From positions 1 through 49,367 of the forward strand of contig DUQR01000052.1 in the NCBI GenBank assembly GCA_012837715.1: a DNA stretch of 49,367 bases. The letters are read 5' to 3'. This document shows, one piece after another, positions 1-49,367 of the stretch. The stretch's first letter is position 1. Each line of letters opens with the position of its first letter. The position numbers and the translations under genes are program-made. The stretch is from Bacillota bacterium. Lineage in GTDB: Bacteria > Bacillota > UBA4882 > UBA10575. Below the pieces are notes generated by a model. That model did not search any database. It saw only the letters and a program-made list of their open reading frames with translations, and had not been told where the DNA came from.

Positions 1-144
1 GGCTCCGGTCTGGGACTGGCTATCGCCAAGTGGATTATCGACCATCATGACGGCCATTACGAAGTTCTAAGCCGGTTGGGGGTCGGCACCCGGATTACGT
101 TAAGCTTTCCCGCGGCCCGGCCGCCACCGGTAAAGATTGAATAA
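1..144 (+). CDS. C-terminal end of a sensor histidine kinase (partial)
   Basis: Reading frame 1 is open from the window edge to a TAA at 142-144. It encodes the last 47 residues of a HATPase_c domain. The G2 box [13 protein letters not shown] and the terminal strand GTRITLSFP are typical of OmpR-partner kinases. The rest of the gene lies upstream of the window, so its sensor and partner are unknown. A paralogous but broken copy of the same segment lies at 8633-8998. The family call is firm; whether this copy is intact cannot be judged. Confidence 0.75.
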   Translation, partial: GSGLGLAIAKWIIDHHDGHYEVLSRLGVGTRITLSFPAARPPPVKIE

Positions 145-491
145 GTAAGAAAATGGTGTTCTTGATCTTGTTTAATCTTATGGTCCTATTGCTCTTCTTA
201 GCGCCTTTCTCACTTTAGATCCCATCCACGATGATTCTGGATATAACGGTTTTTGGAAGAAAATACAGATGAAAACATGAGAATATGGAAGCCATCTTTC
301 AGGCTGTCAACATTTCGTATTTTGGTGAAGTGTCGGCTTGAAAAACTCATGGCGGTGTAGATTAACTATGCTAGGTGAAGCCATCGACAAATTTATTCCC
401 GCATGAAGTCAACGGGATATTTGCGGTGGTTTTATTTCTGGTTTTTTTCAATTTTCCGAGAATAATATTGAAAAACCTTTACTTATATTTA

Positions 492-521
492 TTGACAGTA
501 ACAACCATAACATCCTAAAAT
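492..521 (+). promoter_or_regulatory. candidate sigma-A promoter
   Basis: TTGACA at 492-497 and TAAAAT at 516-521 are separated by 18 bases. The element lies in the AT-rich 145-562 stretch, just before the truncated ABC-2 permease. That stretch has no intact gene. A short reading frame from the ATG at 277 and an open frame from 407 may be remnants of the missing N-terminal half of the permease. In AT-rich DNA such a match could arise by chance. Confidence 0.35.
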
Positions 522-562
522 TAATAAAACAGGAAAAAACAGAAAGAATCGACAAGAAAAAG

Positions 563-1186
563 ATGGACAACCCTTCGATAGCTGAAATTATCTATTATTA
601 CATTAAGGATTATTCTGCATTCAGCTGTCTTCTAGATTATACGTCTTTCATATTGACGCTAGATGAAATGAAAATTCTTCAGTGTTATCATCGAATACTG
701 AATAAAATAAATTACTTAATTGCAAGAATTATCCTAAAGGGTCACATAATAAAAAATTATCCCAGGATTGTTAGTGATCCATTGTTGCTGACTTTATCAA
801 TCGGTAAGTTGTGGTTGGGGTTTCCCATTGTGATTCATGGTTATAGTTTGATAGTCATGATTCTTGCTGGTTTTTCTATGGTGGGGGTTGGTGTGTTGAT
901 TGGAGTATATGCCCGCAACTCACATCATGCGAATATAATGAATACTATGGTTATGACATTTGTAATGTTCTTTTCACCGGTTTTAATTCCCAGCGCTAAT
1001 CTACCAATGTTTTTGCGTTATACTTCGAAATTATTACCGACGAGTTATGCCGCGGATGCTTTTCGTCAGGTTTTAATGGGACGGATCAATACGGAGTTGT
1101 TTATTAACATTGGGATTTTATTATTATTTACGGTTGTTACGTTATTATTGGCAGTTAAACGCCTAGACTGGCGGGTAGAAGTTTAA
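563..1186 (+). pseudogene. ABC-2 type exporter permease, N-terminally truncated or degenerate
   Basis: The C-terminal ~135 residues read as the second half of a DrrB/YhhJ-like ABC-2 permease. Hydrophobic helices are followed by the family's typical FFSPVLIPSANLPMFLRY / LLPTSYAADAFRQ stretch and a last helix before a short basic tail. ABC-2 permeases normally have six helices in 250-370 residues; only about four are left here. The first ~70 residues (to about 770) are polar and unrecognised. The ATG at 563 has no clear ribosome site. The frame is open upstream to 407 without a standard start, and LLIFIDSNN there resembles the periplasmic loop of such permeases. I infer a decayed gene; a short functional variant cannot be excluded. 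Confidence 0.5.
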
Positions 1187-1227
1187 GTCCATGGAATAAT
1201 AGTAGATGCCTTAATAGGAGGGTAAGG

Positions 1228-2451
1228 ATGCTATTGAATTATATTAAATTGGCATGGCAAGGATTGAACAAGTTCCGTAAAAGACGGCGGAAATTAACTA
1301 TCACATTGGTGTGTGCATTTTTCCTTTTGTTCGTCTCTTTTACTTTCTTTTCATCTTTTTTTGTTAATCATCAGAGATATTGGGGGGATTTGCTGTTCGG
1401 TTCAGGAGTTATTGTTTCACAAGATTCTACAGATTACGAGGTAATTGTTCCTGCAGACCCTGAATCCTATTTTCCTCTTTCTGCGGTTGAAGAAATGTTG
1501 GTGAAAGAGGGGATCGACTATTCACCGCGGTTACGGGCGGGTGCTCTCTTGCAAAATTTGGGTGAAGAGGAAGAAGTTATGTATAACCTTTGGGGAGTCG
1601 ATGTTAATTCTGAGCTGAAGATAACCCCCGGTGTTTATATTAAAGAAGGCCGCTATCCGGCAACGGGGGCGGCCGAAGTGGCGCTCTTTGCGGCTGGAGC
1701 AGAAAAATTGAAAGTAAAGATCGGAGACGAAGTAATTATCTATATTAATACCGTTGAAGGCTATCCCAACTATACTTTAGCCACGGTGAGCGGGATTTTG
1801 GATTATAAGGAGGAACATTTTCTCTACGACCAAGTTTTTGCTTACGCCCCGTTGGATTTTGTACAGGGCCTGAAAGGGATTGAGGATGGACGTGTTAGCG
1901 ACGTAAGTTTCCGGGCGGTCAGTATATGGAAAAAAATAGTTATGCAATGGAACCTGCCCAAAGGCTTTAGAATTTTAGAGTTAAGGGAATCGATCGGAGT
2001 GCTTGATATGATTCAGACTATTTTATCCTTTTGTAAATGGATGGTTTTGGGTATGGTTATCGCTGTGATCGTCAGTGTGATGTATCATAATCTCAACCAG
2101 ATGCTTAATGAGCGACAGAAGGAAATCGGTGTCTATATATCCTATGGGGCAAGGAAGGGTAAGGTGGTTGGAGTCTTATTGTTGGAGTTAACCCTTTATT
2201 TACTTTATTGCTCTCTTTTGGGTTTGCTCTTATCTGTTTTGTTTATCCTAGTCATTAACGGTTTAAATCTTAAAGATACGGAGGAGATTTCTGTTTTGGT
2301 TGTGGGTGGAGCTGTTTTGCGTATGTATTTTAGCATAAACAGTTTCGTGCAAACCTTTGGCCTGTTATGGCTCTTCGCTTCTTTGGCGGCAATCAAGCCT
2401 TTGTGGATGGGAATTAAGGAACGACGGATCATAGATCTGTTGACGAGGTAG
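1228..2451 (+). CDS. FtsX-like ABC permease (LolC/E- or MacB-type), first of pair
   Basis: A 407-residue permease with one N-terminal helix at about 25-45 and a long extracytoplasmic domain at about 50-260. Three C-terminal helices lie at about 270-290, 320-345 and 370-390. The cytoplasmic loop reads NQMLNERQKEIGVYISYGARKGKV, the coupling region of FtsX-domain proteins. LolC and LolE are also about 400 residues with this layout. AGGAGG at 1216-1221 sits 6 bases before the ATG. The stop codon overlaps a copy of the dispersed repeat. It should pair with the second permease (2704-3930) and the ATPase at 7851-8543. Substrate unknown; lipids or lipoproteins are inferred from the LolA-like neighbour. 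Confidence 0.8.
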   Translation: MLLNYIKLAWQGLNKFRKRRRKLTITLVCAFFLLFVSFTFFSSFFVNHQRYWGDLLFGSGVIVSQDSTDYEVIVPADPESYFPLSAVEEMLVKEGIDYSPRLRAGALLQNLGEEEEVMYNLWGVDVNSELKITPGVYIKEGRYPATGAAEVALFAAGAEKLKVKIGDEVIIYINTVEGYPNYTLATVSGILDYKEEHFLYDQVFAYAPLDFVQGLKGIEDGRVSDVSFRAVSIWKKIVMQWNLPKGFRILELRESIGVLDMIQTILSFCKWMVLGMVIAVIVSVMYHNLNQMLNERQKEIGVYISYGARKGKVVGVLLLELTLYLLYCSLLGLLLSVLFILVINGLNLKDTEEISVLVVGGAVLRMYFSINSFVQTFGLLWLFASLAAIKPLWMGIKERRIIDLLTR

Positions 2452-2476
2452 TTGCTCGCGCTGGCTGCCACCGCCA
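2447..2476 (+). repeat. dispersed intergenic repeat, copy A
   Basis: The segment begins GGTAGTTGCTCGCGCTGGCT and ends CACCGCCA. It overlaps the stop codon of the upstream permease. It shares the GTAGTYGCTC...CTGGC core with copies at 24941, 36637, 44896 and, inverted, 43709. The ends (GGTAG / CTGCC) can pair into a short hairpin. Confidence 0.55.
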
Positions 2477-2703
2477 CAATGAAGTCTATATATATTGTAT
2501 TGACATCTTATAGTTACGACACAAAGTTGAGACACAAAGTTACAACACAAACATTTTCCTAAGAATACGTTACTAAATTCTAATTACCGGAGAACACAAT
2601 TCTGCCCGGCAATCGGAAAATCGGAAGGATCGCTGAAGCTATTATTCATAACGAATGACTAGTAAAAAGCGACGAGACTATTTTATAGAAGAGGAGGTAA
2701 CCG

Positions 2704-3930
2704 ATGTTTTATTTCCGGTGGGCGCTAAAAAACCTAAGGAGAGGTTATAACCGTTCGATCGAGATGGTTCTATTTGTTGCGCTGGCTTCATCTTTGCTTT
2801 TTTTGCTCTTTGGTTTCAGACAGGGAGCAGAAATACAAATGGAAGCCACGGTACGAGCCTATTGTGGAGATTTCGATATAAGTGTTGAAGAAGCTGAACA
2901 TCCGGAAAAAATCTCCCTGGAAGATGTGGCCGTCTTTTTACAAGAAGAGTATGGAGAAATGTTAGAAGCGATCGTACCGGAGTTAAAGTTCAGAAAGGTA
3001 TTTGTCAGTCATGACTCCATTAATGAATTTGGTTGGATGTATGGCGTTTCTCCCGCCTATTTCGAAATAAATAAAGATCATATTTCTTGGAAAAGTGGGC
3101 GACTATTTCGGGAAGGCACTGCAGAGGCGGTAGTGGAGAGTACTTTTGCCAAACGATTAAAGTTGAATACCGGAGATATGGTTTTGGCTCGCTATACGAC
3201 TGATGAAGGGGTGATCAATACCATTTGGTTGCGAATTTCCGGTATCTTTATCGGTAACGGAAACCTTCACGGTTTAACTCTTTTTACTACGTTGGATAAC
3301 GCCCGGTTTTTAAGTTTGGCGGAAGAAAAAGAATGCGGTTTACTCAGGGTTTATCTTAAAAATCCTAAAGATGATGGATTCCGTAGTATAATCGTTAACA
3401 GCTTGGAGGAGAAGTATGCTGGCAGGCTCAGAGTAAAAGACTGGAAAGACGCCGATAATCAATTGTCTTTTGTTAACCTTTTCCACTTGATTTGGCTTAT
3501 GATGCTGCTTATGTTGACGGTGATAGGGCTGGTGGCGTTGGTTGTGGTTTATTTCGCTATTTACAACAGTTTCTACATGTTTTATTCTAGCCGCAACAAG
3601 GAAATTGCCACCCTTATGACCTTTGGAATTAAAGCCTTTCCTCTGTTTTTACGTTCTTTTTATGAATCACTCCTTCTGATGGGGGGAGGAGTTGGCTTGG
3701 GCTTCTGGGGCGCAGTGCTGGTGTCTAGGATTCTCCGGCAGGTAACTATAACCGAAGATTTAGCCACAATGGTCCTAGTTACGGGTGGACCTTATCTAAG
3801 GATTTCTTTCTCATGGACGGAGGTAGGAGTGTTGTTCGCTTTTTTAATTGCTACTGGCATATACGCTTCGCTGCGGTCGTTACACAGCTATTGGCGAATG
3901 GAGGTGCGGGAAGTTGCCGGTCATAGATGA
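2704..3930 (+). CDS. FtsX-like ABC permease (LolC/E- or MacB-type), second of pair
   Basis: A 408-residue permease built like its neighbour. There is a helix at about 20-38, an extracytoplasmic domain to about 255, then three helices. The intracellular loop reads FYSSRNKEIATLMTFGIKAF, the FtsX coupling signature. GAGGAGGT at 2691-2698 precedes the ATG. Two non-identical ~400-residue FtsX proteins side by side is the LolC/LolE arrangement, unlike the single longer MacB fusion. The 3' end overlaps the LolA-like gene by 17 bases, which suggests translational coupling. About 250 bases with repeat copy A separate the two permease genes. Confidence 0.8.
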   Translation: MFYFRWALKNLRRGYNRSIEMVLFVALASSLLFLLFGFRQGAEIQMEATVRAYCGDFDISVEEAEHPEKISLEDVAVFLQEEYGEMLEAIVPELKFRKVFVSHDSINEFGWMYGVSPAYFEINKDHISWKSGRLFREGTAEAVVESTFAKRLKLNTGDMVLARYTTDEGVINTIWLRISGIFIGNGNLHGLTLFTTLDNARFLSLAEEKECGLLRVYLKNPKDDGFRSIIVNSLEEKYAGRLRVKDWKDADNQLSFVNLFHLIWLMMLLMLTVIGLVALVVVYFAIYNSFYMFYSSRNKEIATLMTFGIKAFPLFLRSFYESLLLMGGGVGLGFWGAVLVSRILRQVTITEDLATMVLVTGGPYLRISFSWTEVGVLFAFLIATGIYASLRSLHSYWRMEVREVAGHR

Positions 3931-4738
3931 AAGTATTTTTTACCAGGGAGAAGAAATCTTAAAAAAGCCGTTTCAGACAAGACGGTTGGTCGTGTCTTTA
4001 TTCCTCCGAGGTTTGTTCATCTTTGCGTTTCTGCTTTGCTTTTATTTTCCGGCGCGGGCTTCTTCTTCGGGAGATGAGATTTTAAGAAAGTCCGACGCTT
4101 TGTATCCTGAGCAAGCCCGGTTTGTCATGAGCATTGATGACTATGAAGATGGTGAGCGGAAACGGTCTTATCTTTTTGATTGTTATGTGAAAGGTGATGA
4201 TCGGTATCTGATTATCGCTGTTGAACCAGCGGTTATGAGAGGAATGGTTCAGTTACGTAGAGGGGAAATTATCTATAATTACTTAAAGAAAATTGACCGG
4301 ATGACACAAGTCTCCGCCCAAATGGCCTTTGAGCATTCTGTCTTGTCTCAGGAAGACGTGATGAATAAGAAGCTAAATAATTTCTATCAATTGGAGGGTT
4401 GCGAAGAAATTAAAGAAGGGGATAAGAGGGTCAATGTTCTTTCACTAAAGGCAAAATCGCTAAAAATGGCTTATTACCAGATTCGAACATATATCGAAGA
4501 CGAAACCTTTTATACAGTCAAGACCGAATATTATTCTTTTGCTGGAGAAAAAGTAAAAGAGCTGAAAACGGATGAGATCAAAGAGGATAACGGGAGGTTG
4601 ACTTTCTACAAATTTACAATCATGGATGTTTTTATACCGGGACGTTATACTCAGGTCACGATGGATAATTTCGTTCATAATGTGGAGATTCCAGATACCT
4701 ATTTTACCCGATCCTATATGCGGGCGTTAGCTCAGTAA
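3914..4738 (+). CDS. exported LolA-like outer-membrane lipoprotein-sorting family protein
   Basis: I chose the TTG at 3914 because GGAGGTG at 3900-3906 lies 7 bases upstream, inside the end of the permease gene. No ATG fits. The 274-residue product has a basic n-region (QTRR), a hydrophobic stretch LFIFAFLLCFYF and a cleavage site after PARA. The mature part (SYLFDCYVKGDDRYLIIAVEP, then MRGMVQLRRGEIIYNYL, then YRIR/EY beta hairpins) fits the COG2834 family. Such proteins have a half-barrel that shields acyl chains. Position directly after two FtsX permeases supports a LolCDE-LolA-like path across the periplasm. Substrate unproven. Confidence 0.7.
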   Translation: MPVIDESIFYQGEEILKKPFQTRRLVVSLFLRGLFIFAFLLCFYFPARASSSGDEILRKSDALYPEQARFVMSIDDYEDGERKRSYLFDCYVKGDDRYLIIAVEPAVMRGMVQLRRGEIIYNYLKKIDRMTQVSAQMAFEHSVLSQEDVMNKKLNNFYQLEGCEEIKEGDKRVNVLSLKAKSLKMAYYQIRTYIEDETFYTVKTEYYSFAGEKVKELKTDEIKEDNGRLTFYKFTIMDVFIPGRYTQVTMDNFVHNVEIPDTYFTRSYMRALAQ

Positions 4739-4765
4739 ATCAGAAGCAGGGGGAAAGTAAGTGAT

Positions 4766-6103
4766 ATGAATAAAAAATTAGACGAAAAAATATATCACAT
4801 ATGGCACCCGTTCACTAATATGAATGTTTTTTATGAGGAACCGCTAATCTTTACTGAGGGACATGGTTCTTTGCTTAAGGATGTCAATAACAAAACATAT
4901 ATTAATGCGCTATCCGGTTTATGGAACACCGCTTTTGGTTTAGGTGACCAGGAAGTTATCGATGCTATTACTGCCCAACTGAAAAACATTTCGTATGCAA
5001 GTTTGTTTCGTATGGGACACGCCATAGCTCAACGCTATGCCGAAAAATTGTTTCAGGTGTTACCCGGCAACCTAAGTAAGGTCTTTTTTACCAGCAATGG
5101 TTCTGAAGCAGTCGAGACAATGATTAAAGCAACAAGGCAATTCTACAAGCTACAAGGAAAACACGGAAAAATGAATATCATTTGTCTGCGGCGAGCATAT
5201 CATGGGGTCTCTTATGGGGCCTTAAGCGCTTCCGGGTTTACGGAGGATCAGGAAATGTACGCCCAGTTATTACCCGGTTTTATCCATATCGAACCTCCAT
5301 ATTGTTATCGCTGTCCGTATCATAGAAAAGTGGATGATTGCCAAACTGAATGCGCCCGTGAAATAGAAAATGTTATACAAAAAGTAGGGATTGATAAAAT
5401 AGCTGCTTTTATGATGGAACCTATTTTGGGTTTTGGTGGATTTATTGTGCCTCCTGATAAATTTCATGAGGAACTAATAAAGATATTGAGGAAATATGAT
5501 ATTTTGTTATTAATGGATGAAGTGACTACTGGGTTTGGCAGAACAGGCAAATTCTTTGCTTGTGAACACTGGGGATTGTCTCCTGATATGATGGCACTGG
5601 GTAAAGCGATAAGCGGCGGATATATCCCGCTTGGAGCGACTGTATTTAGTGAAGAAATTTATCATACTTTTTTGCGGGCAGGAGTTACTGGACGATTTGC
5701 TCATGGTTCGACTTATAGTGGGAATCCGGCAGCATGCGCAGCAGGAGAAAAAATGCTTGAAATTTATCAAAGAGCAGATGTCTCTGCAAAAGCGTGAGAA
5801 CTGGAAAGGGAATTGCAAACGGTTTTTAACAATTTTCGAAGTCTCAGCCAAGTTGGTGATATTAGAGGTAAAGACGCTATGCTTGCGTTAGAATTTGTAA
5901 CAGATCCGGTTACACGGAATCCTTTGGACGTTGCTCATATGTATAATTTGATTAAGAAGATATACCAATGGGGTGTTTTGGTCCATTTGAGTGGACACAA
6001 CATTCTTATTATTCCACCGGTGAATTTACCTAGAGATTATGTGAAAAAATCACATAATGCAATTGCTTTCAGTATTATGGAGGTACTAAACACACAGGTT
6101 TAA
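4766..6103 (+). pseudogene. class III PLP-dependent aminotransferase interrupted by in-frame TGA
   Basis: The whole 446-codon frame reads as one class III aminotransferase, except for a TGA at 5795-5797 in the same frame. Visible features are HPFTNM and GSEAVETMIKATRQF near the N-terminus, DEVTTGFGRTGKFF, the PLP-lysine segment MALGKAISGGYIPLG, and GSTYSGNPAACAA. After the stop the frame continues with ELERELQ and GDIRGKDAMLALEF to TAA at 6101-6103. No base was gained or lost. One C-to-T change in a CGA codon would explain it. The truncated 343-residue product lacks the C-terminal small domain and is probably inactive unless TGA is read through. A Cys-rich insert (YCYRCPY...DDCQTECA) is conserved in some transaminases. 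Codon use is AT-rich. The next gene encodes an ACP fusion, suggesting an acyl-ACP-derived substrate. Confidence 0.8.
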
Positions 6104-6166
6104 TTTCTATAATTGTTCCTGCTCAGTGAGATAAAATAAAGCGGTTATATTAAGGATGGGTTAATT

Positions 6167-6619
6167 ATGGATATATTCAAAGGTGTTGACTTTATTATGC
6201 GGTTACTACCGCATAGATATCCTTTTCTCATGTTAGATGGGGTTATAGAGTTAGAGTTTTGTAAGCTTGCAAGGGGATTTAAGAACATTTCTATTGGGGA
6301 AGAAATTTTCAGAGGGCATTTTCCGGATGAGCCTATCCAGCCCAAACTGGGCGGAGAAATAAAAAGTACCAATATTGGGGATTTGCGTCAAGGTAAATAC
6401 AGTGCTTTGTTAAATAAGGCTATAACCGAGGCATTAAACGACAGTGGAGTGCAGTTAAACGGGGAAAAAGATTCAATAGATGCTTTGGAAGTTGTTGTGG
6501 CGTTGAATAAAGAATTCAAAGTAACGATTACTGATCAGGATATGCATATATTTCAATCAATAAAAACGATTAGTGACTATGTGAGAAAGAATAGTCCTGT
6601 TGCGGACCAATATGAATAA
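6167..6619 (+). CDS. fusion of truncated FabZ (hydroxyacyl-ACP dehydratase) N-terminus to an acyl carrier protein
   Basis: Residues 7-59 match the start of FabZ: LLPHRYPFLMLDGV with catalytic His16, then EEIFRGHFPDEPIQP at 45-59. FabZ normally continues PGVLxxEAxAQ with the catalytic Glu helix and the rest of the hot-dog fold. Here the sequence switches at about residue 60 to an ACP-like domain. Residues 80-140 contain helix I (ALLNKAITEAL), the phosphopantetheine site KDSIDALEVV with Ser103, and ITDQDMHIFQSIKTISDYV. FabZ alone is ~145 residues and ACP ~80; this product is 150. The dehydratase part should be inactive, while the ACP part keeps its modification serine. An in-frame deletion joining adjacent fabZ and acpP-like genes is the likely origin. 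Confidence 0.7.
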   Translation: MDIFKGVDFIMRLLPHRYPFLMLDGVIELEFCKLARGFKNISIGEEIFRGHFPDEPIQPKLGGEIKSTNIGDLRQGKYSALLNKAITEALNDSGVQLNGEKDSIDALEVVVALNKEFKVTITDQDMHIFQSIKTISDYVRKNSPVADQYE

Positions 6620-6707
6620 CTTAAAATAAAAGGGGGAAATTAATGGATACAAAACAGAAGCAATACTATTACTGTTTTTTTCTAGTGCTTCTTTTCCTTT
6701 TTTTATT

Positions 6708-7841
6708 ATGGATGCTGATCCTGTAAACGCTATGGATATATATGGCAACTTCAACCTTAATCTGAGCTATACCAAAGGAAATGAACGTTCTTTCGGGCCG
6801 GGCAATAATTTAGATACTTATCTGGGGGGGCATCTCTATTTTACCAGTAGGGACCTGCAACTTTATTATTTTCTTTTAGATTTGAAAATGGACGGAGAAT
6901 TGACCAACCGGGTGGCGGAGGAGCCTTTAATCGCACCGGTTTCTCTAAGTGTAAATCAGTGTTTCTTGCAAGTTCCTTTTTCTGGCCGTTCTTTTTTATA
7001 TGGTGGGAAGAAAATGAAGGAAACGGGGGTTTCTCAATTTTTTAACATTTCAAACCGGATTAGTCCAAAATTTCTATCCGGGTTTAACTATGAAAGAAAC
7101 GCCCCAGGATTTATTGAGGCGAACTTCATTTATTCTGATCAACTGACCCAAGGCCTTCTCCTTTATTTCCGTGAAGCGAAAAATTGGGATCAAATCAGTG
7201 CGGCGGTCTATACGGAGTATAACTTCGGCAATTTTTACGTGGACGGTTATTTATATTATGAGGAGTTGGAAAAGCCCTTTGTCGGGGTCAATCTCAGTTA
7301 TCAACAGGGGTTTTACCAGTTTTACCTGGAATCAATTTGGAAGGACTGTTCCAAGCAAGTAATTGTGGTTGGCGATACTGTTGCTAGAAGAGACCAAAAG
7401 GGCACACTTTCCTTTGTTGGTGGTGTATCTTTTGTTAAGGACAAATGGTCTTTGGTCTTAGAGTATCTCCACCGCCAAGAGGGTTGTAACAGCGAAGAAC
7501 AGCGGGATTTTATTGACTATTTCTGCCGACAGGAACAGGGGGGAGAGGTCCCCTATTCCTGTTATGCTCTGCTCCGGAATTATTTGGCGGTTTCTTGTAC
7601 TTATTCCATACATCCTGAACTGAAACTCGGATTGTCAACAATCCTCTCCTTCCAACCTGTTGGGTCCAATTTTAAGGAATATGCTGCTTACGAGTTCTCA
7701 AGCAATTTACGTTATATGCTTAACCAGAATTGTTGGGTTACCTTCTATGGCCAGTATCTTACTGGCGGAGAATACGGGGAGTTCAATAACTTATCACCAA
7801 TTCGTCAAACCATTGGGTTGGCTTTGAGCTATATGTTTTAA
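6708..7841 (+). CDS. outer-membrane beta-barrel protein, out of frame with its likely start
   Basis: The 377-residue frame is rich in alternating aromatic/polar strands (NFNLNLSYTKGN, GHLYFTSRDLQLYYF, QGFYQFYLESIW) and ends LALSYMF. The C-terminal Phe is typical of BAM-assembled barrels. The ATG at 6708 has no ribosome site. A well-placed AGGGGG (6631-6636) serves the ATG at 6643, which is in another frame and stops at 6724. The barrel frame is open back to 6630 and reads ILLLFFSSASFPFFIMDAD ending PVNA, a signal-peptide-like segment. One extra base in either T7 run (6675-6681 or 6698-6704) would join start and barrel. So the gene is a frameshift mutant, a phase-variable locus in the OFF state, or a sequencing error. 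Its neighbours suggest the outer-membrane part of an export route. Confidence 0.65.
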   Translation: MDADPVNAMDIYGNFNLNLSYTKGNERSFGPGNNLDTYLGGHLYFTSRDLQLYYFLLDLKMDGELTNRVAEEPLIAPVSLSVNQCFLQVPFSGRSFLYGGKKMKETGVSQFFNISNRISPKFLSGFNYERNAPGFIEANFIYSDQLTQGLLLYFREAKNWDQISAAVYTEYNFGNFYVDGYLYYEELEKPFVGVNLSYQQGFYQFYLESIWKDCSKQVIVVGDTVARRDQKGTLSFVGGVSFVKDKWSLVLEYLHRQEGCNSEEQRDFIDYFCRQEQGGEVPYSCYALLRNYLAVSCTYSIHPELKLGLSTILSFQPVGSNFKEYAAYEFSSNLRYMLNQNCWVTFYGQYLTGGEYGEFNNLSPIRQTIGLALSYMF

Positions 7842-7850
7842 AGGAAGGAA

Positions 7851-8543
7851 GTGCGGGTTAAGATGATTGAATTAAAAGATATAAAAAAGAAATACCAGGT
7901 AGGTGCGGCGGAACTATGGGCATTAAATGGAATCAGCTTAAAAATTGATCAAGGTGCTTTTGTAGCCTTCCGGGGGCCGTCCGGTAGTGGCAAAACTACC
8001 CTCTTGAATATTATTGGCTTACTGGATATACCCACTGGCGGCGATTACTACCTCGACGGAGAAAATGTCGGCCGGGGGAACCACAAACAAAGAGCTTCGT
8101 ACCGCATGAAATACTTGGGCTTTATTTTTCAGACCTTTAATCTTATTCCTGAGTTGACGGTGTACGAGAATGTGGAGATCCCGTTACTGATTGTCGGCGA
8201 AAGGCCTGCCGTACGCCGAAAAAAAGTAATGCGCATTGTGGAAGAGGTAGGGTTGGAGCGCCATCTTAAGCACCGGCCAAACCAATTATCGGGCGGACAG
8301 ATGCAGAGGGTGGCCATCGCGCGGGCATTAGTTAAGAATCCACCAGTGGTGATTGCCGATGAGCCGACTGCTAATCTGGACACCAAGACCGGTCGGGAGA
8401 TTGTAGAATTGATGAAACGCCTGAATAAAGAGTACGGAACCACGTATCTTTTCGCTACCCATGACGATAATATTACTGGTTATATGGATACAATTCTTCA
8501 CATTACTGATGGTGAGATTGTCGACAGTGCGGTTGGCTTTTAA
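7851..8543 (+). CDS. ABC transporter ATPase, LolD/MacB type
   Basis: A 230-residue ATPase with Walker A GPSGSGKTT, Q-loop FQTFNLIPELTVYENVEIPL, signature LSGGQMQRVAIARAL, Walker B VVIADEP, D-loop ANLD and H-loop ATHD. The TFNLIPELTVYENVE pattern is characteristic of the LolD/MacB/FtsE-related group that energises FtsX permeases. I used the GTG at 7851; the ATG at 7863 (MIELKDIKKKY) is equally possible, because AAGGAAGG at 7841-7848 is close to the first and far from the second. It is the only ATPase in the region, so it should serve the permeases at 1228-3930 despite the intervening genes. Confidence 0.85.
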   Translation: MRVKMIELKDIKKKYQVGAAELWALNGISLKIDQGAFVAFRGPSGSGKTTLLNIIGLLDIPTGGDYYLDGENVGRGNHKQRASYRMKYLGFIFQTFNLIPELTVYENVEIPLLIVGERPAVRRKKVMRIVEEVGLERHLKHRPNQLSGGQMQRVAIARALVKNPPVVIADEPTANLDTKTGREIVELMKRLNKEYGTTYLFATHDDNITGYMDTILHITDGEIVDSAVGF

Positions 8544-8571
8544 ACCATTTTAGTAATGATGGGTTTTTACG
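8542..8571 (+). terminator. weak candidate terminator after the export locus
   Basis: AAACCAT and ATGGGTTT can pair with one bulge, followed by a T run (GGGTTTTT). The stem is short. Confidence 0.3.
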
Positions 8572-8632
8572 AGGAGGATCCCGGATAAAAAGACTTTCTC
8601 AGGTAAAAATTTCAATATAAATCGTCTATGCC

Positions 8633-8998
8633 TTGAGATCGGATTTACGTCAAATCTGCTTAATCCTACTGATTCTCATGGGCAATCAGGTCCTTTATTG
8701 GTCGGATTAGCAGCAACAACCAAGTGATTCGCTACACCTTGAAACTCCTTGCCGAGATCATGGGGCGGTGACCGCGAAAAGTATTCACCAGGATATGAGC
8801 AGGATTGCCCCGCCCGATGTCTCCCGTATCTTTGACCGTTTTTACCGTTCCGATGAGTCGCGGGCCCGGAAAACCGGCGGTTCCGGACTGGGTTTGGCGA
8901 TTGCCAAATGGATCATCGAAAACCATGGAGGCCATTATGAAGTAGTAAGCCGCGTCGAAATCGGCACCCGGATCACCTTAAGCTTTCCAGGGCGCTAA
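8633..8998 (+). pseudogene. internally deleted sensor histidine kinase remnant
   Basis: One frame reads a hydrophobic membrane-like segment (CLILLILMGNQVLYW at about 8660-8704), a TAG at about 8708, and then directly the ATP-binding domain. [31 protein letters not shown] and [11 protein letters not shown] are the F, G2 and final-strand elements. The sensor, HAMP, HisKA and N-box regions are missing. The expected DxGxGI G1 box is reduced to DMSRIAPP. The last ~45 codons resemble the kinase end at 1-144 closely in protein but not in third positions, so these are old paralogues. I saw no response-regulator gene beside it. Confidence 0.7.
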
Positions 8999-9135
8999 CC
9001 TCTATAGCTAATTTTAAGGAAGGATGGGAAGACAAGTGGGGATCGCCAAGGCTGCAATGCGGCGGGGAAAGAATATAAACTGATCACTTTAGGCTTCCGA
9101 TTAACCATCTTATGGAGAGAGAGGCGTGGTGAGCG

Positions 9136-9618
9136 ATGGATTGGGATCTTCTCCTCCTAATTTTTGCCGGTCTGGCGCTGCTGATTGGTTTTCTCGGCAG
9201 CTTCCTCCCGGTTCTGCCCGGGCTTCCTTTAGCCTGGGCCGGGTTACTAATTGCCCGCTTCTCTTCCCGGAGTGGGATCACAACAACCACCTTAATCCTC
9301 AGTTTACTGGTGACTATTGGCGTAAGCCTCTTGGATGGCGTGGCGCCGGTCTGGTTTACTAAACGGGCCGGGGGAACCAAAGCCGGATCGCGGGGCGCAA
9401 CCGTCGGGATGCTGATCGGTCTGTTTCTGGGTCCATTGGGGATAATCTTCGGCCCTTCTATCGGCGCCTTTGTCGGTGAATTAATCCATGAGTATGGAAA
9501 CCCCCAAAAAGCCTTTCGTGCAGCCGTCGCTACCTTGATGGGTTTTCTTTTTAGCAGCGGAATTAAGATCATCACCAGCGCCATGTTTATTTGGTTGTTT
9601 ATTAGATCCCTCCTTTGA
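9136..9618 (+). CDS. DUF456 family membrane protein
   Basis: The 160 residues are nearly all membrane helices rich in Gly. They show the DUF456 pattern: GFLGSFLPVLPGLPLAWAGL near the N-terminus, then SLLDGVAPVWFTKRAGGTKAGSRGATVG, LFLGPLGIIFGPSIGAFVGE, and a last helix. No biochemical function is established for the family, and nothing here adds one. A purine-rich stretch (GGAGAGAGAGG) lies just before the ATG. It stands alone between the kinase remnant and a strong terminator. Confidence 0.85.
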   Translation: MDWDLLLLIFAGLALLIGFLGSFLPVLPGLPLAWAGLLIARFSSRSGITTTTLILSLLVTIGVSLLDGVAPVWFTKRAGGTKAGSRGATVGMLIGLFLGPLGIIFGPSIGAFVGELIHEYGNPQKAFRAAVATLMGFLFSSGIKIITSAMFIWLFIRSLL

Positions 9619-9634
9619 TCTTGGGGGGCCGTAT

Positions 9635-9683
9635 AAAAAAAGACCGGTTACGGCGAAGCCCTTGGTAACAGGTCTTTTTTTTT
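9635..9683 (+). terminator. rho-independent terminator after the DUF456 gene
   Basis: The stem AGACC-G-GTTAC (9641-9651) pairs with GTAAC-A-GGTCT (9665-9675). It is preceded by seven A and followed by a run of nine T, so it may work in both directions. Confidence 0.85.
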
Positions 9684-10256
9684 GGTGCTATCTTTCGTCA
9701 ATGTTTTGTTTTTTCCGTGTATACCATAATCCTGGCTGTTTTTGATCGGCAATTGCCCGCTATATACCCTCATCTCCTGCTCCTCTTTCTTGCGGTGCTC
9801 AATAGCGCCGTAATCTCCGATTACTATTACTACTTCATGAGCTGCTCCCTTTTTGGTTACAATCCACTTGGAAGATCAGGTTTATCAATATTCCGATCTT
9901 TACGTGTTTGCCAGTTCTTTTTTCCGCTCTGGTTTTAGTGAGCAATGCTTACGAAAGTAATAACCAACGGTAAAATTTTTCCGAAATCGTTACAAGGCAT
10001 AACTATTAAGATGAAGGGCCCAAAGCCTTGTTAAGCTGGGCAAAAGATTGTAAGTAAAAGATTCCTAAATTTATTGAAACATATAATTTACAAGGAAAAA
10101 ACTATAATTTGTCTGGTTGAGAAGGGGTGCATATTCTTATAGAATCAATATAGTAAAATATCTTTAACATGCCTGAGTATGGTAAGTAGTTTTCCAACGG
10201 AGCTAACGTTCCGTGGAAAAAAGGGCTGTTAATAAAAAAAGTAAGGAGTGATTGCT
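9684..10256 (+). other. 570-base non-coding stretch with an inverted repeat before the importer operon
   Basis: No convincing gene. A short frame near 9850-9955 reads FLVTIHLEDQ and SDLYVFASSFFRSGFSEQ, with protein-like composition, but it begins after a stop without a start, so it may be a remnant. At 10190-10220 TTTTCC-A-ACGGA and TCCGT-GGAAAA form an 11-bp inverted repeat with one bulge, about 25 bases before the ribosome site of the binding-protein gene. It could be an operator or leader hairpin. A promoter could not be fixed with confidence. Confidence 0.4.
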
Positions 10257-11870
10257 GTGAAACGGAAAAGTCTTTTTCTGCTGTTACTGATCGTATTTAC
10301 AGTAACAGCCACCGGCGCGCTGGTTTCGGCGCAGGGGACGAAAGTGTTCACTATGTTTTGGGGTGAACCCTTACCTGATTACCCTGGTTCTACAATTGTC
10401 GGGGACATCATCGAGAGAGAAACTGGTGTTAAGCTGCAAAGAGAAGGTTTGGTAGGTGACCTCGAAACCAAAGTGGGCTTGATGATTGCCAGTGGGGATC
10501 TACCTGACATGTTAATCGCAGCCCATTTTACCAGCCTCTTTAAGGATGCTGGGATGTTAATTCCCCTCAATGATCTGGTCGAGAAGCATGCGCCCAATAT
10601 CAAGCGGCTTTATGCTAAGCATTGGGAACAGCTAAAACAGGAAGATGGCAATGTTTACTGGCTGCCGATCCAGGCCATTCCTTACGGCCCGGATGAATCT
10701 AAATATCCGGAGCTTGGTTTCTTTATCAACAAAAAGGTTCTAAAGGAAGCCGGTTGGCCGGTGATTAAAACATTAGATCAATACTTTGATCTAATTGAAA
10801 ACTATATGAAAAAGCATCCGCGAATTAACGGTGAAAAAACCATCGGTTACCTCACGCTCTTCGATAGCTGGAGAAACTTTGCGACAACCAACGTTCCTCA
10901 GCATTTACTGGGGTATCCCAATGAAGGGGAATTTGTTCCGGTCTTAGAAAACGGCAAATATGTCGTTCGGCAATACCATACATCCCATGCGGCGAAAGTC
11001 TACTACCAGAAACTTAACGAAATGTACAACAAAGGTGTTGTCGATAAAGAGACCTTTGTGATGAACTATGACCAATACATCGAGAAGATCAGTTCCGGAC
11101 GGGTACTGGGCACCTTCAACCAATACTGGCAAGTTCAGGAAGCCCAGGAGGTTCTGCTGCGCGATGATCCGGAGAGCATTTTAGTTCCCTTCCCGGTTGT
11201 CCTTGATGAGCTGATCGAAGAATATCAACGCGATATCCCCTATATTCAAGCGACCCAAGGGATGTCAATTACCACTGCCTGTAAGGATCCGGTCGGCGCC
11301 ATCAAATTCCTGGATTACATAATTCGGGAAGAAACCCAACACTTGATTCAGTGGGGAGTCAAGGGTGAACATTATGAAGTGGACGAGAACGGTCTGTTCT
11401 ACCGGACGGAAGAGCAGAAGAAGTTATTCTTAGACCCCGACTGGAGACGGGATGTATTTGGCGGTCCATATTTCTATAATTCCTTCCCCAGCTTGCGCGG
11501 GATTGACCAAAATGGGAACAGTTTCATGCCCGATCGGCAACCGAACTTGATTTACTCAGACAGTCAACCCACCGAAAAAGAGGTCATGGACGCCTACGGG
11601 ATCAAAGCCTTCTCTGAACTCTACAATAAACCAGTTGACAAGAAGTACTACCCGCTATGGACGATCACTATTCCTGCTGGTTCGCCGGCTCATATCGAAC
11701 AGACCAGAATGAAGGATATTCTAAATGCGTATGTTCCCAAAATGGTGATGAGTAAAACTAATAACTTTGAAAAAGTCTGGAACGAATACGTTAAAGCAAT
11801 CTCCCCATTAATGAAAGAACAGATTAAAGTCTATCAGGAACAGATTGACTGGCGGATGGAAAACTGGTAA
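10257..11870 (+). CDS. extracellular oligosaccharide-binding protein of an ABC importer (LplA/YtcQ-like)
   Basis: I used the GTG at 10257 because AAGGAG (10243-10248) lies 8 bases upstream; the GTG at 10248 overlaps that site. The 537-residue product begins KRKSLFLLLLIVFTVTATGALVSA, a signal peptide cleaved before QG. There is no lipobox Cys, consistent with a free periplasmic protein in a diderm. The body has the family 1 solute-binding layout (LMIASGDLPDMLIA, LNDLVEKHAPNIKRL, YWLPI, FINKKVLKEAGWPV), and the large size is typical of LplA/YtcQ proteins. Two permease genes and a YesMN-type regulator pair follow. The ligand is inferred to be a xylan-derived oligosaccharide, because of the GH67/GH43 genes 10 kb downstream. 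Confidence 0.85.
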   Translation: MKRKSLFLLLLIVFTVTATGALVSAQGTKVFTMFWGEPLPDYPGSTIVGDIIERETGVKLQREGLVGDLETKVGLMIASGDLPDMLIAAHFTSLFKDAGMLIPLNDLVEKHAPNIKRLYAKHWEQLKQEDGNVYWLPIQAIPYGPDESKYPELGFFINKKVLKEAGWPVIKTLDQYFDLIENYMKKHPRINGEKTIGYLTLFDSWRNFATTNVPQHLLGYPNEGEFVPVLENGKYVVRQYHTSHAAKVYYQKLNEMYNKGVVDKETFVMNYDQYIEKISSGRVLGTFNQYWQVQEAQEVLLRDDPESILVPFPVVLDELIEEYQRDIPYIQATQGMSITTACKDPVGAIKFLDYIIREETQHLIQWGVKGEHYEVDENGLFYRTEEQKKLFLDPDWRRDVFGGPYFYNSFPSLRGIDQNGNSFMPDRQPNLIYSDSQPTEKEVMDAYGIKAFSELYNKPVDKKYYPLWTITIPAGSPAHIEQTRMKDILNAYVPKMVMSKTNNFEKVWNEYVKAISPLMKEQIKVYQEQIDWRMENW

Positions 11871-11895
11871 TCTTCCTAGAAAACATACACACGGA

Positions 11896-11920
11896 GGAGG
11901 GCGCTTTTATAGCGCCCTCC
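11896..11920 (+). terminator. GC-rich hairpin after the binding-protein gene
   Basis: GGAGGGCGC (11896-11904) pairs perfectly with GCGCCCTCC (11912-11920) around TTTTATA. There is no long T run after it. It more likely attenuates or protects the mRNA, giving more binding protein than permease, as after malE. Confidence 0.6.
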
Positions 11921-11969
11921 ATAAATTCATCACTGATTAGCGCTTTTTGCGTTATGACCACTGAAAAGC

Positions 11970-12029
11970 ATTCCAATACAATATATAGTGTTTGACTTAA
12001 ATTAAGCCGTCAATATATTGTATTGGAAT
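11970..12029. repeat. 17-bp perfect inverted repeat in the importer operon
   Basis: The arms 11970-11986 (ATTCCAATACAATATAT) and 12013-12029 are exact reverse complements around 26 bases. Inside the loop, CTTAA-A-TTAAG and TTGAC/GTCAA add further symmetry. It separates the binding-protein gene from the first permease gene and abuts the repeat at 12026. Confidence 0.75.
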
Positions 12030-12058
12030 TGTTAAACTAAGAACAACTCAAAAAGCCC
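12026..12058 (+). repeat. short repeat shared with 22054-22087
   Basis: It begins GAATTGTTAAACTAAGAACA and ends CTCAAAAAGCCC. The copy at 22054 reads GAATTGTTAACTCAAAGAAC and ends GCAAAAAGTCC. TTGTT and AACAA can form a small hairpin in both. One lies before a permease gene, the other after the spermidine-synthase-like gene. Confidence 0.5.
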
Positions 12059-12078
12059 GATAAGGAGCGTTGAAGAAA

Positions 12079-13032
12079 GTGAAAACGCCAGTTATGTTGG
12101 ATGTGGAAATAGAGGCGCGGAAGAAGCCTTTCTGGGCGACCCTAATGAAACAGAAAGTTCTCCTTCTTATGTCCGTTCCTTTTGTGATTCATACGATCAT
12201 CTTCAAATACGTCCCGATCTGGGGTTGGACTTTGGCTTTCCAAAGCTATTGGCCGGGTAAAAGTTTTTTTGAACAGGTGTGGGTTGGGTTTGATAATTTT
12301 AGATGGCTTTTTAGAGACCCGGTTTTTTACCAAGTTCTGCGTAACACTTTGGCGATGAGCATTATTCAACTGGTTTTTGGAATGGTTTCTTCCATTATCC
12401 TGGCGTTAATCATCAACGAAGTGCGCTGGACCTTTTTCAAAAAGTCGGCCCAGACCATTTCCTATTTACCTCACTTCATTTCTTGGGTCGTGGCGGCGAA
12501 TCTGGTCCGTGATGCCCTTTCTACCGATGGCGGGATTGTCAACGAGATATTAATGAAACTACACATTATAAAAGAACCAATTATGTTTTTGGGTATCCCC
12601 GAGCTTTTCTGGTGGATTATTGGTGCGACCCATGTTTGGAAAGAAGTGGGATGGGGCGCCATCATATATCTAGCTGCTATTGCCGCGGTTGACCCTAATC
12701 TCTATGAAGCGGCGACCATTGACGGGGCCGGAAGACTGCGACGGATTTGGCACATCACCCTTCCGTCGATCCGACCGATTATCGTTATTTTGCTGGTCAT
12801 GAATATGGGTTATCTGTTAAGTAGCGGTTTTGAACAACAATATTTATTGCAAAACGGGCGCGTGATCGACTACGCACGGGTCTTTACCATTTACGAACTG
12901 GATTACGGCATTAAGATGATGCGTTATTCCTTTGCGACTGCCGTGGGGATCTTCCGGAGTGTGGTCAGTTTAGTATTAGTTTTTGGCACCAATTACCTAG
13001 CTAAACGAATGGGCCAGGAAAGATTGATATAG
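12079..13032 (+). CDS. ABC sugar importer permease, LplB-like
   Basis: Six-helix binding-protein-dependent permease of about 317 residues. The conserved coupling loop EAATIDGAGRLRRIWHITLPSI is present, as is the LplB-family opening LLLMSVPFVIHTIIFKYVPIWGW. AAGGAG (12062-12067) is 2 bases from a TTG at 12070 and 11 bases from a GTG at 12079. I prefer the GTG, but the longer form is possible. It should form the channel with the permease that begins 12 bases after its stop. No ATPase gene is present in the cluster, as is common when a shared MsmX-type ATPase serves several sugar importers. Confidence 0.85.
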   Translation: MKTPVMLDVEIEARKKPFWATLMKQKVLLLMSVPFVIHTIIFKYVPIWGWTLAFQSYWPGKSFFEQVWVGFDNFRWLFRDPVFYQVLRNTLAMSIIQLVFGMVSSIILALIINEVRWTFFKKSAQTISYLPHFISWVVAANLVRDALSTDGGIVNEILMKLHIIKEPIMFLGIPELFWWIIGATHVWKEVGWGAIIYLAAIAAVDPNLYEAATIDGAGRLRRIWHITLPSIRPIIVILLVMNMGYLLSSGFEQQYLLQNGRVIDYARVFTIYELDYGIKMMRYSFATAVGIFRSVVSLVLVFGTNYLAKRMGQERLI

Positions 13033-13044
13033 GGGTGATTAAAG

Positions 13045-13953
13045 ATGAAAAGAAGAAGAAAACAGATGACCAAGGAAGATATAATCCTCGATATCGTGGT
13101 CTATATTAGCCTGATTTTTCTAGTGATTGTCACCCTCTATCCATTCTTAAATACACTGGCAGTTTCCTTCAATGACGCAATGGACAGCGGCAAAGGTGGG
13201 ATTTATTTACTGCCTCGGAAATTTACCCTTTATAACTATAAGTCATTGTTAGGCCGTACTCAGACCTATCACGCCACTTTGGTTTCGGTGCTCCGGACGG
13301 TACTTTCCACGCTGTTTTGCACTTTTTCCACCGCGATGGTTGCTTATGCGCTTAGTCGGAAAGAATTTGTTCTGCGCAAACTTTTCTCTTTCATTTATGT
13401 TCTGACCATGTACATTGACGGGGGGTTGATTCCCACTTATTTTCTGATGCGGAGTTTAGGGTTGACCAATAATTTCTGGGTTTACGTGCTCCCGGGGTTG
13501 GTTACCGCGTTTAACTTGATTGTGATCCGCACTTATATCCATGGTTTGCCGGAAAGTCTGGTCGAATCAGCCCGAGTAGACGGAGCAGGGGATTTTACGA
13601 TTTTTACCCGGATCATCCTTCCCCTTTGTAAACCGGTGTTGGCCACCATCGCCCTGTTTGTCGCTGTGGCGAACTGGAACGCATGGTTTGATACCTTTTT
13701 GTATAATTCCTCCAATTCGAAATTAAGTACGCTCCAATATGAATTAATGAAAATATTGGCGACCGCTAATTCGATGACCGGCTCCCTGGAGCAAGCCATG
13801 GCGCAAGCTGCCACCGGGGCGACCAATACGATTACACCGCGTTCAGTCCGGGCGACCATGACCGTGATTGTGACGGTACCGATCGCGGTAGTCTATCCCT
13901 TCCTGCAAAGATATTTTGTCCACGGCTTAACTTTGGGCGGGATCAAAGAGTAG
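13045..13953 (+). CDS. ABC sugar importer permease, LplC/YtcP-like
   Basis: A 302-residue permease. Helices begin at VVYISLIFLVIVTLYPF and the EAA loop reads ESARVDGAGDFTIFTRIILP. It has the family's FLNTLAVSFND and VANWNAWFDTFLYN segments and ends FVHGLTLGGIKE, all standard for the LplC/YtcP (CUT1) group. GGGGTGAT precedes the ATG. It is the last gene of the importer set before the kinase promoter. Confidence 0.88.
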   Translation: MKRRRKQMTKEDIILDIVVYISLIFLVIVTLYPFLNTLAVSFNDAMDSGKGGIYLLPRKFTLYNYKSLLGRTQTYHATLVSVLRTVLSTLFCTFSTAMVAYALSRKEFVLRKLFSFIYVLTMYIDGGLIPTYFLMRSLGLTNNFWVYVLPGLVTAFNLIVIRTYIHGLPESLVESARVDGAGDFTIFTRIILPLCKPVLATIALFVAVANWNAWFDTFLYNSSNSKLSTLQYELMKILATANSMTGSLEQAMAQAATGATNTITPRSVRATMTVIVTVPIAVVYPFLQRYFVHGLTLGGIKE

Positions 13954-13991
13954 GTCGGGGGAGACCCTAAAACTGGTTGTAAAGGGGGTTA

Positions 13992-14020
13992 TTGCGGAAA
14001 ACGGTAGCGTATGGTATAGT
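13992..14020 (+). promoter_or_regulatory. candidate promoter for the two-component genes
   Basis: TTGCGG at 13992-13997 and TATAGT at 14015-14020 are 17 bases apart, 70 bases before the kinase start. This would let the sensor pair be made independently of the importer. Confidence 0.45.
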
Positions 14021-14089
14021 AGATTTGGAAATATTAATAAATTATTAGTGATGGGGCATTTAACACTTTAAAAGCTGAAGGAGTCAAAG

Positions 14090-15823
14090 ATGCTTATTCT
14101 TAAAGATTTGAAATTAAAGTATAAGCTCTTCTTCGTATATCTTTTTTGTGTTTTTTGCCCTATTTTAATCATTAATCTTATCTTCTATCACCATATGGTG
14201 GGTAATGTTAGAGCCCTCCAAGAAAACTACTACCGCCAAGCCGCCCAAAGGATCATCAGCCGGCTTGAGAGCGATCTGGGGATAGTGACTACCTTATGTA
14301 ATCGGATTTCTTTAGACCGAAACCTCCACGAAATGTTGGACCGGGAGTTCACCGAAATTGAGTATGTGGAGACTTATTACAACTATTTCCTGGATTATAT
14401 TTTTATCAACGGCGAGTCTTACCCGCAAATTAATAAGGCTGTCTTTTATACCGATAATGATACGATCCTTCATTCCGGTTCGGTTTACCGGCTGAACGAA
14501 CAGATTAAAAGTGAAGATTGGTTTCAACAGGTGATTAAAAATCCGGCGAAGATCCATCTTATTTATGGCGCAACCCAACAGAAACCCAATAACATGCTGG
14601 TCACCCCGCTGTCTGTGGTTAAAGTCCTTAATCTCAGCCCCTATAAGGAACTAGATCACTATCTCAAGCTTGTCCAGTTTACATTGAATATGGAACGGAT
14701 CATTAATATAATCACCACCGAAAAGTTGAAAGGCGAATTTCTCATCCTTGATCGACAGGGAAAAATTCTATTCGCCGATCATGTGCCGGCACCTGATTGG
14801 CAATTAGAAGCATTTCTAAGGCAGAACAAAGGACAAGTAGTGACCGAAGAGGCTACGGCGTTGGACTGGACCCTAGTTAGCCGTATCGACCAGCAGGAGT
14901 TTAACAAAGCTTTACGGGAGCACCGGGGTAATATTATCCTGCTAACGACCATTAGTTTATTGGTGGCTTCGATCATTATTTTTTGGATCTCCCATTCCTT
15001 CTACGAACGGATCAATTCTTTGTCCGAACATGTCAATACTCTGGTTCAAGATGGCTTTAATCGGCAATATATCGGGCCCCCGGGTAATGATGAAATAGGC
15101 ACACTGATTAAAGCCTTTAACCAAATGGTTGTTAAGATCAGGAACCTGATCCATGATGTTTATGAGGCCAAAATCGAACAGTCCCGGATAAAATTGGAAA
15201 AAAAAGAAGCGGAATTGAATGCGTTACAGAGTCAAATGAATCCCCATTTCTTATATAACACTCTGGAATCAATCCGCATGCGGTCGGTCGAAAAAGGGGA
15301 GAAAGAAACGGCTGAAATGATAAAACGGCTGACCCGTTCTTTTCAAAGAATGATCCGTTACCGGCAAGAATGGGTGACTGTCGCAGAAGAGTTAAATTAC
15401 ATCAAAGATTTTTTGACCATCCAGCAATACCGCTTTGGCCCGGAATTCCAGTATACGATGGAGATCGATCCGGCGATTTTAGAATGGAAAATACCGAAAC
15501 TTCTAATTCAACCTTTTGTGGAAAATGCCTGTTTGCATGGGATTGAAGGTAACGATCGGTTTGGAAAAGTAGAGATTGCCATCCGGGCTACGGGTAAGAA
15601 ACTCCATTGCATGGTCAAGGATAACGGGGTCGGAATGACAGCTCAAAAGCTACGTAATCTCTGGGCTGATATCAAAGCCGAGGAATCAAGGGCGGAGAAT
15701 ATCGCCATCCGTAATATTTATCAACGCTTAAGCCTCTATTACGGAGAGGATTTTGATTTAATGATTGAGAGCGCGGAAAAACAAGGAACAACCATCACCC
15801 TAATTATTCCGGTGGGGGGATAA
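14090..15823 (+). CDS. YesM-type sensor histidine kinase
   Basis: 577 residues. Helix 1 is at about 12-33, an extracytoplasmic sensor domain runs to about 278, helix 2 is at about 282-303, then a HAMP domain and a charged coiled coil. The His_kinase (PF06580) box QMNPHFLYNTLESI has the phospho-accepting His near 386. The ATPase has NACLHGIEG as N-box and VKDNGVGMT as G1. GAAGGAG sits 6 bases before the ATG. It is followed 2 bases later by its AraC-type regulator. YesM kinases next to Lpl-type importers sense oligosaccharide status; the ligand here is inferred, not shown. Confidence 0.9.
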   Translation: MLILKDLKLKYKLFFVYLFCVFCPILIINLIFYHHMVGNVRALQENYYRQAAQRIISRLESDLGIVTTLCNRISLDRNLHEMLDREFTEIEYVETYYNYFLDYIFINGESYPQINKAVFYTDNDTILHSGSVYRLNEQIKSEDWFQQVIKNPAKIHLIYGATQQKPNNMLVTPLSVVKVLNLSPYKELDHYLKLVQFTLNMERIINIITTEKLKGEFLILDRQGKILFADHVPAPDWQLEAFLRQNKGQVVTEEATALDWTLVSRIDQQEFNKALREHRGNIILLTTISLLVASIIIFWISHSFYERINSLSEHVNTLVQDGFNRQYIGPPGNDEIGTLIKAFNQMVVKIRNLIHDVYEAKIEQSRIKLEKKEAELNALQSQMNPHFLYNTLESIRMRSVEKGEKETAEMIKRLTRSFQRMIRYRQEWVTVAEELNYIKDFLTIQQYRFGPEFQYTMEIDPAILEWKIPKLLIQPFVENACLHGIEGNDRFGKVEIAIRATGKKLHCMVKDNGVGMTAQKLRNLWADIKAEESRAENIAIRNIYQRLSLYYGEDFDLMIESAEKQGTTITLIIPVGG

Positions 15824-15825
15824 GA

Positions 15826-16908
15826 ATGTATAAGGTCATGATTGTCGATGATGAACCCAGTATCAGAACGGGGTTACCGAAGATTATCGACTGGGAAGCC
15901 TACGACTTTTCCATCTCAGCGGTGGCGCGTAACGGTGATGATGCCGTGAAAAAGCTAAAAAATGATTATCCGGATTTGATTATCACCGATATTAAAATGC
16001 CAATCCTGGATGGCTTCGGTCTTATTAATCACATCAGGAATAATCTGAATGACTCTAAAATGCCATTTATTATTTTAAGTGGTTATGATGAGTTTGAATT
16101 TGCGAAAAGAGCCTTAAAGTATAATGTAAAAAGTTTCCTAATCAAACCGGTGGACGAGGAAGAGTTGATAACTTCGCTGTGCGAGATCCGGGAGGAATTA
16201 TCCCAGGATAACGCATTTCCCCATTTTTACCAGCAACGAATGGAAAATTTTAACCATAATTACTTGGAGATTGAGGATTTTAAACTGCTGAGCGAGGCGA
16301 TCGAGAACAACCGGACGGCTGAGATTGAAGGACTCGTTGAGCAGATCTTCCACCGGTTTATGGAAGAAAAGCTCCATCCCAATCTGGTCCGGATTCATCT
16401 GGGAAATTTCCTGTTTAAAATCAGTACGCTCGTTAAAGAACTGGGCGGGACGGTTGAGGATATTGACAGTAAGGAAAGGTTAATGGCGGTTCACGCCGGT
16501 AATTTAAATGCGATCCGCCTTAAAAACATTTTGATCGAATTCTCGCTCAATGCTGCCCATTACCTTGATGAATTAAAAAAATCCTGCCGGATTATTAACC
16601 GGGTCAAACAGTATGTCGAAAAATATTATTATAAAAACCTCAAACTTAAAGATATGGCGGAGCTTCTCTATATAAACCCTGCTTATCTTGGACAATTGTT
16701 TAAAAAAGAAACCGGTATGCTTTTTTGCCAGTATGTGAATGACAAACGTTTGCAAAACGCCAAGAAATTACTGCTTAGAACAGATTTGCCCATTTACCAG
16801 ATTGCGGAGCGGGTGGGCTACAAAAACGTGGATTATTTTATCTGTAAGTTTAAAGAAACGGAAAACTGCACCCCGCTGGAGTATAAAAACAAACAAATGA
16901 AAGCCTAG
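15826..16908 (+). CDS. YesN-type response regulator with AraC DNA-binding domain
   Basis: 360 residues. The receiver domain at 1-125 has acidic pocket D9/D10, phospho-acceptor D55 in LIITDIKMP, and FLIKPVD for the conserved Lys. A middle linker runs from about 130 to 255. The C-terminal double helix-turn-helix at about 258-357 (LKLKDMAELLYINPAYLGQLF; IYQIAERVGYKNVDYFICKFK) is the AraC family pattern. It should activate the importer operon and perhaps the glycosidases in response to its kinase. Confidence 0.92.
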   Translation: MYKVMIVDDEPSIRTGLPKIIDWEAYDFSISAVARNGDDAVKKLKNDYPDLIITDIKMPILDGFGLINHIRNNLNDSKMPFIILSGYDEFEFAKRALKYNVKSFLIKPVDEEELITSLCEIREELSQDNAFPHFYQQRMENFNHNYLEIEDFKLLSEAIENNRTAEIEGLVEQIFHRFMEEKLHPNLVRIHLGNFLFKISTLVKELGGTVEDIDSKERLMAVHAGNLNAIRLKNILIEFSLNAAHYLDELKKSCRIINRVKQYVEKYYYKNLKLKDMAELLYINPAYLGQLFKKETGMLFCQYVNDKRLQNAKKLLLRTDLPIYQIAERVGYKNVDYFICKFKETENCTPLEYKNKQMKA

Positions 16909-17088
16909 AAGGCCGGTTGAGCATCTGATTTTGTCGGCTAGAATCCCCGTAATAATCTTTTTTTGGCAGTGAATATAGTATGCTTATGCTGTTGCTTCCT
17001 TCCTATTGTAGCCAAGGACGGAAAGGACTTTATTCAACAAGAGAAATGTCTGACCTGTGCTTATCGCTCAATCCGAATACCAAAGGGG

Positions 17089-17111
17089 AACCGGATAAAA
17101 TCCGGTTTTTT
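17089..17111 (+). terminator. rho-independent terminator after the regulator genes
   Basis: AACCGGAT (17089-17096) and ATCCGGTT (17100-17107) pair around AAA and run into six T. It closes the importer/regulator block, about 180 bases after the regulator gene. Confidence 0.8.
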
Positions 17112-17230
17112 CTATTTCGGCAATTAGGTTCAGTATGATCTCAAAGGAAACATTTTGGAGGGTAAGGGTTGGTTAAAACGGCTCCTAGGTCATGGGGGAA
17201 GACAATATTTACCCTCATAACAATTTTTAA

Positions 17231-17455
17231 CATAGCGGGGCAGGCGGTTTGGAGTACGGAGTATACCTCTTTAGGGAGCTTGTGGAAGGAGTATTAAATA
17301 AAGCAGCGAAGGTTACCGGGAAGGATCTGGATGAGGATATAGGGCCTTATTACTTTAACGCTGGGTAGTATGACTCGGAACTGGGGAGGTTTATTAGCGA
17401 GGATCCGGCAAGAGCGAATGATAACTGGTATATCTATGCTTCCAATAACCCCTGA
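17231..17455 (+). pseudogene. RHS/YD-repeat core remnant
   Basis: One frame reads LDEDIGPYYFNAG, a TAG at 17366-17368, then YDSELGRFISEDPARAND and NWYIYASNNP before TGA at 17453. This is the hallmark RHS-associated core (YYNARYYDxxxGRFxxxDP...YAYxxNNP) that ends the cage of Rhs and polymorphic toxins. The rest of the giant gene is absent and the variable toxin tail is cut off at the NNP junction. It is a non-functional relic. Confidence 0.8.
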
Positions 17456-17461
17456 TAGGTG

Positions 17462-17779
17462 ATGCAAGTGTCATATACATTAAGTACGGAGGAACATAAT
17501 GAATTAATACATATATTAAGAGTTTTAAAGAAACAAGTTGAGGAAATGTTGAAATTTTCCTCCGATATTTTATTGATATGGCAAAAAAACGAAATAACAG
17601 ATTGGCTTAATTTTATTGTAGAACATGCTGATATTGAAGAACTTAAATCACTTGAAAAGGAAGTAAATAAAATGTTTTTTGAAAAATTTAATGTCAGGAT
17701 TGAATCAAGTAATCTGGATAATGTAAGGCTTGAAACATTTGAGCAATTTATTTGTAGGCTTCATGAAATACTACACTAA
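17462..17779 (+). CDS. small acidic protein directly after an RHS remnant; possible orphan immunity protein
   Basis: A 105-residue, alpha-helical, Glu/Leu-rich product (EEHNELIHILRVLKKQVEEM...) with no motif I recognise. The ATG at 17462 has only a poor ribosome site; a GTG at 17459 also fits. Its AT-rich codon use contrasts with the flanking GC-richer genes. In polymorphic toxin loci the gene right after the RHS toxin tail is usually its immunity partner, so that role is inferred from position. Expression is doubtful because upstream sequence is broken. Confidence 0.5.
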   Translation: MQVSYTLSTEEHNELIHILRVLKKQVEEMLKFSSDILLIWQKNEITDWLNFIVEHADIEELKSLEKEVNKMFFEKFNVRIESSNLDNVRLETFEQFICRLHEILH

Positions 17780-17973
17780 TTTTAAGAAGTAGTTCTTGAT
17801 TCGTTACTGGTTTGCTTGGCTAAGGATTAAAATATTGACCATAATGTAACGATCTACATAAAACATCATTTTGCTGGGCATATCTGGCGTATTACCCTTT
17901 TGGCTCAGGAGCGTTCATGGGTTACTCATATATCGAACCGTAGTGGAAAAGAAAGACGGATGGGAGGGGGAGA

Positions 17974-20391
17974 ATGGGAAAAGCGGATCCGGAGAGAAAA
18001 TTGGGTTTATGGTACCGGAGACCGGCTGCCACTTGGGAAGAAGCACTACCAATCGGCAACGGCCGACTGGGTGCGATGGTCTATGGGCAGGTCGGGGTAG
18101 AGAATCTCCAGTTGAATGAGGACAGCCTTTGGTATGGTGGGCCGGTGGACCGGAATAATCCGGATGCCTGCCGGAACCTACCGGAAATTCGCCGTCTGAT
18201 TTTGGCCGGTGAGATCAAAAAGGCCGAGCGCCTGGCCACTTTGGCGCTTTCCGGGACACCAGCGAGTCAGCGGCACTATCTGCCCCTGGGCAATCTTAAT
18301 TTAAAATACATGCCGGATGGTCTTCTTGTTGAAGCCTACGGGTCTTCCGTAGCAAAGAAAGATCCGGTCCAAAATTATACCCGGGCTTTGAATTTGGACA
18401 ACGCCCTTGTCCAAGTCACTTACCAAGTGGGGAAGACAACCTTTTTTCGGGAATATTTTGCCAGTGCGGTTCATCAGGTTTTGGTTCTCCGTTTAACGGC
18501 AAACCGGCCGGGGAGCGTATCCTTTTTGGCCCGTTTCGAGCGGGGGCGCTATCTGGAGAAAACAATAGCCACCGGTGATACCATCCGCATGATTGGCCAC
18601 GCCGGTGGTCAGCAAGGGATGAATTTCTGTGTTGCCGCCCGGGCGGTGTCGGAAGAAGGCCGCCTTACCACCTTAGGCGAACATTTAGTGGTGGAGGAGG
18701 CGGATGCCGTTACGTTGCTCATAGCGGCAGCTACCACTTTCCGTCACCCGGATCCGGAAACCGCTTGCTTGAGTCAGCTCGAAAAGGTGGTCGCCGTCGC
18801 CTATGAAGACATCAAGGCGGAGCATATTAAAGATTACCAAAGGTTTTTTCACCGGATGAGTCTAACCCTTTCCGGAGGGGAAGACCCTGACGCAGGGGTG
18901 AACTTACCCACCGACGAGCGACTGCGGCGTTTTCAAGCGGGTGGTGTGGATCCCGGATTTGTCGCTCTTTACTTCCAGTTTGGCCGTTATCTATTGATCA
19001 GTTGCAGTCGCCCCGGGAGCTTACCTGCGAACTTGCAGGGCATTTGGAATCAAAAGATGCTCCCTCCTTGGGACAGCAAATACACGATCAATATTAATAC
19101 CCAAATGAACTACTGGCCGGCGGAAGTCTGTAATCTGGCCGAGTGCCATCGGCCACTCTTTGCCTTACTGGATAGAATGCGGGTCACCGGACGTCGTACC
19201 GCCCAAGTTATGTATGGCTGTCGCGGTTTTGTCGCCCACCATAATACCGACATTTGGGCGGATACGGCACCGCAGGATGTTTGGCTTCCGGGCACTTACT
19301 GGCCGATGGGCGCCGCTTGGTTGTGCTTGCACCTTTGGGAGCATTATGCGTTTTCGGGTGACCGGGGGTTTCTTGAAGAAGCCTATCCCATTATGAAGGA
19401 AGCGGCCGAGTTTTTCCTGGATTTTCTGGTCGAAGACAAACAAGGACGGATGGTTACTTGTCCGTCGGTCTCGCCGGAGAATATTTATGAACTGCCCAAC
19501 GGGGAACGGGGCGCTTTATGTGCCGGTCCGGCGCTGGACAACCAGATCTTGACTGCCCTTTTTACGTGCTGTCAGCAAGCCGCCAACTGCCTACAACGAG
19601 ATGATCATGAGTTTATTAATCTGCTACAGAAAACCCTGGCTAAAATCCCGCCAATCCAAATTGGCCGCTACGGTCAGATCCAGGAATGGGTGGAGGACTA
19701 TGCTGAAGCTGAACCGGGCCATCGTCACCTTTCGCCGTTGTTTGGGTTGTATCCTGGTAATTTAATTACTTTGCGCGGGACCCCGGAGTTAGCCAAAGCA
19801 GCCCGACGTACTTTGGAGCGGAGACTGACCCATGGCGGGGGACATACAGGGTGGAGTCGGGCTTGGATCATCAATCTTTGGGCCCGGCTCGAGGAGGGAG
19901 AAGAAGCATGGACCAACCTCCAGGCTTTGCTGAACCAATCGACCCTCCCCAATCTTTTTGATACGCACCCGCCTTTCCAGATTGACGGTAACTTTGGCGG
20001 AACGGCAGGTATTGCCGAAATGTTGTTCCAGAGTCATGCCGGTGAACTTTGTCTGTTACCGGCATTGCCTCAAGCTTGGATCAAGGGACGGATTACCGGA
20101 CTTCGGGCGCGGGGCGGCTTCACCGTTGACCTTGAATGGGACCAACAGGCTTTTAAAACCGCCCGGATCTTCTCGACCCGGGGTGGCCCCTGCCGGGTCC
20201 GGATTAAACACTTAAGCCCGGTAACACTGGCCATTATCCTCCTCCACGAGGAAAGATTAGTGGCAAAGGTTTCCGCTGATGATCCAGTCGTTGAATTTCG
20301 GACCCGGGCCGGAGAAGAGTATTGGCTTAGAGTGAAGGAAGTTGATGGCGAAGGCAAAAGACGCAGGGAAAATCGGTTCAGGGGAGAATAA
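17974..20391 (+). CDS. glycoside hydrolase family 95 (alpha-L-fucosidase/galactosidase type)
   Basis: 805 residues, the usual size for GH95. The N-terminal domain starts [24 protein letters not shown]. The catalytic (alpha/alpha)6 part has [15 protein letters not shown], with the two Asn that activate water, [18 protein letters not shown] with the acid Glu, and [15 protein letters not shown] with the Asp. There is no signal peptide, so it acts on imported sugar in the cytoplasm. GGGAGGGGGAGA precedes the ATG. GH95 enzymes remove alpha-L-fucose or alpha-L-galactose; the latter occurs on some xylan and xyloglucan side chains. Which one applies cannot be told from sequence. Confidence 0.9.
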
Positions 20392-20439
20392 AGAGGTAAT
20401 TTGATTTTATGATACTCTAGGCAAAAGGAGAGTGGTCGG

Positions 20440-22029
20440 GTGCTAACGCTGACCGTGTTTTTAAGCGGAGCGGTCTTAATGGCCTTGGAGATGGTGGGCA
20501 GCCGGATTCTGGCGCCTACTTTCGGTAGTTCGATCTATATTTGGGGCTCTTTGATTGTGGTGGTCATGGCTGCCCTGACCCTCGGGTATTATGTGGGCGG
20601 ACGGCTCGCCGATCGTTTCCCTGATTTAGCTGTGATTGGGATTATTCTGACAGTGGCCGGTTATTTCATTGGTTTCTTACCCTTTTGGACTAGTCGGGTC
20701 AATTTCCTCTGCGGGCGGTTGGAGCCCAGGGTTGGTTCTCTCTTGGCAGCGATGGCTTTTTTCTTTCTCCCTAGTATTCTGTTGGCGACGGTCTCGCCCT
20801 ATGCTGTCAAGTTGGCTGGCCGGAATTTGGAGAACCTAGGGAATATTGCCGGCCGTATATCAGCTATCTCCAGTATAGGTAGTGTGGTTGGGACCTTGGT
20901 GACTTCCTTCTTTCTTATCCCCCTGACCGGGGTCAGGAATATTGTCCATTCTTTAGGCCTAATCCTTCTCCTTTTGGCCTTGTTGATCTTCTTCCGCAAA
21001 CCGGAGAAAGAAACTTCCACCCGGGCGTTCGGTCTTTCTTGGTTGCGCTGGGTGCTCCGGCTCTTGATTTTGCTTGGGATCGTCTGTTTGATTATTAATT
21101 GGCGTTCTGGTGGACAGTCCTTTGGATCTCACTTGGACGGCGTGCTCTACGAACGGGATTCTTTATATAATCATATAACGGTTACACAAAGCGGTTCCCG
21201 GCGTTATTTGCGTTTCGATAACTCATTTCAGAGCGCCATCGATTTAGCGAACCCTTTCGATCAAGTTTTTCGCTATACTTCCTACCTGCATTTGGGAGTC
21301 GTGGCCCATCCCCGGCCGGAAAGGGTACTCTTTATCGGCCTAGGTGGTGGTTCCGCGCCAGCTAAATTTTTACATGATTATCCTTCTTTAAAGCGGATTG
21401 ATGTGGTCGAGCTCGACCCGGAGGTAGTCAAAGTGGCCAAAACTTATTTTGCGTTGCCCGCAGACCCCCGCCTCCAGGTGATCACCCAGGACGGCCGGTT
21501 GTTTGTTGAGCAAGCCAGTCGGGCCATAGCCCGTGGTGAAGCTACCCCTTATGACCTAGTTATTATTGACGCCTACTCGTCCAGCACGATTCCGTATCAT
21601 CTTACGACCTTGGAATTCTTGGAATTGGTCCGGAAAGTTTTAGCCCCTGATGGGGTGGTTGTTTCCAATATCATTGGGGCGATTACCGGTCCTTACAGCG
21701 GTTTATTGCGGGCGATGACCCGTACCTTTACCGCCGTTTATCCCCAGGTCTATCTCTTTCCCGTTAACGGTTGGCGGGGAGAGGCGGATTTTTTTGAACA
21801 AAACATTGTGGTGGTTGCGACTTTGGATCCGGTCTATCGGTCGAAAGCCGACTGGCAAAAGCAAGCGGAGGAGTTGTTTGCCCGGGAATTGATTGCCGAA
21901 GATGTTCCTGTTTTCGCCCGGAGTCTGGTGGAAGATCCACTGCTTACGCAGAAAGAATGGTTGGCCAAAGTCCCCCTTTTGACCGATGATTACGCACCGG
22001 TAGACACATTGAAACATCCATTATTATAA
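20440..22029 (+). CDS. membrane-fused spermidine synthase-like protein
   Basis: 529 residues. About seven helices (1-225) begin LSGAVLMALEMVGSRILAPTFGSS. A soluble aminopropyltransferase-like domain follows, with YNHITVTQS, the nucleotide-binding loop VLFIGLGGGSAPAKFL, VVELDPEVVKVA and YDLVIIDAYSSSTIPYHLTT. The canonical polyamine synthase motif GGGxG is altered to GGGSA and the substrate gate to DAYSSS. The actual product may therefore not be spermidine; such fusions are widespread and mostly uncharacterised. It starts at a GTG with AAGGAGAG about 8 bases upstream. A single gene, with no polyamine genes nearby. Confidence 0.85.
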   Translation: MLTLTVFLSGAVLMALEMVGSRILAPTFGSSIYIWGSLIVVVMAALTLGYYVGGRLADRFPDLAVIGIILTVAGYFIGFLPFWTSRVNFLCGRLEPRVGSLLAAMAFFFLPSILLATVSPYAVKLAGRNLENLGNIAGRISAISSIGSVVGTLVTSFFLIPLTGVRNIVHSLGLILLLLALLIFFRKPEKETSTRAFGLSWLRWVLRLLILLGIVCLIINWRSGGQSFGSHLDGVLYERDSLYNHITVTQSGSRRYLRFDNSFQSAIDLANPFDQVFRYTSYLHLGVVAHPRPERVLFIGLGGGSAPAKFLHDYPSLKRIDVVELDPEVVKVAKTYFALPADPRLQVITQDGRLFVEQASRAIARGEATPYDLVIIDAYSSSTIPYHLTTLEFLELVRKVLAPDGVVVSNIIGAITGPYSGLLRAMTRTFTAVYPQVYLFPVNGWRGEADFFEQNIVVVATLDPVYRSKADWQKQAEELFARELIAEDVPVFARSLVEDPLLTQKEWLAKVPLLTDDYAPVDTLKHPLL

Positions 22030-22053
22030 GGTTTTCTGCTTGTCTATTTCTTG

Positions 22054-22108
22054 GAATTGTTAACTCAAAGAACAACGCAAAAAGTCCTTACTGAGGCTTT
22101 TTTAAAGT
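22054..22108 (+). terminator. repeat copy overlapping a bulged candidate terminator
   Basis: The second copy of the 12026 repeat (22054-22087) ends in AAAAAGTCC. This pairs with GGCTTTTTT (22097-22105) with a bulge, followed by more T and A. It probably ends the spermidine-synthase-like gene. The rest of the gap to 22279 contains small hairpins (CCTGT-AAGG-ACAGG near 22165) but no gene I can name. Confidence 0.4.
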
Positions 22109-22279
22109 AAGCTGGATAAATAATGGCTGAACAGGAAAATTTAGCGCTTGACAACAGATCATCCCTGTAAGGACAGGACCTTCCACGAGTAGCTTATTGC
22201 TGGTAAATCCCTCTTTAGGGCAGGAATCGACGCCTCCGGTTTTGAATTCTATGTTTAAAATCTTAGTGGAGGCTATACA

Positions 22280-22837
22280 ATGAAAAAGACCAGTTTTGTA
22301 CTATTTTTCGTTCTTCTTCTTCTGATCATGAGTTGCAGTTCGGTCTTGGCTAGCGCAGTAATGAAACTAGGGATTGAACCGGGAGGAGATCTTTCCACAA
22401 AGATCGGCGGTTACATGTTGGGGTACGGGGTTGAACCGGGAATCTCCGTGGCTGGCGAGTACTTGTGGAATTTTAATGAAACATTGCAAGCCGGCGCTGG
22501 AATAGAGTACCAGTTGGTCCGGAATGTAAAGAGTTTAGACGCCGGGTTCAGTTTTATCCCCCTTTATGGAATGGTTAAAGTTAAAGCCCCGTTGAGCACC
22601 GATCTTAACACCTATTTCACCGGGAAGGTCGGCTACAATTACCTTAGTCTTGACGAGCGGGTGGAGGGCTTTGACTACGGCGGTGGATTATACTATGGGC
22701 TTGGGGTGGGGATCGATCTGAACAGCAAATATCTTTTGGAAGCCGAATATTCGGTGAACAAAGGCGAACTTGGTTATATTCTGAAACAGCCTTTTGATTA
22801 CGCTAAGTTCCGGTTGGCTTTCGGTTACAAGTTTTAA
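22280..22837 (+). CDS. small outer-membrane beta-barrel protein
   Basis: 185 residues with a signal peptide (KKTSFVLFFVLLLLIMSCSSVLA). A predicted eight-strand-like barrel follows, with alternating hydrophobic residues (AGEYLWNFNETLQAGAGIEYQL; TYFTGKVGYNYLSL; YLLEAEYSVNKGEL). It ends FRLAFGYKF with the terminal Phe needed for BAM insertion. The fold resembles OmpA/OmpX/OmpW-type barrels; function unknown. GGAGG lies 7 bases before the ATG. It is independent evidence that the host has an outer membrane. Confidence 0.75.
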   Translation: MKKTSFVLFFVLLLLIMSCSSVLASAVMKLGIEPGGDLSTKIGGYMLGYGVEPGISVAGEYLWNFNETLQAGAGIEYQLVRNVKSLDAGFSFIPLYGMVKVKAPLSTDLNTYFTGKVGYNYLSLDERVEGFDYGGGLYYGLGVGIDLNSKYLLEAEYSVNKGELGYILKQPFDYAKFRLAFGYKF

Positions 22838-22918
22838 GAACACCGGCCACCCGGGCAGTGGGCTGCCTCTTCCCCAAAGGCGGGCGATTGAAGATTATAC
22901 CGGTAATACGGTAACTCA

Positions 22919-22956
22919 AAGGTCTGATTCCGTGCTCTTTCGGAATCAGGCCTTTT
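22919..22956 (+). terminator. strong hairpin terminator after the barrel gene
   Basis: AAGGTCTGATTCCG (22919-22932) and CGGAATCAGGCCTT (22941-22954) form a 14-bp stem with one G-T pair, followed by TT. It argues that the azlC start lies downstream of it, although the frame is open further upstream. Confidence 0.75.
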
Positions 22957-22982
22957 CGAGTATAATTACTGATACGAGATTG

Positions 22983-23723
22983 ATGATTCTTCCGAAAGAG
23001 GTGAGCGCAGTTAAACAAGGTTCTTTTTTCACAGGAGTCAAAACCGGACTTCCCGTTGCTTTTGGTTACCTTCCGATTGCCATTGCCTTTGGGTTACTGG
23101 CGAAGGCCAACGGTTTGAACGCCACGGCCAGCACTCTGATGTCAGCTTTGGTTTTTGCCGGCGCTAGCCAATTCGTAGCCGTTAACCTCCTGGCGACTGG
23201 GGCTGGCCTGGGTGAGATTATCCTGACCACTTTTTTGGTGAATATCCGCCATCTTTTAATGGGCGCCGCGTTAGCCCCCCGTCTACGCCGACAACCGGTG
23301 AAAGTAAAAAGCATCATTGCTTTTGGTGTTACCGACGAGACTTTCTCGGTAGTATCGATGTATCCGGCCAAAAACAGTAACCCCGGGTTCGTTGCCGGGG
23401 TGAATACCATAGCCTATTTGGGTTGGGTTTTAGGAACAGCCTGCGGTAGCCTGATGGTTAAAGGGCTCCCGGCTCTTCTGCAGTCCAGTATGGGGTTGGC
23501 TTTGTACGCGATGTTCATCGGCTTATTGGTCCCCGGACTCAAGGGGTCCAGGCCGAATCTAATTGTTTCCCTGATTGCCTTAGTCCTGAGTGCGATTACT
23601 GCTTGGGGCCCTCTGTGCCTGAGGTCGCTGGCGAAAGGATGGAAGATTATGCTCGTGTCGGTTGTGGCTTGTAGTATTGGGGCGCTTTTCTTTCCGGGGG
23701 AGGTGAATGAAGATAACAGCTAA
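22983..23723 (+). CDS. azlC: AzlC family branched-chain amino acid exporter subunit
   Basis: About 246 residues with seven to eight helices. The family opening VKTGLPVAFGYLPIAIAFGLLAKANGL, the ALVFAGASQFVAVNLL segment and LLMGAALAPRLRR are present. I used the ATG at 22983; the GTG at 23001 is also possible, and the frame upstream is interrupted by the terminator hairpin. The stop overlaps the azlD start, as in azlCD operons. AzlC and AzlD together export branched-chain amino acids; the large subunit carries most helices. Confidence 0.88.
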   Translation: MILPKEVSAVKQGSFFTGVKTGLPVAFGYLPIAIAFGLLAKANGLNATASTLMSALVFAGASQFVAVNLLATGAGLGEIILTTFLVNIRHLLMGAALAPRLRRQPVKVKSIIAFGVTDETFSVVSMYPAKNSNPGFVAGVNTIAYLGWVLGTACGSLMVKGLPALLQSSMGLALYAMFIGLLVPGLKGSRPNLIVSLIALVLSAITAWGPLCLRSLAKGWKIMLVSVVACSIGALFFPGEVNEDNS

Positions 23724-24021
23724 AGATGGACTCCTCTTGATCTTGGGGATGGCGGTGGTAACCTATTTACCCCGTTTATTGCCGATGTTTCTTTTCTCTG
23801 CGGAGAAACTCCCCTCTTTGATCAAACGTTTTTTGGATTTTATCCCTTATGCCGTTCTAACCACCCTTATTTTCCCGGAGATTCTATCTTCCACAGCCCA
23901 TCCCGGGTCAGCCCTTGCCGGTGGGTTCATCTCCTTGCTTTTGGCTTATTACCAAAACAATCTATTCCTGGTCGTTGCGGGTGGGATCGGCGCCGTTTTC
24001 CTTTGCGAACTATTGTTCTAG
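23707..24021 (+). CDS. azlD: AzlD family branched-chain amino acid exporter small subunit
   Basis: 104 residues with four helices. The sequence LLLILGMAVVTYLPRLLPMFLF matches the AzlD opening. GGGGGAGG sits just before the ATG, inside the azlC end, so translation is coupled. The gene overlaps azlC by 17 bases. Confidence 0.88.
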   Translation: MKITAKDGLLLILGMAVVTYLPRLLPMFLFSAEKLPSLIKRFLDFIPYAVLTTLIFPEILSSTAHPGSALAGGFISLLLAYYQNNLFLVVAGGIGAVFLCELLF

Positions 24022-24059
24022 TAGCCGGTGGAGAAGGCATAGAGAAAGGAAGGAATAAG

Positions 24060-24911
24060 ATGGAAGTATTTCTTGATTGTTTACCGTGTATGCTCCGGCA
24101 GGTGCTGGAAGCTTCCCGTTTGGCAACGGACCGGAGAGAAGTTCACGACCGGATTATGCAAGAAGCCACCGAAATACTGGTGGGGTACGGGGAATTCCCG
24201 AATTCACCAGCGCTGGCCAGTGTCCTCCATGGGATTGTCAAAAAACATACGGGGGTAGCCGATCCCTATCTGCAGGTGAAAAGGGCAAATATCCGCGATG
24301 CCCTGGCAGTCTACCCCTTTCTCCAAACTTTTCTTGCTGAACAAGCCGACGGGCTGTATTGGGCCTTAAAGGCTGCCGCTACCGGTAATATTATTGACGT
24401 GGCAGTTGGCTCAGGGCAAGATCTCAGGGAAAGCATCGAGCAAGAACTGGCCAAACCATTTGCCCTTTGTGATTTGGCCCCGTTCCAAAAGGAACTGGCG
24501 ACGGCCAAGCATCTTCTAATCATTGCTGATAATGCTGGCGAGACGGTTTTTGACCGCCTCCTTATGGAGCGTTTGTCCGATTTGACTATAACCTATGCGG
24601 TTCGGGGAGAACCGGTGCTTAACGATGCAACGGTGGACGATGTCCGTGCTTCCGGGTTTGCGCCCTGGATTAATGTGGTTTCTACCGGGGGGAGAGCGCC
24701 CGGATTAATCTTGGACGAGTGTACGGAGGAGTTCAGATCCCTTTTCTACCAGGTGGATCTGGTAATCAGTAAAGGACAGGGCAATTATGAAGCATTAATG
24801 GACGAAGCACAAAGAAGTGTCTTTTTTCTGTTGAAAGCCAAATGCCCCATGCTGGCGGAGAAACTTAGCGTTCAAGTAAATGACTATGTTTTTAAGTGGA
24901 ATGGTCGATAA
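24060..24911 (+). CDS. DUF89/ARMT1-like metal-dependent phosphatase
   Basis: 283 residues. The N-terminal Cys pair CLPCMLRQ is followed by the DUF89 active-site elements LLIIADNAGETVFDRLLMERL, FALCDLAPFQKEL and LVISKGQGNYEAL. Members are metal-dependent carbohydrate-phosphate or damage-control phosphatases; the substrate here is unknown. GAAAGGAAGG precedes the ATG at 24060, which I prefer over the longer frame from 24003 that would overlap azlD. The gene has about the usual length for prokaryotic members. Confidence 0.85.
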   Translation: MEVFLDCLPCMLRQVLEASRLATDRREVHDRIMQEATEILVGYGEFPNSPALASVLHGIVKKHTGVADPYLQVKRANIRDALAVYPFLQTFLAEQADGLYWALKAAATGNIIDVAVGSGQDLRESIEQELAKPFALCDLAPFQKELATAKHLLIIADNAGETVFDRLLMERLSDLTITYAVRGEPVLNDATVDDVRASGFAPWINVVSTGGRAPGLILDECTEEFRSLFYQVDLVISKGQGNYEALMDEAQRSVFFLLKAKCPMLAEKLSVQVNDYVFKWNGR

Positions 24912-24940
24912 AAGCTGGCGCTTTCGGGCATATTAGCTAA

Positions 24941-24976
24941 GAAGTTGCTCCCGTGGCTACCGCTAGCTTTGAGCCC
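24941..24976 (+). repeat. dispersed intergenic repeat, copy C
   Basis: It begins GAAGTTGCTCCCGTGGCTAC and ends CGCTAGCTTTGAGCCC. It shares GCTC, TGGCTACCG and AGCTTTGAGCC with the other copies. The gap continues to 25154 with an 8-bp inverted repeat (GTACAGCA at 25023, TGCTGTAC at 25073) and no gene. Confidence 0.5.
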
Positions 24977-25154
24977 AATGCTAAAAAATTCGAAGCCGGG
25001 CTAGTCGACAAGGAGCGAAGGCGTACAGCAGCTGGTTGTTGGCAGCGGCACGTGAAAAGGTGAAAATTAGCTTGCTGTACTTCCAAAGGCAAGTCATTTA
25101 CACGAACGGCGAGCAACGAGAGTTAGGTAGGACAGACCGGGAGCGAGGAAATAA

Positions 25155-25625
25155 ATGTTACGGGATAAAGTTTTATTGGGCGCCTTGGCCGGGATTTTTG
25201 CCAATTTCGTAATGGAGATCCCGGAGCTGATTTTGTGGAAGATGAAAATCTTATCCCATCCCCTCTTCCACTATTTGGGCAGTTTATTCATGCCGGTAGA
25301 AACGTCGCACCATATTTACCTGGGAGAGGTAATGGGGTTTGTAGGGACAAAAGTCTACGGCGCTTTCCTTGGGGTCGTCTTTATCATTTTTTTGACCTAT
25401 TCAGGCTACCGCTTTGTTTTGTCCAAGGGCTTGCTTTATGGGGCGTTTCTCTGGCTTTTCTCCTATGGGGGGCTTGCTTCGATCCCCATCGTCAAACTAT
25501 CAACCACTTATCCGCGGATGCCCTTGGAAAATCTCCTTTTTTTCCTCCTTCATCTCCTTTTTGGGTTTACCCTGGGTCTTTTCATCAAGGTATGCGCTGA
25601 CGCTGACAACCGCCCGCGCACATAA
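25155..25625 (+). CDS. small integral membrane protein of unknown function
   Basis: 156 residues with four hydrophobic segments (LLGALAGIFANFVMEIPELI; VYGAFLGVVFIIFLTY; LLYGAFLWLFSYGG; LLFFLLHLLFGFTLGLF) and few charged residues. The N-terminal pattern resembles small YqhR/DUF-type membrane proteins, but I cannot assign a family. GAGCGAGGAA lies before the ATG. It is isolated between a repeat-containing gap and a 500-base gap. Confidence 0.65.
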   Translation: MLRDKVLLGALAGIFANFVMEIPELILWKMKILSHPLFHYLGSLFMPVETSHHIYLGEVMGFVGTKVYGAFLGVVFIIFLTYSGYRFVLSKGLLYGAFLWLFSYGGLASIPIVKLSTTYPRMPLENLLFFLLHLLFGFTLGLFIKVCADADNRPRT

Positions 25626-25904
25626 AGGGATATAAACCGATGCTGGTTCCGGAAAAAGCTTTGCTAAGCATACTTTGGCAAGAAATTAAGGTCATGCGAA
25701 GAACGTATCCGGTCCGGCGAGGCAAATGGGGCGGTTAACGCAAAAAGCCTGGCAAAGGCAATTATGCACACAAACGACGAGGATCAAGTGTCGAAACAAT
25801 TTTCGACGCAAAGCGCTTCCTTAGTTCCGGTGGTCTGTTCGTCTTCTAGTCACTAACAGATCAACAAGGAGGGAGGAAGGGACATTAAAATCGTAATAGT
25901 ACTT

Positions 25905-25928
25905 AAGGACCAGAGGGGTCCTTTTTTT
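25905..25928 (+). terminator. rho-independent terminator
   Basis: The perfect 7-bp stem AAGGACC/GGTCCTT with a 5-base loop and seven T lies upstream of the LacI promoter. It insulates the glycosidase operon. Confidence 0.75.
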
Positions 25929-25993
25929 AATGGTAATCGCCGGAGGGCTTCTTTGGCGGTCTTTTTTTATCGTCTGCTTATACCAGTATTTTC

Positions 25994-26022
25994 TTGCCCG
26001 GCAGCGGATGAAATGGTATTAT
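25994..26022 (+). promoter_or_regulatory. candidate promoter of the LacI-glycosidase operon
   Basis: TTGCCC (25994-25999) and TATTAT (26017-26022) lie 17 bases apart, about 125 bases before the LacI start. Confidence 0.45.
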
Positions 26023-26117
26023 AAATCAGACCTCTTAATTCAGCGCCAATACCAGGTGACAAATAACCAAAATCAGGCCAAAAAAAGGATTTTGCAGTAG
26101 AATGGCGAATAAAAAAA

Positions 26118-26129
26118 ACAAACGTTTGT
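26118..26129. promoter_or_regulatory. LacI-family operator palindrome
   Basis: ACAAACGTTTGT is a perfect 12-bp palindrome with the central CG typical of LacI/GalR operators. It lies 16 bases before the start of the LacI gene and downstream of the candidate promoter, so binding would block transcription of the gene and the operon behind it. Confidence 0.6.
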
Positions 26130-26145
26130 GAAAGTGAGCGCAGTT

Positions 26146-27141
26146 ATGGCAACAATCAAAGATATTGCAAAAAAAGCAGGAGTTTCCGCTAGTGTAGTTT
26201 CCCGGGCTTTAAATAATAAATACGGGGTGAGTGAAAAAACGCGGGCTAAAATCATCCGAATCGCGCGGGAGCTGGAATATTACCCGAATGTATTAGCCCG
26301 AAGCCTGGTTACCCGTAAAACCGAAACCATTGGGGTGGTCATTGCCGATATTTCCGAACCCTTCTATTCCCGGATCATCAAAGGAATGTATACCGTAGCT
26401 GATCGGGTTGGGTATACTTTGTTGTTCTCTAATTCCTATGAGAGTCTGGAGAAAACTAACATCCTCCATAAGATGGTGGATTCGGAACGGGTGGATGGGT
26501 TGGTCATTATCGGCAGTAATATTCGGGAAACCGATTTTGTCCTAAACCTTTTAAAAGAAAGAATCCCCTTTGTTTTGGTGGAAAGAAGATTGGAGGATCC
26601 AACAGTAAATTGTCTTTGGGTGGAAAATGAAGAAGGCGCCCGCCAAGCAACGGACTATCTGATTGAAAAAGGACATACCCGGATTGCCCATATCTCCGGG
26701 ACCCAGGATATTCAAGTGGCTATAGACCGGTTAGCCGGTTATAAAAGAGCTTTAGCTGATGCTAATATCCCCTTTAACCCGGAGTTCGTCCGGACTGGTA
26801 ATTTTCTCCATGAGGGAGGTTACCGAGCGACCAAGGAACTTTTACAAATGGCCTCCCGGCCGACAGCGATTTTTGCCGGAAATGACACGATGGCCTACGG
26901 TGCTTTGCAGGCTATTTCCGAATTTGGTTTGGCCATTCCCGATGAGATTGCGGTTATAGGCTTTGATGATCTGGAGTTCTCCGTCCTAACCAACCCACCT
27001 TTAACCACTATCCACCAACCCCGTTTTGAAATGGGCAAGAAAGCCATTGATATTCTCCTTCAGTTGTTGACGGGAGAAGAAGAATCCTCCGGGGTAAAGG
27101 CGGCTTTTCCTACCCAATTAGTGGTTCGTCGGTCAGTGTGA
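26146..27141 (+). CDS. LacI-family transcriptional regulator
   Basis: 331 residues from the ATG at 26146; the GTG at 26128 would cut into the operator. The N-terminal helix-turn-helix TIKDIAKKAGVSASVVSRALNN and hinge ELEYYPNVLARSL are followed by a periplasmic-binding-protein-like domain (IGVVIADISEPFYSRIIKGM; IFAGNDTMAYGALQAISEFGL; AVIGFDDLEFSVLTNPPLTTI). It probably represses the GH43-GH67-GH3 genes downstream and itself. The inducer is probably a xylo- or aldouronic sugar. Confidence 0.92.
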   Translation: MATIKDIAKKAGVSASVVSRALNNKYGVSEKTRAKIIRIARELEYYPNVLARSLVTRKTETIGVVIADISEPFYSRIIKGMYTVADRVGYTLLFSNSYESLEKTNILHKMVDSERVDGLVIIGSNIRETDFVLNLLKERIPFVLVERRLEDPTVNCLWVENEEGARQATDYLIEKGHTRIAHISGTQDIQVAIDRLAGYKRALADANIPFNPEFVRTGNFLHEGGYRATKELLQMASRPTAIFAGNDTMAYGALQAISEFGLAIPDEIAVIGFDDLEFSVLTNPPLTTIHQPRFEMGKKAIDILLQLLTGEEESSGVKAAFPTQLVVRRSV

Positions 27142-27170
27142 CGTGAGTAAAGAGAGAAAAGGAAGAAAAC

Positions 27171-28754
27171 ATGGACGATCAGCAAAAAAAGATGAAAGTT
27201 TTCGACAATCCGGTCCTACCTGGTTTTTACCCCGATCCTTCAATCTGCCGGGTGGAAGATGATTACTACTTGGTGACTTCTTCCTTCGTCTATTACCCGG
27301 GGCTCCCTATCTTTCATAGTAAAGATTTGGTCCATTGGCGGCAGATCGGTCATGTTCTGGATCGTCCTTCCCAGTTAAACCTGGACGGACTTGGACAGTC
27401 GAAAGGGATTTACGCTCCCACTATTCGCTATCATAAGGGGATCTTCTATGTGATCACCACGAATGTGGGGGGTGGCGGTAACTTTGTCGTGACGGCTACT
27501 GAGCCGGGTGGTCCTTGGTCTGATCCCTATTGGCTAAGTGATGCGCCGGGAATTGATCCCTCTTTATTCTTTGATGACGACGGAAAGGTTTATTATACGG
27601 GAACCCGTCCTAATCCCCAAGGGGAAAGGTATTACGGTGACTGGGAGATCTGGTTGCAAGAGTTTGACCCGGAAAAAATGGAGCTGGTGGGAGCGAAATA
27701 TCCTTTGTGGAAAGGAGCCTTACGGGAGGCAATTTGGCCGGAAGGACCCCATCTTTATAAGGTGAACGGTTTTTATTATCTTATGATTGCCGAAGGAGGC
27801 ACCAGTCACCACCATGCCGTGACCATTGCCCGGAGCACGCAAGTGACCGGACCTTATTCTGGTAATCCGGCCAACCCCATTCTTACCCACCGGCATTTAG
27901 GCGTTGATTATCCCATTGTTAATGTGGGCCATGGCGACTTGGTGCAGACCGGGAAAGGCCAGTGGTGGTTGGTAGTCCTGGCCTCACGGCCTTGTGGCGG
28001 TTATTTCCGTAATTTAGGGCGGGAGACTTTTTTAGTCCCGGTCCGTTGGGAGGATGGATGGCCGGTTGTCAGTCCCGGCCTGGGCAAAATCGCCGTTAGT
28101 TATCCGGTTCCGGATTTGCCGGAACAGATCTGGAGACAACCTCCGGTCCGGGATGAATTTACCGCTCCCGATCTGGATTTGGCTTGGAATTGTTTAAGGA
28201 CTCCGCGGGAGCAGTTTTGGAGTTTGACCGACCGGCCCGGCTTTTTAAGGTTGACCCTCAGACCCCAGGTTATTAACCGCCGGGAAAACCCAAGTTTTCT
28301 TGGCCGGCGCCAACAGCATCATTCTTGCTTGGCGGCGACGCGGATGGAGTTTAAACCGGAGCAGGCAACGGAGGAAGCCGGTCTGGTCTGTTTCCAAAGT
28401 GACCAATATCATTACCGCTTTGTGCGCACCCGGAACGGAACAGAACAAGTAATCAGGTTAATCAAGAACGAGGCCGGGCGGGAAGAGATTATAAAGGAAA
28501 TAAAGTACACGGCAGGGATAATTTGCTTACAGATCATTGCTGACGGCCAAGATTATACCTTCTATTACGGTCCGCGTGAGGAGGAACTTACTTTATGCGC
28601 CGGTCCGGTAGACGGCAGAATACTCAGTACGGATGTGGCGGGTGGCTTTACCGGAGTGTATTTTGGTTTATACGCCAGTAGTAACGGAACTGATAGTCAA
28701 AACTATGCCGATTTTGATTGGTTCGAATACAAGGAGTTAAAAAAAGGCAAATAG
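27171..28754 (+). CDS. glycoside hydrolase family 43 (beta-xylosidase/arabinofuranosidase)
   Basis: 527 residues. The five-bladed propeller occupies about 10-315, with general base D22 in NPVLPGFYPDPSICR, modulator D129 in GIDPSLFFDDDG and acid E191 in AIWPEGPHLYK. A C-terminal jelly-roll domain (about 335-522; QNYADFDWFEY at the end) is typical of GH43 beta-xylosidases. There is no signal peptide, so it acts in the cytoplasm. AAAGGAAG precedes the ATG. It should remove xylose or arabinose from imported oligosaccharides; xylosidase versus arabinofuranosidase cannot be separated by eye. Confidence 0.9.
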   Translation: MDDQQKKMKVFDNPVLPGFYPDPSICRVEDDYYLVTSSFVYYPGLPIFHSKDLVHWRQIGHVLDRPSQLNLDGLGQSKGIYAPTIRYHKGIFYVITTNVGGGGNFVVTATEPGGPWSDPYWLSDAPGIDPSLFFDDDGKVYYTGTRPNPQGERYYGDWEIWLQEFDPEKMELVGAKYPLWKGALREAIWPEGPHLYKVNGFYYLMIAEGGTSHHHAVTIARSTQVTGPYSGNPANPILTHRHLGVDYPIVNVGHGDLVQTGKGQWWLVVLASRPCGGYFRNLGRETFLVPVRWEDGWPVVSPGLGKIAVSYPVPDLPEQIWRQPPVRDEFTAPDLDLAWNCLRTPREQFWSLTDRPGFLRLTLRPQVINRRENPSFLGRRQQHHSCLAATRMEFKPEQATEEAGLVCFQSDQYHYRFVRTRNGTEQVIRLIKNEAGREEIIKEIKYTAGIICLQIIADGQDYTFYYGPREEELTLCAGPVDGRILSTDVAGGFTGVYFGLYASSNGTDSQNYADFDWFEYKELKKGK

Positions 28755-28775
28755 GGCGCCAAGGAGGTTTCGACT

Positions 28776-30842
28776 TTGGATTTAAAGACAACGCCGGTTG
28801 ACCGGTGTTGGCTTCATTACAGGCCTGTGGAGGATGAAGCGTTATCCCGGAGTTATCGGCAGTGGTGTAGTCGGATTATTTGTACTTTACCAGTTGAGGA
28901 GAAAACTCCGGTCCTGGCTGAATTGGTGGCTGGAGTTAAACAACTGGTGGCGGTTGAACCGGAAGTGACGGCTCATCCTGATGGTCGGCAGGGGATGCTG
29001 TTGGGACTCATGGGGAGTGCCCCTTTCATCGATGAACTGGTTACTCCGGAAGAAACAGCACGGATGAACGGGGAAGGTTTTCTTTTAAAGACCGTGTTTC
29101 AACCCGGACCTTTGCTTCTATTAACTGCCCACACCGAACAGGGTTTGCTCTACGCAGTTTTTACGTTCCTTCGGCTGATCCAAACTGGCCGCTCCCTTGA
29201 CCGGTTACAGATGGTAGAAACGCCGAAAAATCTCCTCCGGATGATTAATCATTGGGATAATCTGGACGGGAGTGTAGAACGGGGCTATGCAGGTGGATCC
29301 ATATTCTTTCAGAACAATGAGTTGACAGCCGACCTGGATCGGGTGCGCGAGTACGCCCGTCTTTTGGCTTCTATTGGGATTAATCGGATTGTGATTAATA
29401 ATGTGAATGTACATACCGAAGAAACGAAACTGATCGCTACCCGTTTGGCCATGGTCGAAAAACTGGCCTCGATCTTCCGGCCCTACGGGATCAAGCTTTT
29501 GCTCAGCATTAATTATGCCAGCCCAATGGAGATTGGTGGGTTACCGACGGCCGACCCCCTAGATCCTCAGGTTCGAGACTGGTGGCGGCAAAGGGTGGAG
29601 GTGATTTATGGGCGGATTCCTGACTTCGGCGGTTTCCTAGTCAAAGCCGATTCTGAATATCGTCCTGGTCCTTTTACATATCAACGTAATCATGCAGAAG
29701 GGGCCAATATGCTGGCGGAGGCTTTAGCGCCCTACGGTGGGGTGGTGATCTGGCGGTGTTTTGTTTATAACTGCCAACAAGACTGGCGTGACCGGACGAC
29801 CGACCGCGCCCGCGCCGCCTATGATCATTTCCAGCCGTTGGACGGAGCCTTTGCTTCGAATGTGATATTGCAGATCAAAAATGGTCCGATGGATTTCCAA
29901 GTGCGGGAGCCAGTTTCACCGCTTTTCGGCGCCATGTCGGCCACTAACCAACTGTTGGAGTTACAAATCACCCAGGAATATACGGGACAACAGATTGATC
30001 TTTGCTATTTAGCCCCCCAGTGGAAAGAGGTCTTGGATTTTGATACTTATGCCCGGGGCAAAGGTTCTTCGGTGAAACGGATTGTGGACGGCTCCTTATT
30101 TCAGCGGCCTTACGCGGGGATAGCCGGGGTGGCTAATGTGGGCGACGATCCTAACTGGACTGGTCATCCGTTGGCACAGGCTAATCTTTTTGCCTTTGGC
30201 CGTTTATGCTGGAATCCAGATTTAACAGCGGAAGAGATTACGGAAGAATGGGTGAAAGCCACCTTTGGCTCCGACCCAGAGGTCAGTACGACGCTTAGTC
30301 GGATGCTGTTATCCTCCTGGCGGATCTATGAGAATTACACCGCTCCCTTAGGGATCGGTTGGATGGTGAACCCCGGTTTTCATTATGGCCCCAATGTGGA
30401 TGGTTATGAGTATTCCCAGTGGGGAACTTATCACCGGGCCGACTGGCAGGGGATTGGGGTCGACCGGACCATGGCCAGTGGCACCGGGTATACCGGACAG
30501 TATTTTCCGGAAAATGCCCGGCGCTATGAGGATGTGGCGACCTGTCCCGATGAGTTAATCCTGTTTTTCCACCATCTACCCTATACCCACCAACTGAAGG
30601 ACGGAAAAACAATTATTCAGCATATCTATGATACCCACTTCGAAGGGGTGGAACAAGTTAAAGAACTAATTCAGAACTGGGGACGGCTCAAAGGGAAAGT
30701 GGATGAAGAGCGTTTTCGCCAAGTGGAGGAGCGCTTAAACAAACAGCTGGTGGCGGCGGAAGAATGGCGGGATGTGATCAATACTTATTTTTACCGAAAA
30801 ACAGGTATTCCTGACCAACACCGGCGGACAATTTATTCTTGA
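28776..30842 (+). CDS. aguA: GH67 alpha-glucuronidase
   Basis: 688 residues, the normal GH67 length. It starts at TTG 28776 with AAGGAGG 8 bases upstream. Visible are [22 protein letters not shown], the catalytic acid E294 in [14 protein letters not shown], the Asp in [11 protein letters not shown], and the Glu in [15 protein letters not shown]. It removes (4-O-methyl)glucuronic acid from the non-reducing end of aldouronic acids and is cytoplasmic. It is the diagnostic gene of the cluster: with the importer upstream and the GH43/GH3 beside it, it defines glucuronoxylan use. Confidence 0.95.
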
Positions 30843-30881
30843 TTATGAACAACGTATATCGAAAAAAGGGGGTATTGCGTT

Positions 30882-33077
30882 ATGGCAGAAAAGAAGGAAG
30901 CAAGACCGATCTTTCAAGATCCCAGCAAGACGATGGAAGAAAGAGTGGCCGATTTAATCAGCCGTCTTACTTTGGAAGAGAAAGTATCCCAGATGATCTT
31001 TTACTCTTCGGCGCTTGGACAATGGGGAATACCTGAATATAACTGGTGGAATGAATGCTTACATGGGGTAGCCCGCGCGGGCGTGGCGACGGTCTTCCCC
31101 CAGGCTATCGCGATGGCAGCCACTTTTGATACGGACTTATTGTTACAGGTTGCTTCCGCCATTGCCGATGAGGCCCGGGCGAAACACCATGAGTTTGCCC
31201 GTAAAGAAGACCGCGGAATGTATAAAGGGTTAACCTATTGGAGCCCAAATATTAATATTTTCCGGGATCCCCGTTGGGGTCGGGGCCAAGAGACTTACGG
31301 CGAAGACCCCTACCTGACCGGACGGCTGGGAGTGGCCTTTATCAAAGGATTACAGGGTGATGATGGGAAGTACTTAAAGTTAGCCGCCTGTGCCAAACAT
31401 TATGCGGCGCACAGCGGACCGGAGACTCTCCGGCATGAATTTGATGCGCAGGTTAGTAAGAAGGATCTGTGGGAGACCTACTTACCCGCTTTTCGCGATG
31501 CGGTAATAGAAGCGAAAGTCGAATCAGTGATGGGCGCCTACAGTCGGGTTAATGGAGAGCCAGCTTGTGCCAGTCCCACCTTGTTGGAAGAGATCCTTCG
31601 CGGGCAGTGGGGGTTTGAAGGGCATGTCGTCTCTGACTGCGGCGCCATTGAGGATATCCATAAACACCACAAGTATACTTCGACGCCGGAAGAGTCGGCG
31701 GCGATGGCCGTGAAGAATGGTTGCGATCTGAATTGCGGATGGGTCTTCCAACATTTATTAAAGGCAGTGGAAAAGGGGTTAATTACCGAGGCTGAGATCG
31801 ACCGCTCTCTCGCCCGGCTGTTCAGAACCCGGATGAAACTGGGGATGTTTGATCCACCGGAAATGGTTCCTTATGCCCAGATTCCTTACGAGGTTAATGA
31901 TTGTGAAGAACACCGCCAATTGGCTCTGGACACAGCCCGTAAAGCAATGGTATTGCTGAAAAACAAAGACAAATTCTTACCATTGGATAAGAATAAACTT
32001 AACTCCATCGCGGTTATTGGTCCCAACGCTGACCGGAAAAGTATTTTGCTGGGTAATTATTACGGGACACCTTCCCGGTATGTAACCCCGCTGGCTGGGA
32101 TTAGAGAGGCGGTCGGGGACCGGGTTAAGGTTTATTATGCTGAAGGCTGCAATTTACATGACCGGGAAAAAAGCTTCTGGGGCGAACCAGCGACAAAAGG
32201 CTTTGCCGAAGCCTTATCCGCTGCCGAACGGGCTGATCTCGTCCTCTTGTGCCTAGGGATCTCGCCGGAACTAGAAGGCGAAGAAGGCGCGGTTGCCAAC
32301 TCCGACGGCGGGGGCGACCGGACTTCTTTGGAATTACCCGGCATGCAACAGGAATTAATGGAAATGATTGTCGCGACCGGAAAACCCGTCATCCTCGCCC
32401 TCTTTAACGGCAGTCCGTTGACGGTAAACTGGGCTCAGGAAAAAGTTCCTGCGATCATCGAAGCTTGGTACCCTGGGGAAGAGGGCGGCACGGCTTTGGC
32501 CGATGTGATCTTTGGCACTTATAATCCGGGTGGGCGTTTACCGATTACTTTTGTTAAATCAATAAATCAATTACCGGAGTTTACTGATTACTCCATGAAA
32601 GGCCGGACCTACCGTTACATGGAGGATGACCCCTTATACCCCTTTGGCTATGGTTTGAGCTATACCGAATTCACCTATGATCACCTTACCTTGAATTCGG
32701 CCCGGATCGACACGGCTACGGATCAGGAGTTGGTGGTAGAGGTGGAAGTTACCAATAATGGTGTTTACGCCGGAGATGAGGTAGTCCAGCTTTACGTTAA
32801 AGACGTGGAAGCCAGTGTGACGGTCCCGCGGTGGGAATTAAAGCGGTTTTGCCGTCTCCATCTGGCGCCCGGGGCTAAACAAAAGGTGAAGTTCACCCTT
32901 TCCCTCCGCGATTTAGCCCTTATTGACGAAGAGGGACGCTGTTGGATTGAACCGGGTCAGTTCATTATTTACGTGGGCGGACAACAACCGGACCGCCGTA
33001 GTCAGGAGTTGACCGGAAAGGAAGTGCTGGCTGGCGTGGTTGAAGTGACCGGCGCCCGACGGGAGTTGGCATACTGA
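30882..33077 (+). CDS. GH3 beta-xylosidase/beta-glucosidase
   Basis: 731 residues with both GH3 lobes and a C-terminal fibronectin-III-like domain. Recognisable are NWWNECLHGVARAG, the substrate-binding CAKHYAAHSGPE, the nucleophile Asp in EGHVVSDCGAIEDI (near residue 253), YNPGGRLPITF, DDPLYPFGYGLSYTEF and the last domain (VEVEVTNNGVYAGDEVVQLYV). CLHGVAR with NWWNE resembles beta-xylosidases such as XylA/BxlB, which fits the neighbours. There is no export signal. It is the last gene of the operon; a perfect terminator follows. Confidence 0.92.
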   Translation: MAEKKEARPIFQDPSKTMEERVADLISRLTLEEKVSQMIFYSSALGQWGIPEYNWWNECLHGVARAGVATVFPQAIAMAATFDTDLLLQVASAIADEARAKHHEFARKEDRGMYKGLTYWSPNINIFRDPRWGRGQETYGEDPYLTGRLGVAFIKGLQGDDGKYLKLAACAKHYAAHSGPETLRHEFDAQVSKKDLWETYLPAFRDAVIEAKVESVMGAYSRVNGEPACASPTLLEEILRGQWGFEGHVVSDCGAIEDIHKHHKYTSTPEESAAMAVKNGCDLNCGWVFQHLLKAVEKGLITEAEIDRSLARLFRTRMKLGMFDPPEMVPYAQIPYEVNDCEEHRQLALDTARKAMVLLKNKDKFLPLDKNKLNSIAVIGPNADRKSILLGNYYGTPSRYVTPLAGIREAVGDRVKVYYAEGCNLHDREKSFWGEPATKGFAEALSAAERADLVLLCLGISPELEGEEGAVANSDGGGDRTSLELPGMQQELMEMIVATGKPVILALFNGSPLTVNWAQEKVPAIIEAWYPGEEGGTALADVIFGTYNPGGRLPITFVKSINQLPEFTDYSMKGRTYRYMEDDPLYPFGYGLSYTEFTYDHLTLNSARIDTATDQELVVEVEVTNNGVYAGDEVVQLYVKDVEASVTVPRWELKRFCRLHLAPGAKQKVKFTLSLRDLALIDEEGRCWIEPGQFIIYVGGQQPDRRSQELTGKEVLAGVVEVTGARRELAY

Positions 33078-33106
33078 TTTTCCCTTCGGTTCAAAAGGAG
33101 ACTGCC

Positions 33107-33142
33107 AAAAAAGCAAGCTTACAGATGTAAGCTTGCTTTTTT
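33107..33142. terminator. bidirectional terminator between convergent genes
   Basis: Six A, GCAAGCTTAC, loop AGAT, GTAAGCTTGC and six T make a perfect 16-bp stem. It serves the GH3 gene and the oppositely oriented transglutaminase gene. Confidence 0.92.
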
Positions 33143-33234
33143 CATGGAGTGTGCTGTCGTGCTGTCGTGGGGCGTAATAAGGGTAACTTGATGATGGAAA
33201 TTCCTGATCAGGGTCGGTCGTTACGTAACCATCC

Positions 33235-35382
33235 TTATTCAACTAAAAAAGCGGAAATGTCGGCCTCAGGCACGTCAATTCTGATTAATTCCCGATCCGT
33301 ATTTAAGTATAGTTCCATTTGAAACTGGGCGCCGGAGATCTGGCATAACCAGCCGTTCTCGCCCGGGCGGTCTTCCTCCGGACCGGGCCTGATGACCGCC
33401 GTTAAATTTTTGTATTCAGCGCTGTCGGCCAGAAAAACAGTGACCGTTTTTGTGGTCGCGGCCTCCACCTGCCCGACCAAACGGGCCGCCAATAGCCCCC
33501 ATTGGATAAAACTAAAGGTATCGACCGCAATTTCATCCTTCAGCATCCGGTAAGTCTTTATTTGTGTCTCCTCGGCGTCGAGTACTACCTTGATCTGTAA
33601 ATCCTCTCCAAACAAGAATTCTCTTTCCGCCTGCACCCCATTCCAGAGACCCTTATTGTAATAGGAAAGAACATAACCCTGATTATCCAGGAGAAATTCT
33701 GATTGAAATTCGGTATTACTATGCGGAAGAGTAAATTCCTCCGTCAGCCGGTGGTTTCCGTCGGCGGTGGTGCTTAGCTTGGCAGTATATTCCCCGCGTT
33801 TCTGTCCGTGACTCAAGACTTCGTAACGCCACTTTTTTCCTTTGGCCTGGAACTGACTAACCTTGAGCGGAGAAGAAGCGATTGGCCCGGCTTCTTCCGG
33901 GGTAAAGCAGAGGATTTTGATTGTTCCCGGTTTGAGCCCGGTAAGAGGATTCGCAAGCGTAATTTTATCACAAAAGCCAATGTGAGTTGCATCAACCAGA
34001 TCAAACTGACCGCCAGTAGGATCCATGGTTCGCCAGCCGGTTTCATCGGCAAAGACTTCGACCCAAGCGTGAAGCCCAAAACAATTCTCTTGACGGTTAT
34101 AAGCATATCCGGTGATATACCGGGCAGGGATCTTCAGCGCACGGCAGAGGGCCACGGTTAGCAGGGAAAAATGGCCGCATACTCCTTTTCTTGCTTTGAG
34201 CACTTCTACCGCATTCAAGCCTTTACCTTTAAAAGACAAGTCATAGGTAAGGTTATCCCAAACCCACCGGGCAATGGCCACCGCCGCTTCCCATGTGTCC
34301 GTGGCCTCTTTGGTGATGGCTTGAGCGGTAGCGATCAGCTCCGGGTGGTGGATTTGGAGCAAAGGATGGTCCTTTAAATCCTCGGTAAACTCAGAGGCAC
34401 ACTCAATGACGACCGGAAAAGCAAAGGGCTTCTTTGCCGCAGGCATGGTTTCACCCGCCCGAATGGTCACTTGCCCTTCAACCCGGTGCTCGTCGACCAA
34501 TCCCCTAAACCACTGCCGCGTAGTTGGGGTTTGTAGATAAGCAAGATCGATGAAAGCCGCTCTAAGATTTATGGATAGGGTCATGCTGGTTACCAGTCGG
34601 GGTTGGAGGAGCGGGATATTACTAGGCAATTTTTCAATCAGATCCTTAGTATCATAGCCGGAAATTTGTTCTTCAGTAAAATCCGCGCCAATTACATACT
34701 CGTGGACGCCGTCAATCTCCGTATCAATCCTCGTGACCTTTAGCTCGGGGTTGACATAAACCCGGTCCTTATTGGCTAAATACTGGTGGCCTTCGGTCTC
34801 CTCCTGTGTTTGCCAAGGGATACCCAGATATTCGATGGGAATGACCTTGCCGGATAGGGAAAGGGCTCGACAGGCTTTTTCCCGACTGAGAACTTGCTCC
34901 TTAAGTAACAGTTCAAATAACCAAGGGTGGACCGGGTCGTAGAGATATAAAGGTTCATTTGTCTTGATTCGATTGGTCTGTAGCTCCCCTTCAACCTTTT
35001 CGGTAAAAAAATAGCCGTCTTCGGTTTCATTAATTAAAGTATGAGTGAGCTTTTCCCCGTTCAAATTGATCGTGTTCTCGACGCTGATCAAAGTGTAATC
35101 ATCGTTTAGCCGAAGGATGAGTTCCCCTCGGTACACCTGGATTATGTCCTCGATAATTACTTTGTAAAAATATTCATCCTTGAACGTCCAGACGGTCTCA
35201 GCTTCCGATTCCTCCCGGCCGGTGACTGTAATCTTGTTTAAACAAAAGAGTTGCCCGTTAAGTTTAATCCCGTAACTCCAAGTCATTCCTTCCTCAAGTT
35301 TCAGCGCCAAGGAAGGCGTCGCGGTGAGCAAACTAAGCAGGGTTACCAGCAACGCGAGGGTAAAAAACCGTTTAATCTTCAT
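33235..35382 (-). CDS. exported transglutaminase-like cysteine protease-fold protein
   Basis: 715 residues on the minus strand. The start ATG has AGGAGG 8 bases upstream; the seven codons before it are not needed. The signal peptide is KIKRFFTLALLVTLLSLLTATPSLA. A transglutaminase core (about 355-465) keeps the triad C402 (RKGVCGHFS), H438 (GLHAWVEV) and D454 (RTMDPTGG). The flanking N- and C-terminal domains are beta-rich and unrecognised. Such proteins may cleave or cross-link envelope peptides or proteins. It lies 42 bases after the ferritin/VIT gene and is probably co-transcribed; a functional link is unclear. Confidence 0.8.
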   Translation of the reverse strand: MKIKRFFTLALLVTLLSLLTATPSLALKLEEGMTWSYGIKLNGQLFCLNKITVTGREESEAETVWTFKDEYFYKVIIEDIIQVYRGELILRLNDDYTLISVENTINLNGEKLTHTLINETEDGYFFTEKVEGELQTNRIKTNEPLYLYDPVHPWLFELLLKEQVLSREKACRALSLSGKVIPIEYLGIPWQTQEETEGHQYLANKDRVYVNPELKVTRIDTEIDGVHEYVIGADFTEEQISGYDTKDLIEKLPSNIPLLQPRLVTSMTLSINLRAAFIDLAYLQTPTTRQWFRGLVDEHRVEGQVTIRAGETMPAAKKPFAFPVVIECASEFTEDLKDHPLLQIHHPELIATAQAITKEATDTWEAAVAIARWVWDNLTYDLSFKGKGLNAVEVLKARKGVCGHFSLLTVALCRALKIPARYITGYAYNRQENCFGLHAWVEVFADETGWRTMDPTGGQFDLVDATHIGFCDKITLANPLTGLKPGTIKILCFTPEEAGPIASSPLKVSQFQAKGKKWRYEVLSHGQKRGEYTAKLSTTADGNHRLTEEFTLPHSNTEFQSEFLLDNQGYVLSYYNKGLWNGVQAEREFLFGEDLQIKVVLDAEETQIKTYRMLKDEIAVDTFSFIQWGLLAARLVGQVEAATTKTVTVFLADSAEYKNLTAVIRPGPEEDRPGENGWLCQISGAQFQMELYLNTDRELIRIDVPEADISAFLVE

Positions 35383-35424
35383 CACAGTTACCTCCTGGAA
35401 CAAGGATCTGCGGTAACTTCCGCC

Positions 35425-36303
35425 CTAAACCTCGACCTGGAGAAAGAGGCGGAGGAAGTAACCGATGATAAAACTTAGACCGGCCACGGCCACGCTAAGG
35501 ACCGTCATCTCGAGAAAACGGGACCAGAAAGGCCACTCCTTGGCGACGGCAAGGTAAAAATTGAAGGCTAAAATAATGATCACACCGATGGTAAGGGTAA
35601 GGACTAAACTTAGGAAATAATTGGCGGTAAGTAAATAAGGCAGGATCAGGGCGATGACGGTGAACACGTAAGCGACCCAAGTATAGAGGGCCGACTTGAA
35701 AGCTAAGGCTGGCTCTTCTCCCCCGGCTTTGGTGGAGAGATATTCGGAAGCGCCCATGGAAAAAGAGGCGGCGATCCCGGTAATTAAGCCGGACAAAGCG
35801 GTCAAGCGGGTGTTTTGCAGGGCAAAAGTTAGTCCGGCCAACGTTCCGGTCAGCTCGACCAAGGCATCGTTGAGACCGAGGACGATGGAACTGACATAGT
35901 TTAGCGTATCTTCTTCGAGGAGGTTTAAAAGTTCGTGCTCATGCTGATCCTCATCGGCAATGATCTGGGCTAGCTCCGGGATGTCACGGACATATTCCTC
36001 GTAAGTTTTCTTGGCTTGCGCCTCGCCTTTTTCCATCAGCTTCAGACCGAAGGTGAGTCCAAAGATCCGGGCTAACGAGGTAAAGAGAAATATTTGCCAA
36101 CGGTTGGGTTGAACCTCCCTTTGGGTGTATTTCCGGTAGATATTATAGTGACAGAGTTCTTCGGCGGCAATCTCGGATAAGATCTGCTGATTATGGGGAT
36201 TGGCCACCAACTTAGCTAGGCGTTTGTAGATGTGGTATTCGGTCAGTTCGTTTTTTTGAAAGACGATGAGCTTGGCAAGGAGCTCCTTCTGTAATGCAGG
36301 CAT
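35425..36303 (-). CDS. ferritin-like/VIT-family metal exporter (MbfA-like)
   Basis: 292 residues. I used the ATG with AAGGGAGGA upstream; the longer frame runs into the promoter. Residues 1-135 form a rubrerythrin/ferritin-like four-helix part with metal-ligand patterns ELTEYHIY, EIAAEELCHYNIY and DEDQHEHELLN. Residues ~140-292 are a VIT1/CCC1 transporter (LGLNDALVELTGTLAGLTFAL; GIAASFSMGASEYLSTKAG) with five helices. Fusions of this kind (MbfA) export iron or manganese. Divergent from a Zn/Mn importer, and sharing a promoter motif with it, it should act in metal balance. Confidence 0.88.
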   Translation of the reverse strand: MPALQKELLAKLIVFQKNELTEYHIYKRLAKLVANPHNQQILSEIAAEELCHYNIYRKYTQREVQPNRWQIFLFTSLARIFGLTFGLKLMEKGEAQAKKTYEEYVRDIPELAQIIADEDQHEHELLNLLEEDTLNYVSSIVLGLNDALVELTGTLAGLTFALQNTRLTALSGLITGIAASFSMGASEYLSTKAGGEEPALAFKSALYTWVAYVFTVIALILPYLLTANYFLSLVLTLTIGVIIILAFNFYLAVAKEWPFWSRFLEMTVLSVAVAGLSFIIGYFLRLFLQVEV

Positions 36304-36328
36304 GAATAGTCCTCCCTTCATTGTAATC

Positions 36329-36362
36329 ATTACATAATAACATATTTTACCGTTCCCTACAA
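36329..36362 (-). promoter_or_regulatory. promoter of the metal-export operon with shared operator motif
   Basis: On the minus strand TTGTAG (36362-36357) and TATTAT (36339-36334) are 17 bases apart, 31 bases before the start codon. The -10 is overlapped by ATTACATAATAACAT (36329-36343, plus strand). A near copy lies in the divergent promoter at 36518. TGTAAT-C-ATTACA (36322-36334) is a perfect palindrome at the same place. Confidence 0.55.
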
Positions 36363-36478
36363 TAGAAAAGGCCAGCACCTTATCCGGACCCCAAAATCCA
36401 GGAACTTGGCTAAGGAAGATGAGGGTTTGTCCGGTACATTAGTGGTGTTTACAACGGAAAAAATCTTACGGGAACCCC

Positions 36479-36534
36479 TTGACAATTAATTCCTCGGGGA
36501 TAATAATAGGTATGGGTATTACATAGTAATACAT
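36479..36534 (+). promoter_or_regulatory. promoter and palindromic operator of the metal-import operon
   Basis: TTGACA at 36479-36484 is followed, after about 16-17 bases, by an AT-rich -10 (TAATAAT near 36501-36507). Immediately downstream GTATTAC-ATA-GTAATAC (36516-36532) is a perfect palindrome where transcription would start. It contains ATTACATAGTAATACAT, nearly identical to the motif in the divergent promoter. A repressor bound here would block the importer. Confidence 0.6.
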
Positions 36535-36636
36535 ACGGCCAATTAACGGTTCGTCTCTCAATGCCATCCGGCCCGGCTAGATGATGCTGGTCAAGGTAAT
36601 TTATCATCTGAGTTACGAGAGCTATTATCTAGGTTA

Positions 36637-36664
36637 GGTAGTCGCTTACGCTGGCGACCACCCG
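36637..36664 (+). repeat. dispersed intergenic repeat, copy B
   Basis: The copy starts GGTAGTCGCTTACGCTGGCG and ends ACCACCCG. GTCGC and GCGAC pair perfectly, extended by GGT/ACC. It lies in the untranslated leader between the operator and the ribbon-helix-helix gene, so it would be transcribed as a hairpin. Confidence 0.55.
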
Positions 36665-36703
36665 TAAAGTTATTTTTTAGGTAGAAAGGAAGCGAAGCGG
36701 CGG

Positions 36704-36976
36704 ATGAATGGGAAAAGGAAACAAGAAGTGATCACCTTTAAAGTTGATGAAGCGTTAAGTGCAGCCTTGGCAGGAATCCCGAACCGCTCGGAGTTTATCC
36801 GGACGGCGATTTTAACTGCTTTAAAAGCTGCTTGTCCCTTATGCCGCGGGACGGGCATACTAACCCCGGAACAACAAAAACATTGGCAAGAGTTTACCCA
36901 GCACCATACGATTGCCAAATGTGAAGAATGCCATTCCTTTCATCTGGTTTGTACAGCGGCGCATCATGAGGATTAA
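36704..36976 (+). CDS. ribbon-helix-helix protein with Cys/His metal site; putative metal-responsive repressor
   Basis: 90 residues. Residues 7-41 (EVITFKVDEALSAALAGIPN, then RSEFIRTAILTALK) are a CopG/MetJ-type ribbon-helix-helix. Residues 44-88 carry CPLC (C44, C47), CEECHSFHLVC (C73, C76, H77, H80, C83) and HH at 87-88, a plausible zinc ribbon. The gene is first in the operon with the Zn/Mn importer, and a palindrome sits in its promoter. The simplest reading is an autoregulated zinc or manganese sensor that is not of the Fur, MntR or NikR architecture. Function is inferred; no characterised homologue comes to mind. Confidence 0.65.
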   Translation: MNGKRKQEVITFKVDEALSAALAGIPNRSEFIRTAILTALKAACPLCRGTGILTPEQQKHWQEFTQHHTIAKCEECHSFHLVCTAAHHED

Positions 36977-37000
36977 TAAATCCTGGGGAGGAATTTTTTG

Positions 37001-37966
37001 ATGAAAAGACGGGTAAAGCAGTCCATGTGGGGCGTGATCCCTTTTGTGCTCTGCCTGTTACTGGCGATGGTAATCGGGGTCGGGACCAAAGCTAGCTCTT
37101 CCGGGGAGATAAAGCAACTGGAGAAGATCAAAGTCTTTGTCAGTATTTTGCCCCAGAAATATTTCGTGGAACGGATTGGCGGCGACCAGGTTACAGTGGC
37201 GGTGATGGTTGGCCCCGGGCAAAATCCAGCCACCTACGAACCGTTACCTCAACAAATGAGCGCGCTCGCCACAACGCAACTTTATTTCCGAATTGGTGTT
37301 CCCTTTGAAACGGCATGGATTGATCGATTGTCAGAGCTCAATCGGGATCTGGTCGTCATTGATACCCGAGAGGGTATCCCTTTACGCAAGATGGAATCCT
37401 CCCACTACCATAGGGAAGAAGAGTCAAGAGCTGATGCTTTCCAGGCGGAGCCTGGAGAAGGTTTAAAGGACCCCCATATTTGGCTTGATCCGGTTTACGT
37501 TAAAAGACAAGCGGCAACGATCTGTCGGGCTCTAGCGGCCCTTGATCCTGCCCACCGCGGGTTATACGAGGCGAATCTTTTTGCCTTCCAGAAGGACCTG
37601 GATGAGCTGGACCAGGAGTTGTCGACGGCTTTCCGGAGTTTAGCAGTGAAAAAATTGATGGTTTTCCATCCGGCTTGGGGCTACTTAACCGACCGTTACG
37701 GCTTGGAACAGATCCCCCTGGAAGTGGAAGGGAAAGAACCGGGCCCCCGCGAGCTGGCCCATGCGATCGACTATGCTAAAGCCGCCGGGATCCGGGTGAT
37801 CTTTATCCAGAGTCAGTTTAATGCGGCGGCAGCGGAGGCGGTAGCCCGCGCAGTGGGCGGACGGGTGGTAACTATCGATCCGTTGGCTGAGGATTATCTG
37901 ACGAATATGCGCCGGATCGCCCAGACGATAAAAAGGAGTTATGGCGCTGATGAAGACCGTAATTGA
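37001..37966 (+). CDS. znuA: Zn/Mn ABC importer substrate-binding protein (ZnuA/TroA family)
   Basis: 321 residues with an N-terminal signal or anchor (WGVIPFVLCLLLAMVIGVGTKA). The fold is KVFVSILPQKYFVERIGGDQ...VGPGQNPATYEPLPQQM. Metal-ligand positions include DPHIWLDP and VFHPAWGYLTDRYGL, plus IDPLAEDY near the end. The first His of the usual PHxYEP motif is Ala77 here (NPATYEP). Some TroA relatives share this, so metal choice is uncertain. A short acidic/His loop (SSHYHREEE, around 125-135) is where ZnuA proteins have a longer His-rich loop. GGGGAGGA precedes the start. No lipobox. Confidence 0.85.
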   Translation: MKRRVKQSMWGVIPFVLCLLLAMVIGVGTKASSSGEIKQLEKIKVFVSILPQKYFVERIGGDQVTVAVMVGPGQNPATYEPLPQQMSALATTQLYFRIGVPFETAWIDRLSELNRDLVVIDTREGIPLRKMESSHYHREEESRADAFQAEPGEGLKDPHIWLDPVYVKRQAATICRALAALDPAHRGLYEANLFAFQKDLDELDQELSTAFRSLAVKKLMVFHPAWGYLTDRYGLEQIPLEVEGKEPGPRELAHAIDYAKAAGIRVIFIQSQFNAAAAEAVARAVGGRVVTIDPLAEDYLTNMRRIAQTIKRSYGADEDRN

Positions 37967-38675
37967 ACTACATAATGTTAGTTTTGCCTATGAGCAACGA
38001 TTTATCCTCGAAGGGATCGATCTTAAGGTTGCCGCCGGTGATTTTTTTGCCATTATCGGCCCAAACGGCGGGGGGAAGACCACGCTCCTCCGTTTGCTTC
38101 TGGGAAATTTAGAACCGGTGCGCGGGGAGATCAAAGTTTTTAATCGTCCGCCCCGGAAAGCCCGTCGGTTCATTGGCTATGTCCCGCAACAGGGTAACCT
38201 GGACCGGGATTTTCCTGTTTCCGCTTTGGAAGTCGTGTTAATGGGACGTCTCGCGCCCAACCGTCTTTTTCCCCGTTACCAAAAGAATGACTATGAAGCG
38301 GCCTATACGGCGATGCGGGCCGTCGGCGTTGAAGGGTTGGCCGCAACCCGCTTTGGTGACTTATCGGGCGGACAAAAACAACGGACTTTGATTGCCCGGG
38401 CTTTAGTGGCCAAGCCCCAACTTTTGATTCTGGACGAACCGACCTCCAGCGTTGATTATGGGGTCGCGCAGGAAATATACCAATTACTTGCGCGCTTGAA
38501 TCAAGAAGTCACCATTGTTCTGGTCTCCCACGATTTGGGGTATGTTGCTTCCCATCTCCAAAAGGTGGCTTACTTGAACCGGCGCTTGTCCTTTTACCAT
38601 CCGGAGCTGGAAAGTCAGAATAGTATCGCCGCTTGGTACGGGGAGAAAAAAAGTTTATGGAGTGGTGGGCGCTAA
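37941..38675 (+). CDS. znuC: Zn/Mn ABC importer ATPase (ZnuC-like)
   Basis: 244 residues. Walker A is GPNGGGKTT, Q-loop YVPQQGN, signature LSGGQKQRTLIARAL, Walker B LLILDEP, then TSSVDYG and the H-loop VSHDLGYV. This is the metal-importer group. It overlaps the binding-protein gene by 26 bases. AAGGAG lies just before; the ATG at 37950 is an alternative start with better spacing. The 3' end overlaps the permease gene. Confidence 0.9.
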   Translation: MALMKTVIELHNVSFAYEQRFILEGIDLKVAAGDFFAIIGPNGGGKTTLLRLLLGNLEPVRGEIKVFNRPPRKARRFIGYVPQQGNLDRDFPVSALEVVLMGRLAPNRLFPRYQKNDYEAAYTAMRAVGVEGLAATRFGDLSGGQKQRTLIARALVAKPQLLILDEPTSSVDYGVAQEIYQLLARLNQEVTIVLVSHDLGYVASHLQKVAYLNRRLSFYHPELESQNSIAAWYGEKKSLWSGGR

Positions 38676-39556
38676 TGGGAGAATTTTTGCGTGCGCTTTG
38701 GCAATATCCCTTTCTCCAAAATGCGGTTTTGGCCGGGGTACTCTCCAGTTTGGCCTGTGGGGTAACCGGTGTTTATGTTGTTGTGAAGCGAATCACCTTT
38801 ATTAGCGGCGGGATTGCCCATGCGGTTTTGGGCGGGATCGGTGTTGCCTATTATTTAGGAAAGGACCCGTTGAGCGGGGCGGTGATTGCGGCGTTACTCT
38901 CCGCCTTTTTGCTGGGCATGATTAATTTAACCGCCCGTCAACACGAAGACACGATCATTGGCGCTTTGTGGGCGGTGGGGATGGCTACCGGGATTATTTT
39001 TATCACTTTGACCCCTGGTTACAGTGTGGATTTGATGAGTTTTCTCTTTGGAAATATTCTAATGGTTACCGCACCGGTTCTTTGGGTGCTTTTTAGTTTG
39101 GATCTGATTATCCTCTTGTTGGTGGTGGTTTTTTACCGCCAGTTTCTTTTGGTTTGTTATGATGAAGAATATGCCCGGCTGCGGGGTTTACCCGTTCGCT
39201 TCCTTTACATTCTCCTTTTGGCTTTGATTGCCTTAACCGTAGTGGTCTTGATTAAAGTGGTCGGGTTAATTATGGTCATTGCCTTGTTAACGTTGCCGGC
39301 GGCGGTGGCTAGCCTCTTTACCTATGATTTAAGCCGGATGATGGTCTCCGCCACGGGTTTAGGTTTAATCTTCATCTGGGTAGGGCTGGTCATCTCCTAT
39401 AATCTGAACCTTCCGTCCGGGGCAACGATTGTCATCATTGCCGGGCTTTGCTACTTGGGCGCATTAGGCCTCCGCAAACTCACCCACCAGGTCGGACGGC
39501 GGCAGAAAGCGGCGGTTCTGACGGCGAAGGTAACAGCTGACGAGGAGGAATCATGA
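38657..39556 (+). CDS. znuB: Zn/Mn ABC importer permease (ZnuB-like)
   Basis: 299 residues from the ATG at 38657 (GGGGAGAA about 10 bases upstream), with about eight helices. The ABC-3 family marks are LAGVLSSLACGVTGVYVVVKRITFISGGIAHAVLGGIG, the SFLFGNIL segment and VVGLIMVIALLTLPAAVASL. It forms the channel with the ATPase. Its stop (TGA 39554-39556) overlaps the next ATG, so the ammonia-lyase is translated in coupling. Confidence 0.9.
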   Translation: MEWWALMGEFLRALWQYPFLQNAVLAGVLSSLACGVTGVYVVVKRITFISGGIAHAVLGGIGVAYYLGKDPLSGAVIAALLSAFLLGMINLTARQHEDTIIGALWAVGMATGIIFITLTPGYSVDLMSFLFGNILMVTAPVLWVLFSLDLIILLLVVVFYRQFLLVCYDEEYARLRGLPVRFLYILLLALIALTVVVLIKVVGLIMVIALLTLPAAVASLFTYDLSRMMVSATGLGLIFIWVGLVISYNLNLPSGATIVIIAGLCYLGALGLRKLTHQVGRRQKAAVLTAKVTADEEES

Positions 39557-40836
39557 TGAAGATTGTTAAGCTTATTTGCGCACCGATCCGAAGCGGCTTT
39601 TTCTTCGATGACCAACAGGCGATTAAAGCTGGAGCGGAACCGGATGGTTTTACCTACCGTGGCGCCCCCCGGACGAAAGGTTTTTCCCGGTTGCGCCAAG
39701 CCGGTGAAGGGGTGTCCGTGCTCCTCCAATTGGAGGACGGGTCCCATGCCTATGGGGATTGTGTGGCAGTGCAATACTCGGGGGTTGATGGCCGGGATGG
39801 GTTGTTCTTAGCCGAAGAGGCCATCTCCGTACTTAACCGGGTGGTCCGGCCTCAGCTCGAGGGGAGAACAATCACTACCTTCCGGGCTTTGGCGGAGGAA
39901 GTCGATGGCCTGGTGGATCCGGAGACCGGCCGTCCGCTCCATACCGCCATCCGCTATGGCTTGACTCAAGCCTTGCTTGACGCGGTTGCCCACACCCGGA
40001 AAAAACTGATGGTTGAAGTGATCGCCGAAGAGTATGGGCTTGAGCCATTGACCGAACGGGTGCCGATTTTTGCCCAAAGTGGAGACGAAAGGTATCTTAA
40101 TGCCGATAAGATGATCCTTAAAGAAGTTGACGCTTTGCCCCACGGTCTATTTAACCATGTCGAGACGAAAGTGGGGCGGCAGGGGGAGAAACTCCTAGCC
40201 TATGTGGAATGGTTAAAACAACGGATTGCGGCGTTAAAACCCCGGGCCGACTACCGGCCGGTGATTCATTTGGATCTTTACGGAACCGTGGGGCTAGCTT
40301 TTCATGAGGACCTGGTGGCGATCACCGCCTATCTTGTCCGTTTGGAACAGGCGGCAGCGCCGTACCGTCTCCGTTTGGAAGACCCGGTGGTGCTTAAGGA
40401 CAAGCCTTCCCAGATTAAGCTGATGGGTAAACTGAACCAAAGGCTGGCTGCTGCGGGCAGCCAAGTCCAGTTGGTGGCTGATGAGTGGTGTAACAACCTA
40501 GATGATATTAAAGAATTTGTCTTTGCCAGGGCGGCGGCGATGATTCAGGTGAAAACGCCCGATCTAGGGGGGCTCAACAATACGATTGAAGCGGTGCTGT
40601 TTTGTAAAGAACACGGAATCGCCCCTTACCTCGGGGGTAGTTGTAACGAAACCGACCGTTCCGCCCGGATCTGCGCCCACGTCGCTTTGGCGACCGGACC
40701 GGCGTTGATGTTGGCCAAACCAGGGATGGGGGTCGATGAAGGGTATATGATTATTTTTAATGAGATGAGCCGACTTTTAGCGATCCGGAAAGCGCCGGAA
40801 AGAGAAAGAAAAGTGGGTCAAAGTTGTTTCGGTTAA
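39556..40836 (+). CDS. mal: methylaspartate ammonia-lyase
   Basis: 426 residues of the enolase superfamily, close to the known ~413. The N-terminus has SGFFFDDQQAIKAGAEPDGFTYRG. The barrel carries the metal ligands HLDLYG, RLEDPVV and LVADEWCN and the base Lys in MIQVKTPDLGG. It converts threo-3-methylaspartate to mesaconate plus ammonia in the glutamate mutase pathway. No glutamate mutase gene is nearby, unlike in glutamate fermenters. Its start overlaps the znuB stop, and GAGGAGG lies 7 bases upstream. Why it sits in a metal-import operon is unclear; the enzyme uses Mg2+ and K+. Another amine lyase specificity is possible. Confidence 0.9.
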   Translation: MKIVKLICAPIRSGFFFDDQQAIKAGAEPDGFTYRGAPRTKGFSRLRQAGEGVSVLLQLEDGSHAYGDCVAVQYSGVDGRDGLFLAEEAISVLNRVVRPQLEGRTITTFRALAEEVDGLVDPETGRPLHTAIRYGLTQALLDAVAHTRKKLMVEVIAEEYGLEPLTERVPIFAQSGDERYLNADKMILKEVDALPHGLFNHVETKVGRQGEKLLAYVEWLKQRIAALKPRADYRPVIHLDLYGTVGLAFHEDLVAITAYLVRLEQAAAPYRLRLEDPVVLKDKPSQIKLMGKLNQRLAAAGSQVQLVADEWCNNLDDIKEFVFARAAAMIQVKTPDLGGLNNTIEAVLFCKEHGIAPYLGGSCNETDRSARICAHVALATGPALMLAKPGMGVDEGYMIIFNEMSRLLAIRKAPERERKVGQSCFG

Positions 40837-40852
40837 CCGGTAATGATATAAT
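40824..40852 (+). promoter_or_regulatory. secA promoter
   Basis: TTGTTT (40824-40829) and TATAAT (40847-40852) are 17 bases apart, overlapping the end of the ammonia-lyase gene and 135 bases before secA. No terminator separates the two genes. Confidence 0.6.
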
Positions 40853-40986
40853 AAGAGATTAGTTAAGGGATTGTCATTTGCCCTTTCCGTGCCGGGTGGA
40901 TGAATCGTCTTTCGGTTAAAACTTAAACCGATCAAGAGGCAATTCCTAAAGCTAGGAATGGGTTTGGGGAAGAGAGGTTTGTGCGC

Positions 40987-43626
40987 ATGTTGAATTTCCT
41001 GAAAAATATGTGGGATACCAACCGGAAGGAATTAAACCGCCTGGCGCCGTTGGTGGCCAGGATTAATGAGTTGGAAGCGGAATTTGCCCAGCTCACTGAT
41101 GAGGAGCTTAAAAACAAAACACCGGAATTTAAAGCCCGTTTTCAAAAGGGGGAGACGTTGGATGCGCTTCTCCCGGAGGCTTTCGCTGTCGTCCGGGAAG
41201 CTGCCAAGCGGACTTTAGGCCAGCGCCATTATGATGTCCAACTGATCGGTGGAATCGTGTTGCATGAGGGGAAGATCGCGGAGATGAAAACCGGAGAAGG
41301 GAAGACCTTAGCCGCTACCCTCCCCGCCTACCTAAATGCGCTGACCGGGCGCGGAGTCCATATTGTCACAGTCAATGATTATCTGGCCAAACGGGATAGC
41401 GAATGGATGGGCCAGATCTATCGTTTTCTCGGCTTGTCGGTGGGGGTTATTTTACACCACCTGAAGCCGGAGGAAAGACGGGCGGCTTATAACGCCGATA
41501 TTACTTACGGGACCAATAACGAATTTGGCTTTGATTATCTCCGGGACAATATGGCCATTTCCCAACAGGAACTAGTCCAGAGGGAATTAAACTTTGCCAT
41601 CGTTGACGAAGTGGATAGTATTTTAATTGATGAAGCTCGTACTCCTTTGATCATTTCCGGACAAGCGGAGGAATCAACCCAACTGTATTCTAATTTTACC
41701 CGGATCGCCAACCAGTTGAAGCGGGAAACCGATTATACCGTCGATGAAAAGGCCCGGTCGGTGGCAGTAACTGAAGAAGGAGTCGCGAAGGTTGAAAAGA
41801 GGTTAGGCATTGACAACCTCTACGCGCCGGAACGGACAACCTTGGTTCATCATTTGATCCAAGCCTTAAAAGCCAAGGAACTAATGAAAAGGGACCGGGA
41901 CTATGTGGTCAAGGACGGGCAAGTGATTATTGTTGATGAATTTACCGGCCGCTTGATGTTTGGACGGCGGTATAGCGAAGGGCTTCACCAGGCGATCGAA
42001 GCCAAGGAAAATGTCAAGATCGAACGGGAAAGTCAGACTTTAGCCACCATCACTTTCCAGAATTACTTCCGGATGTATGAGAAACTGGCCGGGATGACCG
42101 GGACGGCTGAAACTGAGGAGCTGGAGTTTAGGAAGATTTACGGTTTGGATGTGGTCGTGATTCCGACCAATCTACCGATGATCCGGACAGATCATCCCGA
42201 TGTAGTCTATAAAACGGCTGTTGCCAAGTTTAAGGCGGTGCTTGATGAGATTGAGGCCGTCCATAAAACCGGTCGACCGGTCTTGGTCGGCACGATCTCC
42301 ATCGAAAAATCGGAAGCCCTTTCGGCGGCCTTGCAAAGAAAAGGCATTCCCCATCAGGTTTTAAACGCCAAACATCACGAGCGGGAAGCCGAGATTATCG
42401 CCCAAGCCGGTCGTTTAGGGATGGTGACCATTGCCACCAATATGGCCGGACGGGGCACCGATATTATTCTCGGCGGGAATACCCAAGCTTTAGCCCGGGA
42501 ATTGTTGAAGAAGAAAGGCCATTCGGAAGAGAGCGCCCCCGAAGAGGTTCAGGCGGCGCTGGCCGAAGCCAAAGCCATTACCGAACGGGAACACGAAGAA
42601 GTGGTCCGACTGGGCGGACTCCATATTATCGGGACTGAACGCCACGAGAGCCGGCGGATCGATAACCAGTTACGGGGCCGGGCCGGACGCCAAGGCGACC
42701 CCGGTTCTTCCCGGTTTTTTGTAGCGATGGATGATGACCTGATGCGCTTGTTCGGCGGGGAGATGATCGTCCAGTGGATGGAACGGTTGGGTTGGGAAGA
42801 GGAGATGCCGATTGAACATCCCCGGATCGCTAAGGCGATTGAGAACGCGCAACGGCGGGTGGAAGCGCGTAACTTTGAGATCCGGCGGCAAGTATTGGAG
42901 TATGATGATGTCCTCAACCGGCAACGGGAAACGATCTATCGTTTGCGTCGGCAATTACTCATGGGTGAAGACCTTAAAGACCAAGTAATCGAAGCGCTAC
43001 GTACCGTCATTGACCAATTGGTTTTAGCCCATACCGATGCCCGTCTCCCGGAAGAGTGGGAGTTTGGCAACATTCTGAAGGCGGCGGAACAGATCTTTCT
43101 CCCGATGAAAGAATACACCGTATCCGCCCTGAAGGAGGCTGCCCAAGGGCAGGCGGAGGAGTTAAAGGAATTTTTCTTCGAGGCGGCAATGAAGTATTAT
43201 GGGGCGAAGGAAGAGCGGATTGGGCCGGAAACTCTGCGCGCCATCGAACGCTATGTGATGCTGCGTACTATTGATAACCTTTGGATTGATCACCTCCAGA
43301 ACATGGATGATTTGCGGGAAGGTGTCGGTCTACGGGCTTATGGCCAGCAGGATCCGTTGGTGGTTTATAAGATCGAATCCTATCAGATGTTCCAAGATTT
43401 ACTCTATACAATCAAGGAAGATGTGGTCCGCTACGTGTTCAAGATGGAAATGACGACGGAAGCGCCCCGTCCGGAGCGGCGGATTAGCAACATTGTGACC
43501 AATCGGGGGGAAGATGGAACCCCCGTCGTCCAACAGAGAAAGACTGGAAAAAAAGTGGGACGGAACGAACCTTGCCCCTGCGGCAGCGGGAAGAAGTTCA
43601 AAAAGTGTTGTGGCGCCAATCTTTAG
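40987..43626 (+). CDS. secA: preprotein translocase ATPase SecA
   Basis: 879 residues from the ATG at 40987 (GAGAGG about 9 bases upstream). Features in order: [20 protein letters not shown] (Walker A), [50 protein letters not shown] (DEAD box), [23 protein letters not shown] and [15 protein letters not shown] (helicase motif VI). The C-terminal zinc site reads [17 protein letters not shown]. The enzyme drives Sec-dependent export across the inner membrane. secA followed by prfB is a conserved Firmicute order. Confidence 0.98.
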
Positions 43627-43708
43627 AATCCGCCAAGCAAGGCAGCGGAAGAAGGAAATACCATTTGGCCGCGGCGGAGGTTGTAATTAACTTTGCATGA
43701 TGAATATT

Positions 43709-43745
43709 AGGCTCAAGCTGGCGATAGCCAGTGTGAGCGCCGATC
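43709..43745 (-). repeat. dispersed intergenic repeat, inverted copy E
   Basis: On the plus strand the copy begins AGGCTCAAGCTGGCGATAGC and ends CAGTGTGAGCGCCGATC. Its reverse complement matches the prfB-downstream copy (CGCTCACACTGGCTAYCGCC) with only a few differences. CTGGC-GATA-GCCAG is a perfect 5-bp hairpin. It lies 40 bases before prfB. Confidence 0.65.
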
Positions 43746-43784
43746 TGGACGAATGATCATATTAAGTGACAAGGAGCTGAAGGA

Positions 43785-44895
43785 ATGAGCGAACCAGCAG
43801 AGATCAAAAACCAGATTGCCGATTTAAAGGCACGTGTCCAAAAAATGAGGGAGTTTCTTTGACCTCGATCAGAAAAGTGAAAAGGTGAAGGTTTTGGAAG
43901 AAGAGGCTGCCGCGCCCGAATTTTGGAACGATCGGGAGAAAGCCCAGCAGGTGTTGGCCGAACTAAACCGCTACCGGCAGGAGATCGAAGCGGTGGTAAC
44001 CTTGGAGCAAAACCTGGCGGAAAACGGCGATTTATTGGAGTTAGCTTTAATGGAAGCCGATGACGAGGTAGTGGAGGAAATTGCCGAAAACCTCCAGCAA
44101 ATTGTGGGGGAAGTAGATCATCTGGAACTCCGCACCTTGTTAAAAGGGGAATATGACCAGAGCAATGCTTACCTAACGATTCATCCGGGGGCCGGCGGGA
44201 CCGAGTCCCAGGATTGGGCCAGCATGTTACTGCGGATGTATACCCGCTGGGCGGAACAGCAAAATTTCAAGGTTGATCTGATCGATTTATTGCCGGGAGA
44301 TGAAGCCGGCATCAAAAGCGCGACCCTTTTTATTCAGGGAGAAAATGCCTATGGTTATTTACGGGGGGAAAAGGGCGTCCACCGTTTGGTGCGGATCTCT
44401 CCTTTTGATGCTTCCGGCCGGCGGCATACTTCTTTTTCCTCGGTTGATGTTATGCCCGAGTTCAATGACGAGTTTAACATTGAAATCCGACCGGATGAAC
44501 TTAAAATCGATACTTACCGTGCGGGTGGCGCCGGTGGTCAACACGTGAATAAAACCGATTCGGCGGTCCGCATTACCCACCTCCCCACCGGAATTGTCGT
44601 TTCCTGTCAGAATGAACGGTCCCAATTTCAGAATAAGGATACTGCCCTCCGCCTGTTAAAAGCCAAACTGGCGGAGAAATACCGCCAAGAGCAAGAGGAC
44701 AAACTGGCCCAGATTAAAGGCGACCAGATGGAGATTGCCTGGGGCAGTCAGATCCGTTCTTATGTTTTTTGCCCTTACACAATGGTCAAAGATCACCGGA
44801 CGGAAGCGGAGACCGGAAACTTACAGGCAGTGATGGACGGAGAGCTGGATCCTTTTATTGAGGCTTTTTTACGCTCCCCCTACAATAAAGGTTAA
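43785..44895 (+). CDS. prfB: peptide chain release factor 2 with programmed +1 frameshift
   Basis: The ATG at 43785 (AAGGAG and GAAGG upstream) opens a 25-codon frame ending at TGA 43860-43862 within AGGGAGTTTCTTTGACC. This is the classical autoregulatory site: an internal Shine-Dalgarno, then CTT TGA C. Skipping the T at 43860 continues with GAC CTC GAT to TAA at 44893-44895, giving 369 residues. RF2 marks are the SPF anticodon tripeptide (RISPFDASGRRHTSF) and GGQ (RAGGAGGQHVNKTDSAVR). When RF2 is scarce the ribosome shifts and more RF2 is made. A shorter frame from 43885 is only the downstream part. Repeat copies E and D flank the gene. Confidence 0.95.
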
Positions 44896-44929
44896 GTAGT
44901 CGCTCACACTGGCTACCGCCAGCTTTAGC
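44896..44929 (+). repeat. dispersed intergenic repeat, copy D
   Basis: Directly after the prfB stop: GTAGTCGCTCACACTGGCTA, ending CCGCCAGCTTTAGC. CTGGC-TACC-GCCAG is a perfect hairpin. With copy E it forms an inverted pair around prfB. It may act as a transcript end or stabiliser. Confidence 0.65.
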
Positions 44930-45011
44930 AAAGGATTAAAAAAAGGCAATCATTCATCCGGGCGACGAATACAAGCGGCATGAGTATATTCTAGCTAGAA
45001 GGGGTAGTAGC

Positions 45012-45725
45012 TTGGTTAAACGAATCGTGGGGATCGGTTTAATTGTTTTCGTCTTCGGCTTGGTAGGTGAGCGTTCTCTCCTGACGGGGCTGGTGCGGAA
45101 AAGCCTGCTGGATGCTTTAGCCAGAGAAGCTCAAGTGGCGGAGGAAATAGAACTGGAGATTGCCCCCCTTGGTCTTTTGGATCTCCTCAACGGGCAAGTC
45201 GGCGAGTTTAGTTTTACTGCCACCCGCTTTGGTTTTGCTGGAGGACCGGTCTTTACCAATGTGTCGCTCCACAGTGAAGGAATGCATTTTGATCCGGACG
45301 CCCTTCTCCAGAAGGAGTTTATCATCCGCGAACTACGGAAGACCGGGATGACGCTGGAGCTTCCGGAGGCTGAACTAACCACCATGATGCGCAGGGATCT
45401 ACCCGAACTTGAACCGACTGTTTTTCTCGAGGAGAACCGGGTGGAGCTGGAGGGGTTCCTCGTTCTTTTTGGTCAGGGACGCCTCCCTTTTCGTGCCAGC
45501 GCGACTTTGGAAAAAGCCTCCGACCGCAGTCTACGCTTGACCCCTTTAGGTTTAAAAGTTGCCGGTGTTCCCTTATGGGCGGAGCTTTTTCAAAAATATG
45601 CCCAGGAGATCAGTTGGGAGTTTCCCCTGGAGATCCCCTGGCCGGTGCGGCTGCGCCATTTTCAGGTGGCGCCCGGGGTGATCAAGATGGAATGGCAAGA
45701 GGTGGGAGAGGAGGACCACAAGTGA
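45012..45725 (+). CDS. DUF2993 family lipid-binding-like protein
   Basis: 237 residues starting at TTG 45012 with GAAGGGG 7 bases upstream. One N-terminal helix (IVGIGLIVFVFGLVGERSLL) anchors or exports it. The rest follows the DUF2993 pattern: LEIAPLGLLDLLNGQVGEFSFTA, NVSLHSEGMHFD, MTLELPEAELTTMM and RASATLEKASD. The family includes LmeA-type proteins proposed to act on envelope lipids. It overlaps lpxB by 4 bases, which suggests an envelope-lipid role here too. Confidence 0.75.
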   Translation: MVKRIVGIGLIVFVFGLVGERSLLTGLVRKSLLDALAREAQVAEEIELEIAPLGLLDLLNGQVGEFSFTATRFGFAGGPVFTNVSLHSEGMHFDPDALLQKEFIIRELRKTGMTLELPEAELTTMMRRDLPELEPTVFLEENRVELEGFLVLFGQGRLPFRASATLEKASDRSLRLTPLGLKVAGVPLWAELFQKYAQEISWEFPLEIPWPVRLRHFQVAPGVIKMEWQEVGEEDHK

Positions 45726-46897
45726 AATATTTTTTCTCCGCTGGGGAATATTCCGGCGATCTAAATGCGTCGTCACTTATTCGCGAGCTTCGAGACCAAG
45801 ACCCGACGGCCCAGATTTGGGGGATGGGTGGTCCCCTGATGGCCGCCGCCGGCGCCGAGATCTTATTTGATCCCACGGCCGAGAGTACGATTGGCTTCTG
45901 GGAAGCAGCGCGGAAATATTTTATTTTTAAACGGTATTTAAATGAATTTACCTCCTTTTTAAAAGAGAACCGTCCCGATGTGGTGGTTTGGGTTGATTTC
46001 GGCGGGTTCAATGTTTTACTGGCCGAACGGGCGGCAGCCCTTTCCATTCCGGTAGTATGCGTCTTTCCCCCGTCGGCTTGGGCTTACGGAAAAGGTCGGG
46101 CCCGGCGTTTGGCCCGGTGTGTAACCCACCTGGCTTCGGTGCTCCCCTATGAAGCCGATTTTTACCGGGGTTTTAATGTTAAAGTGACCTACGTCGGCCA
46201 TCCTTTGGTGGATCGGGTTAAACCCCGACAGAAGCCGGAAGAATGGCGGGCGACCAACGGGGTGTCTCCAGAGGAAAAAGTGATCCTCCTGATGCCTGGT
46301 AGCCGAAAACAGGAAGTTCAGACCTTACTCCCGATTATGCTCGCAGCGGCGGCGGAGGTGGCGGCGGAACAGGAAGGGTTACGTTTTATGCTGCCGGTGG
46401 CGCCAACGATTGAGGTCGGGTTAATCCGGTCGATCCTGGCTTCTTATCCCGGATTGTCGGTCGAGACCAAAGACAGGACAGAGACCTATGATCTGATGGC
46501 GGTCGCCGATTTAGGTCTTCTTGCTTCCGGGACAGCTGCTTTGGAAGCGGCTCTTCTTGAATTACCAATCATCGTGACTTACCGGGTGGCCAAAGTTTCG
46601 GCCTTTCTCTATCAGGCTCTGATGAACAAAGAGCGCCGGAACCAACCGCTGATGGTGTCCTTACCGAATTTCATCAAAGGACGAATCGTTGTGCCTGAAC
46701 TGCTTCAGGATGAATTAACCCCTACCCGGCTGGCGGCGGAGATCCGCTCCTTCTTGACCAAACCGGAACGGATGAAGACGGTACGCCAAGAATTACACGG
46801 GATCGGCGAGATTTTGGGTCCTCCCGGGGTCATGGCCCGGGTGGCCACAATTGTCCGGGAAGAAGCGGCCCGGAAAAGTACCGCTCCCTCGAAATAA
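45722..46897 (+). CDS. lpxB: lipid-A-disaccharide synthase (LpxB)
   Basis: 391 residues from the GTG at 45722 (GAGAGGAGGA upstream). A longer frame exists but overlaps the previous gene. It begins KYFFSAGEYSGDLNASSLI, matching the LpxB opening. Other marks are WGMGGPLMAAAGAEI, VWVDFGGFNVLLA, PPSAWAYGKGRARRL, TYVGHPLVDRV, LLMPGSRKQEV and LLASGTAALEAALL with PIIVTYRV. It joins UDP-diacylglucosamine to lipid X. It is strong evidence for lipopolysaccharide, although no other lpx genes are in view. A terminator follows, so it is the operon end. Confidence 0.93.
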   Translation: MKYFFSAGEYSGDLNASSLIRELRDQDPTAQIWGMGGPLMAAAGAEILFDPTAESTIGFWEAARKYFIFKRYLNEFTSFLKENRPDVVVWVDFGGFNVLLAERAAALSIPVVCVFPPSAWAYGKGRARRLARCVTHLASVLPYEADFYRGFNVKVTYVGHPLVDRVKPRQKPEEWRATNGVSPEEKVILLMPGSRKQEVQTLLPIMLAAAAEVAAEQEGLRFMLPVAPTIEVGLIRSILASYPGLSVETKDRTETYDLMAVADLGLLASGTAALEAALLELPIIVTYRVAKVSAFLYQALMNKERRNQPLMVSLPNFIKGRIVVPELLQDELTPTRLAAEIRSFLTKPERMKTVRQELHGIGEILGPPGVMARVATIVREEAARKSTAPSK

Positions 46898-46924
46898 CCG
46901 GAATGATCCGGAAACCCAGCCATT

Positions 46925-46966
46925 AAGCGAAGGCTGCTCGTCATTGACGGGCAGCCTTCGCTTTTT
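46925..46966 (+). terminator. strong terminator after lpxB
   Basis: AAGCGAAGGCTGC (46925-46937) pairs with GCAGCCTTCGCTT (46951-46963), extended by TCGTC/GACGG with one wobble and an ATT loop, then T to 46966. Confidence 0.92.
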
Positions 46967-47048
46967 CCCGACCCGGCGGCTTTTTCCTGTTCTAGCTTGC
47001 GTCCTTTGCTCATATTTTTTACCGATAAAGATAAAGAGGGATCAGGCC

Positions 47049-47864
47049 ATGCGCATTTTCTATTTTTCCCGTTGGAAAGCGATCGGGATTGGCTTGTTGG
47101 CTGCTTTTTTATTTTGGTATTTTTCCCACCCGGTGGTCTTACAACATACGGCGCAACAAGTTTCCGTTTTATTCGGACAACGGATCATCCCCATCTATTC
47201 GGTGGGGACCGCGGAAAAAAAGATCGCCCTTTCCTTCGATGCCACCTGGGGAGCAGATCAAACTCCGGAACTTTTAAGGATTCTCCGGGAAAATCAGGTG
47301 CGGACCACCTTTTTTCTCTGTGGCCTTTGGTTGGAAAAATATCCGGAGATGGTCAAGAAAATTGCCGCTGAAGGTCATGAACTGGCAAATCATTCCTATT
47401 CCCACCCCCATATGAATAATTTAAGTGAACGCGAAATTGCCCATGAATTAAACCGGACCCACCAATTGATTAAGGAACTTTCCGGCCAGAATCCAACTTT
47501 ATTCCGGCCGCCCTTTGGAGAATACAATAACAAAGTGATTGAAACCGCCCGGGCTTGTGGTTACACTACAATTATTTGGGATGTGGACTCTCTGGATTGG
47601 AAAGACTTAACCGCCCAGGCCATGCTGGAACGGATTTTAGCGCGGATCAAAACCGGGTCCATTATTCTCTTTCATAATGCCGGTAAGAATACCCCGGAAG
47701 CTGTTGCCCGGTTATTACCAATCCTCAAAGGTCAGGGCTTTACAATCATTCCCATCTCCGAACTGCTGTTCACGGGAGAAACCTACACCGACCATACCGG
47801 ACGCCAGTTTTTAAAGAATAGCGCTGACCGGTCCCAAGAGAACAGAGGGAGGGAAGAAAATTGA
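47049..47864 (+). CDS. polysaccharide deacetylase, PdaB/sporulation type
   Basis: 271 residues. I used the ATG at 47049 after the lpxB terminator (AGAGGG upstream). An N-terminal anchor (WKAIGIGLLAAFLFWYF) precedes a NodB domain. Motif 1 is reduced to LSFDATWGADQ in place of TFDDG; motif 2 NHSYSHPHM is intact; then RPPFGEYNN and DVDSLDWKD. The SFDAxWG variant is typical of the PdaB/YlxY sporulation deacetylases in clostridia. It probably acts on peptidoglycan in spore cortex or wall. The next gene starts inside its stop codon. Confidence 0.85.
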   Translation: MRIFYFSRWKAIGIGLLAAFLFWYFSHPVVLQHTAQQVSVLFGQRIIPIYSVGTAEKKIALSFDATWGADQTPELLRILRENQVRTTFFLCGLWLEKYPEMVKKIAAEGHELANHSYSHPHMNNLSEREIAHELNRTHQLIKELSGQNPTLFRPPFGEYNNKVIETARACGYTTIIWDVDSLDWKDLTAQAMLERILARIKTGSIILFHNAGKNTPEAVARLLPILKGQGFTIIPISELLFTGETYTDHTGRQFLKNSADRSQENRGREEN

Positions 47865-48850
47865 AGCTGGTTATTGTGGAACGGAAAAAGGTCACCTGGT
47901 TTGTCTGTTGGGCTTTATTGGTGGTGATTAGCGCGGTGGCGGTGACCCAGTGGTCGGCGCTTCAACGAAAATGGTACGGGGTTAAAGATGGAGTTATGCT
48001 GGAGGGAAGATCGATGGCCCGGCTGTTACCGGCAGAAGTAAAGAAAGTCGTCACCGAAATGGCGAAATTTTATACTCTCCCTCCCCAAAATGCCGGTTAT
48101 TTTGTGGAAACCGGTGAAGTGATTCCGGATAAAGAAGGTCGGGGCGTAGATATTGAGGCAACAGTCGGGCAGATCTTGACGGCGCAGCCTGGCGCCCAGC
48201 TTCGTATGATTACTTTTGCTATCCCGGCTTCGGTTGGAAAAGACTATTTTTCCCCGGTTTTTCAGGGACCGGCCGATCAAAAAAAGGCAAGCCTAACTAT
48301 TAATGTGGCCTGGGGTGAAGAGGAGCTCCCCGCGCTACTTCAGATCTTGAAAAAGCGGGGGGTGAAAGCCACTTTCTTTTTTGACGGGGCCTGGGTAAAG
48401 AAGTTTCCGGAGTTTGTTAAAGAAATTCATACTGCCGGGCATGAGATTGCCAATCATGGTCTTTACCACGGACATCCGGCCCAAATGGGTCGGGAAGAAC
48501 TGAAGCGGTTGATTGTGGAGAATGATCAACTCTTAGCCGGGGTAATCGGCGCCGAACCGGCCAAACTTTTTGCCCCGCCCTACGGCGAGTTCAATGAGGA
48601 AATCGTGGCGGTGGCTGGGAATTTAGGTTACCGGACGATTATGTGGACGATCGATACCATCGACTGGCAGCGACCGGCGCCGGAGGTGATTATCCGGCGG
48701 GTCGTAGATAAAATGAAAGGCGGCGCCATAATTCTGATGCATCCTACGGCGCCGACCGTGCAGGCTTTGGACCGGATTATCCAAGCTTTACAAGGGCAAG
48801 GATATGAACTGGTAACCGTCTCGGAACTTCTTAGAAAAGCCAGTACTTAG
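47861..48850 (+). CDS. polysaccharide deacetylase-like protein, YlxY type
   Basis: 329 residues starting at TTG 47861 (GAGGGAGGGAAG upstream), overlapping the previous stop by 4 bases. It has an N-terminal anchor (FVCWALLVVISAVAVTQW), an extra N-domain to about 140, then a NodB fold. Motif 1 is LTINVAWGEEELP with no catalytic Asp; motif 2 is NHGLYHGHP; FAPPYGEFNE and TIDTIDWQ follow. YlxY-like sporulation proteins show the same INVAWG change. It may be inactive as a deacetylase or work with its neighbour. Confidence 0.82.
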   Translation: MKLVIVERKKVTWFVCWALLVVISAVAVTQWSALQRKWYGVKDGVMLEGRSMARLLPAEVKKVVTEMAKFYTLPPQNAGYFVETGEVIPDKEGRGVDIEATVGQILTAQPGAQLRMITFAIPASVGKDYFSPVFQGPADQKKASLTINVAWGEEELPALLQILKKRGVKATFFFDGAWVKKFPEFVKEIHTAGHEIANHGLYHGHPAQMGREELKRLIVENDQLLAGVIGAEPAKLFAPPYGEFNEEIVAVAGNLGYRTIMWTIDTIDWQRPAPEVIIRRVVDKMKGGAIILMHPTAPTVQALDRIIQALQGQGYELVTVSELLRKAST

Positions 48851-49273
48851 CATTGGTAAAAATATTTAGGAAAAATGTGAGGTAAAAAGAAGGATTGTTA
48901 AGGACAATAGAGAAACAATAATTTAATTTAATTGTAAAGCAGTCAGACTGCTAGGCATGTTTGACCAATTGGCTTTGACAGTAGATGCTTATAGAATTCC
49001 TTAAACTAAGGATTGTAACAAGATGGCATGCTCAAATCCCCTCAGGTAGTTTCCTTCGGTAGTTCCCTTGGTGGACGATTGAACGCCTAGTTCAAAACCG
49101 GATCAATCTCCCCAACTGCTTGAGGAATTATTTTTTCCAAATACATGTCAGACAGCAAGACAGCATGACTAGTTTGGAAAAGCATACCAATAAAAACACA
49201 GTATTTCGATGGGAAGCGAGGAACCCAGAATGTTGATCTGGGGGACGCAGCAAAGGAGGTTCTCCAGAAAACG
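48851..49273 (+). other. 420-base gap before a UPF0261 gene
   Basis: No gene is seen. Small hairpins occur: ATTGT-TAAGG-ACAAT near 48896-48910, GCAGT-CAG-ACTGC near 48939-48951 and TCCTTA-AAC-TAAGGA near 48999-49013. None has a T run. AAAGGAGG at 49252-49259 is a ribosome site for the next gene, though unusually far (14 bases) from its ATG. Confidence 0.35.
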
Positions 49274-49367
49274 ATGGAACCAAAGATCCTAATAGTCGCG
49301 ACCTTGGATACAAAAGAGACGGAGACGGCCTATTTAAAGCGGCACATTGAAGCGCATGGCGTCAAGA
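49274..49367 (+). CDS. UPF0261 / Tm-1-like ATP-binding protein, N-terminal fragment
   Basis: The frame from the ATG at 49274 runs off the window. The 31 residues read PKILIVATLDTKETETAYLK, the beta-strand and TLDTK signature that open UPF0261 (Tm-1-like) proteins. These often sit beside a phosphoenolpyruvate-hydrolase-like gene, which would be outside the window. Assignment rests on this short segment only. Confidence 0.6.
   Translation, partial: MEPKILIVATLDTKETETAYLKRHIEAHGVK

Follow-up and report, generated by a model that had tools for sequence, protein, structure and literature searches.

A ribbon-helix-helix protein with a Cys/His domain as a probable metal-responsive repressor of zinc uptake operons

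A 90-residue protein encoded at the head of a znu operon in a Bacillota bacterium quite probably represses zinc uptake in a metal-responsive, autoregulatory manner, acting as an analogue of Zur built on a ribbon-helix-helix (RHH) scaffold. Its gene lies in the window analysed here, the whole stretch of 49,367 nucleotides that makes up positions 1 to 49,367 of contig DUQR01000052.1, among the following features:

36479..36484, + strand: -35 element TTGACA (promoter scan, 11/12 matches with an N17 spacer; in relatives TTGACA recurs at fixed distances from the operator)
36502..36507, + strand: -10 element AATAAT (promoter scan)
36516..36532, + strand: putative operator GTATTACATAGTAATAC, i.e. GTATTAC-ATA-GTAATAC, just 3' of the -10 element, hence covering the predicted transcription start, and conserved in relatives
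36704..36976, + strand: RHH/Cys-His regulator, 90 residues (open reading frame with ATG start, 62-sequence family alignment, AF2 model)
36725..36829, + strand: RHH DNA-binding domain, residues 8-42 (model, structural match to the NikR RHH domain, invariant residues)
36833..36952, + strand: putative Cys/His metal-binding domain, residues 44-83 (conservation counts, weak similarity to the CxxCxGxG zinc motif of anti-TRAP and DnaJ)
36998..37966, + strand: znuA, periplasmic zinc-binding protein (ATG probably at 37001; PF01297, 235.7 bits; motif FHPAWGYL)
37941..38675, + strand: znuC, ATPase (PF00005; best NCBIfam match AztA, below cut-off)
38633..39556, + strand: znuB, permease (PF00950, 254.5 bits)

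Gene order, an operator kept across phyla, its overlap with the promoter and the conservation of the putative ligands can all be read from sequence comparison, which strongly supports a repressor role at znu operons. What was found resembles what is expected of a Zur-type regulator, in that the gene appears to encode a repressor that controls both itself and a zinc importer through a cognate operator, and we infer zinc to be the co-repressor. The first-pass annotation had proposed a distinct type of metal-sensing repressor, a suggestion that the linkage, the Cys conservation and the profile scans described below support.

The regulator had been predicted to stand first in its operon, and it does indeed precede znuA-znuC-znuB in the window. 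Linkage was scored with profiles built from 14 loci, and 60 of the 62 loci of the family had enough downstream sequence to be testable, the other two reaching a contig edge and being left outside the count. Rather than being scattered without metal genes, homologues have same-strand znu genes directly beside them in 55 of these 60 loci, with the regulator first in 53 and last in two, and it is this znu linkage, instead of one to nickel uptake as in NikR, that characterizes the family. The possibility that a generic RHH protein, similar to CopG or to an antitoxin, happens to stand beside znu can draw on the abundance of RHH proteins and on a Pfam RHH_1 score below cut-off; it is nevertheless highly improbable, being already contradicted by the linkage across at least six phyla, by the cross-phylum operator and by the invariant ligands, while no partner toxin is found. 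It is of note that in the window the znuB end is overlapped by 4 bases by a methylaspartate ammonia-lyase gene (39553-40836, + strand), which also follows znuB in locus L001, with 82% identity.

The five loci without adjoining znu genes fall into two groups. In two from Spirochaetota (L096, L097), both znu genes and the operator are absent from the vicinity, which speaks against the proposed role. The remaining three, from Planctomycetota (L098, L099, L100), keep the operator, and their downstream gene encodes a shared membrane protein of 206-235 residues, which is a candidate for a new family of zinc transporters. This protein is rich in His and Asp (L098:3352-3960, - strand; L099 from about 8623, + strand; L100:2892-3536, - strand), and gave no match above the Pfam threshold, none in the PDB and, for the one member scanned, none in NCBIfam. 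A further 19 genomes of the phylum contain more remote homologues, and the operator was not found near the ones examined. Distant Planctomycetota relatives of the regulator itself are located beside ZIP zinc transporters (L101, L106; PF02535 above 100 bits) or beside MerC-family proteins (L104, L105, L107-L109); three of the latter were scanned, and all three exceeded the PF03203 cut-off. Two members of this distant RHH/CxxC branch, L108 and L109, have a faint form of the operator upstream.

The palindromic operator noticed in the window, GTATTACATAGTAATAC, turned out to be kept across phyla far beyond chance. Its consensus is 17 bp long, GTAWTAC-N3-GTAWTAC, and with up to 2 mismatches it is present upstream of the regulator in 58 of 62 loci, 31 of them perfect, where shuffled sequences lead one to expect 0.3. 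In an unsupervised count over the 250 bp upstream, GTAATAC/GTATTAC was the top 7-mer, occurring in 56/62 regions (1.2 expected), and the highest count reached by any 7-mer in the shuffles was 16. Four upstream regions have no site, but two of these belong to the operons in which the regulator comes last, where znuA has the operator at its start instead (L111 at 3927, L112 at 9398). In 26 loci TTGAC(A) precedes the operator by 9 or 11 bp, which places the operator between the -35 and -10 elements; in the genus of the window the distance from TTGACA is 34-39 bp, which puts the operator over the predicted transcription start. Both placements, as read from sequence, would fit a repressor. Within the window's own genome (G000), the only perfect copy is the one at 36516-36532. 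One-mismatch copies in this genome and in G002, G004 and G006 lay inside coding genes where inspected, and one in G003 lay between unrelated genes; all were taken as chance, which leaves a single operator in the window's genome.

The regulator itself was compared to Pfam and NCBIfam, and the earlier assertion that it is unlike Zur, MntR, NikR or AdcR was upheld by these scans, which gave no match to Fur/Zur, DtxR/MntR, NikR or MarR/AdcR models. Specifically, Pfam detected no Fur/Zur winged-helix domain (PF01475), no MarR/AdcR or DtxR/MntR winged-helix profile was matched at E values up to 1 in either collection, and the absence of a NikR model match in both indicates that the C-terminal ACT-like nickel-binding domain of NikR is missing from the 90 residues. 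Matches that did appear were all below threshold: RHH_1 at 15.7 bits (cut-off 20.5; a distant relative clears it with 21.1 bits), DnaJ_CXXCXGXG at 17.9 bits (cut-off 32.7) and Anti-TRAP at 15.4 bits (cut-off 32), while NCBIfam returned a sub-threshold RHH match alone. In addition, the C-terminal half of the regulator weakly matches an anti-TRAP chain (3lcz; 20.5 bits, E 0.0029).

Relatives of this protein form a family of 62 non-redundant sequences from Bacillota, Spirochaetota, Planctomycetota, Zixibacteria, Lentisphaerae and Deltaproteobacteria. A scan of genome contigs had yielded 14 relatives (Bacillota, Planctomycetaceae/Pirellulales, Spirochaetota, Zixibacteria, Lentisphaerae and Deltaproteobacteria), and whole-genome searches extended the set, with the regulator present in 12 of 61 relatives. 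Among 398 genomes of the window's phylum there were nine true matches, a weak tenth to a long DnaJ-like frame not being counted; the phyla of genomes G419, G415 and G417 gave, respectively, 20 true matches in 297 genomes, 13 in 198, and eight close plus seven distant matches in 246. L036 and L067 (E 2e-4), in which only the zinc-motif part of frames of 393 and 471 residues was matched, were dropped as DnaJ-like, and relatives on plasmids were sought with none found. One planctomycete genome, G1087, carries four paralogues (including L102, L103 and L115), some with shortened Cys/His domains, and three of the four adjoin separate znu operons.

Conservation within this family allows the putative ligands to be listed as C44, C47, H60, H68, C73, C76 and C83. 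The cluster CPLC...CEEC...C noted previously is real, and its cysteines, far from varying between relatives, are maintained: C44, C47, C73 and C83, as well as H68, are invariant in 62/62 sequences, with C76 present in 61 and H60 in 60. The C-terminal HH pair (87-88), which had been assigned to the cluster, is not conserved, and H60 and H68 belong to it instead; H80 (39/62) and H77 (36/62) are partly kept. In the RHH half, K13, L18, S29, F31, I32, R33 and A35 are invariant, and the second-helix motif NRSEFIR (S-x-F-I-R type) is conserved.

An AF2 model of the monomer reached a pLDDT of 84.4 with 62 sequences (55.9 with 22), and displays helices at 16-22 and 28-41 (RHH), a further helix at 55-64 and a hairpin formed by 68-72 and 79-83. 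A Foldseek search against the PDB found nothing significant at first and, at a second look, RHH proteins only, with no match for the Cys/His half; of the four matches reported, two were NikR entries and the others were the ParDE1 complex and Reg576, a regulator. The E. coli NikR RHH domain came out best, with 33% identity and 1.9 A over 36 residues. The model and this match agree with the CopG-like character that had been attributed to the DNA-binding half, which is RHH-like, and the RHH strand would require a dimer partner. Half-site centres in the operator are 10 bp apart, or one helical turn, in agreement with an RHH-type dimer that inserts an antiparallel beta-ribbon into the major groove. 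Residue 68 stands opposite residue 83 in the register of the predicted hairpin, so that C44, C47, C73 and C76 could form a Cys4 site, with H60, H68 and C83 forming a second one.

These elements suggest a mechanism in which RHH dimers would place their beta-ribbons into the major groove at the GTAWTAC half-sites, and the bound regulator, by covering the promoter, would block RNA polymerase. C44, C47, C73 and C76 probably hold a structural zinc, whereas H60, H68 and C83, which come close to one another at the distal end of the hairpin in the model, probably constitute the sensing site. Zinc at this second site would fix the orientation of the dimer, leading to cooperative binding of the two half-sites, and the metal would hence favour the DNA-binding form; the znu operon would be open when zinc is scarce, and would close once import has refilled the cell. 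An alternative, which we regard as unlikely, retains the autoregulatory repression of znu but considers the Cys/His domain to be a structural zinc site or a redox (thiol) switch that responds to an oxidant or to another signal. The CxxCxGxG...CxxC arrangement does recall DnaJ and anti-TRAP, whose zinc domains are structural, conservation alone cannot tell sensing from structure, and the Cys4 site could be purely structural. However, H60 and H68 are conserved like the cysteines and would be superfluous for such a site. The metal itself is also indicated by the almost exclusive association with zinc importers, which are of various types, and by the exchange between this regulator and a Fur-family one at the same operon (see below).

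The identity of that metal is suggested by the transporters. In all 48 co-located ZnuA proteins that cover the site, the third metal ligand is a His (located within FHPAWGYL in the window), and it is this that favours zinc over manganese; Mn-type binding proteins such as PsaA carry a Glu at this position. Together with the ZIP and MerC neighbours of distant relatives, the third-ligand His makes zinc the likeliest signal. The metal carried by the importer in the window is less certain, since its ZnuA displays NPATYEP where most relatives have the first canonical His. Furthermore, a divergent gene for a ferritin-like/VIT (MbfA-type) membrane protein (35425-36303, - strand) adjoins the regulator throughout the family to which the window's genome belongs, which leaves room for iron or manganese. 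A repressor that senses Mn(II) or Fe(II), with an ABC importer that moves manganese or a mixture, would profit from this conserved neighbour and from the fact that the best NCBIfam match of ZnuA is a Deinococcus manganese-transport model, albeit below cut-off. We judge it to be quite improbable, in that a Cys-rich site fits zinc and not manganese, the third ligand is not the Mn-type Glu, ZIP transporters adjoin distant relatives, and the region upstream of the VIT gene has no copy of the operator, a Fur/PerR-like palindrome seen there being unconserved.

The proposal of zinc-responsive repression by the small regulator can also be considered in light of genomes that lack it. Genome G010, from the same family as that of the window, carries a znuA-znuC-znuB operon orthologous to the one in the window (52, 55 and 64% identity), but the gene at its head encodes a FUR-family regulator (PF01475, 60 bits) in place of the small protein, and the locus holds no copy of the GTAWTAC operator. 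The promoter of this operon (L161, around 5731-5950) includes a perfect palindrome, AAACGCAAcaaatTTGCGTTT, which is probably the operator of the FUR-family head gene. In G016, from the same order, a FUR-family gene is likewise present just upstream of znuA; NCBIfam assigned no subtype to the FUR proteins of either genome. In three genomes of a sister genus (G009, G014, G015), both ZnuA and the small regulator are absent. The genome of the window itself has one FUR-family gene, which resembles iron Fur (184.6 bits, cut-off 220) more than Zur (59.8), and this leaves the small regulator as the only visible candidate for the role of Zur.

To our knowledge, zinc-uptake repressors belong either to the Fur family (Zur) or to the MarR family (AdcR), and NikR is the sole well-studied RHH metal sensor. 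NikR is likewise the RHH protein that reviews use as the example. The regulator shares with NikR the RHH domain, mixed His/Cys ligands and the proposed metal-dependent repression of an importer operon; in contrast to NikR, it carries a 40-residue Cys/His domain in place of the ACT-like C-terminal domain, it is linked to zinc and not to nickel transport, and its operator consists of two half-sites 10 bp apart, whereas that of NikR is GTATGA-N16-TCATAC. With Zur it would share its task, namely to head znu operons and to regulate its own gene along with them, and FUR-family genes hold this position in sister genomes, but fold and operator are unrelated. AdcR (MarR family) and MntR (DtxR family) also repress zinc or manganese ABC importers, and are winged-helix proteins, unlike the regulator. 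The C-terminal half resembles anti-TRAP/RtpA and the central domain of DnaJ in a stretch of the form CPxCxGxG...LTxxQ...F...H; those are structural zinc domains of RNA-regulating or chaperone proteins that have no RHH domain, and the resemblance, a weak one, could have arisen by convergence. Among open-access papers, where absence carries little weight, no RHH protein described as a zinc regulator of znu was encountered, and the CopG protein found in a paper on zinc in Paracoccus proved to be no more than an entry in a table. The protein is proposed to be a metal-sensing repressor with a new domain combination, neither NikR nor Zur, and is best read as a second type of RHH metal sensor after NikR.

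A wider interpretation, to which we give slightly less than an even chance, is that of an undescribed family of zinc sensors, combining an RHH and a Cys/His domain, that spans phyla as a second evolutionary solution to the task of Zur; it would have traded places with Fur-family regulators at one operon and have branched to control ZnuABC, ZIP, MerC-like proteins and the unnamed family of multi-helix membrane proteins, the latter being a new zinc importer. Should the proposed function hold true, a 90-residue RHH zinc sensor present in several phyla would add a scaffold to those employed for metal sensing, would explain the control of zinc import in many genomes without Zur, and would offer a compact system for studies of metal allostery. 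The operator could also serve as a simple tag in the search for zinc transporters not yet recognized, having already led to one family of uncharacterised membrane proteins.
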